Shown here: in pieces, positions 1-38,638 of the stretch
Position numbering within the stretch: position 1 is the stretch's first letter
How the letters are laid out: each line of letters begins with the position of its first letter
IMG/VR virus record: IMGVR_UViG_3300010392_000147
Span: 1 to 38,638 of that record
Strand: one strand, 5' to 3'
Source of the DNA: a virus
Length of the DNA stretch: 38,638 nt
Notes under the pieces: model-generated
The model's input: only the letters and a program-made list of their open reading frames with translations
Databases searched by the model: none
Told to the model about the DNA's origin: nothing
Translations under genes and position numbers: made by a program

Positions 1-1
1 C

Positions 2-2191
2 AAATGGGGCCCTTACCTGGCGGGGCTCGACCCCGCTAAGGTTGCCTTGGCTGTTCTTTCCGTTATGTTCGATCTGGCTCATGAGTCGAACAACTACTCC
101 TATGTGTGTACTAACGTAGGGCGTAGAGTGGATCAGCTCCGTTTGTTCGAGGAGATAAGGAAAGGAGACAACAAGTATTTCCACAAGGTAATGCGACGCA
201 CAAAGAAAATGGATCAACGCCGATTCCAAATCATGTGCAAGCATTACACAAACCCGATAATTCGAGCAAAGCCCTCAGATATTCTACACCTGGGGGCAAA
301 GTGCTGTGAGCTCGCTATCGAGTACACGAACATGTTTGAGTACAACAAGTTCACAAAGGCCCGTAAAAATTATGTACAGGTCCTTCTGAATCCTCTCGTT
401 CGAGAAAGTATTCAACTACAGCACGAAGACCTTTCCATCCTGAAACCGACCTATCTCCCGATGGTGGTACCTCCCCTACCCTGGACAACAGAGTCAGACG
501 GTGGTTACTACCTACTACAGACGTGTGCAATCAAGCAGTCTATAGGGGAGGATCTAGAGAAGTCTAGGCACTGGCGGGGGACTAGTGTCGCCCCTGCTCT
601 TGAGGCTCTGAATACCCTACAGGCTACAGAGTGGGAGCTTCTGCACGATAACGTGAAGCTCCTGAAGTACATAGTCCTTAATGGCGGAGACAGAGCAGGT
701 ATACCTAACAGTAAACGACAACGAGTACCCCCGAAACCTGACGACTTCGAGACAAACGCTGACTCACGTGTGCAGTGGTTACGAGATGCTGCTGATGCTC
801 ACAACCATAACGCACAACTAGCTGGTCGTATGCAGCTTGTCACAAACCAGCTAAGTGTAGCCGCTGAGTTCAAGAAAATCGAAGAGACCCACGGGTACAG
901 CAGCTTGTACTACCCCTGGGAGTGTGACTTCAGGTATCGGGCGTACCCCCGTTCGTCCGCGTTAGGTCCCCAGTCCTCTGACACAGGGAGAGGTCTGTTG
1001 CGTTTTAAGAAAGGGGTACCTCTAGGTGATCATGGGTTCAAGTGGCTCACAGTCGCCCTATGTGGTGCTATGTCCCCTCACTCTAAAAGCTTCGAAGACC
1101 GTGTGACCTTTGTTCACGATCACACCAAAGAGATTGAAAGGTGGGTGGAAGACCCCCGGCAAAATACCGGATGGATGGACATTGAAGAACCGTTTCAGGG
1201 TCTGGCCCTTGCACAGGAGTGGGTGCAGGCCCGTAAAGATACGACCGGTTTTGTGTCCCATTTACCTATTGCTTTAGACGGAACCTGTAATGGTCTTCAG
1301 CACTACTCGGCCATAGGTCGAGATCTCGCTGGGGCTACATACACAAACCTCCTAGACTCTGACAAACCCCAGTCTCTGTACACTGTGGTGGCAGCAGCAG
1401 TTGAGGAGATCATTAACCGTGATGTAAATCGCTTCCCTGTTAAGCAGGAAAACGGTGACCTTCACCCAGCCCACGTTTGGAAAGGAAACGTAACAAAGAA
1501 GATTGTCAAAGTACCGACGATGACAACACCCTACGGGGTCACTCCCTTCGGTAAGCGGGATCAGATCTACAACGCAACCCGCAAGATAGATCTACCGGGT
1601 AACCCCGCAAGTAATATCACCTACATTCAGCAATGTGTTGACACAGCATTAGCCGAGACTGTAACTGCGTCGTATGAAATCATGGCGTGGCTCCGTCAGG
1701 TTGCTAAAGAGTGTATCAAAGCTAAGCAGCCCATTCAGTGGACCGCTCCCAACGGTTTAAAGGTGAAGCAGAATTACTTGAACTACGCCAAGTCTCGTAT
1801 CTACACTGCGTTCCAGCAGATTACTTGGCTAGACCCAAACAATGTGCATGAGGACAAACCCCTGTCCATGCACAAGAATGTAAACAGCCTACCCCCTAAC
1901 TTCATCCATAATGTGGACGCTGTTCATATGATGATGACTATGAGAGAGGCTAGAAAATTAGGGATCACTGATTTCCGTATGATCCATGACTCCTTTGCGG
2001 TGCATGCTGGTCATACTGAAGCCTTCAAACCCCTGATTAATCAAACATTCGTTGAGCTGCACCGTCTCCCTCTTCTGGAAATGTTCCTTATGGGATTACC
2101 TGAAGAAGTACGAGAAGCAGTTCCGCAAATCCCGACTCCGGGTAACCTCAACATTGAGGACGTTTTAACAAGTACCTACATATTTAACTGA
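2..2191 (+). CDS. T7-like single-subunit RNA polymerase (5' end cut off)
   Basis: Phage DNA-directed RNA polymerase that would transcribe middle and late genes. The frame is open to the window edge and about 110 N-terminal residues are missing compared with T7 (883 aa); 729 codons are present. The palm motif LPIALDGTCNGLQHYSA aligns with T7 Asp537, KVPTMTTPYG supplies the Lys631 and Tyr639 equivalents, RMIHDSF the His811/Asp812 equivalents, and the C-terminus GNLNIEDVLTSTYIFN aligns with the T7 foot. In the specificity loop (about 1771-1830) the T7 Arg746 position is kept, but the Asn748, Arg756 and Gln758 positions read Tyr, Trp and Asp. Promoter recognition should therefore differ from T7. 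Identity is secure from the motifs; the start is not visible. Confidence 0.97.
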   Translation, partial: KWGPYLAGLDPAKVALAVLSVMFDLAHESNNYSYVCTNVGRRVDQLRLFEEIRKGDNKYFHKVMRRTKKMDQRRFQIMCKHYTNPIIRAKPSDILHLGAKCCELAIEYTNMFEYNKFTKARKNYVQVLLNPLVRESIQLQHEDLSILKPTYLPMVVPPLPWTTESDGGYYLLQTCAIKQSIGEDLEKSRHWRGTSVAPALEALNTLQATEWELLHDNVKLLKYIVLNGGDRAGIPNSKRQRVPPKPDDFETNADSRVQWLRDAADAHNHNAQLAGRMQLVTNQLSVAAEFKKIEETHGYSSLYYPWECDFRYRAYPRSSALGPQSSDTGRGLLRFKKGVPLGDHGFKWLTVALCGAMSPHSKSFEDRVTFVHDHTKEIERWVEDPRQNTGWMDIEEPFQGLALAQEWVQARKDTTGFVSHLPIALDGTCNGLQHYSAIGRDLAGATYTNLLDSDKPQSLYTVVAAAVEEIINRDVNRFPVKQENGDLHPAHVWKGNVTKKIVKVPTMTTPYGVTPFGKRDQIYNATRKIDLPGNPASNITYIQQCVDTALAETVTASYEIMAWLRQVAKECIKAKQPIQWTAPNGLKVKQNYLNYAKSRIYTAFQQITWLDPNNVHEDKPLSMHKNVNSLPPNFIHNVDAVHMMMTMREARKLGITDFRMIHDSFAVHAGHTEAFKPLINQTFVELHRLPLLEMFLMGLPEEVREAVPQIPTPGNLNIEDVLTSTYIFN

Positions 2192-2197
2192 GAACAC

Positions 2198-2347
2198 ATG
2201 GAATACACCAAAGAAGATTTGGCTCGCGATTTCGCCCGCCTCATTGCACAAACTCCGGAACATATTGACTACATGGATTGCCTCGCTGCCCTCGCCGTCA
2301 CTCGTATCGCTGTTGAGCAGGCGATGATGGAAGAGGAAGCAGAATGA
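2198..2347 (+). CDS. Small hypothetical protein, 49 aa
   Basis: Starts ATG six bases after the RNA polymerase stop and ends in an ATGA overlap with the metallophosphoesterase. The protein begins MEYTKEDLARDFARLIAQTP and ends in an acidic MMEEEAE tail. It is rich in Ala, Leu and Glu and probably helical. I recognise no family. The tight spacing and the ATGA coupling support it as a real gene. The ribosome-binding site is weak (GAGAAC), so it may depend on reinitiation after the polymerase gene. Confidence 0.7.
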   Translation: MEYTKEDLARDFARLIAQTPEHIDYMDCLAALAVTRIAVEQAMMEEEAE

Positions 2348-3129
2348 AAACCCTAGTCGTCTGGAGCGATGGTCATGTCTCTCCTGGTCACGACTTGGAA
2401 CGCTTCACCTGGTTGGGTAAGTTTATCCTAGACCTGAAACCCGATGCGATTGGGTGTTTGGGTGACTTAGCAACCAACGACTCCGTATCTTTCTGGGGTA
2501 ACCTGTTTGAAGATCAGGTGACTCTAGCCCAAGATGTCAGTGCAGTCAAAGAAGCACAACAGAAATTGTTTGCTCCTATCAAGAAGTACAACAAGAAACA
2601 AGTCAAGACAAAACACAAACAGTACAAGCCGTATACCTTTATGACTAAAGGGAACCACGAGTATCGGCTAACCAGGCGTATTGAAGCAGACGACACCGGT
2701 CTTGGGTCCGTCATAGATCCTGACTCGTTGTATGATTTCAATAAGTATTGGGACGATATCGTAGACTGGAAGGAGTTCCTTGAATATGAGGGAATTCTCT
2801 TCACGCATTGCCCAACAAATAACAGGGGTAAGCCGATGGACACGGTGTACCGTGGCCGTCATATTACACTGGCAACCGATAAACCTGTAGTGTATGGGCA
2901 TACCCACTCCTTTGACTATACGTCAACCGGTCTGATGGGTAACGAGAACAGAACCAAATGTGCTCTCAATCTCCCCTGCTTTATGGAGCAAGATCATGTT
3001 GAGAAGTACGCCGTAGGCTCGACGAGTGGGTGGTCTTATGGGTTCTGTGTCCTCAAAATATACGCACCCGGTAAGTTTACCCACGAGTGGATCTCAACCC
3101 AAGAACTTAAAGAGCGTTACGGGACATGA
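2344..3129 (+). CDS. Calcineurin-like metallophosphoesterase
   Basis: 261 aa. The five metal-binding blocks of the family are visible in order: SDGH near the N-terminus, GDLATND around residue 41, KGNHEYRL around residue 102, THCP around residue 156 and YGHTHSFD around residue 186. These would bind two metals for phosphoester hydrolysis. The substrate cannot be read from sequence; phage relatives include DNA-repair-like phosphodiesterases and protein or nucleotide phosphatases. It lies just downstream of the RNA polymerase, about where T7 carries its DNA ligase. The start overlaps the upstream stop (ATGA), as does its own stop with the SSB start. Confidence 0.88.
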   Translation: MKTLVVWSDGHVSPGHDLERFTWLGKFILDLKPDAIGCLGDLATNDSVSFWGNLFEDQVTLAQDVSAVKEAQQKLFAPIKKYNKKQVKTKHKQYKPYTFMTKGNHEYRLTRRIEADDTGLGSVIDPDSLYDFNKYWDDIVDWKEFLEYEGILFTHCPTNNRGKPMDTVYRGRHITLATDKPVVYGHTHSFDYTSTGLMGNENRTKCALNLPCFMEQDHVEKYAVGSTSGWSYGFCVLKIYAPGKFTHEWISTQELKERYGT

Positions 3130-3842
3130 GTTACGCTGAAGATGTTCTAGATGGGTGGGATGCGTATACAGAAGACACAATATATGAAGAAGTACAAAAG
3201 CATAGAAAGAGGAAAACCACTATGGCTAAACGAATGAGTTATGAGTTCCTGGCACAGGATACTATCACGGATGTTATCGAGGTTCGGTACGCACATGTCA
3301 ACCAACCTGATCCGAACTACGGGGACTACAAGGTCACGATGACCTTGCCGGAAAATGACGAGCACACTAAGAGTTTGTTTGCCAAGACCCTTGAGTTCGA
3401 GAATCGAGTGCGAAAGGACAAGGGCCTACCCACGGTTGATTACCCCTCAAACTGGACACGCCGTGGTCAACCCCGTCTTGAGAACGGGGAGTGGTTGATC
3501 GAAGCCAAGATGTCTGTGGAGAATAGCAAGCAAGAGGCTCAGTCTCCCGCTATTGCGGATGTCTACGGGGCCCAGACAGGGGAGGTCAAGATCTGGGGTG
3601 GTGACCTCGTTTCTGTTACCTTCGGTATTGGTGTCTGGTATGATGCAACCACCGCAGGTACCCGGTATTTCCTTAAGGGTGTACAGCTAATCAAACCAGG
3701 TGAGCGTAAGGCCGGAGCCGGAGGAGTTAAGTTTAAGGACATGTCGGATCAGGTTGTGGTGCAGCAAGAGACATCTGAACCTACACCGGCGGTTCAAGAC
3801 AACAACGGCGATACTTACGATGACGACTCTGTTCCGTTCTAA
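3126..3842 (+). CDS. Single-stranded DNA-binding protein (gp2.5-like)
   Basis: 238 aa from the ATGA-coupled ATG at 3126, or 206 aa from an in-frame ATG at 3222. The latter has a good Shine-Dalgarno (AAAGAGG, 9-nt spacing) and begins MAKRM, like T7 gp2.5 (MAKKI). The body has the OB-fold-like pattern with GDYKVTMTLP and a following long helix. The C-terminus is acidic and ends in Phe (TYDDDSVPF). In T7 the acidic tail with terminal Phe binds DNA polymerase and primase-helicase. It should coat ssDNA and coordinate the replisome encoded just downstream. The first 32 residues of the long form have no T7 counterpart. Confidence 0.85.
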   Translation: MSYAEDVLDGWDAYTEDTIYEEVQKHRKRKTTMAKRMSYEFLAQDTITDVIEVRYAHVNQPDPNYGDYKVTMTLPENDEHTKSLFAKTLEFENRVRKDKGLPTVDYPSNWTRRGQPRLENGEWLIEAKMSVENSKQEAQSPAIADVYGAQTGEVKIWGGDLVSVTFGIGVWYDATTAGTRYFLKGVQLIKPGERKAGAGGVKFKDMSDQVVVQQETSEPTPAVQDNNGDTYDDDSVPF

Positions 3843-3850
3843 GGAGTGCT

Positions 3851-4072
3851 ATGGTAACCTTGACCCCCTTACGGTACACATGTGAGTATGATCTCTCGAC
3901 CGAATCATACAAGCACGTTTGGGACGCTTGGATAATGGTCGACGCTACCCGGCACACTTGGGTGTATTCCTCGTATTACACCCCCGTCCACACACCAGAT
4001 CCATCCAGAGACGAAGTGTGCAAAGAATCCATCAAGGAGCACTTTGCAGAATGTCGTCACCAACTAGAATGA
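3851..4072 (+). CDS. Hypothetical protein, 73 aa
   Basis: A strong ribosome-binding site (AAGGAG at 3841) precedes ATG 3851. The product is aromatic-rich (several Trp and Tyr) with a charged C-terminus containing two Cys, and resembles no family I know. Its last 22 nt overlap the start of the primase-helicase gene in another frame, and its 3' end carries that gene's Shine-Dalgarno. It occupies the slot where T7 has endonuclease I and lysozyme, but is far too short and lacks motifs of either. Confidence 0.72.
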   Translation: MVTLTPLRYTCEYDLSTESYKHVWDAWIMVDATRHTWVYSSYYTPVHTPDPSRDEVCKESIKEHFAECRHQLE

Positions 4073-5769
4073 CAGCTTGTCCCGAGTGTAGGAAGCATGG
4101 TCGGGATCGATCCGGGGATAACCTCGGTGTGTTCTCCGACGGTGTCTTCTGCTTTCGGTGCAAATACCGAGACAAGAAAGAGAATGTGACATCAACTGAA
4201 ACACCAACCCCAAAAACACACAAGCCCTGTGTCACCACGGGGTTAAACTACGAGGCACTACCGCACCGGGCACTAACAGAAGAAACCTGTATCACCTACG
4301 GTATTGCTACAATTGAAGACAAGAACGGGGGGAAGTGGGAAGTATGTTCCTACTTCAACGAGGACAGTACACTGAAAGCCCAGAAGCTGCGGAAGTTTAA
4401 CACTGTCCGTAATGGTTCAGGAACCGTGGATAAAAAAATGTTTATCCTGGGTGACGGGACTAACAAGGGGTTTTTCGGGAAGCACGTATGCCCCTCCGGC
4501 GGTAAGTTCCTAGTTATCACTGAGGGAGAATACGATGCAGCTTCTTACTACGAGGCAACAGGACGCCGGTTCGGTGCTGTGTCTCTCCCAGATGGGGCCA
4601 CCTCAGCGGCCAAAGTAATCGCCAATGACATTGAGTATGTCAACTCGTTCGAACGTGTTATCCTCATGTTTGACAATGACGAAGAAGGGAAGAAAGCAGC
4701 TCTTGAAGCCGCCGCTGTTCTTCGTCCGGGTAAGGCCTACATTGCTAGCCTCCCGCTGAAAGATGCAAACGATTGTCTCAAAGCGAATCAACGCAAAGAG
4801 ATCACAAACGCTATCTGGACAGCGGAGCCCTTCCGACCTGACGGGATTGTTCATGTCTCTGATGTAAAGGTTTTACCTCAGTCATCAGACGGAAACATAT
4901 ACCAGTACCCCTTCCCCTCCATAACAAAGGCAACCTATGGGAGGCGAACCGGAGATCTCAACATGATTACCTCCGGCTCCGGGATGGGTAAGTCAACATT
5001 AGTCAGAAGTATGATGCATCACGACCTGAAAGCAGGGCACAACGTTGGGGCTATCATGCTAGAGGAGCGTATCTCCAAGACTAAGCAAGACATCATGTCG
5101 ATCGAAGCAGGCAAGCCTATCCATAAAATCCTCGCCTCCCGTGTTATCAACGCAGACCTAGAACGTAGTGGTATCGAACCCATTGACTTTGGTACTTTAC
5201 CTGAGCTTACAGATGAGGAGTTCCTTTCCGCTAAAGATTGGATCGACAAACAGAATCTGTACCTATATGATCACTTCGGTTCTATCGACTTAGACGTGCT
5301 GATGAAACGCATTGAGTACTTCCACTACACGTGTGGTTGTAACATAATCTACCTAGACCACGTGTCTATTGTAGTATCAGGTAACGAAGGAGACGAACGG
5401 CGTGATTTAGACAGGCTGATGACGACCCTTAAGTCCCTAGCGGAACGTACGGGGGTGTGTATCACAGCTGTGTGCCACCTAAAGAAGCCCAACGGGCAGC
5501 CTTTCGAAGAGGGTGGCCAGATATCCCTTAATGACATGCGGGGTTCTGGTGCATTGTACCAGCTCGCCGATACCGTGTTAGGTCTTGAGCGTAATCAGCA
5601 ACACGACGACCAACAGTTTGCCAATACTATCGGCGTCCGTTTGTTGAAAGATCGCTTTGACGGGAACACCGGATTAAAAGCCGCCCTTAGATTTAACCGA
5701 GACACCTACACTTTACAAAGCACGGATCTTGACTACTACAAGGCCATGCTTAAACCGAGAAAAGAATGA
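4051..5769 (+). CDS. Primase-helicase (T7 gp4-like)
   Basis: 572 aa, close to T7 gp4 (566 aa). The N-terminus has a four-Cys zinc-binding module: CPEC at residues 9-12 and CFRC about 25 residues later. A TOPRIM fold follows with EGEYDAASYYEA and a FDNDEEGKKA motif. The helicase domain begins around residue 290 with Walker A GSGMGKST, continues with LDHVSIVVSG, and ends with LKDRFDGNTG, the T7-like arginine segment. It should synthesise primers and unwind the fork as a hexamer. ATG 4051 is chosen because AAGGAG lies 11 nt upstream and the zinc motif follows directly. Longer starts at 3919 would read an unrelated frame of the upstream gene. The stop overlaps the next gene (ATGA). Confidence 0.96.
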   Translation: MSSPTRMTACPECRKHGRDRSGDNLGVFSDGVFCFRCKYRDKKENVTSTETPTPKTHKPCVTTGLNYEALPHRALTEETCITYGIATIEDKNGGKWEVCSYFNEDSTLKAQKLRKFNTVRNGSGTVDKKMFILGDGTNKGFFGKHVCPSGGKFLVITEGEYDAASYYEATGRRFGAVSLPDGATSAAKVIANDIEYVNSFERVILMFDNDEEGKKAALEAAAVLRPGKAYIASLPLKDANDCLKANQRKEITNAIWTAEPFRPDGIVHVSDVKVLPQSSDGNIYQYPFPSITKATYGRRTGDLNMITSGSGMGKSTLVRSMMHHDLKAGHNVGAIMLEERISKTKQDIMSIEAGKPIHKILASRVINADLERSGIEPIDFGTLPELTDEEFLSAKDWIDKQNLYLYDHFGSIDLDVLMKRIEYFHYTCGCNIIYLDHVSIVVSGNEGDERRDLDRLMTTLKSLAERTGVCITAVCHLKKPNGQPFEEGGQISLNDMRGSGALYQLADTVLGLERNQQHDDQQFANTIGVRLLKDRFDGNTGLKAALRFNRDTYTLQSTDLDYYKAMLKPRKE

Positions 5770-5993
5770 ACAAAGAAATCCCAACAGCCCCTGAATATCG
5801 AGCAGCTCCACGAGAATCTAAGAATGTCGTCAACCATCGGAAAGAGTTTGAGAAGGTGGATGGAGTGATGGCTCAGGTGGAGATTCTAACCGCTCTTGTC
5901 AATCAGCTGACCGACAAGGTTAACTCACTGACGAAACCCAAACAGCAACGAAAAACACAAGAACCCCCCAAGGCAGCCAACACTGAAGAATGA
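5766..5993 (+). CDS. Small coiled-coil protein, 75 aa
   Basis: ATGA-coupled at both ends, between primase-helicase and DNA polymerase. Residues about 28-55 (VEILTALVNQLTDKVNSLT) have heptad spacing of Val, Leu and Ile that suggests a short coiled coil. The tail is basic and rich in Gln and Pro. The family is unknown to me. Its position invites an accessory replisome role, which is inference only. Confidence 0.72.
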   Translation: MNKEIPTAPEYRAAPRESKNVVNHRKEFEKVDGVMAQVEILTALVNQLTDKVNSLTKPKQQRKTQEPPKAANTEE

Positions 5994-7894
5994 AAAAATG
6001 TATATACGACATCGAGGGGGATAATCTCCTGCATGATGTCACAGTCGTGTACTGCATAGTCATCGAGGACCTACAGACTGGCGAAGTCTTACGGTTCCGA
6101 CCACATCAGCTGGAAGACGGGTATCGGGCACTTCAATCCTTCGACAGGTGTATCGGACACAATGTCTTAGGGTATGACAAACCCGTCCTGGAAAAGTTCT
6201 TTGGACATCTAGGACCACTTCCCAAACACGACGATACATTCATCATGTCTCGAATACGGTGGGGCCCCAACAACTGTCCTGCCGGAGGTCACGGTCTTAA
6301 AGCTTGGGGTAACTTTTTAAAGTCGGGTAAGATTGAGTTCCACGACTTCACTGAGTATAGCGAGGACATGCTTACTTACTGTGAACAGGACGTCACAATC
6401 AACCGGATGGTGTACGAGTATATCAAAGACAAGTGGGATACGAAGTGCAACTACGCCTATAAACTAGAGTGTGATATCCGGGATATCATCACAAAGCAGG
6501 AGCTTAACGGATTCCGGTTAGATCCGATTAAACACCAGCAGCTTCAGCAGTTTTTGATTGATGAGCAAGCACGCCTACAGGATGAGATTAACAAAGTAGT
6601 CCCACCCGATAAGCTGGTCATGAAGACTCGTCAGTACTATTGGGCTCACCCAGACCCAGCACACCCACTTGACCCCACCCCAAAGCCGATCCGATTCCCC
6701 TCGAAGACAATGGCTAAGGATAACGGATTCAAGGAGAGACAGATCACTCCGGGTCCGTACAAAACAAAGACAGTAACGTTTAATGCCAACTCCTCGCAGC
6801 AGGTGGTTGAATACTTCAAACAGAAGTACAACTGGAAACCCACCAAATATACTGATGCTGGTAACGCAAGTATGTCTGGGGATATTCTAGAATCCCTCCC
6901 GTTTGAGGAAGCCCCGCTGTTTAACACCTATCAAACAATCCTCAAGAGACTATCTCAAGTCGACTCGTGGACAAAGTTTGTCAAGAAAGGCAGAGTACAT
7001 GGTAGTGTTTACACGGTTGGGACGGCGACTTACCGTATGTCGCATTCAGACCCAAACGTGGCTCAGGTTACAGCGTCTGGAAAAGAGTATGGCAAGGAAT
7101 GCCGACAGTGCTGGACAGCCCGCCCAGGTTGGAAGCTCGTCGGTACAGATGCCAAGGGGCTTGAGCTACGTATGCTGGCTAATGCTCTTGCTCCTTTTGA
7201 TAAAGGCGAGTATATCCCTATCGTCTGTGATCAAGACCCCCACTCTTACAATGATGCGAACACAGGAATCAACGATCGAAACGTTACCAAGGTCTGCACC
7301 TACGCCTTCACCTACGGCGGTGGATTAGTCAAGCTAGGGATGATCGCTAAAGACTCCCTTGTCATCCAAAAAGATGCAGAGAGTGTTACTCTACCTAGTG
7401 GGTACTTAAGATACCTTGAAGAGTCAGGCCAATTAACCGAGGAGTTTATAGCAGCCGCGAAGCGTGGGATTGCTGTGAAGAATCGGTTCATGGAGAATAT
7501 CAACGGGTTCGCTGATATGCTTGATGCCTTGACTATGGAGTGGGAGAGTAACGACAAAGAGTTTATCCGAGGTATCGACGGGCGTCGCATCCCCTGTGAA
7601 GCCAACAACGTTTTGTTAAACCGTAAGCTACAGTCTGCTGGTGCCATCCTTATGAAGGAAGCACTGCGAATCCACCATGCTGTGTGTACTAAGATGTTTG
7701 GTTCGCATGGTATCCGGTGGGCCTACTGTGCCAACATCCATGACGAGTTTCAGGTAGAGTGTGAACCAGAGATCGCCACAAAAATGGCAGGTATCGGAGC
7801 TAACGCAATCACCATAGCTGGCCGCAAGCTTAAGCTAACTTGCCCTATGGCGGGTGACAGTAACATCGGTACGTGCTGGTATGATACACACTAA
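5990..7894 (+). CDS. Family A DNA polymerase with 3'-5' exonuclease (T7 gp5-like)
   Basis: 634 aa. The exonuclease carboxylates are visible: YDIEGDNLL at the N-terminus (Asp and Glu), IGHNVLGYDKP (second Asp) and YCEQDVTINRM (third Asp), so proofreading looks intact. Polymerase motif A is DAKGLELRMLA, motif B KVCTYAFTYGGG with the Lys and Tyr of T7 Lys522/Tyr526, and motif C IHDEFQVE. The C-terminus IGTCWYDTH resembles the T7 terminus. It is the replicative polymerase; T7 relatives recruit host thioredoxin through a thumb insert, which I could not delimit here. The start is the ATG of an ATGA overlap. Confidence 0.97.
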   Translation: MKKCIYDIEGDNLLHDVTVVYCIVIEDLQTGEVLRFRPHQLEDGYRALQSFDRCIGHNVLGYDKPVLEKFFGHLGPLPKHDDTFIMSRIRWGPNNCPAGGHGLKAWGNFLKSGKIEFHDFTEYSEDMLTYCEQDVTINRMVYEYIKDKWDTKCNYAYKLECDIRDIITKQELNGFRLDPIKHQQLQQFLIDEQARLQDEINKVVPPDKLVMKTRQYYWAHPDPAHPLDPTPKPIRFPSKTMAKDNGFKERQITPGPYKTKTVTFNANSSQQVVEYFKQKYNWKPTKYTDAGNASMSGDILESLPFEEAPLFNTYQTILKRLSQVDSWTKFVKKGRVHGSVYTVGTATYRMSHSDPNVAQVTASGKEYGKECRQCWTARPGWKLVGTDAKGLELRMLANALAPFDKGEYIPIVCDQDPHSYNDANTGINDRNVTKVCTYAFTYGGGLVKLGMIAKDSLVIQKDAESVTLPSGYLRYLEESGQLTEEFIAAAKRGIAVKNRFMENINGFADMLDALTMEWESNDKEFIRGIDGRRIPCEANNVLLNRKLQSAGAILMKEALRIHHAVCTKMFGSHGIRWAYCANIHDEFQVECEPEIATKMAGIGANAITIAGRKLKLTCPMAGDSNIGTCWYDTH

Positions 7895-7905
7895 GAAAGA
7901 GAGTT

Positions 7906-8412
7906 ATGCTAGAGTTAATTACTGACCCAAGTCAAGAAGACATCATGTACCTTAGCGAGGCCCTTACGGAAGCCCGGCTTTCCCCAGACCCCGCAACACA
8001 GAACGGTGCGTTACTGGTAGCTGAAGACGGTAAGGTAACCCGGAATCACAATACGATGCCTGCAGGGGTGATTCAAACACCAGAACGGTGGGAGAGACCC
8101 ACTAAGTACGCCCTCATCCACCATGCAGAAGATGGTGTGATACTTCAAGCTGCCCGTGAAGGTGTATGTACAGAACGGGCCACCCTATACTGTCCTTGGT
8201 TCGCCTGCTCTAAGTGTGCCACCTCAATCATTGCTGCTGGTATCCGGCGAGTCGTCGGGCACAAGTCCCTGCTTGATGGTGCTCATGGTCATTGGCAAGC
8301 AGAATGCAACCTAGGCTGGGCCTTGCTGGCTGAGGCCGGGATACACATGCATGTCCTTGATCATGACTTCGGTATAACCGTTCGGCGTAACGGAGAGGAG
8401 GTGGTTCTCTGA
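7906..8412 (+). CDS. Deoxycytidylate (dCMP) deaminase family protein
   Basis: 168 aa cytidine-deaminase fold. The zinc site shows as HHAEDGVI (His and catalytic Glu) and CPWFACSKCA (two Cys). It would convert dCMP, or a related cytidine nucleotide, to the uridine form. Together with the dUTPase and ThyX downstream this gives a route to dTMP. An AGAAAGAG ribosome-binding site precedes ATG 7906. The ThyX TTG start lies two bases past the stop. Confidence 0.88.
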   Translation: MLELITDPSQEDIMYLSEALTEARLSPDPATQNGALLVAEDGKVTRNHNTMPAGVIQTPERWERPTKYALIHHAEDGVILQAAREGVCTERATLYCPWFACSKCATSIIAAGIRRVVGHKSLLDGAHGHWQAECNLGWALLAEAGIHMHVLDHDFGITVRRNGEEVVL

Positions 8413-8414
8413 GT

Positions 8415-9068
8415 TTGATACAAGTACACGATCATGGTCATGTTGAGTATGTCAACCACATGGGCAATGACAGAGAGGTAGCAGAAGCTGCTTGGGTGTC
8501 AACCGCCTCATGTGAGAACCGAACCGACGAAGATGTATCGAGACTGATTAAGTTTCTCGCCCGAGAGAATCACTGGACCCCCTTCGGGCAGGTGAACATT
8601 AAGCTACGGGTTAAGTGGCCTCTCTTCGTGGCTCGCCAAGCCATGCGATCCAACATTGGTATCGTGTGGAATGAGGAGAGCCGACGTTATGTGTCCCATG
8701 ATCCTCAGTTCTTCGAGCCCGACCAGTGGAGAGAAAAAGGGAAGAACATCAAGCAGGGTAGTGGAGAAGGGGTTGTTGAGTTAGACGCTGCCGCAGAGTA
8801 TATACTACACAACGCAAGGTTTGAATCACTATCTGCTTATCATCACCTTCTAAAGATTGGAGTGGCTCCCGAGCTGGCTCGAACCGTACTACCTCAGAGT
8901 ATGTACACCGAATGTATTGGTAACTTCACGTTGGCTGCATTGGCTAGGTTCTACAACCTGAGAGCAGATAGTCATGCACAGAAAGAGATTCAGGACTACG
9001 CTGCTGCTATCGCTCAGATTGCACAGCCCCTGTTCCCGATAAGCTGGGAGGCCCTAACTGCTGTTTAA
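8415..9068 (+). CDS. thyX: Flavin-dependent thymidylate synthase ThyX
   Basis: 217 aa, starting at TTG 8415 with GAGAGGAGGTGG upstream; the family N-terminus (here EYVNHMGNDREVAEAAWVS) needs this early start. ThyX methylates dUMP to dTMP using methylenetetrahydrofolate and FAD. The signature block is present but altered: FVARQAMRSNIGIVWNEESR, then RY. The usual RHR is RSN, with eight residues before the conserved Ser. The NEESRRY half and the C-terminal RADSHAQKEIQDYA segment are typical. Activity is likely but not certain because of the changed Arg and His. Confidence 0.87.
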   Translation: MIQVHDHGHVEYVNHMGNDREVAEAAWVSTASCENRTDEDVSRLIKFLARENHWTPFGQVNIKLRVKWPLFVARQAMRSNIGIVWNEESRRYVSHDPQFFEPDQWREKGKNIKQGSGEGVVELDAAAEYILHNARFESLSAYHHLLKIGVAPELARTVLPQSMYTECIGNFTLAALARFYNLRADSHAQKEIQDYAAAIAQIAQPLFPISWEALTAV

Positions 9069-9210
9069 CGACCCACCCTTCGACAGCTGGCGTTACCATT
9101 TTCAGCATCTAGTAAACAACTGGGACAACCGACCAGCATGGTACAATATGACGCAGCTGCTGACTAGCTTTTACGATTGGACAGAACGCATCTCGCAGAA
9201 AGAGTATTAA
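9058..9210 (+). CDS. Micro-gene with probable CTG start, about 50 aa
   Basis: The stretch between thyX and the next gene is an open frame with strongly protein-like composition (DPPFDSWRYHFQHLVNNWDN, then more Trp/Tyr-rich residues, ending ERISQKEY). It has no ATG, GTG or TTG near its start. Tandem CTG codons lie at 9058 and 9061, with GGGAGG six to nine bases upstream. It ends in a TAATG overlap with the following gene, as expected for coupled translation. An internal ATG at about 9147 would leave only 20 residues. Function unknown. Confidence 0.55.
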   Translation: MLFNDPPFDSWRYHFQHLVNNWDNRPAWYNMTQLLTSFYDWTERISQKEY

Positions 9211-9584
9211 TGAAAGAGACTAAGTTTGCAGAAACAAATACAGAGTATGAAGGCGGAGCTCAAAGGGGCGACGACACAGGGCGTAGTCGACCGGATCTTA
9301 TTCCGGGGGATGCGTTGCTCAGGGTGGGTATGCGATACGCTGACGGGGCAGCTCATTACGGTGAGCGAAACTTTGAACGTGGTATTCCCAGTTCTCGTGG
9401 GCTTGCCAGCCTAGAGCGTCACCTTCAGCAATTCAAGGCAGGCGACACAGAAGAGGACCACCTTTCGGCGATTGTGTTCAATGCAATCCTACTCATTATT
9501 AACGAGGAGCGGGTTGATCTAACCGACTTCCTAGATCTTCCGTGGTATTCCCATTGGAATCGAACTAACACGTTTGAGAAATAA
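9210..9584 (+). CDS. dATP/dGTP diphosphohydrolase N-terminal (DUF5664) family protein
   Basis: 124 aa. The segment HYGERNFERGIPSSRGLASL followed by RHLQQF and EEDHLSAIVFNAILLIINEE matches my memory of the DUF5664 or dGTP_diPhyd_N family, which carries acidic and His residues for hydrolysing purine dNTPs in a MazG-like manner. ATG 9210 is chosen over an upstream TTG because AGAAAGAG sits six bases before it and the upstream gene's TAA overlaps it. Its neighbours are all nucleotide enzymes. The family assignment rests on pattern recall, not on a search. Confidence 0.72.
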   Translation: MKETKFAETNTEYEGGAQRGDDTGRSRPDLIPGDALLRVGMRYADGAAHYGERNFERGIPSSRGLASLERHLQQFKAGDTEEDHLSAIVFNAILLIINEERVDLTDFLDLPWYSHWNRTNTFEK

Positions 9585-9585
9585 T

Positions 9586-10137
9586 ATGGGAGTATACGGG
9601 TCAGCAGCACGACAAACGGCTGGCGGCAAGGGTGACCAACGCCGACCAGAGGACATCAACAAGTTTCACGCCGGATGGGAAAGGGTATTCGGAAAGATGA
9701 AGATTAAGTTCGCTAAGCTTCGAGATGACGCAATCATCCCGACACAGAAAACAGAGGGAGCCGCTGGCTTCGACCTACACGCCGTAGATCCGGTTGTTAT
9801 TCAACCCGGCGAGATTGCCCTCGTACATACAGGAATTGCAGTAGAGCTCCCTGAAGACCATGAGGGACAGATCAGACCCCGTAGCAGTGCCGCTATCGAT
9901 TACCTGACTGTCCCTAACTCACCTGGTACAGTCGACGCAGACTACCGGGGGGAGCTTATGGCTATCGTCCAGAACACACACCGTGACCGCCCCTATTCTG
10001 TAGAGGTGGGTGACCGTGTAGTCCAACTTGTGGTGTGTCCTATTGCAAAGAATCTTGAACCAGTAGAGGTAGAATACGATGAGCTTACAGATACGGATAG
10101 AGGAACTGGTGGACTCGGCTCGACAGGCCGGAACTAA
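9586..10137 (+). CDS. dut: dUTPase with N-terminal extension
   Basis: 183 aa. The trimeric dUTPase motifs are readable: GAAGFDLHA (motif 1), QIRPRSSAA (motif 2), NSPGTVDADYRGEL (motif 3), VGDRVVQLVVCP (motif 4) and a C-terminal GTGGLGSTG (motif 5). It hydrolyses dUTP to dUMP, protecting DNA from uracil and feeding ThyX. The first about 37 residues (GGKGDQRRPED ... WERVFGK) are not part of dUTPases. An in-frame ATG at 9697 begins the enzyme domain proper (MKIKFAKL), but ATG 9586 directly follows the upstream stop. Confidence 0.93.
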   Translation: MGVYGSAARQTAGGKGDQRRPEDINKFHAGWERVFGKMKIKFAKLRDDAIIPTQKTEGAAGFDLHAVDPVVIQPGEIALVHTGIAVELPEDHEGQIRPRSSAAIDYLTVPNSPGTVDADYRGELMAIVQNTHRDRPYSVEVGDRVVQLVVCPIAKNLEPVEVEYDELTDTDRGTGGLGSTGRN

Positions 10138-10864
10138 ACTAGCACTAGTAGACTCTGATCGTCTCCCGTATCTGGCAGCGATTATGGCGGACCAGTTTGA
10201 CCACGGCCCGGAAAAGGCCGAGGATCTGAACAGACATATGCTCAACACCTTCTTCAAGAAGGCCGAGAAGCATTTCCCCCAGTCCAACTGGACCTACGTG
10301 TTCTTCTACTCAACCCGTTCGTTCCGTCACACTCTGTATGATGGGTATAAGTCAAACAGAACAAACGTGTGGCAACCCCCGCTTAAACATTATTACCGTG
10401 AAGTGATAACGGAGATGACAGATGGCTGGATGTACGAAGGATACGAAGCAGATGACCTCGTCAGTATTGTACGAAATCAACTTGCTTCCGGTGGTGTTGA
10501 TAACCATGATGTTGTTGTTATTTCTAACGATAAGGACCTCGACCAAATCCCCGGAGAGCACTTCAACCCAGCAACAAACGAGCTGTATACAGTGTCAGAG
10601 CAGGATGCTCGACTCTTCAAGTACGCCCAGTGGATTCATGGAGATAGTACAGACGGGTTCACTGGTATCCGGGGGATCGGGCCCATCAAGGCCAACGACT
10701 TCCTTCAGGGAATCAAGGCAAGCAGATTAACCGACGAACAGGTAGAGAAGCACATCCGTGCATTCTACAAGAAGAAGGGACAGAAGATTGAATGCGAAAC
10801 CTTCCGACGACTCGCATGGCTCCTCACTGACGTACTGGGAGCTCCGCTTCTATCCGGGGCCTAA
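10079..10864 (+). CDS. 5'-3' exonuclease (T7 gp6 / FEN-like)
   Basis: 261 aa nuclease of the FEN-like family. Acidic metal-binding clusters: LVDSDRLPY near residue 25, GYEADDLVS, ISNDKDLDQIPG and GDSTDGFTGIRGIGPIKA, the last resembling the helix-hairpin-helix DNA-binding segment. In T7 this enzyme removes RNA primers and degrades host DNA. The start overlaps the dUTPase 3' end by 59 nt in another frame. It lies between dUTPase and the packaging genes, as in T7-like genomes. Confidence 0.92.
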   Translation: MSLQIRIEELVDSARQAGTKLALVDSDRLPYLAAIMADQFDHGPEKAEDLNRHMLNTFFKKAEKHFPQSNWTYVFFYSTRSFRHTLYDGYKSNRTNVWQPPLKHYYREVITEMTDGWMYEGYEADDLVSIVRNQLASGGVDNHDVVVISNDKDLDQIPGEHFNPATNELYTVSEQDARLFKYAQWIHGDSTDGFTGIRGIGPIKANDFLQGIKASRLTDEQVEKHIRAFYKKKGQKIECETFRRLAWLLTDVLGAPLLSGA

Positions 10865-11324
10865 GCTCCTGAGATACCTAACAGGCCAACCCTATCTTCA
10901 CTGTGCACTAAGCTGCCCCGAGAAAGAGATCCACTACGATACGTTTGGGGGTACGGATATCGGTACTCCTCCCCAAGAGGTTATCGGATTCCTAACCACA
11001 AAGCACCCAGATACGTTTACTTACCTTATGCCTTTCGAGCCTTACTTGACAGTACTTGAGTACCTGTTTGTTCGGACTCAATACCCGCAGGCGGTTAACT
11101 GCTGCTCAGCGGCTCGGAGGGCACTCAACTCCCTAGGGTTTAAAACTTCAGGAAGGACCCCATATGAACTCGGACAATCGCTACTCAGCCAGCCCGGATC
11201 TCGTTCGGGAACTGGACCTAATGATAAAGCGTTTGGAGAATCGGCTTCACCGATCCGACGTACCCCCCGCTGGCTCAGACTTCTTCAGGTACCGTGGTGC
11301 CGTAGAGATGGTGGACTTGGTTAA
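10758..11324 (+). CDS. Possible permuted papain-fold (NlpC/P60-like) cysteine peptidase
   Basis: 188 aa from GTG 10758; the true start is uncertain because the first about 25 codons overlap the exonuclease gene. The central part has an early His (PYLHCALS), a beta segment EIHYDTFGG, and a later Cys block (VNCCSAARRALNSLGF) followed by SGRTPYELGQSL. The His-then-Cys order and the TPYEL helix recall circularly permuted NlpC/P60 or YiiX-like folds. That is inference. The last 50 residues overlap the next gene in another frame and look like a read-through tail. If active, it could be a peptidase, amidase or lysin. Confidence 0.6.
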   Translation: MHSTRRRDRRLNAKPSDDSHGSSLTYWELRFYPGPKLLRYLTGQPYLHCALSCPEKEIHYDTFGGTDIGTPPQEVIGFLTTKHPDTFTYLMPFEPYLTVLEYLFVRTQYPQAVNCCSAARRALNSLGFKTSGRTPYELGQSLLSQPGSRSGTGPNDKAFGESASPIRRTPRWLRLLQVPWCRRDGGLG

Positions 11325-11442
11325 GAATTTATGCTTTGGTGTTAATCGAAGTCATCTTCTCCACGATGCAGAAAATAGTATTCTTCGTCACGACACTCTT
11401 GAAGACGAGCCCAGCAACGAACTAGCAGAGGAAGAAGAATGA
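11164..11442 (+). CDS. Hypothetical protein, 92 aa
   Basis: ATG 11164 follows AGGAAGG with suitable spacing. The product begins MNSDNRYSASPDLVRELDLM and ends in an acidic tail (NELAEEEE). It looks helical and soluble. Its first 160 nt overlap the possible peptidase gene in another frame, and its stop overlaps the next small gene (ATGA). No family recognised. T7-like genomes often carry small unnamed genes just before the portal. Confidence 0.75.
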   Translation: MNSDNRYSASPDLVRELDLMIKRLENRLHRSDVPPAGSDFFRYRGAVEMVDLVKNLCFGVNRSHLLHDAENSILRHDTLEDEPSNELAEEEE

Positions 11443-11615
11443 ACTTTGACTCAGGCCCCTCAGAAGAAGAGGTGAGACAGGATAACCTGAATCTCGCCAG
11501 ACAACGTGAACAAGACATCCGAGCTGCAGCAGCTGCTAATAATAACCAAGGTGTGATACAGCTGTTCGGCCCAGGTAACCCAGCCCTCAACGTACCCGGA
11601 GGTACTAGTAACTAA
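11439..11615 (+). CDS. Small hypothetical protein before the portal, 58 aa
   Basis: Coupled at both ends: ATG 11439 overlaps the upstream TGA, and TAA 11613-11615 overlaps the portal ATG (TAATG). The N-terminal half is polar and helical (EEEVRQDNLNLARQREQDIR), then comes a run of Ala and Asn, and the C-terminus is Gly/Pro-rich (LFGPGNPALNVPGGTSN). Its position matches the small gp7.3-like proteins upstream of T7 portals, but I see no direct sequence match. Confidence 0.75.
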   Translation: MNFDSGPSEEEVRQDNLNLARQREQDIRAAAAANNNQGVIQLFGPGNPALNVPGGTSN

Positions 11616-13198
11616 TGGATAGCTCAAAATCTGTTGCTGACAGATTCAAAGAGCTAGATATGGTACGGACAAACAAGAAGGCAAAGGCAAGGCAGTATGC
11701 CGCTGCTACAATTCCCTACTTGTTTCCCGAGTATACATCTCTGAACTCACTACCCTACACACCCCAGTCTGAGACTGATGAACAGTTTCCGTTCTCAGCG
11801 GCTCCGGCTCGGGGTGTCTCCCGTCTCGCCTCCAAGCTAGTGGCTGGCGTCCTCCCTATGACGAACCAACCGTTTGTTGAGGTGACGATGCGACCTAGTG
11901 ATATGGCTCAGGTTAAGGACAATCCGGAAGCCCTTAAGCTGTATCAAGAGGCTGGTAAGATGATTCAGGATGAAACATACCATGTGCTAGCCCGATCGAA
12001 TCTGCGGTCAACACTACACGAACACATCAAACATCTGATTACGATTGCAGACGGTGCAATGCGACAGGATGGCTACGACTTTGAGTTGTTCCGTCTCGAC
12101 AACTACGTACTCCGTCGCGACCGAAACGGCGAACCTATGTACGCAATAATCAGAGAGTTCCTCCACTCCAAAGAAATACCAGAGGAAATACGCAAGAGCG
12201 TAGTTGAGGGTGGGGGTGACACGGTACCCCGACTACAAGACGATGACCTCTACCCGCTCTACACTGAGCTTACTCGTAACGAGGACAAAAGCTGGGACTC
12301 GGTCCAGTACATTAACGAGGTTCTTGTCCCTGATTCGGAACTACACTACAAGCAAGGGAGGTTCCCTTATTACTTCTCCAGATGGAACGCCGATCCGTAC
12401 GACGACTGGGGTACCTCCCTTGTCGAAGAGAACTTCGGGGATATCCTCGCAGCCTCGGCAATCAGGCAAACCCTTCTTGAGGGGGCGGCACTCGCTTCTT
12501 CTGGGTTTGTCGGGGTTGGCCCAGGACAGCTCACACCTGAGATGGTCGATGATGCCCAGGCCTGGCAAGCTCTCCCCCTAGATCGCCCTGACTCTCTTGT
12601 GTTTATTCAGCCAGATACAATTCAGGCTCTAACTGCTGCTGATTCCTTGGATCAGCGGATGCAACAAGAGATCAACCGTATCTTCCTGATGGATGTTTCA
12701 GCTGAACTCACCCATGAACGAACAACCGCAACTCAGGTTATCATGGCTGCTGAAGAGCTGAACCGGGCAACGGGTGGCTTCCTATCCAACCTAGATAGGT
12801 CGACAATGCGTAATATTATCCTCACGACAATCAATCAGTTGGTGGATGATAACGTGTTTACACCCGAAATCACAGACCTGATTCGATCAGGTGACATTGT
12901 CATCGACGTTAAGTCAGGTGTCGAGGCTCTTGGACGAGAGGGACAGTACAGAAATGTGGCATCCTTCATTGCTGAGATTGCCCAAATCTCCCCTGAAGCA
13001 GTAAACCAATTTAACATGGACGCTGTGATCCGGTGGGCTGCTGCTCAGCGGGGTATTCCAGGGGAACTTCTTAAGACGGACGTACAGAAGCAACAAGACC
13101 AACAAGCCGCCTTGCAGCAGCAGCTACAGTCAGGGGTGGCGGAGCAACTACCACAGGTTGGTGGTGAAATAATTAAGGAACAAGTACTAAATGGCTGA
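11615..13198 (+). CDS. Portal (head-tail connector) protein
   Basis: 527 aa, matching T7 gp8 (536 aa) in length and place. Typical features include the N-terminal helical region, the block PFSAAPARGVSRLASKLVAG near residue 50, a central NRIFLMDVSAELTHERTTAT segment with the T7-like ERTTAT motif, and a Gln-rich C-terminal tail (QKQQDQQAALQQQLQ). It forms the dodecameric ring at the packaging vertex and binds terminase and tail. The start overlaps the preceding stop (TAATG), and its stop overlaps the scaffold start. Confidence 0.95.
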   Translation: MDSSKSVADRFKELDMVRTNKKAKARQYAAATIPYLFPEYTSLNSLPYTPQSETDEQFPFSAAPARGVSRLASKLVAGVLPMTNQPFVEVTMRPSDMAQVKDNPEALKLYQEAGKMIQDETYHVLARSNLRSTLHEHIKHLITIADGAMRQDGYDFELFRLDNYVLRRDRNGEPMYAIIREFLHSKEIPEEIRKSVVEGGGDTVPRLQDDDLYPLYTELTRNEDKSWDSVQYINEVLVPDSELHYKQGRFPYYFSRWNADPYDDWGTSLVEENFGDILAASAIRQTLLEGAALASSGFVGVGPGQLTPEMVDDAQAWQALPLDRPDSLVFIQPDTIQALTAADSLDQRMQQEINRIFLMDVSAELTHERTTATQVIMAAEELNRATGGFLSNLDRSTMRNIILTTINQLVDDNVFTPEITDLIRSGDIVIDVKSGVEALGREGQYRNVASFIAEIAQISPEAVNQFNMDAVIRWAAAQRGIPGELLKTDVQKQQDQQAALQQQLQSGVAEQLPQVGGEIIKEQVLNG

Positions 13199-14042
13199 CG
13201 ACAACAAGGAAGTTACCAACCCAGTTGAGTCTCTCTCCGCTGAGGATCAGGTTCAATACCACGCGATTACAGCGGCGTTTGCAGATGACCCAGACTCGAT
13301 CCCTGAGAAGTTTCATAACTCAGAAGACCCCGCTCTCTCCTTTCTCGAATCCTACAAGCAGCTAGAGCGAAAGCTGCATAGCAACGGGGACGACACAGAG
13401 ACGGATACGGATACCAATGAGGAAGCATCCTCAGTTTCTGGGGAGGAGAGTGCCGATTCCGGGACTGAAATCGAGTCCCTGGGTTTCGAGAGGGAGCAGG
13501 GGGGCGAGGAGGGAATGCCCTCGCTCAGGGAGATTGGGATTAATTGCGTCCGTAATGGAGGTAAAGTCAAACCCCATGATCGAGAACTCCTCAAAACTAA
13601 ATACAATATGTCGGATTCTGACATCGACAACATGTTTGAACCTATGGTCAAACAGCAGGCCCAAGCTGAGGTAGCTCAGGCCCTGGAAGTTGTCGGGGGT
13701 GCGGACAACTACAAGGACCTCAATAGGTGGATTCTGGATAACAAGACAGATGCAGAGCTTGCCAGTATCAACCAGGCCCTAACAACCTCCCACCGGGATA
13801 CCGTTCTCCGTGGTCTTATGGCCGAGGCCGGTATTCAAACAACTACAAAGAAACAAAACTCTCAAGTTCGTCCTTCTGATCGCCCAGCTCAACCGGTTGC
13901 TGAGGGATACAAATCACAGGCCGAGCTTAACGCAGATCTAGCCGCTCCCATCATGAAAGACAGATGGCATCCAGACCATCAGAAACACGCACGGCGTATT
14001 CATGAGCGGATTATGGCTACGAAACCCGGAGTGCTACTCTAA
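13191..14042 (+). CDS. Capsid assembly scaffold protein
   Basis: 283 aa (T7 gp9 is 307 aa), located between portal and capsid. It is strongly acidic in the first half (ETDTDTNEEASS and similar) and helical and charged in the second half, ending in a basic C-terminus with KDRWHPDHQKHARRIHERIM. That C-terminal pattern is usual for scaffold proteins that touch capsid subunits. It would guide prohead assembly and then leave. The start codon lies inside the last codons of the portal gene. Confidence 0.9.
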   Translation: MADDNKEVTNPVESLSAEDQVQYHAITAAFADDPDSIPEKFHNSEDPALSFLESYKQLERKLHSNGDDTETDTDTNEEASSVSGEESADSGTEIESLGFEREQGGEEGMPSLREIGINCVRNGGKVKPHDRELLKTKYNMSDSDIDNMFEPMVKQQAQAEVAQALEVVGGADNYKDLNRWILDNKTDAELASINQALTTSHRDTVLRGLMAEAGIQTTTKKQNSQVRPSDRPAQPVAEGYKSQAELNADLAAPIMKDRWHPDHQKHARRIHERIMATKPGVLL

Positions 14043-14169
14043 CTCTCGCCTAGGTATGGCTCAATCGACCCCAGCCTAAGACCAACGAGGGTTCAGACAG
14101 GAGACCCTAACGGATACTCTCCTTCCTGATTGTGACTTAGCACCTCACTTTCTACTTTAGGAGACTACA
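14043..14169 (+). other. Leader region of the capsid gene
   Basis: 127 untranslated bases between scaffold and capsid. Competing hairpins can form: AGGGT 14088-14092 with ACCCT 14104-14108, or GGAGA 14100-14104 with TCTCC 14118-14122. A pyrimidine-rich stretch follows, then TAGGAG as the capsid ribosome-binding site. In T7 the same gap holds the phi10 promoter and an RNase III site. I see no clear promoter here by eye. Confidence 0.4.
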
Positions 14170-15183
14170 ATGGCTTCACAGCTCTACCCTACAGCATTTA
14201 ATCAGACTGTAGGCTCTACTGATCGCCTTGAGTTGCTCAACAATCCAGCAATTCGTGGCATGGTTCTGATGAACCTCGACGCTCACCTCTTCGTGGCTAA
14301 CAGCATTATGCAGGAAAGCATTCCGAAGGGGAACATGTTTAAGGAATACCTACGTTGGTCGAACATCGGGTCGGAAATTCACGACCTAGGTGATGAGATC
14401 CTCGGTATGGACACGACCCGAGAGAAGAAGCGAATCTATCTCGATGAGCGTCCTCGGGTCTCAAAGGCCACCTTCGATGACATTGAAGAGTTCCTCTCCG
14501 ATATGTCTGCTCAGGCGAAGATCGCCGAGCGTATGGGTGTCGAACTCTCGCAGCACATGGAAATCTACGCCATGAAGCTGCTCATCCTCGCATCTCGCAC
14601 CGCCCAGTCTAGCTCCGAGTTCCTCGGTGGTGGTATTGACGGTAATGGTACTGCGGATTCACTTGGTAGTGGGTCTGTAGCGACGCTAGCCGGTAACTTG
14701 CTCGGCGTTCTTGACGACGTTGATGAGTACTGGTTCGGTATCGCGATGAACGACCCCCGTCGTACCGTGTGGATTGACAGTCAGATATGGTACGCTCTGC
14801 GTGACCGTGATGACGTCTTCCCCGGTACCCACCCCTTCTACTCAAATGAAGTTACTCAGGGTGCTTCGCCCTCGCCAGCAGATTACGCTGACGTTAACTC
14901 AACCCTACACTACAAGGGCTTCCGGATCATCCGATCCCAGCTTGGGGGCCGAGTACTCGGTCAAGACCTGTCAAACGATCGTGAGCAGGCGGGTAACTTC
15001 TCTTCAACTCTCGGCTGTGTGTACGCTCCTGAGTGTGCCGCGTTGATTCGTTCACGTGGTATCACTATGGAAGCATACCGTACGCCCGAGAACCTCGCTA
15101 ATCACATCCAGTCGACTCTGCTCCTCGGTGGTGGTACCATCTACCCCGAGAAGGCCATCGAGCTGACCGGTACAATCTCGTAA
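14170..15183 (+). CDS. Major capsid protein
   Basis: 337 aa, close to T7 gp10A (345 aa). HK97-fold signs include the long N-terminal helix region, RLELLNNPAIRGMVLMNLDA near the start, the FRIIRSQLGGRVLG segment and the C-terminal GCVYAPECAALIRSRGITME. The strong TAGGAG site and a 127-nt leader fit high expression. A terminator lies downstream past one further gene. No sign of a frameshifted 10B-type extension was seen at the 3' end: the stop is followed at once by AGGAGC for the next gene. Confidence 0.95.
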   Translation: MASQLYPTAFNQTVGSTDRLELLNNPAIRGMVLMNLDAHLFVANSIMQESIPKGNMFKEYLRWSNIGSEIHDLGDEILGMDTTREKKRIYLDERPRVSKATFDDIEEFLSDMSAQAKIAERMGVELSQHMEIYAMKLLILASRTAQSSSEFLGGGIDGNGTADSLGSGSVATLAGNLLGVLDDVDEYWFGIAMNDPRRTVWIDSQIWYALRDRDDVFPGTHPFYSNEVTQGASPSPADYADVNSTLHYKGFRIIRSQLGGRVLGQDLSNDREQAGNFSSTLGCVYAPECAALIRSRGITMEAYRTPENLANHIQSTLLLGGGTIYPEKAIELTGTIS

Positions 15184-15194
15184 GGAGCTTATGA

Positions 15195-15566
15195 ATGCCT
15201 GATGCAAACACTGGCACTAATGCCCGTTACTCCACTCCGGCTCCTGCTTGGCGTGGTACTACCTCCCAGGTAATCTACCTGGAGGATGATGATGTCTTTA
15301 TTCTTGCCGAGAAGGCAGAGACCGACGAATTCCGTTGGTACCGCTTCTCGGTGAAGAACGATTCAACCAACGCTTGCGAAGCTATTGATGTATGGATTGA
15401 CGGTACTACCGTTGTTCTGTCAAGCGACGCAGGTTTGTTTGATGGTGCTGAAGATGACGCTAGTTCGATCAACATTTACTGGGATGGCACTGCCGAACAG
15501 TATAAGATCCAGAACAAGCTGGCTTCTTCGGCCCATGCTTTCGTCTCGTTCTACCGTATCGCTTAA
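15195..15566 (+). CDS. Hypothetical virion-associated protein, 123 aa
   Basis: Twelve bases after the capsid stop, with AAGGAG, and before the terminator, so probably cotranscribed with capsid at high level. The protein is acidic and beta-rich (QVIYLEDDDVFILAEKAE, YRFSVKNDSTNACEAIDVWI) with no membrane segment. Its place suggests a head decoration or minor head protein. This is inference from position; I recognise no family. Confidence 0.8.
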   Translation: MPDANTGTNARYSTPAPAWRGTTSQVIYLEDDDVFILAEKAETDEFRWYRFSVKNDSTNACEAIDVWIDGTTVVLSSDAGLFDGAEDDASSINIYWDGTAEQYKIQNKLASSAHAFVSFYRIA

Positions 15567-15580
15567 CACACTCTCTTTTG

Positions 15581-15616
15581 GTAGGGGCCCTTGGAGACGG
15601 GGGTCCCTACTTTTTT
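15581..15616 (+). terminator. Intrinsic terminator downstream of capsid
   Basis: GTAGGG at 15581-15586 pairs with CCCTAC at 15605-15610. The stem is extended inward by GCCC against GGGT, and six T residues follow directly. This is the position of T-phi in T7, after the capsid gene and before tail tube A. The Shine-Dalgarno of the next gene lies just past the T-run. Confidence 0.88.
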
Positions 15617-15631
15617 CAGTTAGGAGGATAT

Positions 15632-16219
15632 ATGGCCTATACATTAGTCCAAGGTATTAACTTCGTCCTTATACGAGGTAATGAAACCCCAATATCCTCA
15701 CTCACGACAGACAGTTCTTCCGCAGCCACCGTGGCTAAGTCGTTCCTAGAATTTGAGCTTACGTCTGCGTTGGGTGAGGGGTACCAGTTTAACACTGTTC
15801 GCCGGAAATTTTCTCCGAATATAAACGGACACATAAACCTAGGTACCAACGTACTCGGTGTTAATAGTCGAGGAGACAATAAAACAGATGAGTACACTGT
15901 CAAGAACGGTAAGCTGTTCGATACAGCGGAGCAGACGGATGAGTTCACCAAAGACGTAGATCTAGAAGTCTACTACATGTATGATTTCGCAGACTGCCCC
16001 ATCTGGGTTCAGAACCGTGTAATGACACGGGCCGCTCTATCGTTCTTAAAGCAGTTCTCTCCCGACCCTTCTCAGGAACGGGACATGGAGATGCTGGCTC
16101 AGGAAGCTCTACGCCGTTGCGACGAGAGAGAGCTTCGATCTCGTAAGGTTGATATGATCGCCAAGAGCCCGCTCGGGCGTGTTGTGCGTTCTAATATCTA
16201 TCGTCGGATTGGGGGTTAA
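15632..16219 (+). CDS. Tail tubular protein A (gatekeeper, gp11-like)
   Basis: 195 aa, the same size as T7 gp11 (196 aa). ATG 15632 follows TAGGAGG; an upstream in-frame start would read through the terminator hairpin. The typical C-terminal segment ALSFLKQFSPDPSQERDMEM, then multiple Arg/Glu and NIYRRIGG, matches the gp11 helical end. It joins the portal to the nozzle and helps seal DNA inside the head. Confidence 0.93.
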   Translation: MAYTLVQGINFVLIRGNETPISSLTTDSSSAATVAKSFLEFELTSALGEGYQFNTVRRKFSPNINGHINLGTNVLGVNSRGDNKTDEYTVKNGKLFDTAEQTDEFTKDVDLEVYYMYDFADCPIWVQNRVMTRAALSFLKQFSPDPSQERDMEMLAQEALRRCDERELRSRKVDMIAKSPLGRVVRSNIYRRIGG

Positions 16220-16221
16220 CC

Positions 16222-18357
16222 ATGCCTCTAGATCGAGTTAGGCAACCCTCGTTTGTTCAAGGGGTCTCTACACAACCCGACACCCAGGTCCTAATGGCTT
16301 CGGCTAAAGGTATCACAAACGGATACGTAGACGTAGCTACAGGCCTGCGTAAGCGTAATGGTACCCAGTTCCATAAGGTTCTGGACCTTGATAATGCTGA
16401 CGATGACTACACTACATTCTGGCTCCAGACAGGTGGTGAAGAGTTTGTCATGTTCCTGTCTGATGATGCGACAGATCCGATTCAGGTTTTCCGAATCTCG
16501 GATGGTGTCAGTGTTACTGTCAACTACAACGGTAATACAAAGACGTATATTAACAGTGGAACCGGGGTGGGTAAGTGGTCTGTGTTGTCTGTCTTTGACT
16601 CAACATTTATCGCGAACAAAGAAGTTACAGTAGCCCGCACCGGGTCAGCTTCAGACTACCCTGCAGATTATGGGTCAGATTGGAAGGGTGACTTTATTGA
16701 TATTAATGACTTCTATGACACGCATGGAGTACCTACTGCAACCAACGAGGGGTTTGCATTCCGAACCCTAAACGGGACAGCCGGTAGGCCTGCGGGGTAC
16801 TATGAAGTTACAAGCCCGCACGACGATACAGCTGTAGACCACCTAACTCGTCTTGTCTCCCCAGCCGCAAACTCTGAGTTGGACGAAGACACAATGCCGG
16901 TCCAGATGGTCTACGATAGTACCGGTCCCTCTTTCACTGTGGATACTCCAGATTGGGAATCCCGGTATGCGGGGGACGATTCAACCAATCCCGGTCCGTC
17001 CTTTGTTGGGCGTAACATTACTGAACTAGTGTTCCACCGAAACAGATTATGGTTGTTTGCGGATGAGGTTGCCTGTGCGTCAGCTACCCGGAAGTACTTT
17101 ACTTTCTGGATCAACGACTACACAAACGTAACCCCGGATGATTTTATTGACGAACTGATTACAGATGAAGGCCTGAATACAATCAAGTACGCGGTGCCCT
17201 TCTCTAAATCCTTAAACCTGTTCACCAACGGGAACCGTCAGTTTGAGATTAGGTCCGATGGACCCCTGGCCCCAGACTCTTTATCTATTCTTCCGACAAC
17301 CGCGTATGGTATCAGCGACAGTGTAAGGCCTATCAAGCTGGGTACCCAGATGTACTTTTTCACACCGTACACGGACTACGCCCAGCTGTATGAGTATTAC
17401 TACCTGGACAACGCGGCCAACAATGTAGCGGAAGACGTGACCTCTCACGTTAAAAACTACATCACAGAAGAAATAACTAACATGACGGGCGAGGTCAACA
17501 ACAGTATGATCTTCGCCCACGGGGACGACACCCGCTCCCTGTACGCCTACAAAATGCAATGGACAGGTAACCAGAAAGCACAGTCTGCTTGGTGCACCTG
17601 GACACTACCAGATAACAACTACACAATACAGTCCACCCGTGTTCTGGGGGACAACCTGTGGTTCCTTGTACGATCCTATGGTGGGTCTACCTACCAGTGG
17701 ATGCTCATTAAGATGACGATTACTGAGAAGCTCGTCGATCCAAACGTTCCCTACAGTATTCATCTTGACTATAGTGAAACACAAGACGGAACTGGTACCT
17801 ACTCATCTGGTACCAACACCACCTACTGGGATCTCAACTATAACGTTGAGTCACAAGATGTTGTTGTCATTCCCCTTAGCGGGAGTAAACCCGGTCTTTC
17901 AATTGCCGCAACAACTACGGAGCAATCGGAACATGTAACCCGTGTTACTGTTTCCGGTGATTACTCTAGTGAGTCGGTTATTATTGGTATACCGTTTGAG
18001 TTCAGGGTTGTACTACACACACCCTACTTTAAAGATAACCAGAACTCCCCAGTTACTGGTGCATTCTCTTTGAAGAAGCTAGTCCTCTACATTCAGGACA
18101 CAGTGCAGTTCGACCTGACTCAGACGGTACCCGGAGTTTCAACCCCCTATACAGCCCCCTACAGGTCAACCCAGATGGGGGCCAGTAACGTCGGTTACGA
18201 CACAATCCCTGTTGTGGATTTCGACGATCCTTCGTTTATCATTCTCGGTAAAGCAACAGAGATGGAGTTGGAAATCTCCGACACATCTGAGTTCCCATTA
18301 ACCTTAGTGTCTGCAGAGTACGCAGGTACGTTTAACCCTAGACGCCCAGTCAGATAA
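16222..18357 (+). CDS. Tail tubular protein B (nozzle, gp12-like)
   Basis: 711 aa (T7 gp12 is 794 aa), starting two bases after gp11. The N-terminus MPLDRVRQPSFVQGVSTQPD and the GLRKRNGTQFHKV segment are family hallmarks. The middle is beta-rich and includes NRLWLFADEVACASATRKYF and FTNGNRQFEIRSDGPLAPDS. The C-terminus TLVSAEYAGTFNPRRPVR matches T7 nozzle ends. Forms the hexameric tail nozzle that carries the fibres. Confidence 0.95.
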   Translation: MPLDRVRQPSFVQGVSTQPDTQVLMASAKGITNGYVDVATGLRKRNGTQFHKVLDLDNADDDYTTFWLQTGGEEFVMFLSDDATDPIQVFRISDGVSVTVNYNGNTKTYINSGTGVGKWSVLSVFDSTFIANKEVTVARTGSASDYPADYGSDWKGDFIDINDFYDTHGVPTATNEGFAFRTLNGTAGRPAGYYEVTSPHDDTAVDHLTRLVSPAANSELDEDTMPVQMVYDSTGPSFTVDTPDWESRYAGDDSTNPGPSFVGRNITELVFHRNRLWLFADEVACASATRKYFTFWINDYTNVTPDDFIDELITDEGLNTIKYAVPFSKSLNLFTNGNRQFEIRSDGPLAPDSLSILPTTAYGISDSVRPIKLGTQMYFFTPYTDYAQLYEYYYLDNAANNVAEDVTSHVKNYITEEITNMTGEVNNSMIFAHGDDTRSLYAYKMQWTGNQKAQSAWCTWTLPDNNYTIQSTRVLGDNLWFLVRSYGGSTYQWMLIKMTITEKLVDPNVPYSIHLDYSETQDGTGTYSSGTNTTYWDLNYNVESQDVVVIPLSGSKPGLSIAATTTEQSEHVTRVTVSGDYSSESVIIGIPFEFRVVLHTPYFKDNQNSPVTGAFSLKKLVLYIQDTVQFDLTQTVPGVSTPYTAPYRSTQMGASNVGYDTIPVVDFDDPSFIILGKATEMELEISDTSEFPLTLVSAEYAGTFNPRRPVR

Positions 18358-18366
18358 GGAGGGCAT

Positions 18367-18777
18367 ATGGCATTTCAAATCCTAGGTGCCCTTGGTCTCG
18401 GATACTCTCTGTTTAGTGGTATCATGGGAAACAAGGCTGCAGACAAGCAGGCCAGGGCTCAGGAAATGGCAGCCCGTATCGCAGCTGCCGACAAAAAAGA
18501 CAGAGCAGCTAAGGCGGCAGCCGCTAACGTAGGCCGACTCGCTGTCGGTAGTGCAGATAGAAACGCCTTTGGGCGTTCATCCCAAGCTATCGAGCTAAGC
18601 GAATTGGCAAAGAACGCAGAAGCTGAGGAATCGATCAATAGTGATCTCAGTCTTCGTATTATGTCAATCGACCAACGGGCAGCCAACAGTAAGGTTGACC
18701 TTATCGGTGCCTCGATCTCCGGTCTGAGTGCCGGTCTCGAATTCGGGGATAACCTTAATACTCTGTTTGGAGACTAA
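18367..18777 (+). CDS. Internal virion protein B-like (gp14-like), short
   Basis: 136 aa against 196 aa in T7. It follows AAGGAGG. The N-terminus (FQILGALGLGYSLFSGIMGN) is hydrophobic, and the rest is Ala-rich helix (ARAQEMAARIAAADKKDRAA). This composition and the slot between nozzle and the large internal proteins identify it as the ejectosome component that inserts in the host outer membrane. Assignment is by position and composition, with little direct sequence identity visible. Confidence 0.75.
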   Translation: MAFQILGALGLGYSLFSGIMGNKAADKQARAQEMAARIAAADKKDRAAKAAAANVGRLAVGSADRNAFGRSSQAIELSELAKNAEAEESINSDLSLRIMSIDQRAANSKVDLIGASISGLSAGLEFGDNLNTLFGD

Positions 18778-18780
18778 GTG

Positions 18781-21246
18781 ATGAGACAGCAACCTATTTC
18801 TGTCCCAACGGCTAGTCAGTTACAGACGGATAGACAAAACCCAACTATTAACACACCTAACTTTCAAACGGGTGTTCGTAATAGAGGGCTGGATATTGTC
18901 CAGGCCCTAGCGAAAGCCTCAGGCGTTGCCGCTAACATCGCTGTTAAGCAGAGACAACCCTCTGCAGAAGAGCAGAATAAGCAGTACGAAGAGCAGCTCC
19001 TCGAACTTGAGGAGTATGAAACCCGATACACCAAAGCTAAGGCAAGCGGTGATCGGACAGCTACGGAGATGTACTACCGTAAAATCCTAGACATCGGACA
19101 GCGTGGTGCCCAGGATGGTGAACTGAACCCCGGACAACGTGGTACATTCCACAACCGAATCCAACAGTACTACACCCAAGAAGCCGACCTAGCTCAGTCT
19201 CTTCTTAATAAACAACAACAAGAGCTATCAACCGAGCGTACCATTATTGGTGACGCCATCCACAACACAACACTCAACACACTCGGGAGCTTTGGTTCTA
19301 TTCACAGTTTTGTGAAGCGAGGACATCGTGGACCTGAGCTACGGGCTGGTATCCTAGAAGATACCGAGAACTACTACCTACTCAGTATGATGGAATCCTA
19401 CGGGATGTCCCCTGAGCAGGCTGGTGCAATGCTCGCAACTCCTGAGATAGAAGAGCAGATTACCACTACGGTCAACAGTCTTGTCAATCGTGTAAGTAAG
19501 CTTTACGACACGAAGGATGAGGAATCGTTCGCGGACCAAAAGAGGCAACATGCCTTTAATCTGTCCCAGAACGTGGCTGTCGATCCAGCTGAGCGTATTC
19601 ACCTACTGCAAACACAGTATGATATGACCTATACCTCGGCACAAAACCAGGTCAAGGGTGCAGAAGTTTCCGCGATGAAACGGCAACTACCCCTGACCAA
19701 ACTGGATCTTGATATAGTAGCAGGACGCACCGCTGACCCTGCTCTAGGGTTGACAGACTCCGAACAGAATTCCGTGGCTCGCAACTTAGCAACCAATGTG
19801 GTGCAATCCGTCACAGGGGATCTTACGGCTTCTGACTTTCTTAGCGGTACCGCCCTGAAACGAGCAGTGATCTCCCTTCGTGATTACGGGTTCGAAGTGA
19901 CCTATGACGACAGCGGTAAACCGACTATCGTTGGAGGCAACACAGATTTTGATGACGCCTTCTCTAAGGAGTTTGAGCGGTTTCTAGTTAGTGTGACCCC
20001 TCCCAAGTCTATTGCGTTCACTGACCCCTCACAGGCGGGCCAGATGTTCGACTCAGCTAACACCCTCTCGCTTATGCGGGGAATGGGGGACCCATCTAAT
20101 AGCCGCCGTTGGCAGAACCTAACCCAGGTCATGACCATGATGGATGCGGCCAACCCCGGTATGTTTGATAAACCCCTAGATGGGGTTGACGGACCCACCC
20201 TGGGGCAAGCCACTACAAGCTCTCTTAACTACTGGCTACACGGGGATATCCCTAAGGGCCAGGAGAAGAAAGCAGAGTTAGACGCAGCCCAGGTGATGGG
20301 AGAAGTTATGGCTCGGTACTTAGAGCACTCGGATATCACCCCCGACGGGCTCGCAGACTCCGTTACAGAGGCCCTAGAACTTGGAGGGGCAGCGGGTGCG
20401 GCCTGGGCTCTACAGTTTGTGTACGGTGGTGGAGACGCCTTGAGGACACAACTAGAGTTACAGGGAATGCCCGAAGACACTAAGTATGCGTTGAACACCC
20501 TTCTAACAGACTCAGTAACTACCGGTCTGGTTCCTGATCGGTTCCAGAATCAGGATATTGGGCAGCAGGTTCAGGAACTACGCCAAGAGTACCGCCAGGT
20601 TCAGGAGTTTAAAAATCGATTGAACCTAGACCCCCACCGCCAACAGAAGATCACCGAACAGATTCGACAACTACTACCGGGGACTCCGGTGGACAAAGAC
20701 ACGTTCGATGTGCTAGGTGGGTACATGGCAATCCTGAATGAACAGGGCCATGAAGGTGAGACTCTTTTAAATAAAGCCCTGAAACTGGCTGAAGCTGATG
20801 GTGTTAAGGCTTATGTTGATTACAATACCGGACGCTTAGCGACTCTTAGTATGAGTAGGGGAGCATTTACCCGATCAAACGAAGACTATGCTAAAGTGTA
20901 TGACTTCCTTCGGAAAGCCGGTAAGACTCAGGCCCAACACCAGGGTAACATCGCCCGAGCAGGTCTCACAGTAGACTTTAACAACTCCTATATGGAGAGG
21001 TACCCTGATGAGTTCTTCCAAGAAGAATTAGGAATCAAACCTCTAGAAGCAACAGCTATGAGAGATATCCTCATGGGAGTAGACACGTTTAATACCGTAC
21101 GAATCTCCCAGACTAGGGACCAAACCCTCAACGGGGGTGTTATGCTTCAGTTCATCTACATGAACACAGATCGTTCTGTGAGACGAACTCGCACCATACC
21201 CCTCTCCGAGCAACAGTATCAATCTCTTATCACAGGTAACAAATGA
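18781..21246 (+). CDS. Internal virion protein C-like (gp15-like)
   Basis: 821 aa from ATG 18781, with GGAG seven bases upstream; a GTG at 18778 is the alternative. It is mostly soluble helix with charged repeats such as EEQNKQYEEQLLELEEYETR. T7 gp15 (747 aa) forms the periplasmic tunnel of the ejectosome with gp16, and this gene sits directly before the gp16-like gene with an ATGA overlap. Identity is by length, order and helical composition. Confidence 0.8.
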   Translation: MRQQPISVPTASQLQTDRQNPTINTPNFQTGVRNRGLDIVQALAKASGVAANIAVKQRQPSAEEQNKQYEEQLLELEEYETRYTKAKASGDRTATEMYYRKILDIGQRGAQDGELNPGQRGTFHNRIQQYYTQEADLAQSLLNKQQQELSTERTIIGDAIHNTTLNTLGSFGSIHSFVKRGHRGPELRAGILEDTENYYLLSMMESYGMSPEQAGAMLATPEIEEQITTTVNSLVNRVSKLYDTKDEESFADQKRQHAFNLSQNVAVDPAERIHLLQTQYDMTYTSAQNQVKGAEVSAMKRQLPLTKLDLDIVAGRTADPALGLTDSEQNSVARNLATNVVQSVTGDLTASDFLSGTALKRAVISLRDYGFEVTYDDSGKPTIVGGNTDFDDAFSKEFERFLVSVTPPKSIAFTDPSQAGQMFDSANTLSLMRGMGDPSNSRRWQNLTQVMTMMDAANPGMFDKPLDGVDGPTLGQATTSSLNYWLHGDIPKGQEKKAELDAAQVMGEVMARYLEHSDITPDGLADSVTEALELGGAAGAAWALQFVYGGGDALRTQLELQGMPEDTKYALNTLLTDSVTTGLVPDRFQNQDIGQQVQELRQEYRQVQEFKNRLNLDPHRQQKITEQIRQLLPGTPVDKDTFDVLGGYMAILNEQGHEGETLLNKALKLAEADGVKAYVDYNTGRLATLSMSRGAFTRSNEDYAKVYDFLRKAGKTQAQHQGNIARAGLTVDFNNSYMERYPDEFFQEELGIKPLEATAMRDILMGVDTFNTVRISQTRDQTLNGGVMLQFIYMNTDRSVRRTRTIPLSEQQYQSLITGNK

Positions 21247-24200
21247 CAAACGACGAACGACGGGGCCTTCTACGGCTCCCTACACAAAGACCAGAAAACG
21301 TCCAACCGACCTTCATCTCGTCACAAGGCCTTCCGTCGTACCGTCCTGACAGCACCGCCTATGGATCAATCGGGACGCGACTACAACAGCAGGCGTCCAC
21401 GGCATTCGACCCATTTGCAGATGACGTCGACCCCCTTACATATGCCCTGAACTCAGTGGCTGGGTGGATCGCTGCAGATGCTAATCGAGGATTCGTAGAC
21501 AGGGCTACACTAGGTATCGAGGAAACCCCCGATGCCTATATTACACCCGAGGGCTCGATCTCGAAAGATGAAGTAACCGGCCCTGACATACCCAAAATCA
21601 TCTCCCCCGGTGTCAAGCACCTACTTGATGAAAGGGGATTTGATTACGAGGCTCTTGAGGACCTTTCGTTTGAAGAGGCCCAAGAAAGGGTTAAGTACTT
21701 TCTTCTCGTCTCCCGACTAGAAGATCAACTTCAAGCAAACACCGAGGGGTGGTTAGAGACGACGGTCGGGGTTGCTGGAACGTTCGGCACCGAGGTGTTG
21801 ACCGATCCTCTAAACATTGCCTCCATCGGGTACGCATCACTAGCAAAGAACGCATCTAAGAAAATTCTGATGAACGCTTCTCAACGTCTCTCAACAAAAG
21901 CAGGAGCAGCTAACGGTCTTACCAAGGTTGAGAAGTTTGTCCTGTCCGCCTCAGAGAGACTTGACGCAAACAAAACGGTTAGTGGTGCTATACTAAATAA
22001 CAACTGGACTCGCAACCACGGAGCGTTGATGCTCGGGTTAGAGGCCGGTACCCTAAACACAGCGGCAGACTTAATGCTGCAAAACCAAACAGACGACATC
22101 CTGGATAAGTACCTAGAGTACGATGAGGGTTGGTGGAGCTTCCAGCAATCAGCAACGTCTGGGTTGTTGGGCCTGGGGTTGGGTTATGGTCTGGGTAAGT
22201 TCTTCTTACCTGGGGCCGACCAGCTCACTAAACGGGATGCAGCAGCTGCTAGACTTCTGTCACCGGAAGACCGAGCAGCCCTAGATGGTCGCCCTACTTT
22301 GTTTGAAGACCGACGCATCGCTCTGGATGCTGAGGACGTGAGTGATGATGCTGTGTTTACTATCATCGAAGGGCACCTCAGTACCTTCACGACTAGCCAG
22401 CGAAACCTACTGAACAGAATGCTGTCAGAATCTACAGATTACGATCTGAAAGAGCTGGCTAAGTTCATGCTTCAGAAACCTACACTCAAAGAGATTCAAA
22501 ATTTCATTGGGTACGTCGACCAGCAGGAACTATTTGCCGCCTCTGTTCGTGTTACACAGCTAGAGGCTGACTACAAGAATCTAGCAACGAAGCGAGCAGC
22601 CGAAGGAAAACCCCTCTCGAACATCGAGAAGCATAACTGGGAAGCTAAAATTCAAAAGGCTAAAGACGAACAAGCTAAGATTGCTTTTCCCACAGCTCCT
22701 AAGGATACAACCCTCAAGCGGTTAGCCCAACAGACAGCAGACCTGCGTGAGCGGGTGATCAAGCTAACCAACGAAAACGCGAATGTAGAAAAGATCAACG
22801 AAGTAATTAAGGAATGGAAGAAGATCGACAAACAACTCCAAGAAGTCCAGACTTCAATCTCAGGAGCGTTTCGATCAGATGACCAGGTTGAGCTGCTTGA
22901 ATTCATTGATAGCTTTGATCGACCCCGCACAGACCGGCTTGACCCCGGTCGCCAGGCGGACCTTATGCGGATTCTATTCCAGACCGGGGATTTCGACTTC
23001 CCCCTTCATAACGGGACAGTAGCCTCTAAGGTTCTCAATAACCGGGTATTCAGCTCTATTGCTTCTCTCGGTACTCGTCGCCACGATGTTGAGCAACTAG
23101 CTTCAAAAAGCAGAATGGCTTCTCTCCTGGCTAATATGATTCACCCACTCGCTCATACTAATTCCAGTATGGTCGGTGGAGAAAGCGTAACCAGTCTATC
23201 CCACCTGTACAGTCGGATACGTGCTCGTATGGAAACATACATAGCCGGACCGACTGAAGCACTTCACCGAAGAGCTGGGGGGAATAAGGCACAGCTGGAT
23301 AGAGATTACATCGACGCAATGCGAGTGGCTGCTGGTATTGACTCTACCGACGACGAGTTGGTAGCCGAGCTAGCGAACGCCTACCGTAAGTTCTACGATG
23401 AGATGGGGCAGTACGGAGCTAGAACTAGCACCTTTGGTGGCTTGCTCGAAGACTTTGTGCACATTACCCTTAACCCCGAAGCAGCCAACAAGCATGGTAA
23501 GATGCTTCGTACTAAGCTAGGGGAGAGGTATAAGAAGACCTATATGGCAAACGACAACGACACACCCCTTCACATTGGGGCTATGATGCGTGCAGAGATT
23601 GTCGATGCCGACGGTAAATATAACGCAGACTTTGGAGATATCGGTAGACTCAAGAAGCTTGAGGATCTTATTGAACTGAAGTTTGCAGACGGGACTAGTG
23701 CCTTTGATCGGTACTTAGATCTGCTGGAAAGCACGCTAGAAGAGCACGCAGCTGCTGCTATCCACAACAAGGTTAACTCCCTAGGGGGTAAAGTGTTAAC
23801 AGCACAAGCCAAATCCCGTGGTGACAGTTCCCAAGCATGGCGGGCTGTTCGGTCAGATCTTCAGCGGAAGATCGAACAAGAGTTCTTCTTGGACCGGGAT
23901 ATCATGGAGGCGGGTGTTGTTGAGCTAAACCCAATCATGAACGGCCTGTCATACAACTTCGGATCTGGTGTGCGTATCGCTCGTCAGGATGCCGTCAATC
24001 GTGTGACAGGACGTACTGACCTAACATGGGAGGGCCTGGTTGAGCTCACTCGGCGAGAGGTGTTCTCCCTGTCACAGGAGACACAAGCCGGGCGAAAGGC
24101 TGCCGAATCGTTAATCGAAACCCTCATGGATGCAGAGCGGGATGTGTCAGGACGCAACATCTCCCTAGGAGAAGGTGAGCTATCTAACCACCTGCTCGCG

Positions 24201-25559
24201 ACCAACGTTCGTAATGTCGGGGGTGCTTTCGTTAACCCCGGTATCGGTGTGGCAATGTCGTCTGTAGAAATCCCCGCCGCTATCGTCGAGTTGTCCAGTA
24301 AGTTCGGTATTAAGAACACAACAAGGGCAGCTATTAAGATTCTTCGGGACGGTAACTTCTCTCGTGAGCAGTTGCGGTCCATCGGTAAAGGACTAGACTT
24401 CATTGTCCGCGAGCACCGGCATATGGCCTCCACTGGGTTTAGTGATGAATCCATTGTATTCGGTATGGCTGAACGATTCGCCGCCCCTTTCAAACACTTT
24501 GTTAGTGTAGCTAAAGGCGATCGGGCCCCCCGAACTCTCCGAGGCTCCTCTAACAAGGCTGCGAACATTGTGACAGCGGGTACAGAGGCTCTTGCAGATT
24601 ACGCTCGTATGGGTTCATTTGAAGAGTTTCTAACCAACCGCAGTCGAGCAGCTATTGCCTACATCCACCTCAACCAAGCGATGGAGTACCTACCGAAGCT
24701 AGCCAAACTCGCCGAGAAAACCACCACGTTTGGTGATCTCAAAGGCTTCAAGAGAGCCGCACGCGAGTCTGGGTTTGGTGGTAAGTGGGCCCTAGCCCAG
24801 GAGTTTACTGATGCTGGGCTTACTGGCTCTGACACACTCGCAGGGCTTAATCTACTTAAGGCCAACGGGGTAGATAACGTTGCTGATGGTCAACAGGTCT
24901 CTGCTGCTATCTACAAAATCAAAGACGGCAACCAACGGGAATTGGCTACCGAAGCCTACAACAAACTATTAGACTACGCCCGACAGTCCGTCGATAACTT
25001 CATTGTGAATCCTTCGGTTTGGGACCGCCCATCACACGGACCTAACCCGATGATTCAACTTCTCAACACTTTCCTTTCTTATCCCCGAGGTTTCCGCAAT
25101 AACCGACTGCGTCCTATTGCAGATCGGGGTGCGACTTCACTCCTGTTCTGGTCTGGTTTCTTCCTTATTGCTGAAACCGTTAACAGAAACCTACAGTCAA
25201 TGATCTTTAAAGGTGAAAAACCCTCAGATCTCCTGGAGGCTTGGGAGGAAGATCCCTCTGAGATGACTCTTCGTAGCGTGTCGGCAGTCCCATTCCTGGG
25301 TCCGTATCAAGACGGTGTATTCCGTATGATACACAAGGCGTTTGGTGGGGACAGTCGGGTACGTTTAGGGGGTAGCCCCGGTCTAGGTATTACAGGGCAG
25401 CTTGTCAACGATGTTTTAGACATCAGCCAAGCCGTACTGAGTCCTGACGAAGAGTTAGACAAGGAGGCGTTGTATCGTCTTGAGAAAGCATTTCCAATCT
25501 TAAACTGGGTTCTTCCTCGTGCTATACAAAGCATGGTTGAATCTGCTATTGAGGAATAA
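21243..25559 (+). CDS. Internal virion protein D-like (gp16-like)
   Basis: 1438 aa, the largest gene (T7 gp16 is 1318 aa). The N-terminal region (residues 1-150) shows none of the lytic transglycosylase residues I would expect from T7 gp16, so the peptidoglycan-cutting domain may be absent or too divergent to see. There are hydrophobic helices around residues 170-200 and 300-325 (SGLLGLGLGYGLGKFFLPG). Near the C-terminus are LFWSGFFLIAETVNRN and other helices that could be membrane-interacting. Its role would be DNA ejection. Start by ATGA overlap. Confidence 0.85.
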   Translation: MTNDERRGLLRLPTQRPENVQPTFISSQGLPSYRPDSTAYGSIGTRLQQQASTAFDPFADDVDPLTYALNSVAGWIAADANRGFVDRATLGIEETPDAYITPEGSISKDEVTGPDIPKIISPGVKHLLDERGFDYEALEDLSFEEAQERVKYFLLVSRLEDQLQANTEGWLETTVGVAGTFGTEVLTDPLNIASIGYASLAKNASKKILMNASQRLSTKAGAANGLTKVEKFVLSASERLDANKTVSGAILNNNWTRNHGALMLGLEAGTLNTAADLMLQNQTDDILDKYLEYDEGWWSFQQSATSGLLGLGLGYGLGKFFLPGADQLTKRDAAAARLLSPEDRAALDGRPTLFEDRRIALDAEDVSDDAVFTIIEGHLSTFTTSQRNLLNRMLSESTDYDLKELAKFMLQKPTLKEIQNFIGYVDQQELFAASVRVTQLEADYKNLATKRAAEGKPLSNIEKHNWEAKIQKAKDEQAKIAFPTAPKDTTLKRLAQQTADLRERVIKLTNENANVEKINEVIKEWKKIDKQLQEVQTSISGAFRSDDQVELLEFIDSFDRPRTDRLDPGRQADLMRILFQTGDFDFPLHNGTVASKVLNNRVFSSIASLGTRRHDVEQLASKSRMASLLANMIHPLAHTNSSMVGGESVTSLSHLYSRIRARMETYIAGPTEALHRRAGGNKAQLDRDYIDAMRVAAGIDSTDDELVAELANAYRKFYDEMGQYGARTSTFGGLLEDFVHITLNPEAANKHGKMLRTKLGERYKKTYMANDNDTPLHIGAMMRAEIVDADGKYNADFGDIGRLKKLEDLIELKFADGTSAFDRYLDLLESTLEEHAAAAIHNKVNSLGGKVLTAQAKSRGDSSQAWRAVRSDLQRKIEQEFFLDRDIMEAGVVELNPIMNGLSYNFGSGVRIARQDAVNRVTGRTDLTWEGLVELTRREVFSLSQETQAGRKAAESLIETLMDAERDVSGRNISLGEGELSNHLLATNVRNVGGAFVNPGIGVAMSSVEIPAAIVELSSKFGIKNTTRAAIKILRDGNFSREQLRSIGKGLDFIVREHRHMASTGFSDESIVFGMAERFAAPFKHFVSVAKGDRAPRTLRGSSNKAANIVTAGTEALADYARMGSFEEFLTNRSRAAIAYIHLNQAMEYLPKLAKLAEKTTTFGDLKGFKRAARESGFGGKWALAQEFTDAGLTGSDTLAGLNLLKANGVDNVADGQQVSAAIYKIKDGNQRELATEAYNKLLDYARQSVDNFIVNPSVWDRPSHGPNPMIQLLNTFLSYPRGFRNNRLRPIADRGATSLLFWSGFFLIAETVNRNLQSMIFKGEKPSDLLEAWEEDPSEMTLRSVSAVPFLGPYQDGVFRMIHKAFGGDSRVRLGGSPGLGITGQLVNDVLDISQAVLSPDEELDKEALYRLEKAFPILNWVLPRAIQSMVESAIEE

Positions 25560-25562
25560 AAC

Positions 25563-26888
25563 ATGAGTGCGACTACAAGAGAATCTTATGTCCTCGATGC
25601 CGGGGATGTGTCCAGTAGAACATTCAGCTTCAGTTCAATTGACTTACTTCCCACCTCTGTAGCCACAGCGGCTCAGCAGATTGATGTGTACCACACAGCT
25701 GCGGGGAGTGTGACTGAAACCCTTCTGACAGTAAGTACGGATTATACCATCGATGGATCGACTAAGATCGTGACTATTGATGCTGGGTACTCCATTGCTG
25801 TGGGGGACACGATAACTATTGATCGTGACACAGATCGCTCGGATCGATATATTGACTTTACCGGCCTCTCATATTTAGACGCCGACGCAAACAACAACGA
25901 TAGTGATAACCTTCTTCACTTGATTCAGGAAGTCTACACCAACGTAGCTGATGCCCTGCTAAAGAATACAGCAGGCACAGCATGGAACGGGCAGGGGCTT
26001 CCGTCAACAAACTGTGGGCAGGCTACAACCAGTACAGGTTGGGTCACCTACGGTCAGGTTGTGGCTCTGCTTGCTGATGCTGATGTCGCTGACATTGGAG
26101 AAGGCCTATACACAGAAGAAACGGGGGATGGTTCTCAGACAGAGTTTGAGCTAACCGACTTCCCGACAACCGATATCAACGCGGCCAAGGTGTGGGTCAC
26201 CATCGACGGTGTGACTCAGAGACCGGGTGTAGACTACACCTACTCCCTGAATGCCTCCAGTATACCTGTAGTGAACTTCATCGCAGGTGCCCCACCGGAC
26301 GACCTTGTTATCGGTTTCCGGGCTATCCCTGGTGTCGTTACTACTACTTATGCAGCGGCGACACTGGACGGGGATGTTATCATAGACAACACCCTTGACG
26401 GGGATGCTATTATCGATGGCACACTCGACGGAGACGCTCTGATAGATGATAGTGTCCCGCTTAGTAAGCTTGAGTTCCCGGACACAGCAGAGGACAATCG
26501 CTTTATTGTTGTGGATTCTTCGGAAACCGCGACACTGCAGACGATATCCAACAGTAACATCACCTCTACAGGTAGCATTGTTCGTACAGACATCGACAAC
26601 ACCCTTATTGAGGTAACAACCCCCGGTTCGGCTCTTAGCGGGACACCTACCTACACAAACGCTTCCTCAGGTACTGAGTTCGTTATTGCGTGTATTCGGG
26701 TTCAGACCCACGGTGGGAATATCTCCCTGACACCGGACGGGGGGTCCGCCGAAATAATCTTTGCGTGGAATGCCCCCGGAGGGGCTGTGCAGGATATCCC
26801 TGTAAGTGTTCTTGTGCCTCCCGCAGGCGTTCTAACGTTCACCTGTTCCTCGGGTACTCTTACCCGCATAACAGCGATGGAGGTCTAA
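25563..26888 (+). CDS. Tail fibre protein (gp17-like N-terminus)
   Basis: 441 aa. The first about 130 residues match the T7 gp17 attachment domain pattern, including TITIDRDTDRSDRYIDFTG and the LDADANNNDSDNLLHLIQEV helix. A second beta module follows (GDGSQTEFELTDFPTTD ... IDGVTQRPGVDYTYSL), then three 10-residue repeats and a C-terminal beta domain that is probably the receptor-binding tip. It is shorter than T7 gp17 (553 aa). The stop overlaps the next gene's start (TAATG), suggesting a partner protein. Confidence 0.9.
   Translation: MSATTRESYVLDAGDVSSRTFSFSSIDLLPTSVATAAQQIDVYHTAAGSVTETLLTVSTDYTIDGSTKIVTIDAGYSIAVGDTITIDRDTDRSDRYIDFTGLSYLDADANNNDSDNLLHLIQEVYTNVADALLKNTAGTAWNGQGLPSTNCGQATTSTGWVTYGQVVALLADADVADIGEGLYTEETGDGSQTEFELTDFPTTDINAAKVWVTIDGVTQRPGVDYTYSLNASSIPVVNFIAGAPPDDLVIGFRAIPGVVTTTYAAATLDGDVIIDNTLDGDAIIDGTLDGDALIDDSVPLSKLEFPDTAEDNRFIVVDSSETATLQTISNSNITSTGSIVRTDIDNTLIEVTTPGSALSGTPTYTNASSGTEFVIACIRVQTHGGNISLTPDGGSAEIIFAWNAPGGAVQDIPVSVLVPPAGVLTFTCSSGTLTRITAMEV
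26361..26450 (+). repeat. Three 30-bp in-frame repeats in the fibre
   Basis: Three consecutive units encode TLDGDVIIDN, TLDGDAIIDG and TLDGDALIDD. The DNA copies differ mostly at synonymous positions, so the protein pattern rather than the DNA is being kept. Such repeats would form a beta-helical or triple-stranded shaft rung in a trimeric fibre. Confidence 0.9.
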
Positions 26889-27253
26889 TGACTACGAAAC
26901 CCTCAGCAGAAATGCTGGATGACGACGCTCGTGAGTTTGTCGGTTCGTTCGCCTTTGATGGTGATGGGGACTACACGGTATTTCTGAGTAGCCCCTGGGA
27001 CTTCGACGTACTCTCTATTGAAACACAATGTGGTACTGGTACCTCTGCTAGCCTACAAGTAAAAATCGATAACACAGCGATCACGTGGACTGACGCTGCA
27101 GGTACGACCCTTTCGTGTACTACGACTGCTGACATGGACACCCCAAGCTCGGGAGGCTCAGCAGAAGTCTCGGACAACTTCCTGTTCTCTGTATCGAGTT
27201 TCTCGGGCAGTGATCTATTGTTTGTTAATGTATTTTGCCGGAGGGATAGCTGA
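26888..27253 (+). CDS. Hypothetical fibre-associated protein, 121 aa
   Basis: Starts in a TAATG overlap with the fibre gene, so probably translated with it. It is a beta-rich, Ser/Thr/Asp-rich protein (FDVLSIETQCGTGTSASLQV, KIDNTAITWTDAAGTT). This type of small beta sandwich is common next to phage fibres. It could be a fibre tip or chaperone. I cannot assign a family. The stop overlaps the next start. Confidence 0.78.
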   Translation: MTTKPSAEMLDDDAREFVGSFAFDGDGDYTVFLSSPWDFDVLSIETQCGTGTSASLQVKIDNTAITWTDAAGTTLSCTTTADMDTPSSGGSAEVSDNFLFSVSSFSGSDLLFVNVFCRRDS

Positions 27254-27354
27254 TGCTTATCATCTGGGTTTATTTTAAATCAGGCTCCGGCTCTGGTGGT
27301 GGTGGGACTCCTGCCACCCAATGGGGTGGGGGCTTTACTCCTATTCCCGAGTGA
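27253..27354 (+). CDS. Gly-rich micro-protein, 33 aa
   Basis: ATG 27253 overlaps the upstream TGA. The peptide begins with a short hydrophobic run (MLIIWVYF) and continues with KSGSGSGGGGTPATQW, then GGGFTPIPE. The coupling and the compact layout support translation. The composition suggests a tether or a tiny membrane-edge peptide; function unknown. Confidence 0.6.
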   Translation: MLIIWVYFKSGSGSGGGGTPATQWGGGFTPIPE

Positions 27355-27361
27355 GGTTGGT

Positions 27362-27646
27362 GTGGGGTTTATCAACGAAAACAAGATGACGTTGGCTTTC
27401 ATCGGAGGCCTTTTAACTATTGTGACCACGGGAATGGGTGCCACCTGGATGCTCTCCTCGAAGTTCACAGACATGCAAAACCAACTAGACACTGTCAATG
27501 AAGACAGGTATACCCTGACTCAAGCCTCTGAGCGGGCGTTACGGACAGCTATTGCTAATCCGGGTATGAACGTACCCGACCCACGGAACCCTAGTAATAT
27601 TATTGTGGTTCAAGTGAATTCAGAAAGGAACAGTAATGAACATTAA
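27362..27646 (+). CDS. Single-pass membrane protein, possible lysis protein, 94 aa
   Basis: Start GTG 27362, with GAGG five bases upstream; an ATG at 27386 has no site. One N-terminal membrane segment (TLAFIGGLLTIVTTGMGATW) is followed by a polar, probably coiled-coil part (LSSKFTDMQNQLDTVNEDRY). This topology fits an inner-membrane spanin-like or holin-like protein, and the position between fibre and terminase is where T7 keeps holin and spanins. The specific role is not shown by sequence. Confidence 0.72.
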   Translation: MGFINENKMTLAFIGGLLTIVTTGMGATWMLSSKFTDMQNQLDTVNEDRYTLTQASERALRTAIANPGMNVPDPRNPSNIIVVQVNSERNSNEH

Positions 27647-28109
27647 ACTAGAAGACGTCAAGAGTCTTAGCTTTAAACAGATCGCAGCCGTAGTGGCTAC
27701 CGGGTCTGTTGTCGGTCTTATCTCTGGGTGCTCCCAGTTCTGGGTTAAACACGACGTACCCCAAGGTGCGGTAACCGTGGGTTTTCCCGAGAAGGTGAGT
27801 GTTGCGGAGAGTCCAATGTACCGAGACGAATTCGACCGCTGGCAGCTGGGTGTCAAGGATACGTGGGATGCCCGCTTCGATGCGGCCAGCTCAAAGGTCG
27901 ATATTATCAATGGTGTGGCTGGTGCCCTAGTTCAACCTGAGAACCTAGCCGCCCTAGGGTTCAACCCTTATGGTGGTGCGGGTGCTTCGTTTATCCTTCT
28001 TGTCAACATGGTCTTAGGCCAGCGTAAGCTTCGGACCGAGAAGGAAGATAGCTATAACGCCGGGTTGGTCAAGGGACAGGAGGTAACGGATGGATCAAAC
28101 CAAAGCTAA
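27636..28109 (+). CDS. Membrane or lipoprotein of the putative lysis cassette, 157 aa
   Basis: AAAGGA precedes ATG 27636. Residues 15-32 form a hydrophobic segment ending ISGC, which can be read as a lipobox, so it may be an outer-membrane lipoprotein. A second hydrophobic stretch (GAGASFILLVNMVLG) lies near residue 125, so a two-pass holin-like topology is equally possible. It overlaps its neighbours by 11 and 20 nt. Function unknown; the context is lysis and packaging. Confidence 0.7.
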   Translation: MNIKLEDVKSLSFKQIAAVVATGSVVGLISGCSQFWVKHDVPQGAVTVGFPEKVSVAESPMYRDEFDRWQLGVKDTWDARFDAASSKVDIINGVAGALVQPENLAALGFNPYGGAGASFILLVNMVLGQRKLRTEKEDSYNAGLVKGQEVTDGSNQS

Positions 28110-28305
28110 CCTACTGCTTGACCTACTAGCGGATCGACTGATCCGTGAGCTTAGTGAAGACTCACCACACCCTTCAGTATACAAGAATGCGATTGATTTT
28201 ATCAAGGCCGTCAAGATCGAGGTACTCCCAGTACCCGGTAGCAAGGTTGACGAGCTTGATACCAAAGTGAACACGAATGTTCCTTTCCCACGATCTGTGG
28301 GCTAA
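28090..28305 (+). CDS. Small terminase-like protein (gp18-like)
   Basis: 71 aa after AGGAGGT. The segment IRELSEDSPHPSVYKNAIDF resembles the T7 gp18 pattern ADLSDDERRSPQLYNAINKL: a short acidic loop then a helix. The length is a little below gp18 (89 aa). It sits directly before TerL, as in T7. It would recognise concatemer DNA and load TerL. Assigned by local similarity and position. Confidence 0.78.
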   Translation: MDQTKANLLLDLLADRLIRELSEDSPHPSVYKNAIDFIKAVKIEVLPVPGSKVDELDTKVNTNVPFPRSVG

Positions 28306-28338
28306 GAGGCACCCCGGTGAGAGCCGGGGATCTCTTTT
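28304..28338 (+). terminator. Terminator-like hairpin ending at the TerL start codon
   Basis: CCCCGG 28312-28317 pairs with CCGGGG 28324-28329. AAGAG 28304-28308 pairs with CTCTT 28332-28336, and four T residues end at 28338, the base before the TerL ATG. The only Shine-Dalgarno-like bases (GGGGA) lie inside the stem. It could act as a terminator, a translational gate, or both. Confidence 0.75.
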
Positions 28339-29997
28339 ATGTACGATGATCCGGTCAAAGACGACTTCCGTAACTTCATGTTCCTCGCATTCGAGGTCAT
28401 GGGGATTGAACCTCACGATATTCAATACGATGTCGCTGACTGGTTGCAGAACGCTAGCAACCGCCGAATCCTCAGCTGTATGCGGGGGTTTGGTAAGACG
28501 GTGATGATAGCCTGTTACATTGCTTGGCGGTTCCACCAGAACCCCAACAGGTTGCTCCTCGTCCAGTCAGCTTCATCAGAACGAGCAAAGGAGATTGTAG
28601 CTCTAGTAAGGCAGATCCTAGGTGAGCTAGAGATTACAGCCCATCTGGTGCCTGATGGTAGAGACAAGAACATACGTAACCAGGCTCAGCGGTTCGATAT
28701 CGCTATTCGTACCCGCAAAAGCAAGGACCCATCCTTAGCTGCTTATGGGCACCGTTCTATGGTCACGGGCTCTCACGTGGATGAGATTATCACGGATGAC
28801 CTGGAGACAACGGAGAATAGCCTTACGGATGACAACAAGAGGGCCCTGATGGAGAAGATTGCTGAGTACGAGGACATCGTTATTGCGGATACAGACAACA
28901 TTGTAACCCTGATCGGTACACCTCAGACCCAGGAATCTATCTACTTCGCGGCTGAGGAGCTGGGGTATGAGATGATTCGGGTTCCAGCCCGGTATCCAGC
29001 CCTTGATGACGAATTCATCGATACAATCCCTACCTTCTTACGGGATAAGATCACCGCAGATCCGGATATTGTTGGTTTACCTACCTATCCAGAGCGAATG
29101 GACGAAGAATACCTAGCCAACAAGGAATCTATCACCCCACCGGCCCGATTCCAGCTCCAGATGATGCTGAACCCGGCTCTGGCAGACGCTGATAGGTACC
29201 CTCTGAGGCTCAGAGACCTTATTGTATTCGACTGTGACTTGGAAATGTTCCCGGCTCGGCTCTCTTGGACCAACGAGGAAGCCTATCGGAAGCCCATTCC
29301 GGTCGCTGGGTGGCGAGGTGACTACCTATATGGCCCCAGAACAGTTGATGATGAACTGGTTCCATTCAACAGAAAGGTCATGTGGATCGATCCTTCAGGT
29401 CGAGGGGCTGACTCCTGTACCTTCTGTGTCGGGTATGCTGCCCCTAGCTACATATACATACCAGAAATCGGTGGACACGTAGACGCATTCAACGAACAAC
29501 TCCTCACTCGGATGGCAGTGACTGCTTTGAAGCACGATGTCCAAACAATCTTCATTGAGGAGAACTATAATGGTGGTGCCTACGCAGAGCTCCTCAAACC
29601 CGTTCTAAGGCGTTTCGGTGTCCAGGCGGGGGTAGAGCCGGTTTGGGTCACAGGACGCAAGGAGAGCCGTCTCATTGACCTCCTGCGGCCTGTTATGGGG
29701 ACACACCGTCTGGTGGTGTCTTCTGAGGTAGCCAAGCATACTGAACTCCAGTATCAGCTGACTCACATCTGGGACACGAAGGATGCCCTTGAGCATGATG
29801 ACTATGTTGATGCTTTGTGGGGTTGTGTCTCTAGGTTGACACAAACCCTGAACAGAGACTTTATGGTGACTATCGAGGATCAGAAGGAGAAACGACTGAA
29901 GGCAGTTGTAGACGACTTCTGGGAGAAAATGGGCGATCCTATCAAGCGAACCACTTGGCGTCAGAAAAGTGGGCTGAGGAGCCGCAAACGAAGATAG
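28339..29997 (+). CDS. terL: Large terminase subunit (ATPase-nuclease, gp19-like)
   Basis: 552 aa (T7 gp19 is 586 aa). Walker A reads SCMRGFGKTVM near residue 48, Walker B is HVDEIITDDLE, and the motif after it is VTLIGTPQ. The nuclease domain begins with KVMWIDPSGRGADSCTFCVG, whose first Asp is a metal ligand, followed by TIFIEENYNGGAY. The basic C-terminus RQKSGLRSRKRR resembles T7 family ends. It packages DNA through the portal and cuts concatemers. No in-frame start exists upstream before a stop, so ATG 28339 is the start despite the hairpin before it. Confidence 0.96.
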   Translation: MYDDPVKDDFRNFMFLAFEVMGIEPHDIQYDVADWLQNASNRRILSCMRGFGKTVMIACYIAWRFHQNPNRLLLVQSASSERAKEIVALVRQILGELEITAHLVPDGRDKNIRNQAQRFDIAIRTRKSKDPSLAAYGHRSMVTGSHVDEIITDDLETTENSLTDDNKRALMEKIAEYEDIVIADTDNIVTLIGTPQTQESIYFAAEELGYEMIRVPARYPALDDEFIDTIPTFLRDKITADPDIVGLPTYPERMDEEYLANKESITPPARFQLQMMLNPALADADRYPLRLRDLIVFDCDLEMFPARLSWTNEEAYRKPIPVAGWRGDYLYGPRTVDDELVPFNRKVMWIDPSGRGADSCTFCVGYAAPSYIYIPEIGGHVDAFNEQLLTRMAVTALKHDVQTIFIEENYNGGAYAELLKPVLRRFGVQAGVEPVWVTGRKESRLIDLLRPVMGTHRLVVSSEVAKHTELQYQLTHIWDTKDALEHDDYVDALWGCVSRLTQTLNRDFMVTIEDQKEKRLKAVVDDFWEKMGDPIKRTTWRQKSGLRSRKRR

Positions 29998-30030
29998 TCC
30001 GAAGTGAGGTAGAAGGGGTAATAGGGGGGA

Positions 30031-30047
30031 GACTCCTTGAGAGGATG
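30031..30047 (+). promoter_or_regulatory. Promoter-like element 1 (GACTCCTTGAGAGG)
   Basis: Member of a small set sharing GACTC, five bases, then a purine-rich GRG start, recalling GACTC at -11 to -7 of T7 promoters. This copy is the weakest of the set. It follows AATAGGGGGGA. Assigned by eye only. Confidence 0.3.
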
Positions 30048-30111
30048 GGGGAATGAGTAACTAAGGGAATAACCACCATTAGAGAACAAACTAAAAAGAG
30101 AAAGTAGTAGG

Positions 30112-30128
30112 GACTCTTAAAGAGACTC
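30112..30128 (+). promoter_or_regulatory. Promoter-like element 2 (GACTCTTAAAGAGAC)
   Basis: Reads GACTC, TTAAA, GAGAC. It overlaps element 3 by five bases, and both lie within a 9-bp stem (30106-30144). The same purine-rich block occurs at 34951 and 38498. Could be a phage RNA polymerase promoter; the hairpin is the alternative explanation. Confidence 0.4.
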
Positions 30129-30140
30129 TTATAGGGTCCC
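30124..30140 (+). promoter_or_regulatory. Promoter-like element 3 (GACTCTTATAGGG)
   Basis: The closest match to a T7-type promoter core in the window: GACTC, TTATA, GGG. It is one base shorter between GACTC and GGG than T7 (GACTCACTATAGGG). It would fire rightwards through the origin-like region into the accessory genes. Confidence 0.42.
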
Positions 30141-30341
30141 TGCTACACTCTGGTTTCTTCCTAGAAGGTCTCTGGGTTTGAGGGTTCCACATGAGTTGGG
30201 CGTAAAAATTTGGTAGGAATTTGTCTGGGGTGCTTTACTTCTGGACCCGCCGCCGCCCACACCCCCGTGGGGGGGTCTGTTAGGGCTCCGTAAGGGAAAT
30301 CTCTGGGGTGGGTAATTGTTCGGTGAGTGTTTGGATAGACA

Positions 30342-30429
30342 GACCTGTCTGTTTTCAAGTACCCAACAAACCACTAACAGTGACCCCATCTATAAGGACC
30401 TGTCTGTTTTCCCAAACGAGTACCGAACA
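30342..30429 (+). repeat. Imperfect direct repeat, two units
   Basis: GACCTGTCTGTTTTC occurs identically at 30342-30356 and 30397-30411, 55 bases apart. Each copy is followed by AGTACCCAACA (30358) or AGTACCGAACA (30419). The first copy also forms the palindrome ACAGACCTGTCTGT. The unit lies right before the DnaA boxes, so it may be an iteron-like protein-binding site. Confidence 0.75.
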
Positions 30430-30434
30430 GAGAG

Positions 30435-30454
30435 TTATCCACAGGTTATCCACA
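30435..30454 (+). promoter_or_regulatory. Two perfect DnaA boxes
   Basis: TTATCCACA at 30435-30443 and again at 30446-30454, start to start 11 bp, both on the same strand. This is the strict consensus of the high-affinity DnaA box of Gram-negative hosts. AT-rich sequence (TTTGATGGATTTTCATGATT) follows at once, as beside bacterial unwinding elements. It may bind host DnaA for origin firing, transcription control or titration. Confidence 0.75.
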
Positions 30455-30577
30455 ATTTGATGGATTTTCATGATTTTGTTTGTTTAGGTGGAACATTTCA
30501 CTAGGATGAACCGATAGAAAAATATTGAAAAAGCGGGGAACCGATGGTAGGAACCCCGCGTATAGAAAGGGTAGACA

Positions 30578-30703
30578 ATGACACCTAGCATATGGGACAA
30601 CCTGATCCATACACCCTCAATCGTATTGGTGGGATGCTTGGGTCTAGCCCTCGTGTGTGTTGGGGTTTGCCTGATCCTAGAAAGTGAGGATGAAACCGAA
30701 TGA
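30578..30703 (+). CDS. Small membrane protein, 41 aa
   Basis: AAAGGG lies about eight bases before ATG 30578, and the stop overlaps the next start (ATGA). A polar N-terminus (MTPSIWDNLIHTPS) is followed by one membrane segment (IVLVGCLGLALVCVGVCLIL) and a short acidic tail (ESEDETE). This is the first gene after the origin-like region, so probably early. Such tiny early membrane proteins often act on host envelope or entry exclusion; the specific role is unknown. Confidence 0.72.
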   Translation: MTPSIWDNLIHTPSIVLVGCLGLALVCVGVCLILESEDETE

Positions 30704-30921
30704 AACTGAAACAATCTGAAATGTGTACGGAACGCCCTACACCTACCCTAGAATCCTCCTTGCGGACGATCAACAAACTAGGGAACCGGGTTTCCAAACT
30801 CAAGGAACAGACGCGGCAACGCATCGAAGATAACCGAGAGTTGGAACGCAAGAACCGGATCGAGGAACAGCGTTTGCACAACGAAATGATGAGGCAAGGC
30901 ATCATACCCAATTGGGTTTAA
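30700..30921 (+). CDS. Coiled-coil protein, 73 aa
   Basis: ATGA-coupled to the membrane peptide before it. From residue 18 onwards the sequence is a charged helix (ESSLRTINKLGNRVSKLKEQ, then RQRIEDNRELERKNR) with heptad spacing, which should make a coiled coil. It ends GIIPNWV. Family unknown. A GAAA-loop hairpin follows the stop. Confidence 0.75.
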   Translation: MKLKQSEMCTERPTPTLESSLRTINKLGNRVSKLKEQTRQRIEDNRELERKNRIEEQRLHNEMMRQGIIPNWV

Positions 30922-30928
30922 CACACGC

Positions 30929-30960
30929 GGGCGGTATTGTGGAAACACGATAGAACGCCC
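30929..30960 (+). ncRNA. Intergenic hairpin with GAAA tetraloop
   Basis: GGGCG 30929-30933 pairs with CGCCC 30956-30960. TATTGTG 30935-30941 pairs with CACGATA 30946-30952 around a GAAA loop. No T-run follows, so it is not a standard terminator. Its position between early genes fits an RNase III processing site of the T7 early-region type, or an RNA stability element. Confidence 0.55.
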
Positions 30961-30989
30961 ATTCACAATCTAATTACGGAGGATTTGCT

Positions 30990-31307
30990 ATGCAGAAAGC
31001 TGGCAGGTTGGCGCCCAAAGTACGCCCATTGCGTACTAAGCGGGCTATCGCCCAGTCACCCAAACCCAAACAGATACCAAAGCTACCCCGATATCTGGTG
31101 TGTGTGATTCGTGGGCGTACCCATGATCTCGCCCGAGATGCACATGGGGATCTTCTCGGGTTCGGGGGGCTCAAGAGGGCAGAACAGGTCGCTGAGCGGC
31201 TGGAAAAACACGCCCAGCGTACCGATAACGCCCGATATCGTGCTATCCACAGGGACGAGGCAAACAGGCGGCTAAAAAATAAAATGCTGAAACTAGGAAC
31301 CGTTTGA
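30990..31307 (+). CDS. Basic hypothetical protein, 105 aa
   Basis: ACGGAGG lies seven bases before ATG 30990. The product is strongly basic (MQKAGRLAPKVRPLRTKRAI at the start), followed by PRYLVCVIRGRTHDL and a helical charged end (AEQVAERLEKHAQRTDNARY). No domain recognised. The basic charge suggests nucleic-acid binding or an inhibitor of a host enzyme. It is flanked on both sides by GAAA-loop hairpins. Confidence 0.72.
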   Translation: MQKAGRLAPKVRPLRTKRAIAQSPKPKQIPKLPRYLVCVIRGRTHDLARDAHGDLLGFGGLKRAEQVAERLEKHAQRTDNARYRAIHRDEANRRLKNKMLKLGTV

Positions 31308-31918
31308 AACAGGTTGCGTATAGACAAGGGTGCGATATTGGAAACAGTATCGCCACCTATTACAGATAAGCGATTCCCCAACCGATTGTTATTGGGACAA
31401 GGGAACCACTCAAGTTTGCTAGAACCCCTAGCATACACCAGCTTTCTTGAGTCTAATGGTAGAATGGAGTATGCTAGACGCGGATGGTATTCCTACCCGA
31501 TTTAATGGGCGTGATCGCTTGATTAGATCCGTAGGATGGATGCTAATACCATGCCACATGCTACACTCTCTGAGTGTGGAACGCTGGCCGTCCGCTATAC
31601 GAAATACCATAGGGCTATGCTCCGCAACTAAGTCATAGCACCGGTATATTAGGTAAGCATGGTGACTACGCATATCGTCCGATGTGTGTAGGAAGTGTGG
31701 TCGTTAACTGACTAACGAACCACACAAATAAAGGACGCAAAGTAATCGAAGTGAGAGTTATACCACAAAGTATACCCGTTCGATTACCAACAATAATCAA
31801 CCCGACATCCACCTACTAGGTGAATACTAAGAGGTGTTGGGTAAGATCGGTGCCGCCCTGTTTAACGACAGGGTGTGCACCGTTGGCGTTCACTAATCCC
31901 AAGGAAAAGGAGATTACA
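31308..31918 (+). ncRNA. Hairpin-rich untranslated region, candidate structured RNA
   Basis: 611 bases with no convincing gene but many paired segments: 31329-31357 (GAAA loop, 12 bp), 31408-31452 (ACTCAAG with CTTGAGT, inner TGCTAG with CTAGCA), 31458-31497, 31563-31577, 31614-31639, 31666-31691 (11 bp), 31695-31725 (GTGTGGT and CGTTA with TAACG and ACCACAC), 31742-31787 (GTAATCGAA with TTCGATTAC), 31800-31842 (10 bp with inner CACCT/AGGTG) and 31848-31882 (CGGTGC and CCCTGT with partners). Read-through frames here start at TTG without ribosome-binding sites. It ends just before the gene at 31919, so it could be a long structured leader, processing array or separate RNA. Confidence 0.6.
31329..31357 (+). 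ncRNA. Second GAAA-tetraloop hairpin
   Basis: GGTG 31329-31332 with CACC 31354-31357, then CGATATTG 31333-31340 with CAGTATCG 31345-31352, one C bulge, GAAA loop. It has the same design as the hairpin at 30929 and shares the TATTG...GAAACA core. The two flank the gene at 30990. Confidence 0.55.
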
Positions 31919-32434
31919 ATGGGAAATGAAACCAATGTCGTTGTTGTTGAGTCCGCTGAGGCTGCTAAGGATGCTGAGTCTACTCAGGCAGAAACCCAGG
32001 CTGAAGTGAAACTTGAGTCCGTCATCTTCACTATCGACGGGGAAGATGTGGAAATCAATTACACTGCCGACAGTGGGAAGATCGCAGACCAGGAAGCCGC
32101 GTGCTTGAGCATCATTGCGTATGCTGCTCTCGAAGCACGCCGGCAACAGATTCGCAAGGGTCTCAAGAATATTGAGGTTCCTCTGTCTCTGGGGTGGATT
32201 CCTGAAGATCAAGCCCACGAAATCCAGCGGAAAGCCACACGGGATGCCTCCGATGTGGACGCGAAACTCAACATCCTTGTACCCATCATGGAACGCAGCC
32301 ACGCGTTCACTGTTCCTCAAGGTGGGGGTACGGCTACCCCTGCCAATGTTGTTTCGAGTCCAAAGGATCTCAGACAGGCCGCTGTGACTGGTGCTCACAT
32401 GCGTCTCCGAGACATTCGCAACGCGAAGAAGTAA
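31919..32434 (+). CDS. Hypothetical acidic protein, 171 aa
   Basis: Strong site AAGGAG nine bases before ATG 31919; the longer in-frame start at 31820 would pass through a stable hairpin. The N-terminus is acidic and Ala/Glu-rich (VVVVESAEAAKDAESTQAET). A folded part follows (SVIFTIDGEDVEINYTADSG), then helices (CLSIIAYAALEARRQQIRKG). The C-terminus is basic (AHMRLRDIRNAKK). No family recognised. A clean terminator follows. The long structured leader and the terminator make it a single-gene transcription unit, probably well expressed. Confidence 0.82.
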   Translation: MGNETNVVVVESAEAAKDAESTQAETQAEVKLESVIFTIDGEDVEINYTADSGKIADQEAACLSIIAYAALEARRQQIRKGLKNIEVPLSLGWIPEDQAHEIQRKATRDASDVDAKLNILVPIMERSHAFTVPQGGGTATPANVVSSPKDLRQAAVTGAHMRLRDIRNAKK

Positions 32435-32468
32435 GCACCTCCGTTTCCTCGCAAGAGGAATGCCAAGG

Positions 32469-32495
32469 AACCCCCTGAAACATGGGGGTTTTTTG
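32469..32495 (+). terminator. Intrinsic terminator
   Basis: AACCCCC 32469-32475 pairs with GGGGGTT 32484-32490 around TGAAACAT, and the stem runs into a T-run ending at 32494. It closes the unit of the 171-aa gene before the tRNA cluster. Confidence 0.9.
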
Positions 32496-32570
32496 TTTGT
32501 CACCGAATATGCGTTATCATTGGCAAGCACCTCGACGGAGGGAGCCCCTCTGCACTAATGCATGGTGACT

Positions 32571-32645
32571 GGCCCTATCGTCTAGTCAGGTTTAGGACAG
32601 CCGGCTTTCCGCTGGAAAACGTAGGTTCAAATCCTACTGGGGTCA
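32571..32645 (+). tRNA. trnE: tRNA-Glu(UUC), copy 1
   Basis: 75 nt cloverleaf. Acceptor GGCCCTA pairs with TGGGGTC through two wobbles. The Glu-type D arm is GTCTAG...GGAC, the anticodon loop CTTTCCG (anticodon TTC), and the T arm GTAGG TTCAAAT CCTAC. The base after the anticodon is C rather than the usual purine. The first anticodon-stem pair is a G-A mismatch. CCA is not encoded. Confidence 0.85.
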
Positions 32646-32741
32646 TTGTGGGAATCCCGAAGCCACGTTAAACTAAATGAGGGTGCGATGTGTATGGTTG
32701 CCTACCTACCCAGCACAACAACAAACAAAAAGGTAGGGATC

Positions 32742-32816
32742 GGCCCTATCGTCTAGTCAGGTTTAGGACACTCGACTTTCCGTTGAGAGACACAGGTTCA
32801 AATCCTGTTGGGGTCA
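32742..32816 (+). tRNA. trnE: tRNA-Glu(UUC), copy 2
   Basis: 75 nt. The acceptor, D arm and anticodon loop are identical to copy 1, but the anticodon stem is CTCGA with TTGAG and the T stem CACAGG with CCTGTT. The stem differences are compensatory, so it folds well. No encoded CCA. A 97-base spacer separates it from copy 1 and contains no credible gene. Confidence 0.87.
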
Positions 32817-32820
32817 TTGA

Positions 32821-32967
32821 TTCTGGTACCCTGAGACTTCATCAGTCTCTTGTACTGTGATAGAAGGAACCAGCGGGTTGAGTGGTAATCTCGTCAGTAC
32901 CACAAGATAGCCCACTCTCTATCACAAAACCCTCAGTGGTAGGGTGACACCCTATGGCTGAGGTTTA
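32821..32967 (+). ncRNA. Structured spacer RNA between tRNA genes
   Basis: Several stems follow each other: GAGACT 32833-32838 with AGTCTC 32844-32849. A long interrupted hairpin has TGTGATAGA 32856-32864 with TCTATCACA 32918-32926, GGGTT 32875-32879 with AGCCC 32909-32913, and GTGGTA 32882-32887 with TACCAC 32898-32903. Then CCTCAG 32931-32936 pairs with CTGAGG 32958-32963, enclosing TAGGGT/ACCCTA. As an alternative, CTGGTACC 32823 can pair with GGAACCAG 32866 around an anticodon-arm-like hairpin whose loop reads TTCATCA. No gene is visible. Confidence 0.5.
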
Positions 32968-33083
32968 GGCCCGGTCGTCTAGTCAGGTTATTAGTAATGC
33001 ACTACCCATCGAAGGGTAGCACGCTGCTAGTAGGACACCCCTCTTTCCGAGGGGAAACCTAGGTTCAAATCCTAGTCGGGTCA
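32968..33083 (+). tRNA. trnE: tRNA-Glu(UUC) with 41-nt D-loop insertion
   Basis: 116 nt. Acceptor GGCCCGG pairs with TCGGGTC, the anticodon stem is CCCCT with AGGGG around CTTTCCG (anticodon TTC), and the T arm is CTAGG TTCAAAT CCTAG. All parts of copies 1 and 2 are present, but 41 bases (32990-33030) are inserted in the D loop between GTCAGGTT and TAGGAC. The insert is itself a hairpin: CTACCC 33002-33007 with GGGTAG 33014-33019, flanked by ATTAG and CTAGT. The rest of the cloverleaf pairs perfectly. Confidence 0.75.
32990..33030 (+). mobile_element. Palindromic 41-nt insertion inside a tRNA gene
   Basis: Bounded by comparison with the uninterrupted copies at 32571 and 32742. The ends ATTAG and CTAGT pair, the centre forms a CTACCC/GGGTAG stem with an ATCGAA loop, and TAG is repeated at the right junction. 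It encodes no protein. It could be a small palindromic element, an intron-like insertion removed from RNA, or a stable D-loop extension. Confidence 0.5.
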
Positions 33084-33085
33084 TT

Positions 33086-33159
33086 GTGGCTGTAGCTTAA
33101 TTGGTAGAGCACTCGGTTGTGGTCCGGGAATGGTGCGGGTTCAAGTCCCGTCGGTCACC
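33086..33159 (+). tRNA. trnH: tRNA-His(GUG)
   Basis: 74 nt, two bases after the interrupted tRNA-Glu. Acceptor GTGGCTG with CGGTCAC, D arm AGCTTAATTGGTAGAGC, anticodon loop TTGTGGT (anticodon GTG), T arm CGGGT TCAAGTC and partner. Base 73 is C. The base before position 1 is T, so the extra G-1 of tRNA-His would have to be added or is absent. CCA not encoded. Confidence 0.88.
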
Positions 33160-33172
33160 TTGGAGGTAAGCA

Positions 33173-33292
33173 ATGCTAATACTCGGTATAATCATCTGTG
33201 TTGTGCTGATGCTGTCTCTCATGGCAGCCCCCCGTCAGGACGCCCGTCCTCGGGAGCCGTTCCCTAAGATTGGAGGGGATGATGATACTTGA
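33173..33292 (+). CDS. Small membrane protein, 39 aa
   Basis: Starts 14 bases after tRNA-His with a strong TTGGAGGT site. One membrane segment at the very N-terminus (MLILGIIICVVLMLSLMAAP) is followed by a short Pro/Arg-rich tail and a final GGDDDT. It overlaps the next gene by 11 nt. Probably an inner-membrane peptide; role unknown. Confidence 0.72.
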   Translation: MLILGIIICVVLMLSLMAAPRQDARPREPFPKIGGDDDT

Positions 33293-33503
33293 AGAAGAGG
33301 CGGTAGACAGAGAGAAGAGGTTCTCTGACATTCAGCTGTTCAGTCTGTTTGTGTCGAAGGTGGGGTCGGGTTGTGTGCTTTACCTAAAGACAAGCCACAA
33401 GCATGCTCTTGAAGTAGGGGAATCAAGTATTCCTTTTGAGTTTAGCAGAACCCTACAGTGCTACCCTGTAAAAGTAACAAGGGTTACATACCACCAAATC
33501 TAG
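33282..33503 (+). CDS. Hypothetical protein, 73 aa
   Basis: GGAGG (33272) is five bases before ATG 33282; ATG 33279 and TTG 33270 are less well spaced. The product begins MILEEEAVDREKRFSDIQLF and continues with short hydrophobic and polar blocks (SLFVSKVGSGCVLYLKTS). It has no membrane helix of full length and no motif I know. It lies between two membrane-protein genes. Confidence 0.65.
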   Translation: MILEEEAVDREKRFSDIQLFSLFVSKVGSGCVLYLKTSHKHALEVGESSIPFEFSRTLQCYPVKVTRVTYHQI

Positions 33504-33511
33504 GAGGTCGC

Positions 33512-33871
33512 ATGTTTCCACAGGTATTGAAGTGTAAAGAACCACCACCGAAGCCTGTTGAGGGTGGCTCTGCTGGTGCTTTCGAAAATCGAGGTCTTCA
33601 CCATGAGTACCAAAGGAAACTGAAAGAGTGGGAACGTAAGGTGTCTATGTATCAGTACCTGAACAACGGTCTCTTCTTTGCCATCATTGCTGTGTCAATG
33701 TGGGCTTCTTTTGATTTCATTCTTGTGTATCTGAAACATACAGATGATATCCCTATTCTGTATAGGAAGTCTTCTTTGATCGCAGCCAAGATACTTTGGG
33801 GCTCAGCCAGTACCGTTGTCTCTGCTTTAGCAGTGATAAATGTTGGATCTTACTTGAACATGTACGATTAA
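33512..33871 (+). CDS. Two-pass membrane protein, 119 aa
   Basis: AGGAGGT precedes ATG 33512; an upstream in-frame start at 33458 would overlap the preceding gene. A Pro-rich cytoplasmic-type N-terminus (CKEPPPKPVEGG) and a charged helix lead to two membrane segments: NGLFFAIIAVSMWASFDFIL and ILWGSASTVVSALAVINVGS. No family recognised. Two-pass topology would suit a holin or an exclusion protein, but the early-type location argues against lysis. Confidence 0.75.
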   Translation: MFPQVLKCKEPPPKPVEGGSAGAFENRGLHHEYQRKLKEWERKVSMYQYLNNGLFFAIIAVSMWASFDFILVYLKHTDDIPILYRKSSLIAAKILWGSASTVVSALAVINVGSYLNMYD

Positions 33872-33881
33872 TGGAGGAATC

Positions 33882-34247
33882 ATGAATCATGGAGCGTTAC
33901 CCGCGATTGCGTGCTGTCTTATCCTTTCTCTTGTGGGATGTGGGAACAGTGGTGATGTGTATCTACCTGTTCGTGTGATAGATACCTATGCGATTGGGTA
34001 CACTCATTACTGGGTAGCCGAGGATGAGAATGGGTTCGCGTATACTCGCAGGGGTTACGCATCAGGGGGTTCTAAGGTGCTGCTAAAAATAACGGACGAG
34101 GAGGCGGAAGCCCTTCGCTCGTATTCAAACCAGACAAGGGGGTGTTACTCTTGTCGCTTACAGAGTAGGGCGGAAGAGGCCCTTGTTATAGGAGAATCGA
34201 ATGAGCAACCAAGACAACAACAACACAGCACCGTGCACGAACCCTGA
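33882..34247 (+). CDS. Lipoprotein, 121 aa
   Basis: TGGAGGAATC precedes ATG 33882. A signal peptide (HGALPAIACCLILSLVGC) ends in a lipobox LVGC, so Cys20 would be lipidated. The mature part begins GNSGDVYLPVRV, so it has no Asp at +2 and should go to the outer membrane. It contains two further Cys (CYSC). Phage lipoproteins expressed early commonly block superinfection at receptors, which is an inference here. The last 47 nt overlap the next gene. Confidence 0.78.
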   Translation: MNHGALPAIACCLILSLVGCGNSGDVYLPVRVIDTYAIGYTHYWVAEDENGFAYTRRGYASGGSKVLLKITDEEAEALRSYSNQTRGCYSCRLQSRAEEALVIGESNEQPRQQQHSTVHEP

Positions 34248-34380
34248 CTGTCCCCAGGTGGACGACAACGCAGCAGCAGCAGCCGACACCAATGCAGAAG
34301 CAACAGAGGCTGTCGCTCAGGACGCAGCAGATACACAGCCTGCCGAGCAGGTTGACGAAGCTGTTGCAGATCAGGATTGA
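34201..34380 (+). CDS. Acidic Ala/Gln-rich protein, 59 aa
   Basis: AGGAG lies seven bases before ATG 34201. The N-terminus has a CTNPDCPQ pair of Cys, and the rest is an acidic low-complexity stretch (DDNAAAAADTNAEATEAVAQ and similar). It is probably disordered. Overlaps the lipoprotein 3' end in another frame. Function unknown. Confidence 0.68.
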   Translation: MSNQDNNNTAPCTNPDCPQVDDNAAAAADTNAEATEAVAQDAADTQPAEQVDEAVADQD

Positions 34381-34733
34381 CCATACCCTACACCCGCCCC
34401 AAGCTGGTACTAGGGAGAGATTGCTATGCGAGTTGTATGCCCGCCTTAGGGTAGAGCAACTAACACCACGCCTCTGCAATCCATAGAGGCATGCCCCTTG
34501 GTGGGGGTGTGTCTCTTTTCACGACGCCGTGTCACTTCTGTGATACGACAACACACCACACGGACGAGGCTTTGGCCCGGTAAGCAGATGCGTGAAACAA
34601 GTTTCTAATCCGGGATGGGTAGCGAGCGGTGATGGTGTGTATTTTATGAGTGGTTAAAAGAGAGTCTATTGGTACGACAAACCCGACCGGCAGGGAGACA
34701 TGGCCTGACCAGCCCGCCAGCCGGACTCATATT
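34381..34733 (+). ncRNA. Structured untranslated stretch before second tRNA pair
   Basis: 353 bases without a credible gene. Visible pairings: TACCCTA 34384-34390 with TAGGGTA 34447-34453, GCCTCT 34470-34475 with AGAGGC 34485-34490, CGTGTCAC 34528-34535 with GTGATACG 34540-34547, CCCGG 34576-34580 with CCGGG 34610-34614 enclosing GAAAC/GTTTC, and CCGGC near 34687 with GCCGG near 34719. The short frame following AGGGAG at 34414 stops after seven codons. It resembles the hairpin-rich stretch at 31308-31918 in density. Confidence 0.45.
34493..34520 (+). terminator. Possible weak terminator
   Basis: CCCC with GGGG around TTGGT, directly after the GCCTCT/AGAGGC hairpin, followed by TGTGTCTCTTTT. 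The stem is short and the T-run is four bases, so it is a weaker candidate than the others. Confidence 0.45.
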
Positions 34734-34802
34734 CAGGTAGTAGCTCAGTGGTAGAGCTGGAGATCGCAACTCCGGTCGCAGGTTCAACTCCTGCCTACCT
34801 GA
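34734..34802 (+). tRNA. Short tRNA, anticodon CGC by position (Ala?)
   Basis: 69 nt. Acceptor CAGGTAG and CTACCTG pair perfectly. The D arm is GCTC AGTGGTA GAGC, the T arm GCAGG TTCAACT CCTGC. The anticodon arm TGGAG ATCGCAA CTCCG gives anticodon CGC (Ala codon GCG). It is shorter than usual (no spare base 26, variable loop of about three) and lacks the G3-U70 pair that marks tRNA-Ala. The identity is therefore uncertain. Confidence 0.65.
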
Positions 34803-34869
34803 TTCATGACGGACCCAGTCCTGTTACATCTGGGGGCAGTGAGGACCTGCTACATCACTCCTCGGTACC

Positions 34870-34944
34870 GGCCCTATCGTCTAGTCAGGCTCAGGACATC
34901 TCGTTCTCAACGAGAAGACACAGGTTCAAATCCTGTTGGGGTCA
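34870..34944 (+). tRNA. trnE: tRNA-Glu(CUC), copy 4
   Basis: 75 nt. The acceptor and 5' half are nearly the same as copies 1 and 2 (GGCCCTATCGTCTAGTCAGG), and the T arm is identical to copy 2. The anticodon stem TCTCG pairs with CGAGA around TTCTCAA, anticodon CTC. Here base 37 is the normal A. CCA not encoded. Confidence 0.87.
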
Positions 34945-34950
34945 TTAGGA

Positions 34951-34967
34951 GACTCATAAAGAGAGAG
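34951..34967 (+). promoter_or_regulatory. Promoter-like element 4 (GACTCATAAAGAGAGAG)
   Basis: GACTC, ATAAA, GAGAGAG. It lies six bases after the last tRNA and before a run of small genes, a sensible place for a promoter. It matches the element at 30112 in 13 of its first 14 positions. Assigned by eye. Confidence 0.45.
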
Positions 34968-35007
34968 TAAACACATATTGTGCAGACCACAGCCAAAGGG
35001 AACCGAC

Positions 35008-35277
35008 ATGAACGAAAAAGAAAAGCATGAGCACATGGTGCTAGCTCACACCCTGTACAATGCGGAGCGGCGTGTTGAGCGTGCAGTCATTCACAAAGAA
35101 GCGGCGTACAAAAAGTGGGCGGGTTATACCAAACCCATAACGATGAGAGCAGAAGTCAGTAAGCTTGTTCGTGACCAGCTCTACGCGGAGTTAGAGAAGG
35201 CCACCGAGCAATTACGCCAAGCTCTTGACGCATACGGTGAGGCTTACGTTGCTTACAATTACAACGTAACTCGCTAA
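35008..35277 (+). CDS. Hypothetical helical protein, 89 aa
   Basis: AAAGGG precedes ATG 35008; the longer TTG start at 34978 lacks a site. Mostly charged helix (MNEKEKHEHMVLAHTLYNAE, later QLYAELEKATEQLRQALDAY). A Tyr-rich end (YGEAYVAYNYNVTR) follows. Probably a coiled coil. No family recognised. Confidence 0.75.
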   Translation: MNEKEKHEHMVLAHTLYNAERRVERAVIHKEAAYKKWAGYTKPITMRAEVSKLVRDQLYAELEKATEQLRQALDAYGEAYVAYNYNVTR

Positions 35278-35297
35278 CTTCAACGACGGAGGTCAAG

Positions 35298-35765
35298 ATG
35301 AAGGTGCATATATTCGAATGTAATCCGGGTAGTATGCCTGTGTACCATGCCATTGCAGATGCGGCCTTTGAAGGTCTTGTAGGTAGGCGAAGACTTACCG
35401 GTGTAGACCTGAAGTCGCAGAATCAAACCACCTTAATGGCTGTTACCCCTACCAGCCTCACAGTAGTGGGGGTGGCTCATCTTCGTGGGGTTAGCAGCTA
35501 CACCCAAGATAGTGGGGCGTGGCATCTTGACGAACTAGCAGTCTTACCCAAACATCAGAGATGTGGGTTTGGTAGTTCTTTACTACACCACGCTATAAGT
35601 GTGTGTAAGTACAAGCATGACGCTGAGTCTGTGTCTCTTTATGTACGTCGGGACAACACATCAGCTATAAAACTGTACAAAAGATACGGGTTTGTAAAGG
35701 TAGGTGTTCAGCATAATGCGTACTGCAAGGGTATCCACGCCGACCATATGAAGCTTGTTTTTTAA
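35298..35765 (+). CDS. GNAT-family acetyltransferase
   Basis: 155 aa after ACGGAGG. Motif A is visible: WHLDELAVLPKHQRCGFGSS, containing the acetyl-CoA-binding Q-R-x-G-x-G pattern. Motif B follows as SLYVRRDNTSAIKLYKRYGF. It would move an acetyl group from acetyl-CoA to an amine on a protein, small molecule or aminoacyl group; the substrate cannot be read. Its place among probable early genes makes a host-directed or anti-defence role plausible. Confidence 0.88.
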   Translation: MKVHIFECNPGSMPVYHAIADAAFEGLVGRRRLTGVDLKSQNQTTLMAVTPTSLTVVGVAHLRGVSSYTQDSGAWHLDELAVLPKHQRCGFGSSLLHHAISVCKYKHDAESVSLYVRRDNTSAIKLYKRYGFVKVGVQHNAYCKGIHADHMKLVF

Positions 35766-35778
35766 TATCGAAGGTCAC

Positions 35779-35916
35779 ATGAAAGGTTTAATACACATAC
35801 ACAAACGTATCTACCGTAACACAGAGCAACGGGAGGCTCGCTATCGTTATGGTCAGGTACTTAAGGGATGTAAGAAAGCGGTGTTTAAGGATGGAGGAAG
35901 AAAACAAAACAGATGA
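35779..35916 (+). CDS. Basic micro-protein, 45 aa
   Basis: GAAGG lies seven bases before ATG 35779. The peptide is strongly basic and Tyr/Arg-rich (RIYRNTEQREARYRYGQVLK, ending DGGRKQNR). The last 68 nt overlap the sigma-like gene in another frame. Could be a nucleic-acid-binding peptide. No family recognised. Confidence 0.6.
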   Translation: MKGLIHIHKRIYRNTEQREARYRYGQVLKGCKKAVFKDGGRKQNR

Positions 35917-36475
35917 ATTGTACGAACAGATATCAGCTTATGTGGGTAGGCTGGTAAAAGAACGTCGTCTTTACCCACAAGCGAATAAGGATGAAATGAT
36001 TTCCATATTCTATATTCGCTTACGCTCTGCTGCTCAGTCCTTCACAGAAGAAGGACCCGCTACACTACGCACATACAACTCACGAGTGATGGACCGCTCG
36101 TGGCGTAGTGTGGCATACCTTTCCGCATACGGCCACTGCCGCAGACAAAACGCAGGTTTGGAAACAGCAAAGAGCAAAGCACTTAGAACACAGGTGTACC
36201 TGTCTTCCGTACATGATGCTATCTTCGCATCAGGAAACACAGAGGTAGACACTTGTGATCTATTACGCAAATGCATGGACGTCCTTCCACCTGTTATACA
36301 AACAGGGCTTAGGATACAGTACATCCACGGATGCACACTGGAAGAGACTGCCAAAGCTCTTGGCATGACAGTATCCACATACATAAAGAAGAGACGCGAA
36401 GCATTCAAGCGTGTTCGCCGGGCGTGTCGGCGAGACATAACTCCTGCTGAACAGAATAACCTTGCCATCGGGTAA
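35849..36475 (+). CDS. Sigma-70-like (ECF-type) protein
   Basis: 208 aa from ATG 35849 (GGGAGG 12 bases upstream), or 194 aa from ATG 35891. The middle resembles sigma region 2 (NKDEMISIFYIRLRSAAQSF, later SWRSVAYLSAYGHCRRQNAG). The C-terminal part resembles region 4: LPPVIQTGLRIQYIHGCTLE, then ETAKALGMTVSTYIKKRREA, a helix-turn-helix with the usual spacing. The first seven residues of the long form are basic. It could redirect host RNA polymerase to phage or host promoters, or bind core as an inhibitor. A terminator follows. Confidence 0.7.
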   Translation: MVRYLRDVRKRCLRMEEENKTDELYEQISAYVGRLVKERRLYPQANKDEMISIFYIRLRSAAQSFTEEGPATLRTYNSRVMDRSWRSVAYLSAYGHCRRQNAGLETAKSKALRTQVYLSSVHDAIFASGNTEVDTCDLLRKCMDVLPPVIQTGLRIQYIHGCTLEETAKALGMTVSTYIKKRREAFKRVRRACRRDITPAEQNNLAIG

Positions 36476-36498
36476 CATCAGATGGTCAGGAGTATCGA

Positions 36499-36532
36499 GC
36501 ACCTCATTGGTAATTCAGTGAGGTGCTTTTTT
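36499..36532 (+). terminator. Intrinsic terminator after sigma-like gene
   Basis: GCACCTCA 36499-36506 pairs perfectly with TGAGGTGC 36519-36526 around a 12-base loop, followed by six T. The next gene's GGAGGT begins at the base after the T-run. Confidence 0.93.
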
Positions 36533-36543
36533 GGAGGTTTAAT

Positions 36544-36780
36544 ATGGCCGATATCGAAGTAATCAAGACACCTTGTGTAGTGGTAGAGACCAGGGGTATT
36601 AAATGCGAAGTGAAGAACCAACTACTGAGCCTGGCGTGGAAACCAACACCGACATCAGCTCTACAGAAGCTCAACAACCAGACACTCAGCGAGGCCAAGG
36701 CCCTTCGACAGGTACTTACCATAGCTATCGAGTGTATGGAATCGGAATCACAATCTTCGGCCTCGCTTGCTGGGGACTGA
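36544..36780 (+). CDS. Hypothetical protein, 78 aa
   Basis: GGAGGT is five bases before ATG 36544. Begins MADIEVIKTPCVVVETRGIK, continues with CEVKNQLLSLAWKPTPTSAL and a helical Leu-rich end. No family recognised. Its last 178 nt are shared with the membrane-protein gene starting at 36603 in another frame; both starts have good ribosome-binding sites. Confidence 0.7.
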   Translation: MADIEVIKTPCVVVETRGIKCEVKNQLLSLAWKPTPTSALQKLNNQTLSEAKALRQVLTIAIECMESESQSSASLAGD

Positions 36781-37190
36781 TCTATGTGTTTTATCCGCTG
36801 TCAATTCACCAAGTTGCGTTTCTATTTGCGTTACCTTGGTTACTCCTTGTTCTCTTCGCCCTGGTGATATGCTGCTACCCTATGATAGCATCCTTGATCT
36901 TTGCTATTGATCGGGTTATCTATCGAGCCCGCTACAAGATGTGGGAGGACCCCACAGATGAGCCCACTCCACAAGAAGGAGACCGAGATGAAACACGACA
37001 CACACAAGATACTACAGGATCTTCTGGATGTGCAGAGGCGAGTACTCCAAGCCAAGCCAGAGGACGTACTCCACCCCGCCTTCCGATCGACCCGGCAGTT
37101 GCTCATGGTTACCCGAGAGGAGATCCAGGAACACTGGAAACCCAGCCCGGTGAAGAAAGCAGCAATGGAGACAATAACGGACACTCTTAG
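36603..37190 (+). CDS. Membrane protein with overlapping ends, 195 aa
   Basis: AGGGG lies six bases before ATG 36603. The first about 40 residues are polar, Thr/Glu/Gln-rich and encoded inside the 78-aa gene. The core (residues about 45-100) has two or three membrane segments: YGIGITIFGLACWGLIYVFY, VAFLFALPWLLLVLFALVIC and PMIASLIFAID. The last 67 residues (Pro/Thr/Gly/Asp-rich) are encoded inside the 96-aa gene. Only 36781-36987 is unshared. Possibly the tails are tolerated by-products of dense packing. Function unknown. Confidence 0.65.
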   Translation: MRSEEPTTEPGVETNTDISSTEAQQPDTQRGQGPSTGTYHSYRVYGIGITIFGLACWGLIYVFYPLSIHQVAFLFALPWLLLVLFALVICCYPMIASLIFAIDRVIYRARYKMWEDPTDEPTPQEGDRDETRHTQDTTGSSGCAEASTPSQARGRTPPRLPIDPAVAHGYPRGDPGTLETQPGEESSNGDNNGHS

Positions 37191-37278
37191 GTACATATAT
37201 GAAGGGAGCTTGTATGCTACGATGCCTCGTCTTACTGCTTCTTCTGACTCTGCGACTCAACCATGTGGTGCAGATTAG
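36988..37278 (+). CDS. Hypothetical protein, 96 aa
   Basis: AAGGAG precedes ATG 36988 by about eight bases. Helical protein beginning MKHDTHKILQDLLDVQRRVL and including EDVLHPAFRSTRQLLMVTRE and METITDTLRYIYEGSLYATM. It overlaps the membrane-protein gene by 203 nt and the next micro-gene by 65 nt, both in other frames. No family recognised. Confidence 0.7.
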   Translation: MKHDTHKILQDLLDVQRRVLQAKPEDVLHPAFRSTRQLLMVTREEIQEHWKPSPVKKAAMETITDTLRYIYEGSLYATMPRLTASSDSATQPCGAD

Positions 37279-37321
37279 TACACCTAAGTGCTGGCCATTC
37301 ATACAAAGGGTAGTTTCATGA
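37214..37321 (+). CDS. Small membrane peptide, 35 aa
   Basis: AAGGGAG is five bases before ATG 37214, and TGA overlaps the next start (ATGA). A Leu-rich hydrophobic N-terminus (MLRCLVLLLLLTLRLNHVVQ) is followed by a short tail with Cys and Trp. Mostly shares DNA with the 96-aa gene. Translation seems likely from the two signals; function unknown. Confidence 0.55.
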   Translation: MLRCLVLLLLLTLRLNHVVQISTPKCWPFIQRVVS

Positions 37322-37857
37322 ACATCGACAAACTTAAAGCACAACTAGAACAACACAAACAGGCTCATGTTCGTCTTGTTCTTTCGGTAAGCTCAGCTGC
37401 TACCAAGATGGATGTGTTGAATCTTATAGAGAAGATTCATGTTGAGTCTGTGCGTGTGCAGACTCTCAGTACATACATCAGTACACTCGGGGGTAACGGA
37501 GGTGGGGGCGGAGAAGACCAAGACCCACCACCGGAACCTTCTCCTACTTCGGGAAAGAAACGACAGAAGGAACTAACCTATGGGGATCTTCACTCGGGGG
37601 ATTACTTTGCTTTCCAGCGTGATCCTAATGTGACAGAAGAAGGCACACTGTACCCTTCTGCTATTTACTACATGAAAAATAACGTTGTTGTTCTGGTGTA
37701 CTCATCTTCGATGCCGGGTTCGGTAGGTAACATTGAAAAGGTTGAGGCTTTTGACTTTGACGAGCCGGTCATTCTAGTTGATGATCCGTCTTTTCTTCCC
37801 AAGTCACCATACCCAACAAGGGATTTTGATAACAACAAGTTTAACTTTAACCCATAG
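37318..37857 (+). CDS. Hypothetical two-part protein, 179 aa
   Basis: ATG 37318 overlaps the upstream TGA. Residues 1-60 are helical (MNIDKLKAQLEQHKQAHVRL). Residues 60-80 are a Gly/Pro linker (NGGGGGEDQDPPPEPSPTSG). The rest is a beta-rich acidic domain (LTYGDLHSGDYFAFQRDPNV ... KVEAFDFDEPVILVDDPSFL). The linker suggests two folded parts. No family recognised. Confidence 0.75.
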   Translation: MNIDKLKAQLEQHKQAHVRLVLSVSSAATKMDVLNLIEKIHVESVRVQTLSTYISTLGGNGGGGGEDQDPPPEPSPTSGKKRQKELTYGDLHSGDYFAFQRDPNVTEEGTLYPSAIYYMKNNVVVLVYSSSMPGSVGNIEKVEAFDFDEPVILVDDPSFLPKSPYPTRDFDNNKFNFNP

Positions 37858-37865
37858 GAGGTCGT

Positions 37866-38450
37866 ATGTATTTTTTGATGGAGTCCACAGAGGGTGGGCA
37901 TAGGTTGCATGTCAAAGACGGGGATCGGCCTGTCTCTCGGTTGAACGAAGACGCAATGCGTGAAACGTGTGGTCGTTTTAACCAAGCCTGCTTCGGAACT
38001 GTTATGAATGGTTCAATCATGGGAGCGGACAAGGTATACACTTATTGGAGTGTGGGAGTCAACGAGTCTGTACCTGAGCTAGATGTTGTGTACCAGTTGG
38101 ATGAGTACCTACCAGAACATTCGCGTGTGGGTATTGTCAAAGAGTCCTTCATTGCTGGGGTTTCCGGGGGGTATACCTCCGGCAGTATCCTGTCCGGGGT
38201 CTCCTCTGTGTTTGATGTAGTTGATGCTGCTTTGGGTCTTGAGGCTTACCTTAAAGACCTAACTGAACAGGAGGACATTCCCAGTAGGTTTCGCCTTGAG
38301 CTCGCTGATAAAATTTCATTGTTTAGCGATTCACTGGGTGCTGTTGTTAACCGCACAGAACCTGAGGCAGAAGTGGAAGCGGACGAACAGCAAGATCCAG
38401 AACCGGCGGCGGTGGAGGCAGCTGAAGAAGAAGAAGGCAACCCGCAATAA
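37866..38450 (+). CDS. Hypothetical acidic-tailed protein, 194 aa
   Basis: AGGAGGT precedes ATG 37866. A folded N-terminal part includes HRLHVKDGDRPVSRLNEDAM, and a Gly/Ser-rich centre reads GVSGGYTSGSILSGVSSVFD. The C-terminal 28 residues are an acidic run (EPEAEVEADEQQDPEPAAVE, then AEEEEGNPQ). Strong acidic tails often mimic DNA or bind basic partners; that is speculation here. An open frame in another register continues from within its 3' end to the window edge. Confidence 0.75.
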   Translation: MYFLMESTEGGHRLHVKDGDRPVSRLNEDAMRETCGRFNQACFGTVMNGSIMGADKVYTYWSVGVNESVPELDVVYQLDEYLPEHSRVGIVKESFIAGVSGGYTSGSILSGVSSVFDVVDAALGLEAYLKDLTEQEDIPSRFRLELADKISLFSDSLGAVVNRTEPEAEVEADEQQDPEPAAVEAAEEEEGNPQ

Positions 38451-38497
38451 AAGTCGAACAAGTACCGGGTGGTATCTGTTAGCCGCTGAACGCAAAC

Positions 38498-38514
38498 GAC
38501 TAAATAGGAGAGAG
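38498..38514 (+). promoter_or_regulatory. Promoter-like element 5 (GACTAAATAGGAGAGAG)
   Basis: Reads CGACTAAATAGGAGAGAGAC with its flanks, a visible echo of T7 CGACTCACTATAGGGAGA. It differs from the other elements at the fifth base (A for C). It lies inside an open frame that leaves the window, which weakens the call. Confidence 0.35.
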
Positions 38515-38538
38515 ACCGATCGGTTCGGTTATCCTTAT

Positions 38539-38638
38539 ATGTACGCCAGACCTCTAACAGGGTATGTATATACTTGTGACCGGGGGTGGCGACATCTAGA
38601 TCGACGGGGTTTGTTTGCGTTTGAGGTGGCTCCTCGCC
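38539..38638 (+). CDS. Partial gene at the right edge
   Basis: Open frame running off the window: MYARPLTGYVYTCDRGWRHL, then DRRGLFAFEVAPR. The frame is also open upstream as far as GTG 38338, overlapping the preceding gene. The part before the ATG (STGWYLLAAERKRLNRRETD) looks protein-like too, so the true start may be earlier. No ribosome-binding site is placed well for ATG 38539. Function unknown. Confidence 0.4.
   Translation, partial: MYARPLTGYVYTCDRGWRHLDRRGLFAFEVAPR

Follow-up and report, generated by a model that had tools for sequence, protein, structure and literature searches.

A candidate large structured noncoding RNA ahead of the tRNA island of an uncultured T7-like phage

The stretch from position 31308 to 31918 on the plus strand of a phage DNA of 38,638 nt (hereafter the window, positions 1 to 38,638 of IMG/VR record IMGVR_UViG_3300010392_000147) is noncoding, presents a strand-biased folding excess and a layout of successive predicted domains, and matches no known RNA family. 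The best explanation, to which an even chance is given, is that it specifies a large structured noncoding RNA of a T7-like phage, most likely free-standing and acting in the manner of the large phage RNAs ROOL and GOLLD. We infer that this RNA is transcribed, processed and present as a free-standing molecule, with a function and perhaps a partner of its own.

The element is flanked upstream by an ORF for a basic protein of 105 aa (30990..31307, plus strand), which had no family match, and downstream by an ORF of 171 aa (31919..32434, plus strand), which presented a strong ribosome-binding site and a clear coding signal, with neither a family match nor a tblastn match in phages. The stop of the former at 31307 and the ATG of the latter at 31919 show that the 611-nt stretch fills the entire gap, exactly as it had been delimited in the initial annotation. 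All six frames carried 9-13 stops each, and a codon model for which the large genes of this phage had served as training set gave negative scores, below background, in every one of them; therefore, the stretch is very probably untranslated. A protein frame across it, which the initial annotation had named as incompatible with its structural reading, was not found, and a hidden protein was rejected, as there was neither an open frame nor a codon signal.

In silico folding of the plus strand of 31308-31918 revealed an MFE of -223.2 kcal/mol, against about -167 kcal/mol for dinucleotide shuffles, corresponding to a z of -8.46 with 20 shuffles and of -7.86 with 120, none of which folded as well. 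The stretch thus passed the comparison with shuffled controls by which its structure had been proposed to be judged, with a z of about -8. In a comparison of tiled 611-nt segments covering the record from end to end, none exceeded its shuffles by as much as this one (-54 kcal/mol), the next non-overlapping segment reaching -32 kcal/mol. The proposal that hairpins are more abundant than chance would allow held in part: seven stems reached 8 bp or more when wobbles were allowed, against 1.75 in shuffles, a count matched in a single one of 300 shuffles, whereas perfect stems of at least 5 bp were weakly significant, with nine against 4.9 +/- 2.0 in shuffles and as many in 26 of the 127 other segments.

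The two strands differed in their folding, with a z of -7.9 on the plus strand and -4.2 on the minus strand, MFE values of -223 and -202 kcal/mol, and 22 and 15 G-U pairs, respectively. Folding is thus weaker on the complement, and the signal points to the gene-coding strand. This is relevant to the reading of the stretch as a DNA-level element, such as an origin, a packaging site or a set of inverted repeats bound by protein, close to the genome terminus, which is judged highly improbable. The element follows the terminase gene at a distance of 1.3 kb, and tandem DnaA boxes, two perfect copies of TTATCCACA placed 2 bp apart, were found at 30435-30454, 0.44 kb behind the same gene, so that a terminus or an origin may be near. 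However, besides the better folding of the plus strand, its 22 G-U pairs become A-C mismatches on the minus strand, and the hairpins share no repeated motif. The lack of such a motif also led to the rejection of an array of one repeated hairpin unit and, together with the strand preference, left a protein-binding array with little support; of the three options raised initially (a new structured phage RNA, a long regulatory leader and a protein-binding array), the first is the best supported. As for the DnaA boxes themselves, the same pair was present in opposite orientation in the related record L093 (10427-10446), 0.7 kb behind terminase, and it is a possible origin or genome-end element.

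The predicted fold comprised about 20 helices of 4-18 bp each, most of them with a mean pair probability above 0.85, all described here on the plus strand. At the 5′ end, a hairpin unit (31313..31374) is formed by an outer stem (31313-31321/31366-31374) and an inner GAAA-capped 13-bp stem (31328-31340/31345-31358; mean p 0.92). It is followed by a possible H-type pseudoknot (31408..31477), in which ACTCAAG/CTTGAGT (31408-31414/31446-31452) would be crossed by CTAGCATAC/GTATGCTAG (31428-31436/31469-31477); a pseudoknot of equal quality was present in 19 of 500 shuffles, and this predicted motif is only suggestive. The middle domain (31480..31595), closed by GCGGATG/CGTCCGC (31480-31486/31589-31595; p 0.99), contains inner hairpins of 13 and 8 bp, and it precedes a hairpin composed of 31604-31608/31643-31647 and 31612-31621/31631-31642 (31604..31647; p 0.93-0.95), an 11-bp hairpin, CTACGCATATC/GATGTGTGTAG (31666..31691; p 1.00), and a 12-bp hairpin, GTGTGGTCGTTA/TAACGAACCACAC (31695..31725; p 0.95; z -4.7). 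Finally, a 3′ four-way junction (31733..31891), closed by GGACGC/GCGTTC (31733-31738/31886-31891; p 0.98), encloses three long hairpins at 31742-31787, 31800-31842 and 31848-31882. Most of the folding signal came from the 206-nt 3′ domain (31690-31895), for which z was -7.6 to -8.2 and not one of 400 shuffles folded as well; z was about -3 for each of the 5′ and middle blocks and -2.8 for the block 31479-31692. The helices from 31428 onward, 3′ domain included, were kept in a fold that also included flanking sequence, about 400 nt on the upstream side and 80 nt on the downstream side.

This domain layout makes it improbable that the stretch is a run of hairpins for processing or stability, of the RNase III type known from T7 early mRNA, placed between genes of one operon and not functioning together as one RNA. 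Hairpins cut by RNase III are indeed used by T7-like phages between their early genes, and the element is likewise a structured intergenic RNA of such a phage in which several stems are long and regular; a separate GAAA-capped hairpin was moreover observed between two small upstream ORFs (30929-30960; z -3.7), and it is a possible processing site. Nevertheless, the RNase III hairpins are single, usually one for each cut, whereas here about 20 predicted helices with long-range closing stems extend over 0.6 kb, and the 3′ part closes as a predicted multibranch domain instead of forming independent stems.

The last predicted helix was a small stem, TAATCCC/GGAGATTA (31894..31916; 31894-31900/31909-31916; p 0.91; -4.0 kcal/mol), which overlies part of the 171-aa gene's Shine-Dalgarno sequence; the array of hairpins, stated initially to stop just before the ribosome-binding site, overlaps it with this stem. 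Since the element occupies all of the space before this gene's start codon, it could also be a long 5′ leader, or an intercistronic region, acting in cis on the translation or mRNA life of the gene at 31919, for example via this stem, a reading that is the leading alternative although it is rather unlikely. The main fold reaches to 28 nt before the ATG, and an intrinsic-terminator-like stem followed by a T run was found after the 171-aa gene (32472..32488, plus strand), indicating that RNA and gene are probably carried on one transcript. The ribosome-binding site, however, was not unusually closed, its opening cost of 7.8 kcal/mol being mid-range among the starts compared; a leader of 600 nt would be long, given the compactness of the genome; and no match to a riboswitch or to any other cis-regulatory family reached the gathering score. 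The leader of the capsid gene was unstructured (z -0.4), and the idea that leaders of this phage are structured in general was rejected for that gene. Against the preferred free-standing RNA were counted, besides the filled gap that would suit a leader and the lack of a homolog, the results of a repeated-word search, which found no repeated phage promoter motif beyond tRNA sequences, and the lack of a terminator of its own directly 3′ of the element.

The search for relatives was carried out from a phage with distant kin. The source record encodes a T7-type RNA polymerase, a primase-helicase, a DNA polymerase, a head-tail connector, tail proteins and a terminase, and is therefore assigned to the T7-like phages. 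The window corresponds to the last 38,638 bases of the 47.7-kb IMG/VR contig IMGVR_UViG_3300006467_000257, its sole high-identity match, and no terminal overlap of the contig was found. Closer phage relatives were sought via terminase, portal, RNA polymerase and primase-helicase, with a best match of 38-42% identity, the range observed between the terminase and its nearest relatives, and in the terminase tree the phage was placed on a very long branch. Judged by these sequence comparisons, this uncultured phage represents a deeply diverged T7-like branch. RNA homologs were found neither by blastn in phage genomes and plasmids, nor in 50 whole related viral records, nor by nhmmer and blastn on related loci. 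Scans of IMG/VR with exact 15-16-nt patterns produced 75 non-self matches, attributable to chance judging by their flanks, and six further pattern matches that did not match the model. Similarly, no relative was found among 89 loci with a covariance model for which this single sequence of the 3′ domain was the only input.

The gaps behind terminase in related phages did not align to the element and were moderately structured at best, and they bear on the reading of the fold as a chance excess or a neutral remnant, for example of decayed tRNA or other genes, with no RNA function. This reading is considered very unlikely. The element is a single sequence with no known relatives, gaps of similar length in related phages reached z values of -3 to -5.5, and in at least 23 of the 77 other related loci some 250-nt segment behind terminase folded at a z of -4 or lower, all of which would fit it. 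However, per 100 nt the excess was -9.2 kcal/mol, roughly double the -4.8 kcal/mol of the best gap in related phages, and, apart from the failure of all 120 shuffles to fold as well, no tRNA or Rfam remnant was detected in the stretch.

Comparison with known RNAs revealed nothing in Rfam at gathering score for the element, and no hit up to E 10 in the 1.7 kb around it; tRNA and tmRNA genes were likewise lacking within 31308-31918, according to ARAGORN and the Rfam tRNA model. A self-splicing intron of group I or II was rejected, given the lack of an Rfam match and the flanking ORFs, each with its own start and stop. The pRNA of phi29, of about 174 nt, is part of phi29-type packaging motors. 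Both are structured podovirus RNAs, and the element is encoded no more than 1.5 kb from a packaging gene, but the terminase here is of T7 type and no pRNA match was obtained in Rfam.

Larger structured RNAs offer the closer comparison. The large RNAs ROOL and GOLLD, of unknown function, occur in phages and prophages, in many cases close to tRNA islands, and both form RNA-only cages (PMC12286853). The ROOL model (RF03087) gave no match up to E 10 around the element, nor in a family-specific search over the contig, whereas the ROOL of plasmid pMP118, whose location was described previously (PMC5643018), was found at 130.4 bits by the same procedure. The model of the conserved 3′ region of GOLLD (RF02032) gave no match up to E 10 either, in a search that had no positive control above the cut-off. 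The element nevertheless shares with ROOL its size (about 580 nt against 574 model positions), an elaborate multi-domain fold, predicted here, the absence of protein coding, and a phage location near tRNA genes, five of which were called in the contig. ROOL has multiple conserved pseudoknots and assembles as a homo-octamer; in the element, one candidate pseudoknot was predicted. The element differs in that its host is a T7-like podovirus and in its folding: by the same method, the real ROOL of pMP118 reached a z of just -1.3, against -7.9 here. High stability is therefore not a hallmark of such RNAs, a point that counts against the preferred explanation, and that of the element is unusual even beside ROOL. 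With GOLLD it shares the condition of a large phage RNA near tRNA islands with a distinct, ordered 3′ domain, but it is shorter, many GOLLD RNAs exceeding 800 nt (PMC12286853). GOLLD forms a homo-14-mer nanocage. The lack of a match to either model, together with the shared size class and setting, suggests that the element may work like ROOL and GOLLD, by analogy, while its sequence places it in neither family.

The element is located just ahead of a tRNA island (32570..34944, plus strand), in which ARAGORN called Glu, Glu, His, Ala and Glu and missed one Glu-like copy. The nearby tRNA genes and a further structured spacer inside the island (z -4.4) support the reading as an RNA. This spacer is placed at 32820-32967, between two tRNA-Glu genes. 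Glutamate dominates the island (here taken as 32570-34946), with three called tRNA-Glu genes (two UUC, one CUC) and the interrupted copy beside His and Ala. This fourth tRNA-Glu-like gene (32968-33087) has its D-loop interrupted by about 41 nt (32990-33030) with a predicted hairpin of their own; each half has its match in the other tRNA-Glu genes, where the two adjoin without interruption, and the copy was missed by Rfam as well and had no phage match. Another structured noncoding stretch was observed at about 34400-34640 (z about -3) and, behind the island, a protein weakly similar to sigma-70 region 4 is encoded at 35849-36475.

In the preferred explanation, an RNA of about 580 nt would be transcribed rightward on a transcript shared with the neighbouring genes and would fold into several domains, the most stable being the 3′ four-way junction. 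It would probably be cut out of this transcript or stabilised within it, as phage tRNAs are. In T7-like genomes, the terminase gene normally lies near the right end; this position, together with the DnaA pair behind the gene, suggests that the element may lie within the early, left part of the genome. If the contig order reflects a T7-type genome with termini just after the terminase gene, the element would belong to the early, first-entering region, and a role in host take-over or in the evasion of defences would be a natural guess. Tentatively, and with more doubt than attaches to the RNA itself, the element may represent a novel class of large and ornate phage RNAs with no sequence relationship to ROOL and GOLLD; in this reading, it would be borne by a deep T7-like branch, next to a tRNA island in the early region, would act free-standing in host take-over and would be distinguished by unusually stable stems.

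The large structured RNAs known from phages are very few, and what ROOL and GOLLD do is open. If the preferred explanation is true, the element would be a third, independent case, found in a small T7-like phage, and its stable, compact 3′ domain would make synthesis in vitro and deletion easier. It would also provide a test of whether the large RNAs near phage tRNA islands have a common job.

Follow-up and report, generated by a model that had tools for sequence, protein, structure and literature searches.

According to published descriptions, bacterial-type tRNA genes share a uniform structure, with the exception of self-splicing introns beside the anticodon (PMC4033280). These group I and group II introns lie mainly at positions 37/38 and are long ribozymes. 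Archaeal tRNA genes can contain short noncanonical BHB introns, some of them away from the anticodon loop, and class II tRNAs (Leu, Ser and bacterial Tyr) retain an extra hairpin arm in the mature molecule, between the anticodon and T arms (the variable region). Phages also encode anti-defence tRNAs of deviating sequence: those of mycobacteriophages against VapC (PMC10264068) and of T5 against PARIS/AriB (PMC12409363) are reported as having substitutions within or close to the anticodon arm. We characterize here a phage tRNA-Glu gene with a hairpin of 41 nt in the D-loop. It resembles the group I/II introns in that an insert interrupts a tRNA gene of a bacterium or phage, the archaeal introns in the shortness of the insert and, as we propose, class II tRNAs in the retention of the arm. 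It differs in the length and D-loop position of the insert, and in contrast to the archaeal systems it has no BHB motif, no detected splicing endonuclease and a T7-like phage of bacteria as its carrier. Like the anti-defence tRNAs, it is phage-encoded and deviates in sequence, and its C37 falls into the broad category of anticodon-loop changes found in them; however, it carries a whole D-loop hairpin.

A tRNA-Glu gene with a D-loop hairpin

The window, that is, the whole 38,638-nt stretch analysed (IMG/VR record IMGVR_UViG_3300010392_000147), is a contig of a T7-like phage that encodes a single-subunit RNA polymerase, primase-helicase, DNA polymerase and TerL. A small tRNA array lies at 32571–34944, all on the plus strand. 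It comprises two tRNA-Glu(UUC) genes with normal D-loops (32571–32645 and 32742–32816; RF00005 scores of 45.7 and 51.9 bits), the hairpin-bearing tRNA-Glu(UUC) (32968–33083), tRNA-His(GUG) (33086–33159), tRNA-Ala(CGC) (34733–34803) and a tRNA-Glu(CUC) with a normal D-loop (34870–34944), the last three being called by both ARAGORN and Rfam. Four of the six tRNAs are thus tRNA-Glu (three UUC and one CUC), even though the GAA and GAG codons jointly account for only about 62 per thousand. The spacer directly 5′ of the hairpin tRNA (32817–32967) is predicted to form a series of strong hairpins (−58 kcal/mol, z = −4.55), in contrast to the preceding spacer (z = 0.57).

The cloverleaf of 32968–33083 is that of a complete bacterial-type tRNA-Glu with anticodon TTC, and all 21 stem pairs are intact (acceptor, 7/7; D stem, 4/4; anticodon stem, 5/5; T stem, 5/5). 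ARAGORN made no call for the gene, and Rfam at the gathering threshold returned no match for it on the whole window; both overlook it because of the insert. On a shorter search sequence, RF00005 matched the gene with 37.7 bits (cut-off, 29 bits). The glutamate determinants U11–A24, U13–G22, A46, absence of residue 47 and U34U35C36 are retained; those described for GluRS include U11–A24, U13–G22 with A46, the absence of residue 47, and A37 (PMC9976931).

Comparison with the paralogues and folding place the insert at 32990–33030, between U20a and U20b in the variable beta region of the D-loop. The predicted hairpin consists of an outer stem (32992–32996 with 33025–33029) and an inner 6-bp stem (CTACCC, 33002–33007, with GGGTAG, 33014–33019) closed by the loop ATCGAA (33008–33013). 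Its fold (−14.2 kcal/mol, z = −3.2) was equalled in stability by 1 of 200 shuffles. Without the insert, the D-loop reads AGTCAGGTTTA, identical to those of both upstream paralogues (starting at 32571 and 32742). Relative to the second paralogue, the gene has six double, compensatory changes in its stems plus one single change. These results bear out the initial annotation, which had reported a perfectly paired cloverleaf with a 41-nt hairpin in the D-loop, distinguished it from the introns known in bacterial anticodon loops (PMC4033280), and proposed a covariance-model search and a search for the 41-mer in other genomes. The insert occurs unchanged in a second assembly, IMGVR_UViG_3300006467_000257 (47.7 kb); over 20.3 kb the two sequences are identical except for a single base (position 21783). 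No second copy of insert segments longer than about 9–10 nt was found within the window. A TerL-based search yielded 80 loci, all with ≤36% identity, and no moderately diverged relative of the window phage; ARAGORN found three tRNA-Leu and no other tRNA in 45 of these loci. The tests of hairpin conservation described below therefore come from other phage lineages rather than from the window phage's own relatives.

Hairpins at the same site in other phages

Pattern scans of viral contigs revealed approximately 35 further tRNAs with D-loops of 19–78 nt, belonging to Glu, Arg, Lys, Asn, Gly, Thr, Ala and other isotypes. D-loop lengths in the fetched loci were bimodal (7–11 nt or ≥19 nt). Most of the long loops contain a hairpin that begins shortly 3′ of G18–G19, typically starting at D-loop index 8–10 and ending 2–3 nt before the D stem closes. 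Although the search patterns made no selection for structure, 32 of 35 long viral D-loops gave more stable folds than dinucleotide-shuffled controls (mean z = −1.27); poor folds were seen for the insert of one clade member (L267) and for a few further inserts. Several full-length hairpin tRNAs of 96–100 nt score 62–68 bits as tRNAs. In several cases ARAGORN missed or misnamed tRNAs with the extra arm. With its intact stems and a structured insert between G18–G19 and the 3′ D strand, the window tRNA fits this class. Searches of named phages with four of the hairpin tRNAs (L202, L149, L165 and L188) returned no named record spanning the insert, and the five neighbours inspected were normal tRNAs.

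One contig (L199) carries three such tRNAs (Gly, Thr and Lys) with small hairpins, each with a GAAA-type closing loop. The same phage contig (also represented by L365 and L366) has about 30 redundant, divergent tRNA genes, and at 4857–4985 a tRNA match of 129 nt in which an insert separates the D arm from the anticodon arm.

Two sets of related sequences bear on whether selection acts on the hairpin RNA. In the first, the syntenic phage contigs L018, L024 and L146, an adjacent ORF is 49–51% identical and an HNH gene lies on the other side; all three have a tRNA-Glu with a D-loop hairpin at the same place and with one bulged U, whereas hairpin sequence and length differ. A clade of 11 distinct tRNAs shares the arrangement GTAGCTCAGTGGTNAA-hairpin-GAGC, in which the flanks are nearly invariant and the arms vary. 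In this clade 87% of hairpin positions are paired, compared with 57% when the 3′ arms are shuffled (0 of 10,000 shuffles reach 87%), a comparison that ignores the relatedness of the members and is not a formal P value. Re-pairing in the clade and in the three orthologues implies at least selection against unstructured inserts. Peptidase_M28-like genes occur in both the window's relative (L401:2222–3637) and the L018/L024 family (L024:3360–4298, a match below the Pfam cut-off).

Frequency in viral and cellular genomes

A tRNA-Glu pattern allowing 15–45 extra D-loop bases matched 17 stretches in viral contigs. Four of them are true insertions into tRNAs that are intact in all other respects (L016, the window's own relative, and L018, L022 and L024); the others are chance upstream matches. 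The same pattern matched at least 119 stretches in bacterial and archaeal genomes. From the 119 listed we set aside two partial duplications (L069 and L073) and one archaeal locus (L096), whose genome has other tRNA genes, including several of 140–163 nt, and whose insert is probably an intron. None of the remaining 116 bacterial matches listed is a genuine insert, compared with 4 of 17 viral matches (Fisher's exact test, P = 2 × 10⁻⁴); these rates are rough, given that the scanner demands near-perfect stems and that some counts come from the matches listed only. A scan for longer inserts added L391, and complete viral scans with CGTCTA-type Glu patterns yielded five genuine contigs, including the window's relative. 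With a general GCTC/GAGC D-stem pattern, at least about 22 genuine viral cases of many isotypes were found among the 119 matches listed, and a focused scan added members of one clade. In 398 Pseudomonadota genomes this pattern gave seven matches, six of them upstream chance hits; the sole candidate (G018) was rejected, as it is without an acceptor stem. Most bacterial and many viral pattern matches were discarded as chance occurrences of CGTCTA or AGCTCAG 5′ of a normal tRNA.

Position 37 also deviates. All three tRNA-Glu(UUC) of the window (32571–33083) have the anticodon loop CTTTCCG (CUUUCCG in the RNA), with C37 in place of the determinant A37, a substitution that could make charging less efficient. 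This CUUUCCG loop recurs in the hairpin tRNAs of L024 and L146, and L391 has U37. A pyrimidine at this position is rare: among the fetched loci it occurs in 8 of 401 normal viral tRNAs and in none of 148 cellular tRNAs. The CUUUCCG loop was found in only five contigs in a complete viral scan, including the window's relative and L024; the remaining contigs with C37 have normal D-loops.

Fate of the insert

We consider it probable that 32968–33083 encodes a working phage tRNA-Glu(UUC) whose mature form still contains the hairpin, as an additional arm. This arm would leave the elbow at the beta site 20a/20b, which is naturally variable in length, and the helix would therefore exit without touching the D stem or G18–G19. 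In this position it would leave the Glu identity elements undisturbed, and the tRNA would be charged and would read GAA/GAG beside its two normal paralogues. We infer retention, charging and decoding from the gene itself, and favour a working tRNA with a retained arm because the identity elements other than A37 are kept and the insert lies at a variable site.

The insert could instead be a small intron, cut at the base of its stem, with the halves joined by a ligase such as RtcB to give a normal tRNA-Glu. The insertion is clean, in that its removal restores the paralogue D-loop exactly, and archaeal introns away from the anticodon loop exist (PMC8450103), the archaeal locus mentioned above probably being one. 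RtcB is also encoded in five other D-loop-hairpin contigs from four lineages (G003:117176–118360, G005:18537–19685, G006:3–176, G407:49139–50203 and G417), and that of G005 adjoins its tRNA cluster. However, RtcB is absent from most such contigs, and its frequency (5 of 35, compared with 2 of 50 controls) provides a weak hint at most and might just as well point to tRNA repair. At the locus itself there is no BHB motif, the junction lying in one predicted helix with only 1×1 and 2×2 internal loops; Rfam found no group I or group II intron in the whole window; and searches of the window and of the related 47.7-kb assembly for RtcB, RNA_ligase (PF09414), RNase III and splicing endonuclease were negative. 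For the 41-nt insert, introns of the BHB, group I and group II kinds were thus rejected. Phage-encoded excision also fails as a general rule: in seven records checked, RNA_ligase (PF09414), RNase III and tRNA_int_endo were all missing, and RtcB is patchy; the PF01974 splicing endonuclease is absent from G000 and G008. Because BHB motif, self-splicing intron and a phage ligase or splicing nuclease were all not found, removal by splicing is not supported, and we regard an intron as doubtful.

A neutral insertion is somewhat easier to entertain, although still unlikely: the beta site would tolerate any compact hairpin, and the tRNA would work or be redundant, without benefit to the phage. Two normal Glu(UUC) paralogues lie adjacent, the inserts of different phages are unrelated in sequence and the hairpins are rare overall (the five genuine contigs for the CGTCTA-type patterns). 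The long persistence with re-pairing in the clade and the three orthologues argues against this reading, as does the viral versus bacterial difference among the matches listed. The same spare paralogues, and the failure of ARAGORN and of whole-window Rfam at the gathering threshold to detect the gene, might point to the null hypothesis of a decaying pseudogene broken by insertion, which is very unlikely given the 21 intact stem pairs, the six compensatory double changes relative to the second paralogue and the recurrence of structured inserts elsewhere. An assembly error or chimera is extremely improbable; the contig is metagenomic, but the same sequence occurs in a second assembly and analogous genes occur in many independent contigs.

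The initial annotation had offered a novel element, an RNA removed by processing or a tRNA with a special function. The first does not hold in the form of a mobile hairpin, which we reject, as the insert has no second copy in the window and those of other phages are unrelated in sequence; the second lacks the needed signals, and no enzyme for it was detected in the window phage. The third is the best supported as regards a special structure, given that same-site hairpins recur in unrelated phages and covary.

A possible role in evading host factors

If the hairpin is retained, its likeliest use—and the least certain step of the proposed mechanism—would be to hamper attack on the tRNA by a host factor that grips its elbow, for example a defence nuclease. 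Escape from host factors that target tRNAs is a plausible purpose. AriB of PARIS reads the D-loop through base-specific contacts, and U16C in tRNA-Lys impairs cleavage (PMC12409363); RloC targets tRNA-Glu and tRNA-Gln (PMC3874168); and escape of phage tRNAs from anticodon nucleases by anticodon-loop mutations has been proposed (PMC10264068). The occurrence of C37 together with a D-loop hairpin in two unrelated lineages, although the cases are few, would fit such a role. More tentatively, and as a possibility rather than an expectation, phages may repeatedly evolve tRNAs whose D-loop bears a further arm, which in tRNA-Glu is at times accompanied by a pyrimidine at position 37, so that translation would continue while damaging or modifying host factors lose their grip on the elbow.

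Our literature searches found no published description of D-loop inserts of this kind. The gene does not look broken, and seems to belong to a little-noticed type of phage tRNA that has an additional arm. A recurrent extra arm at this site, if true, would extend the known tolerance of the translation machinery, and D-loop hairpin tRNAs may offer a handle on why phages carry tRNAs, including whether altered D-loops aid escape from tRNA-targeting immunity.
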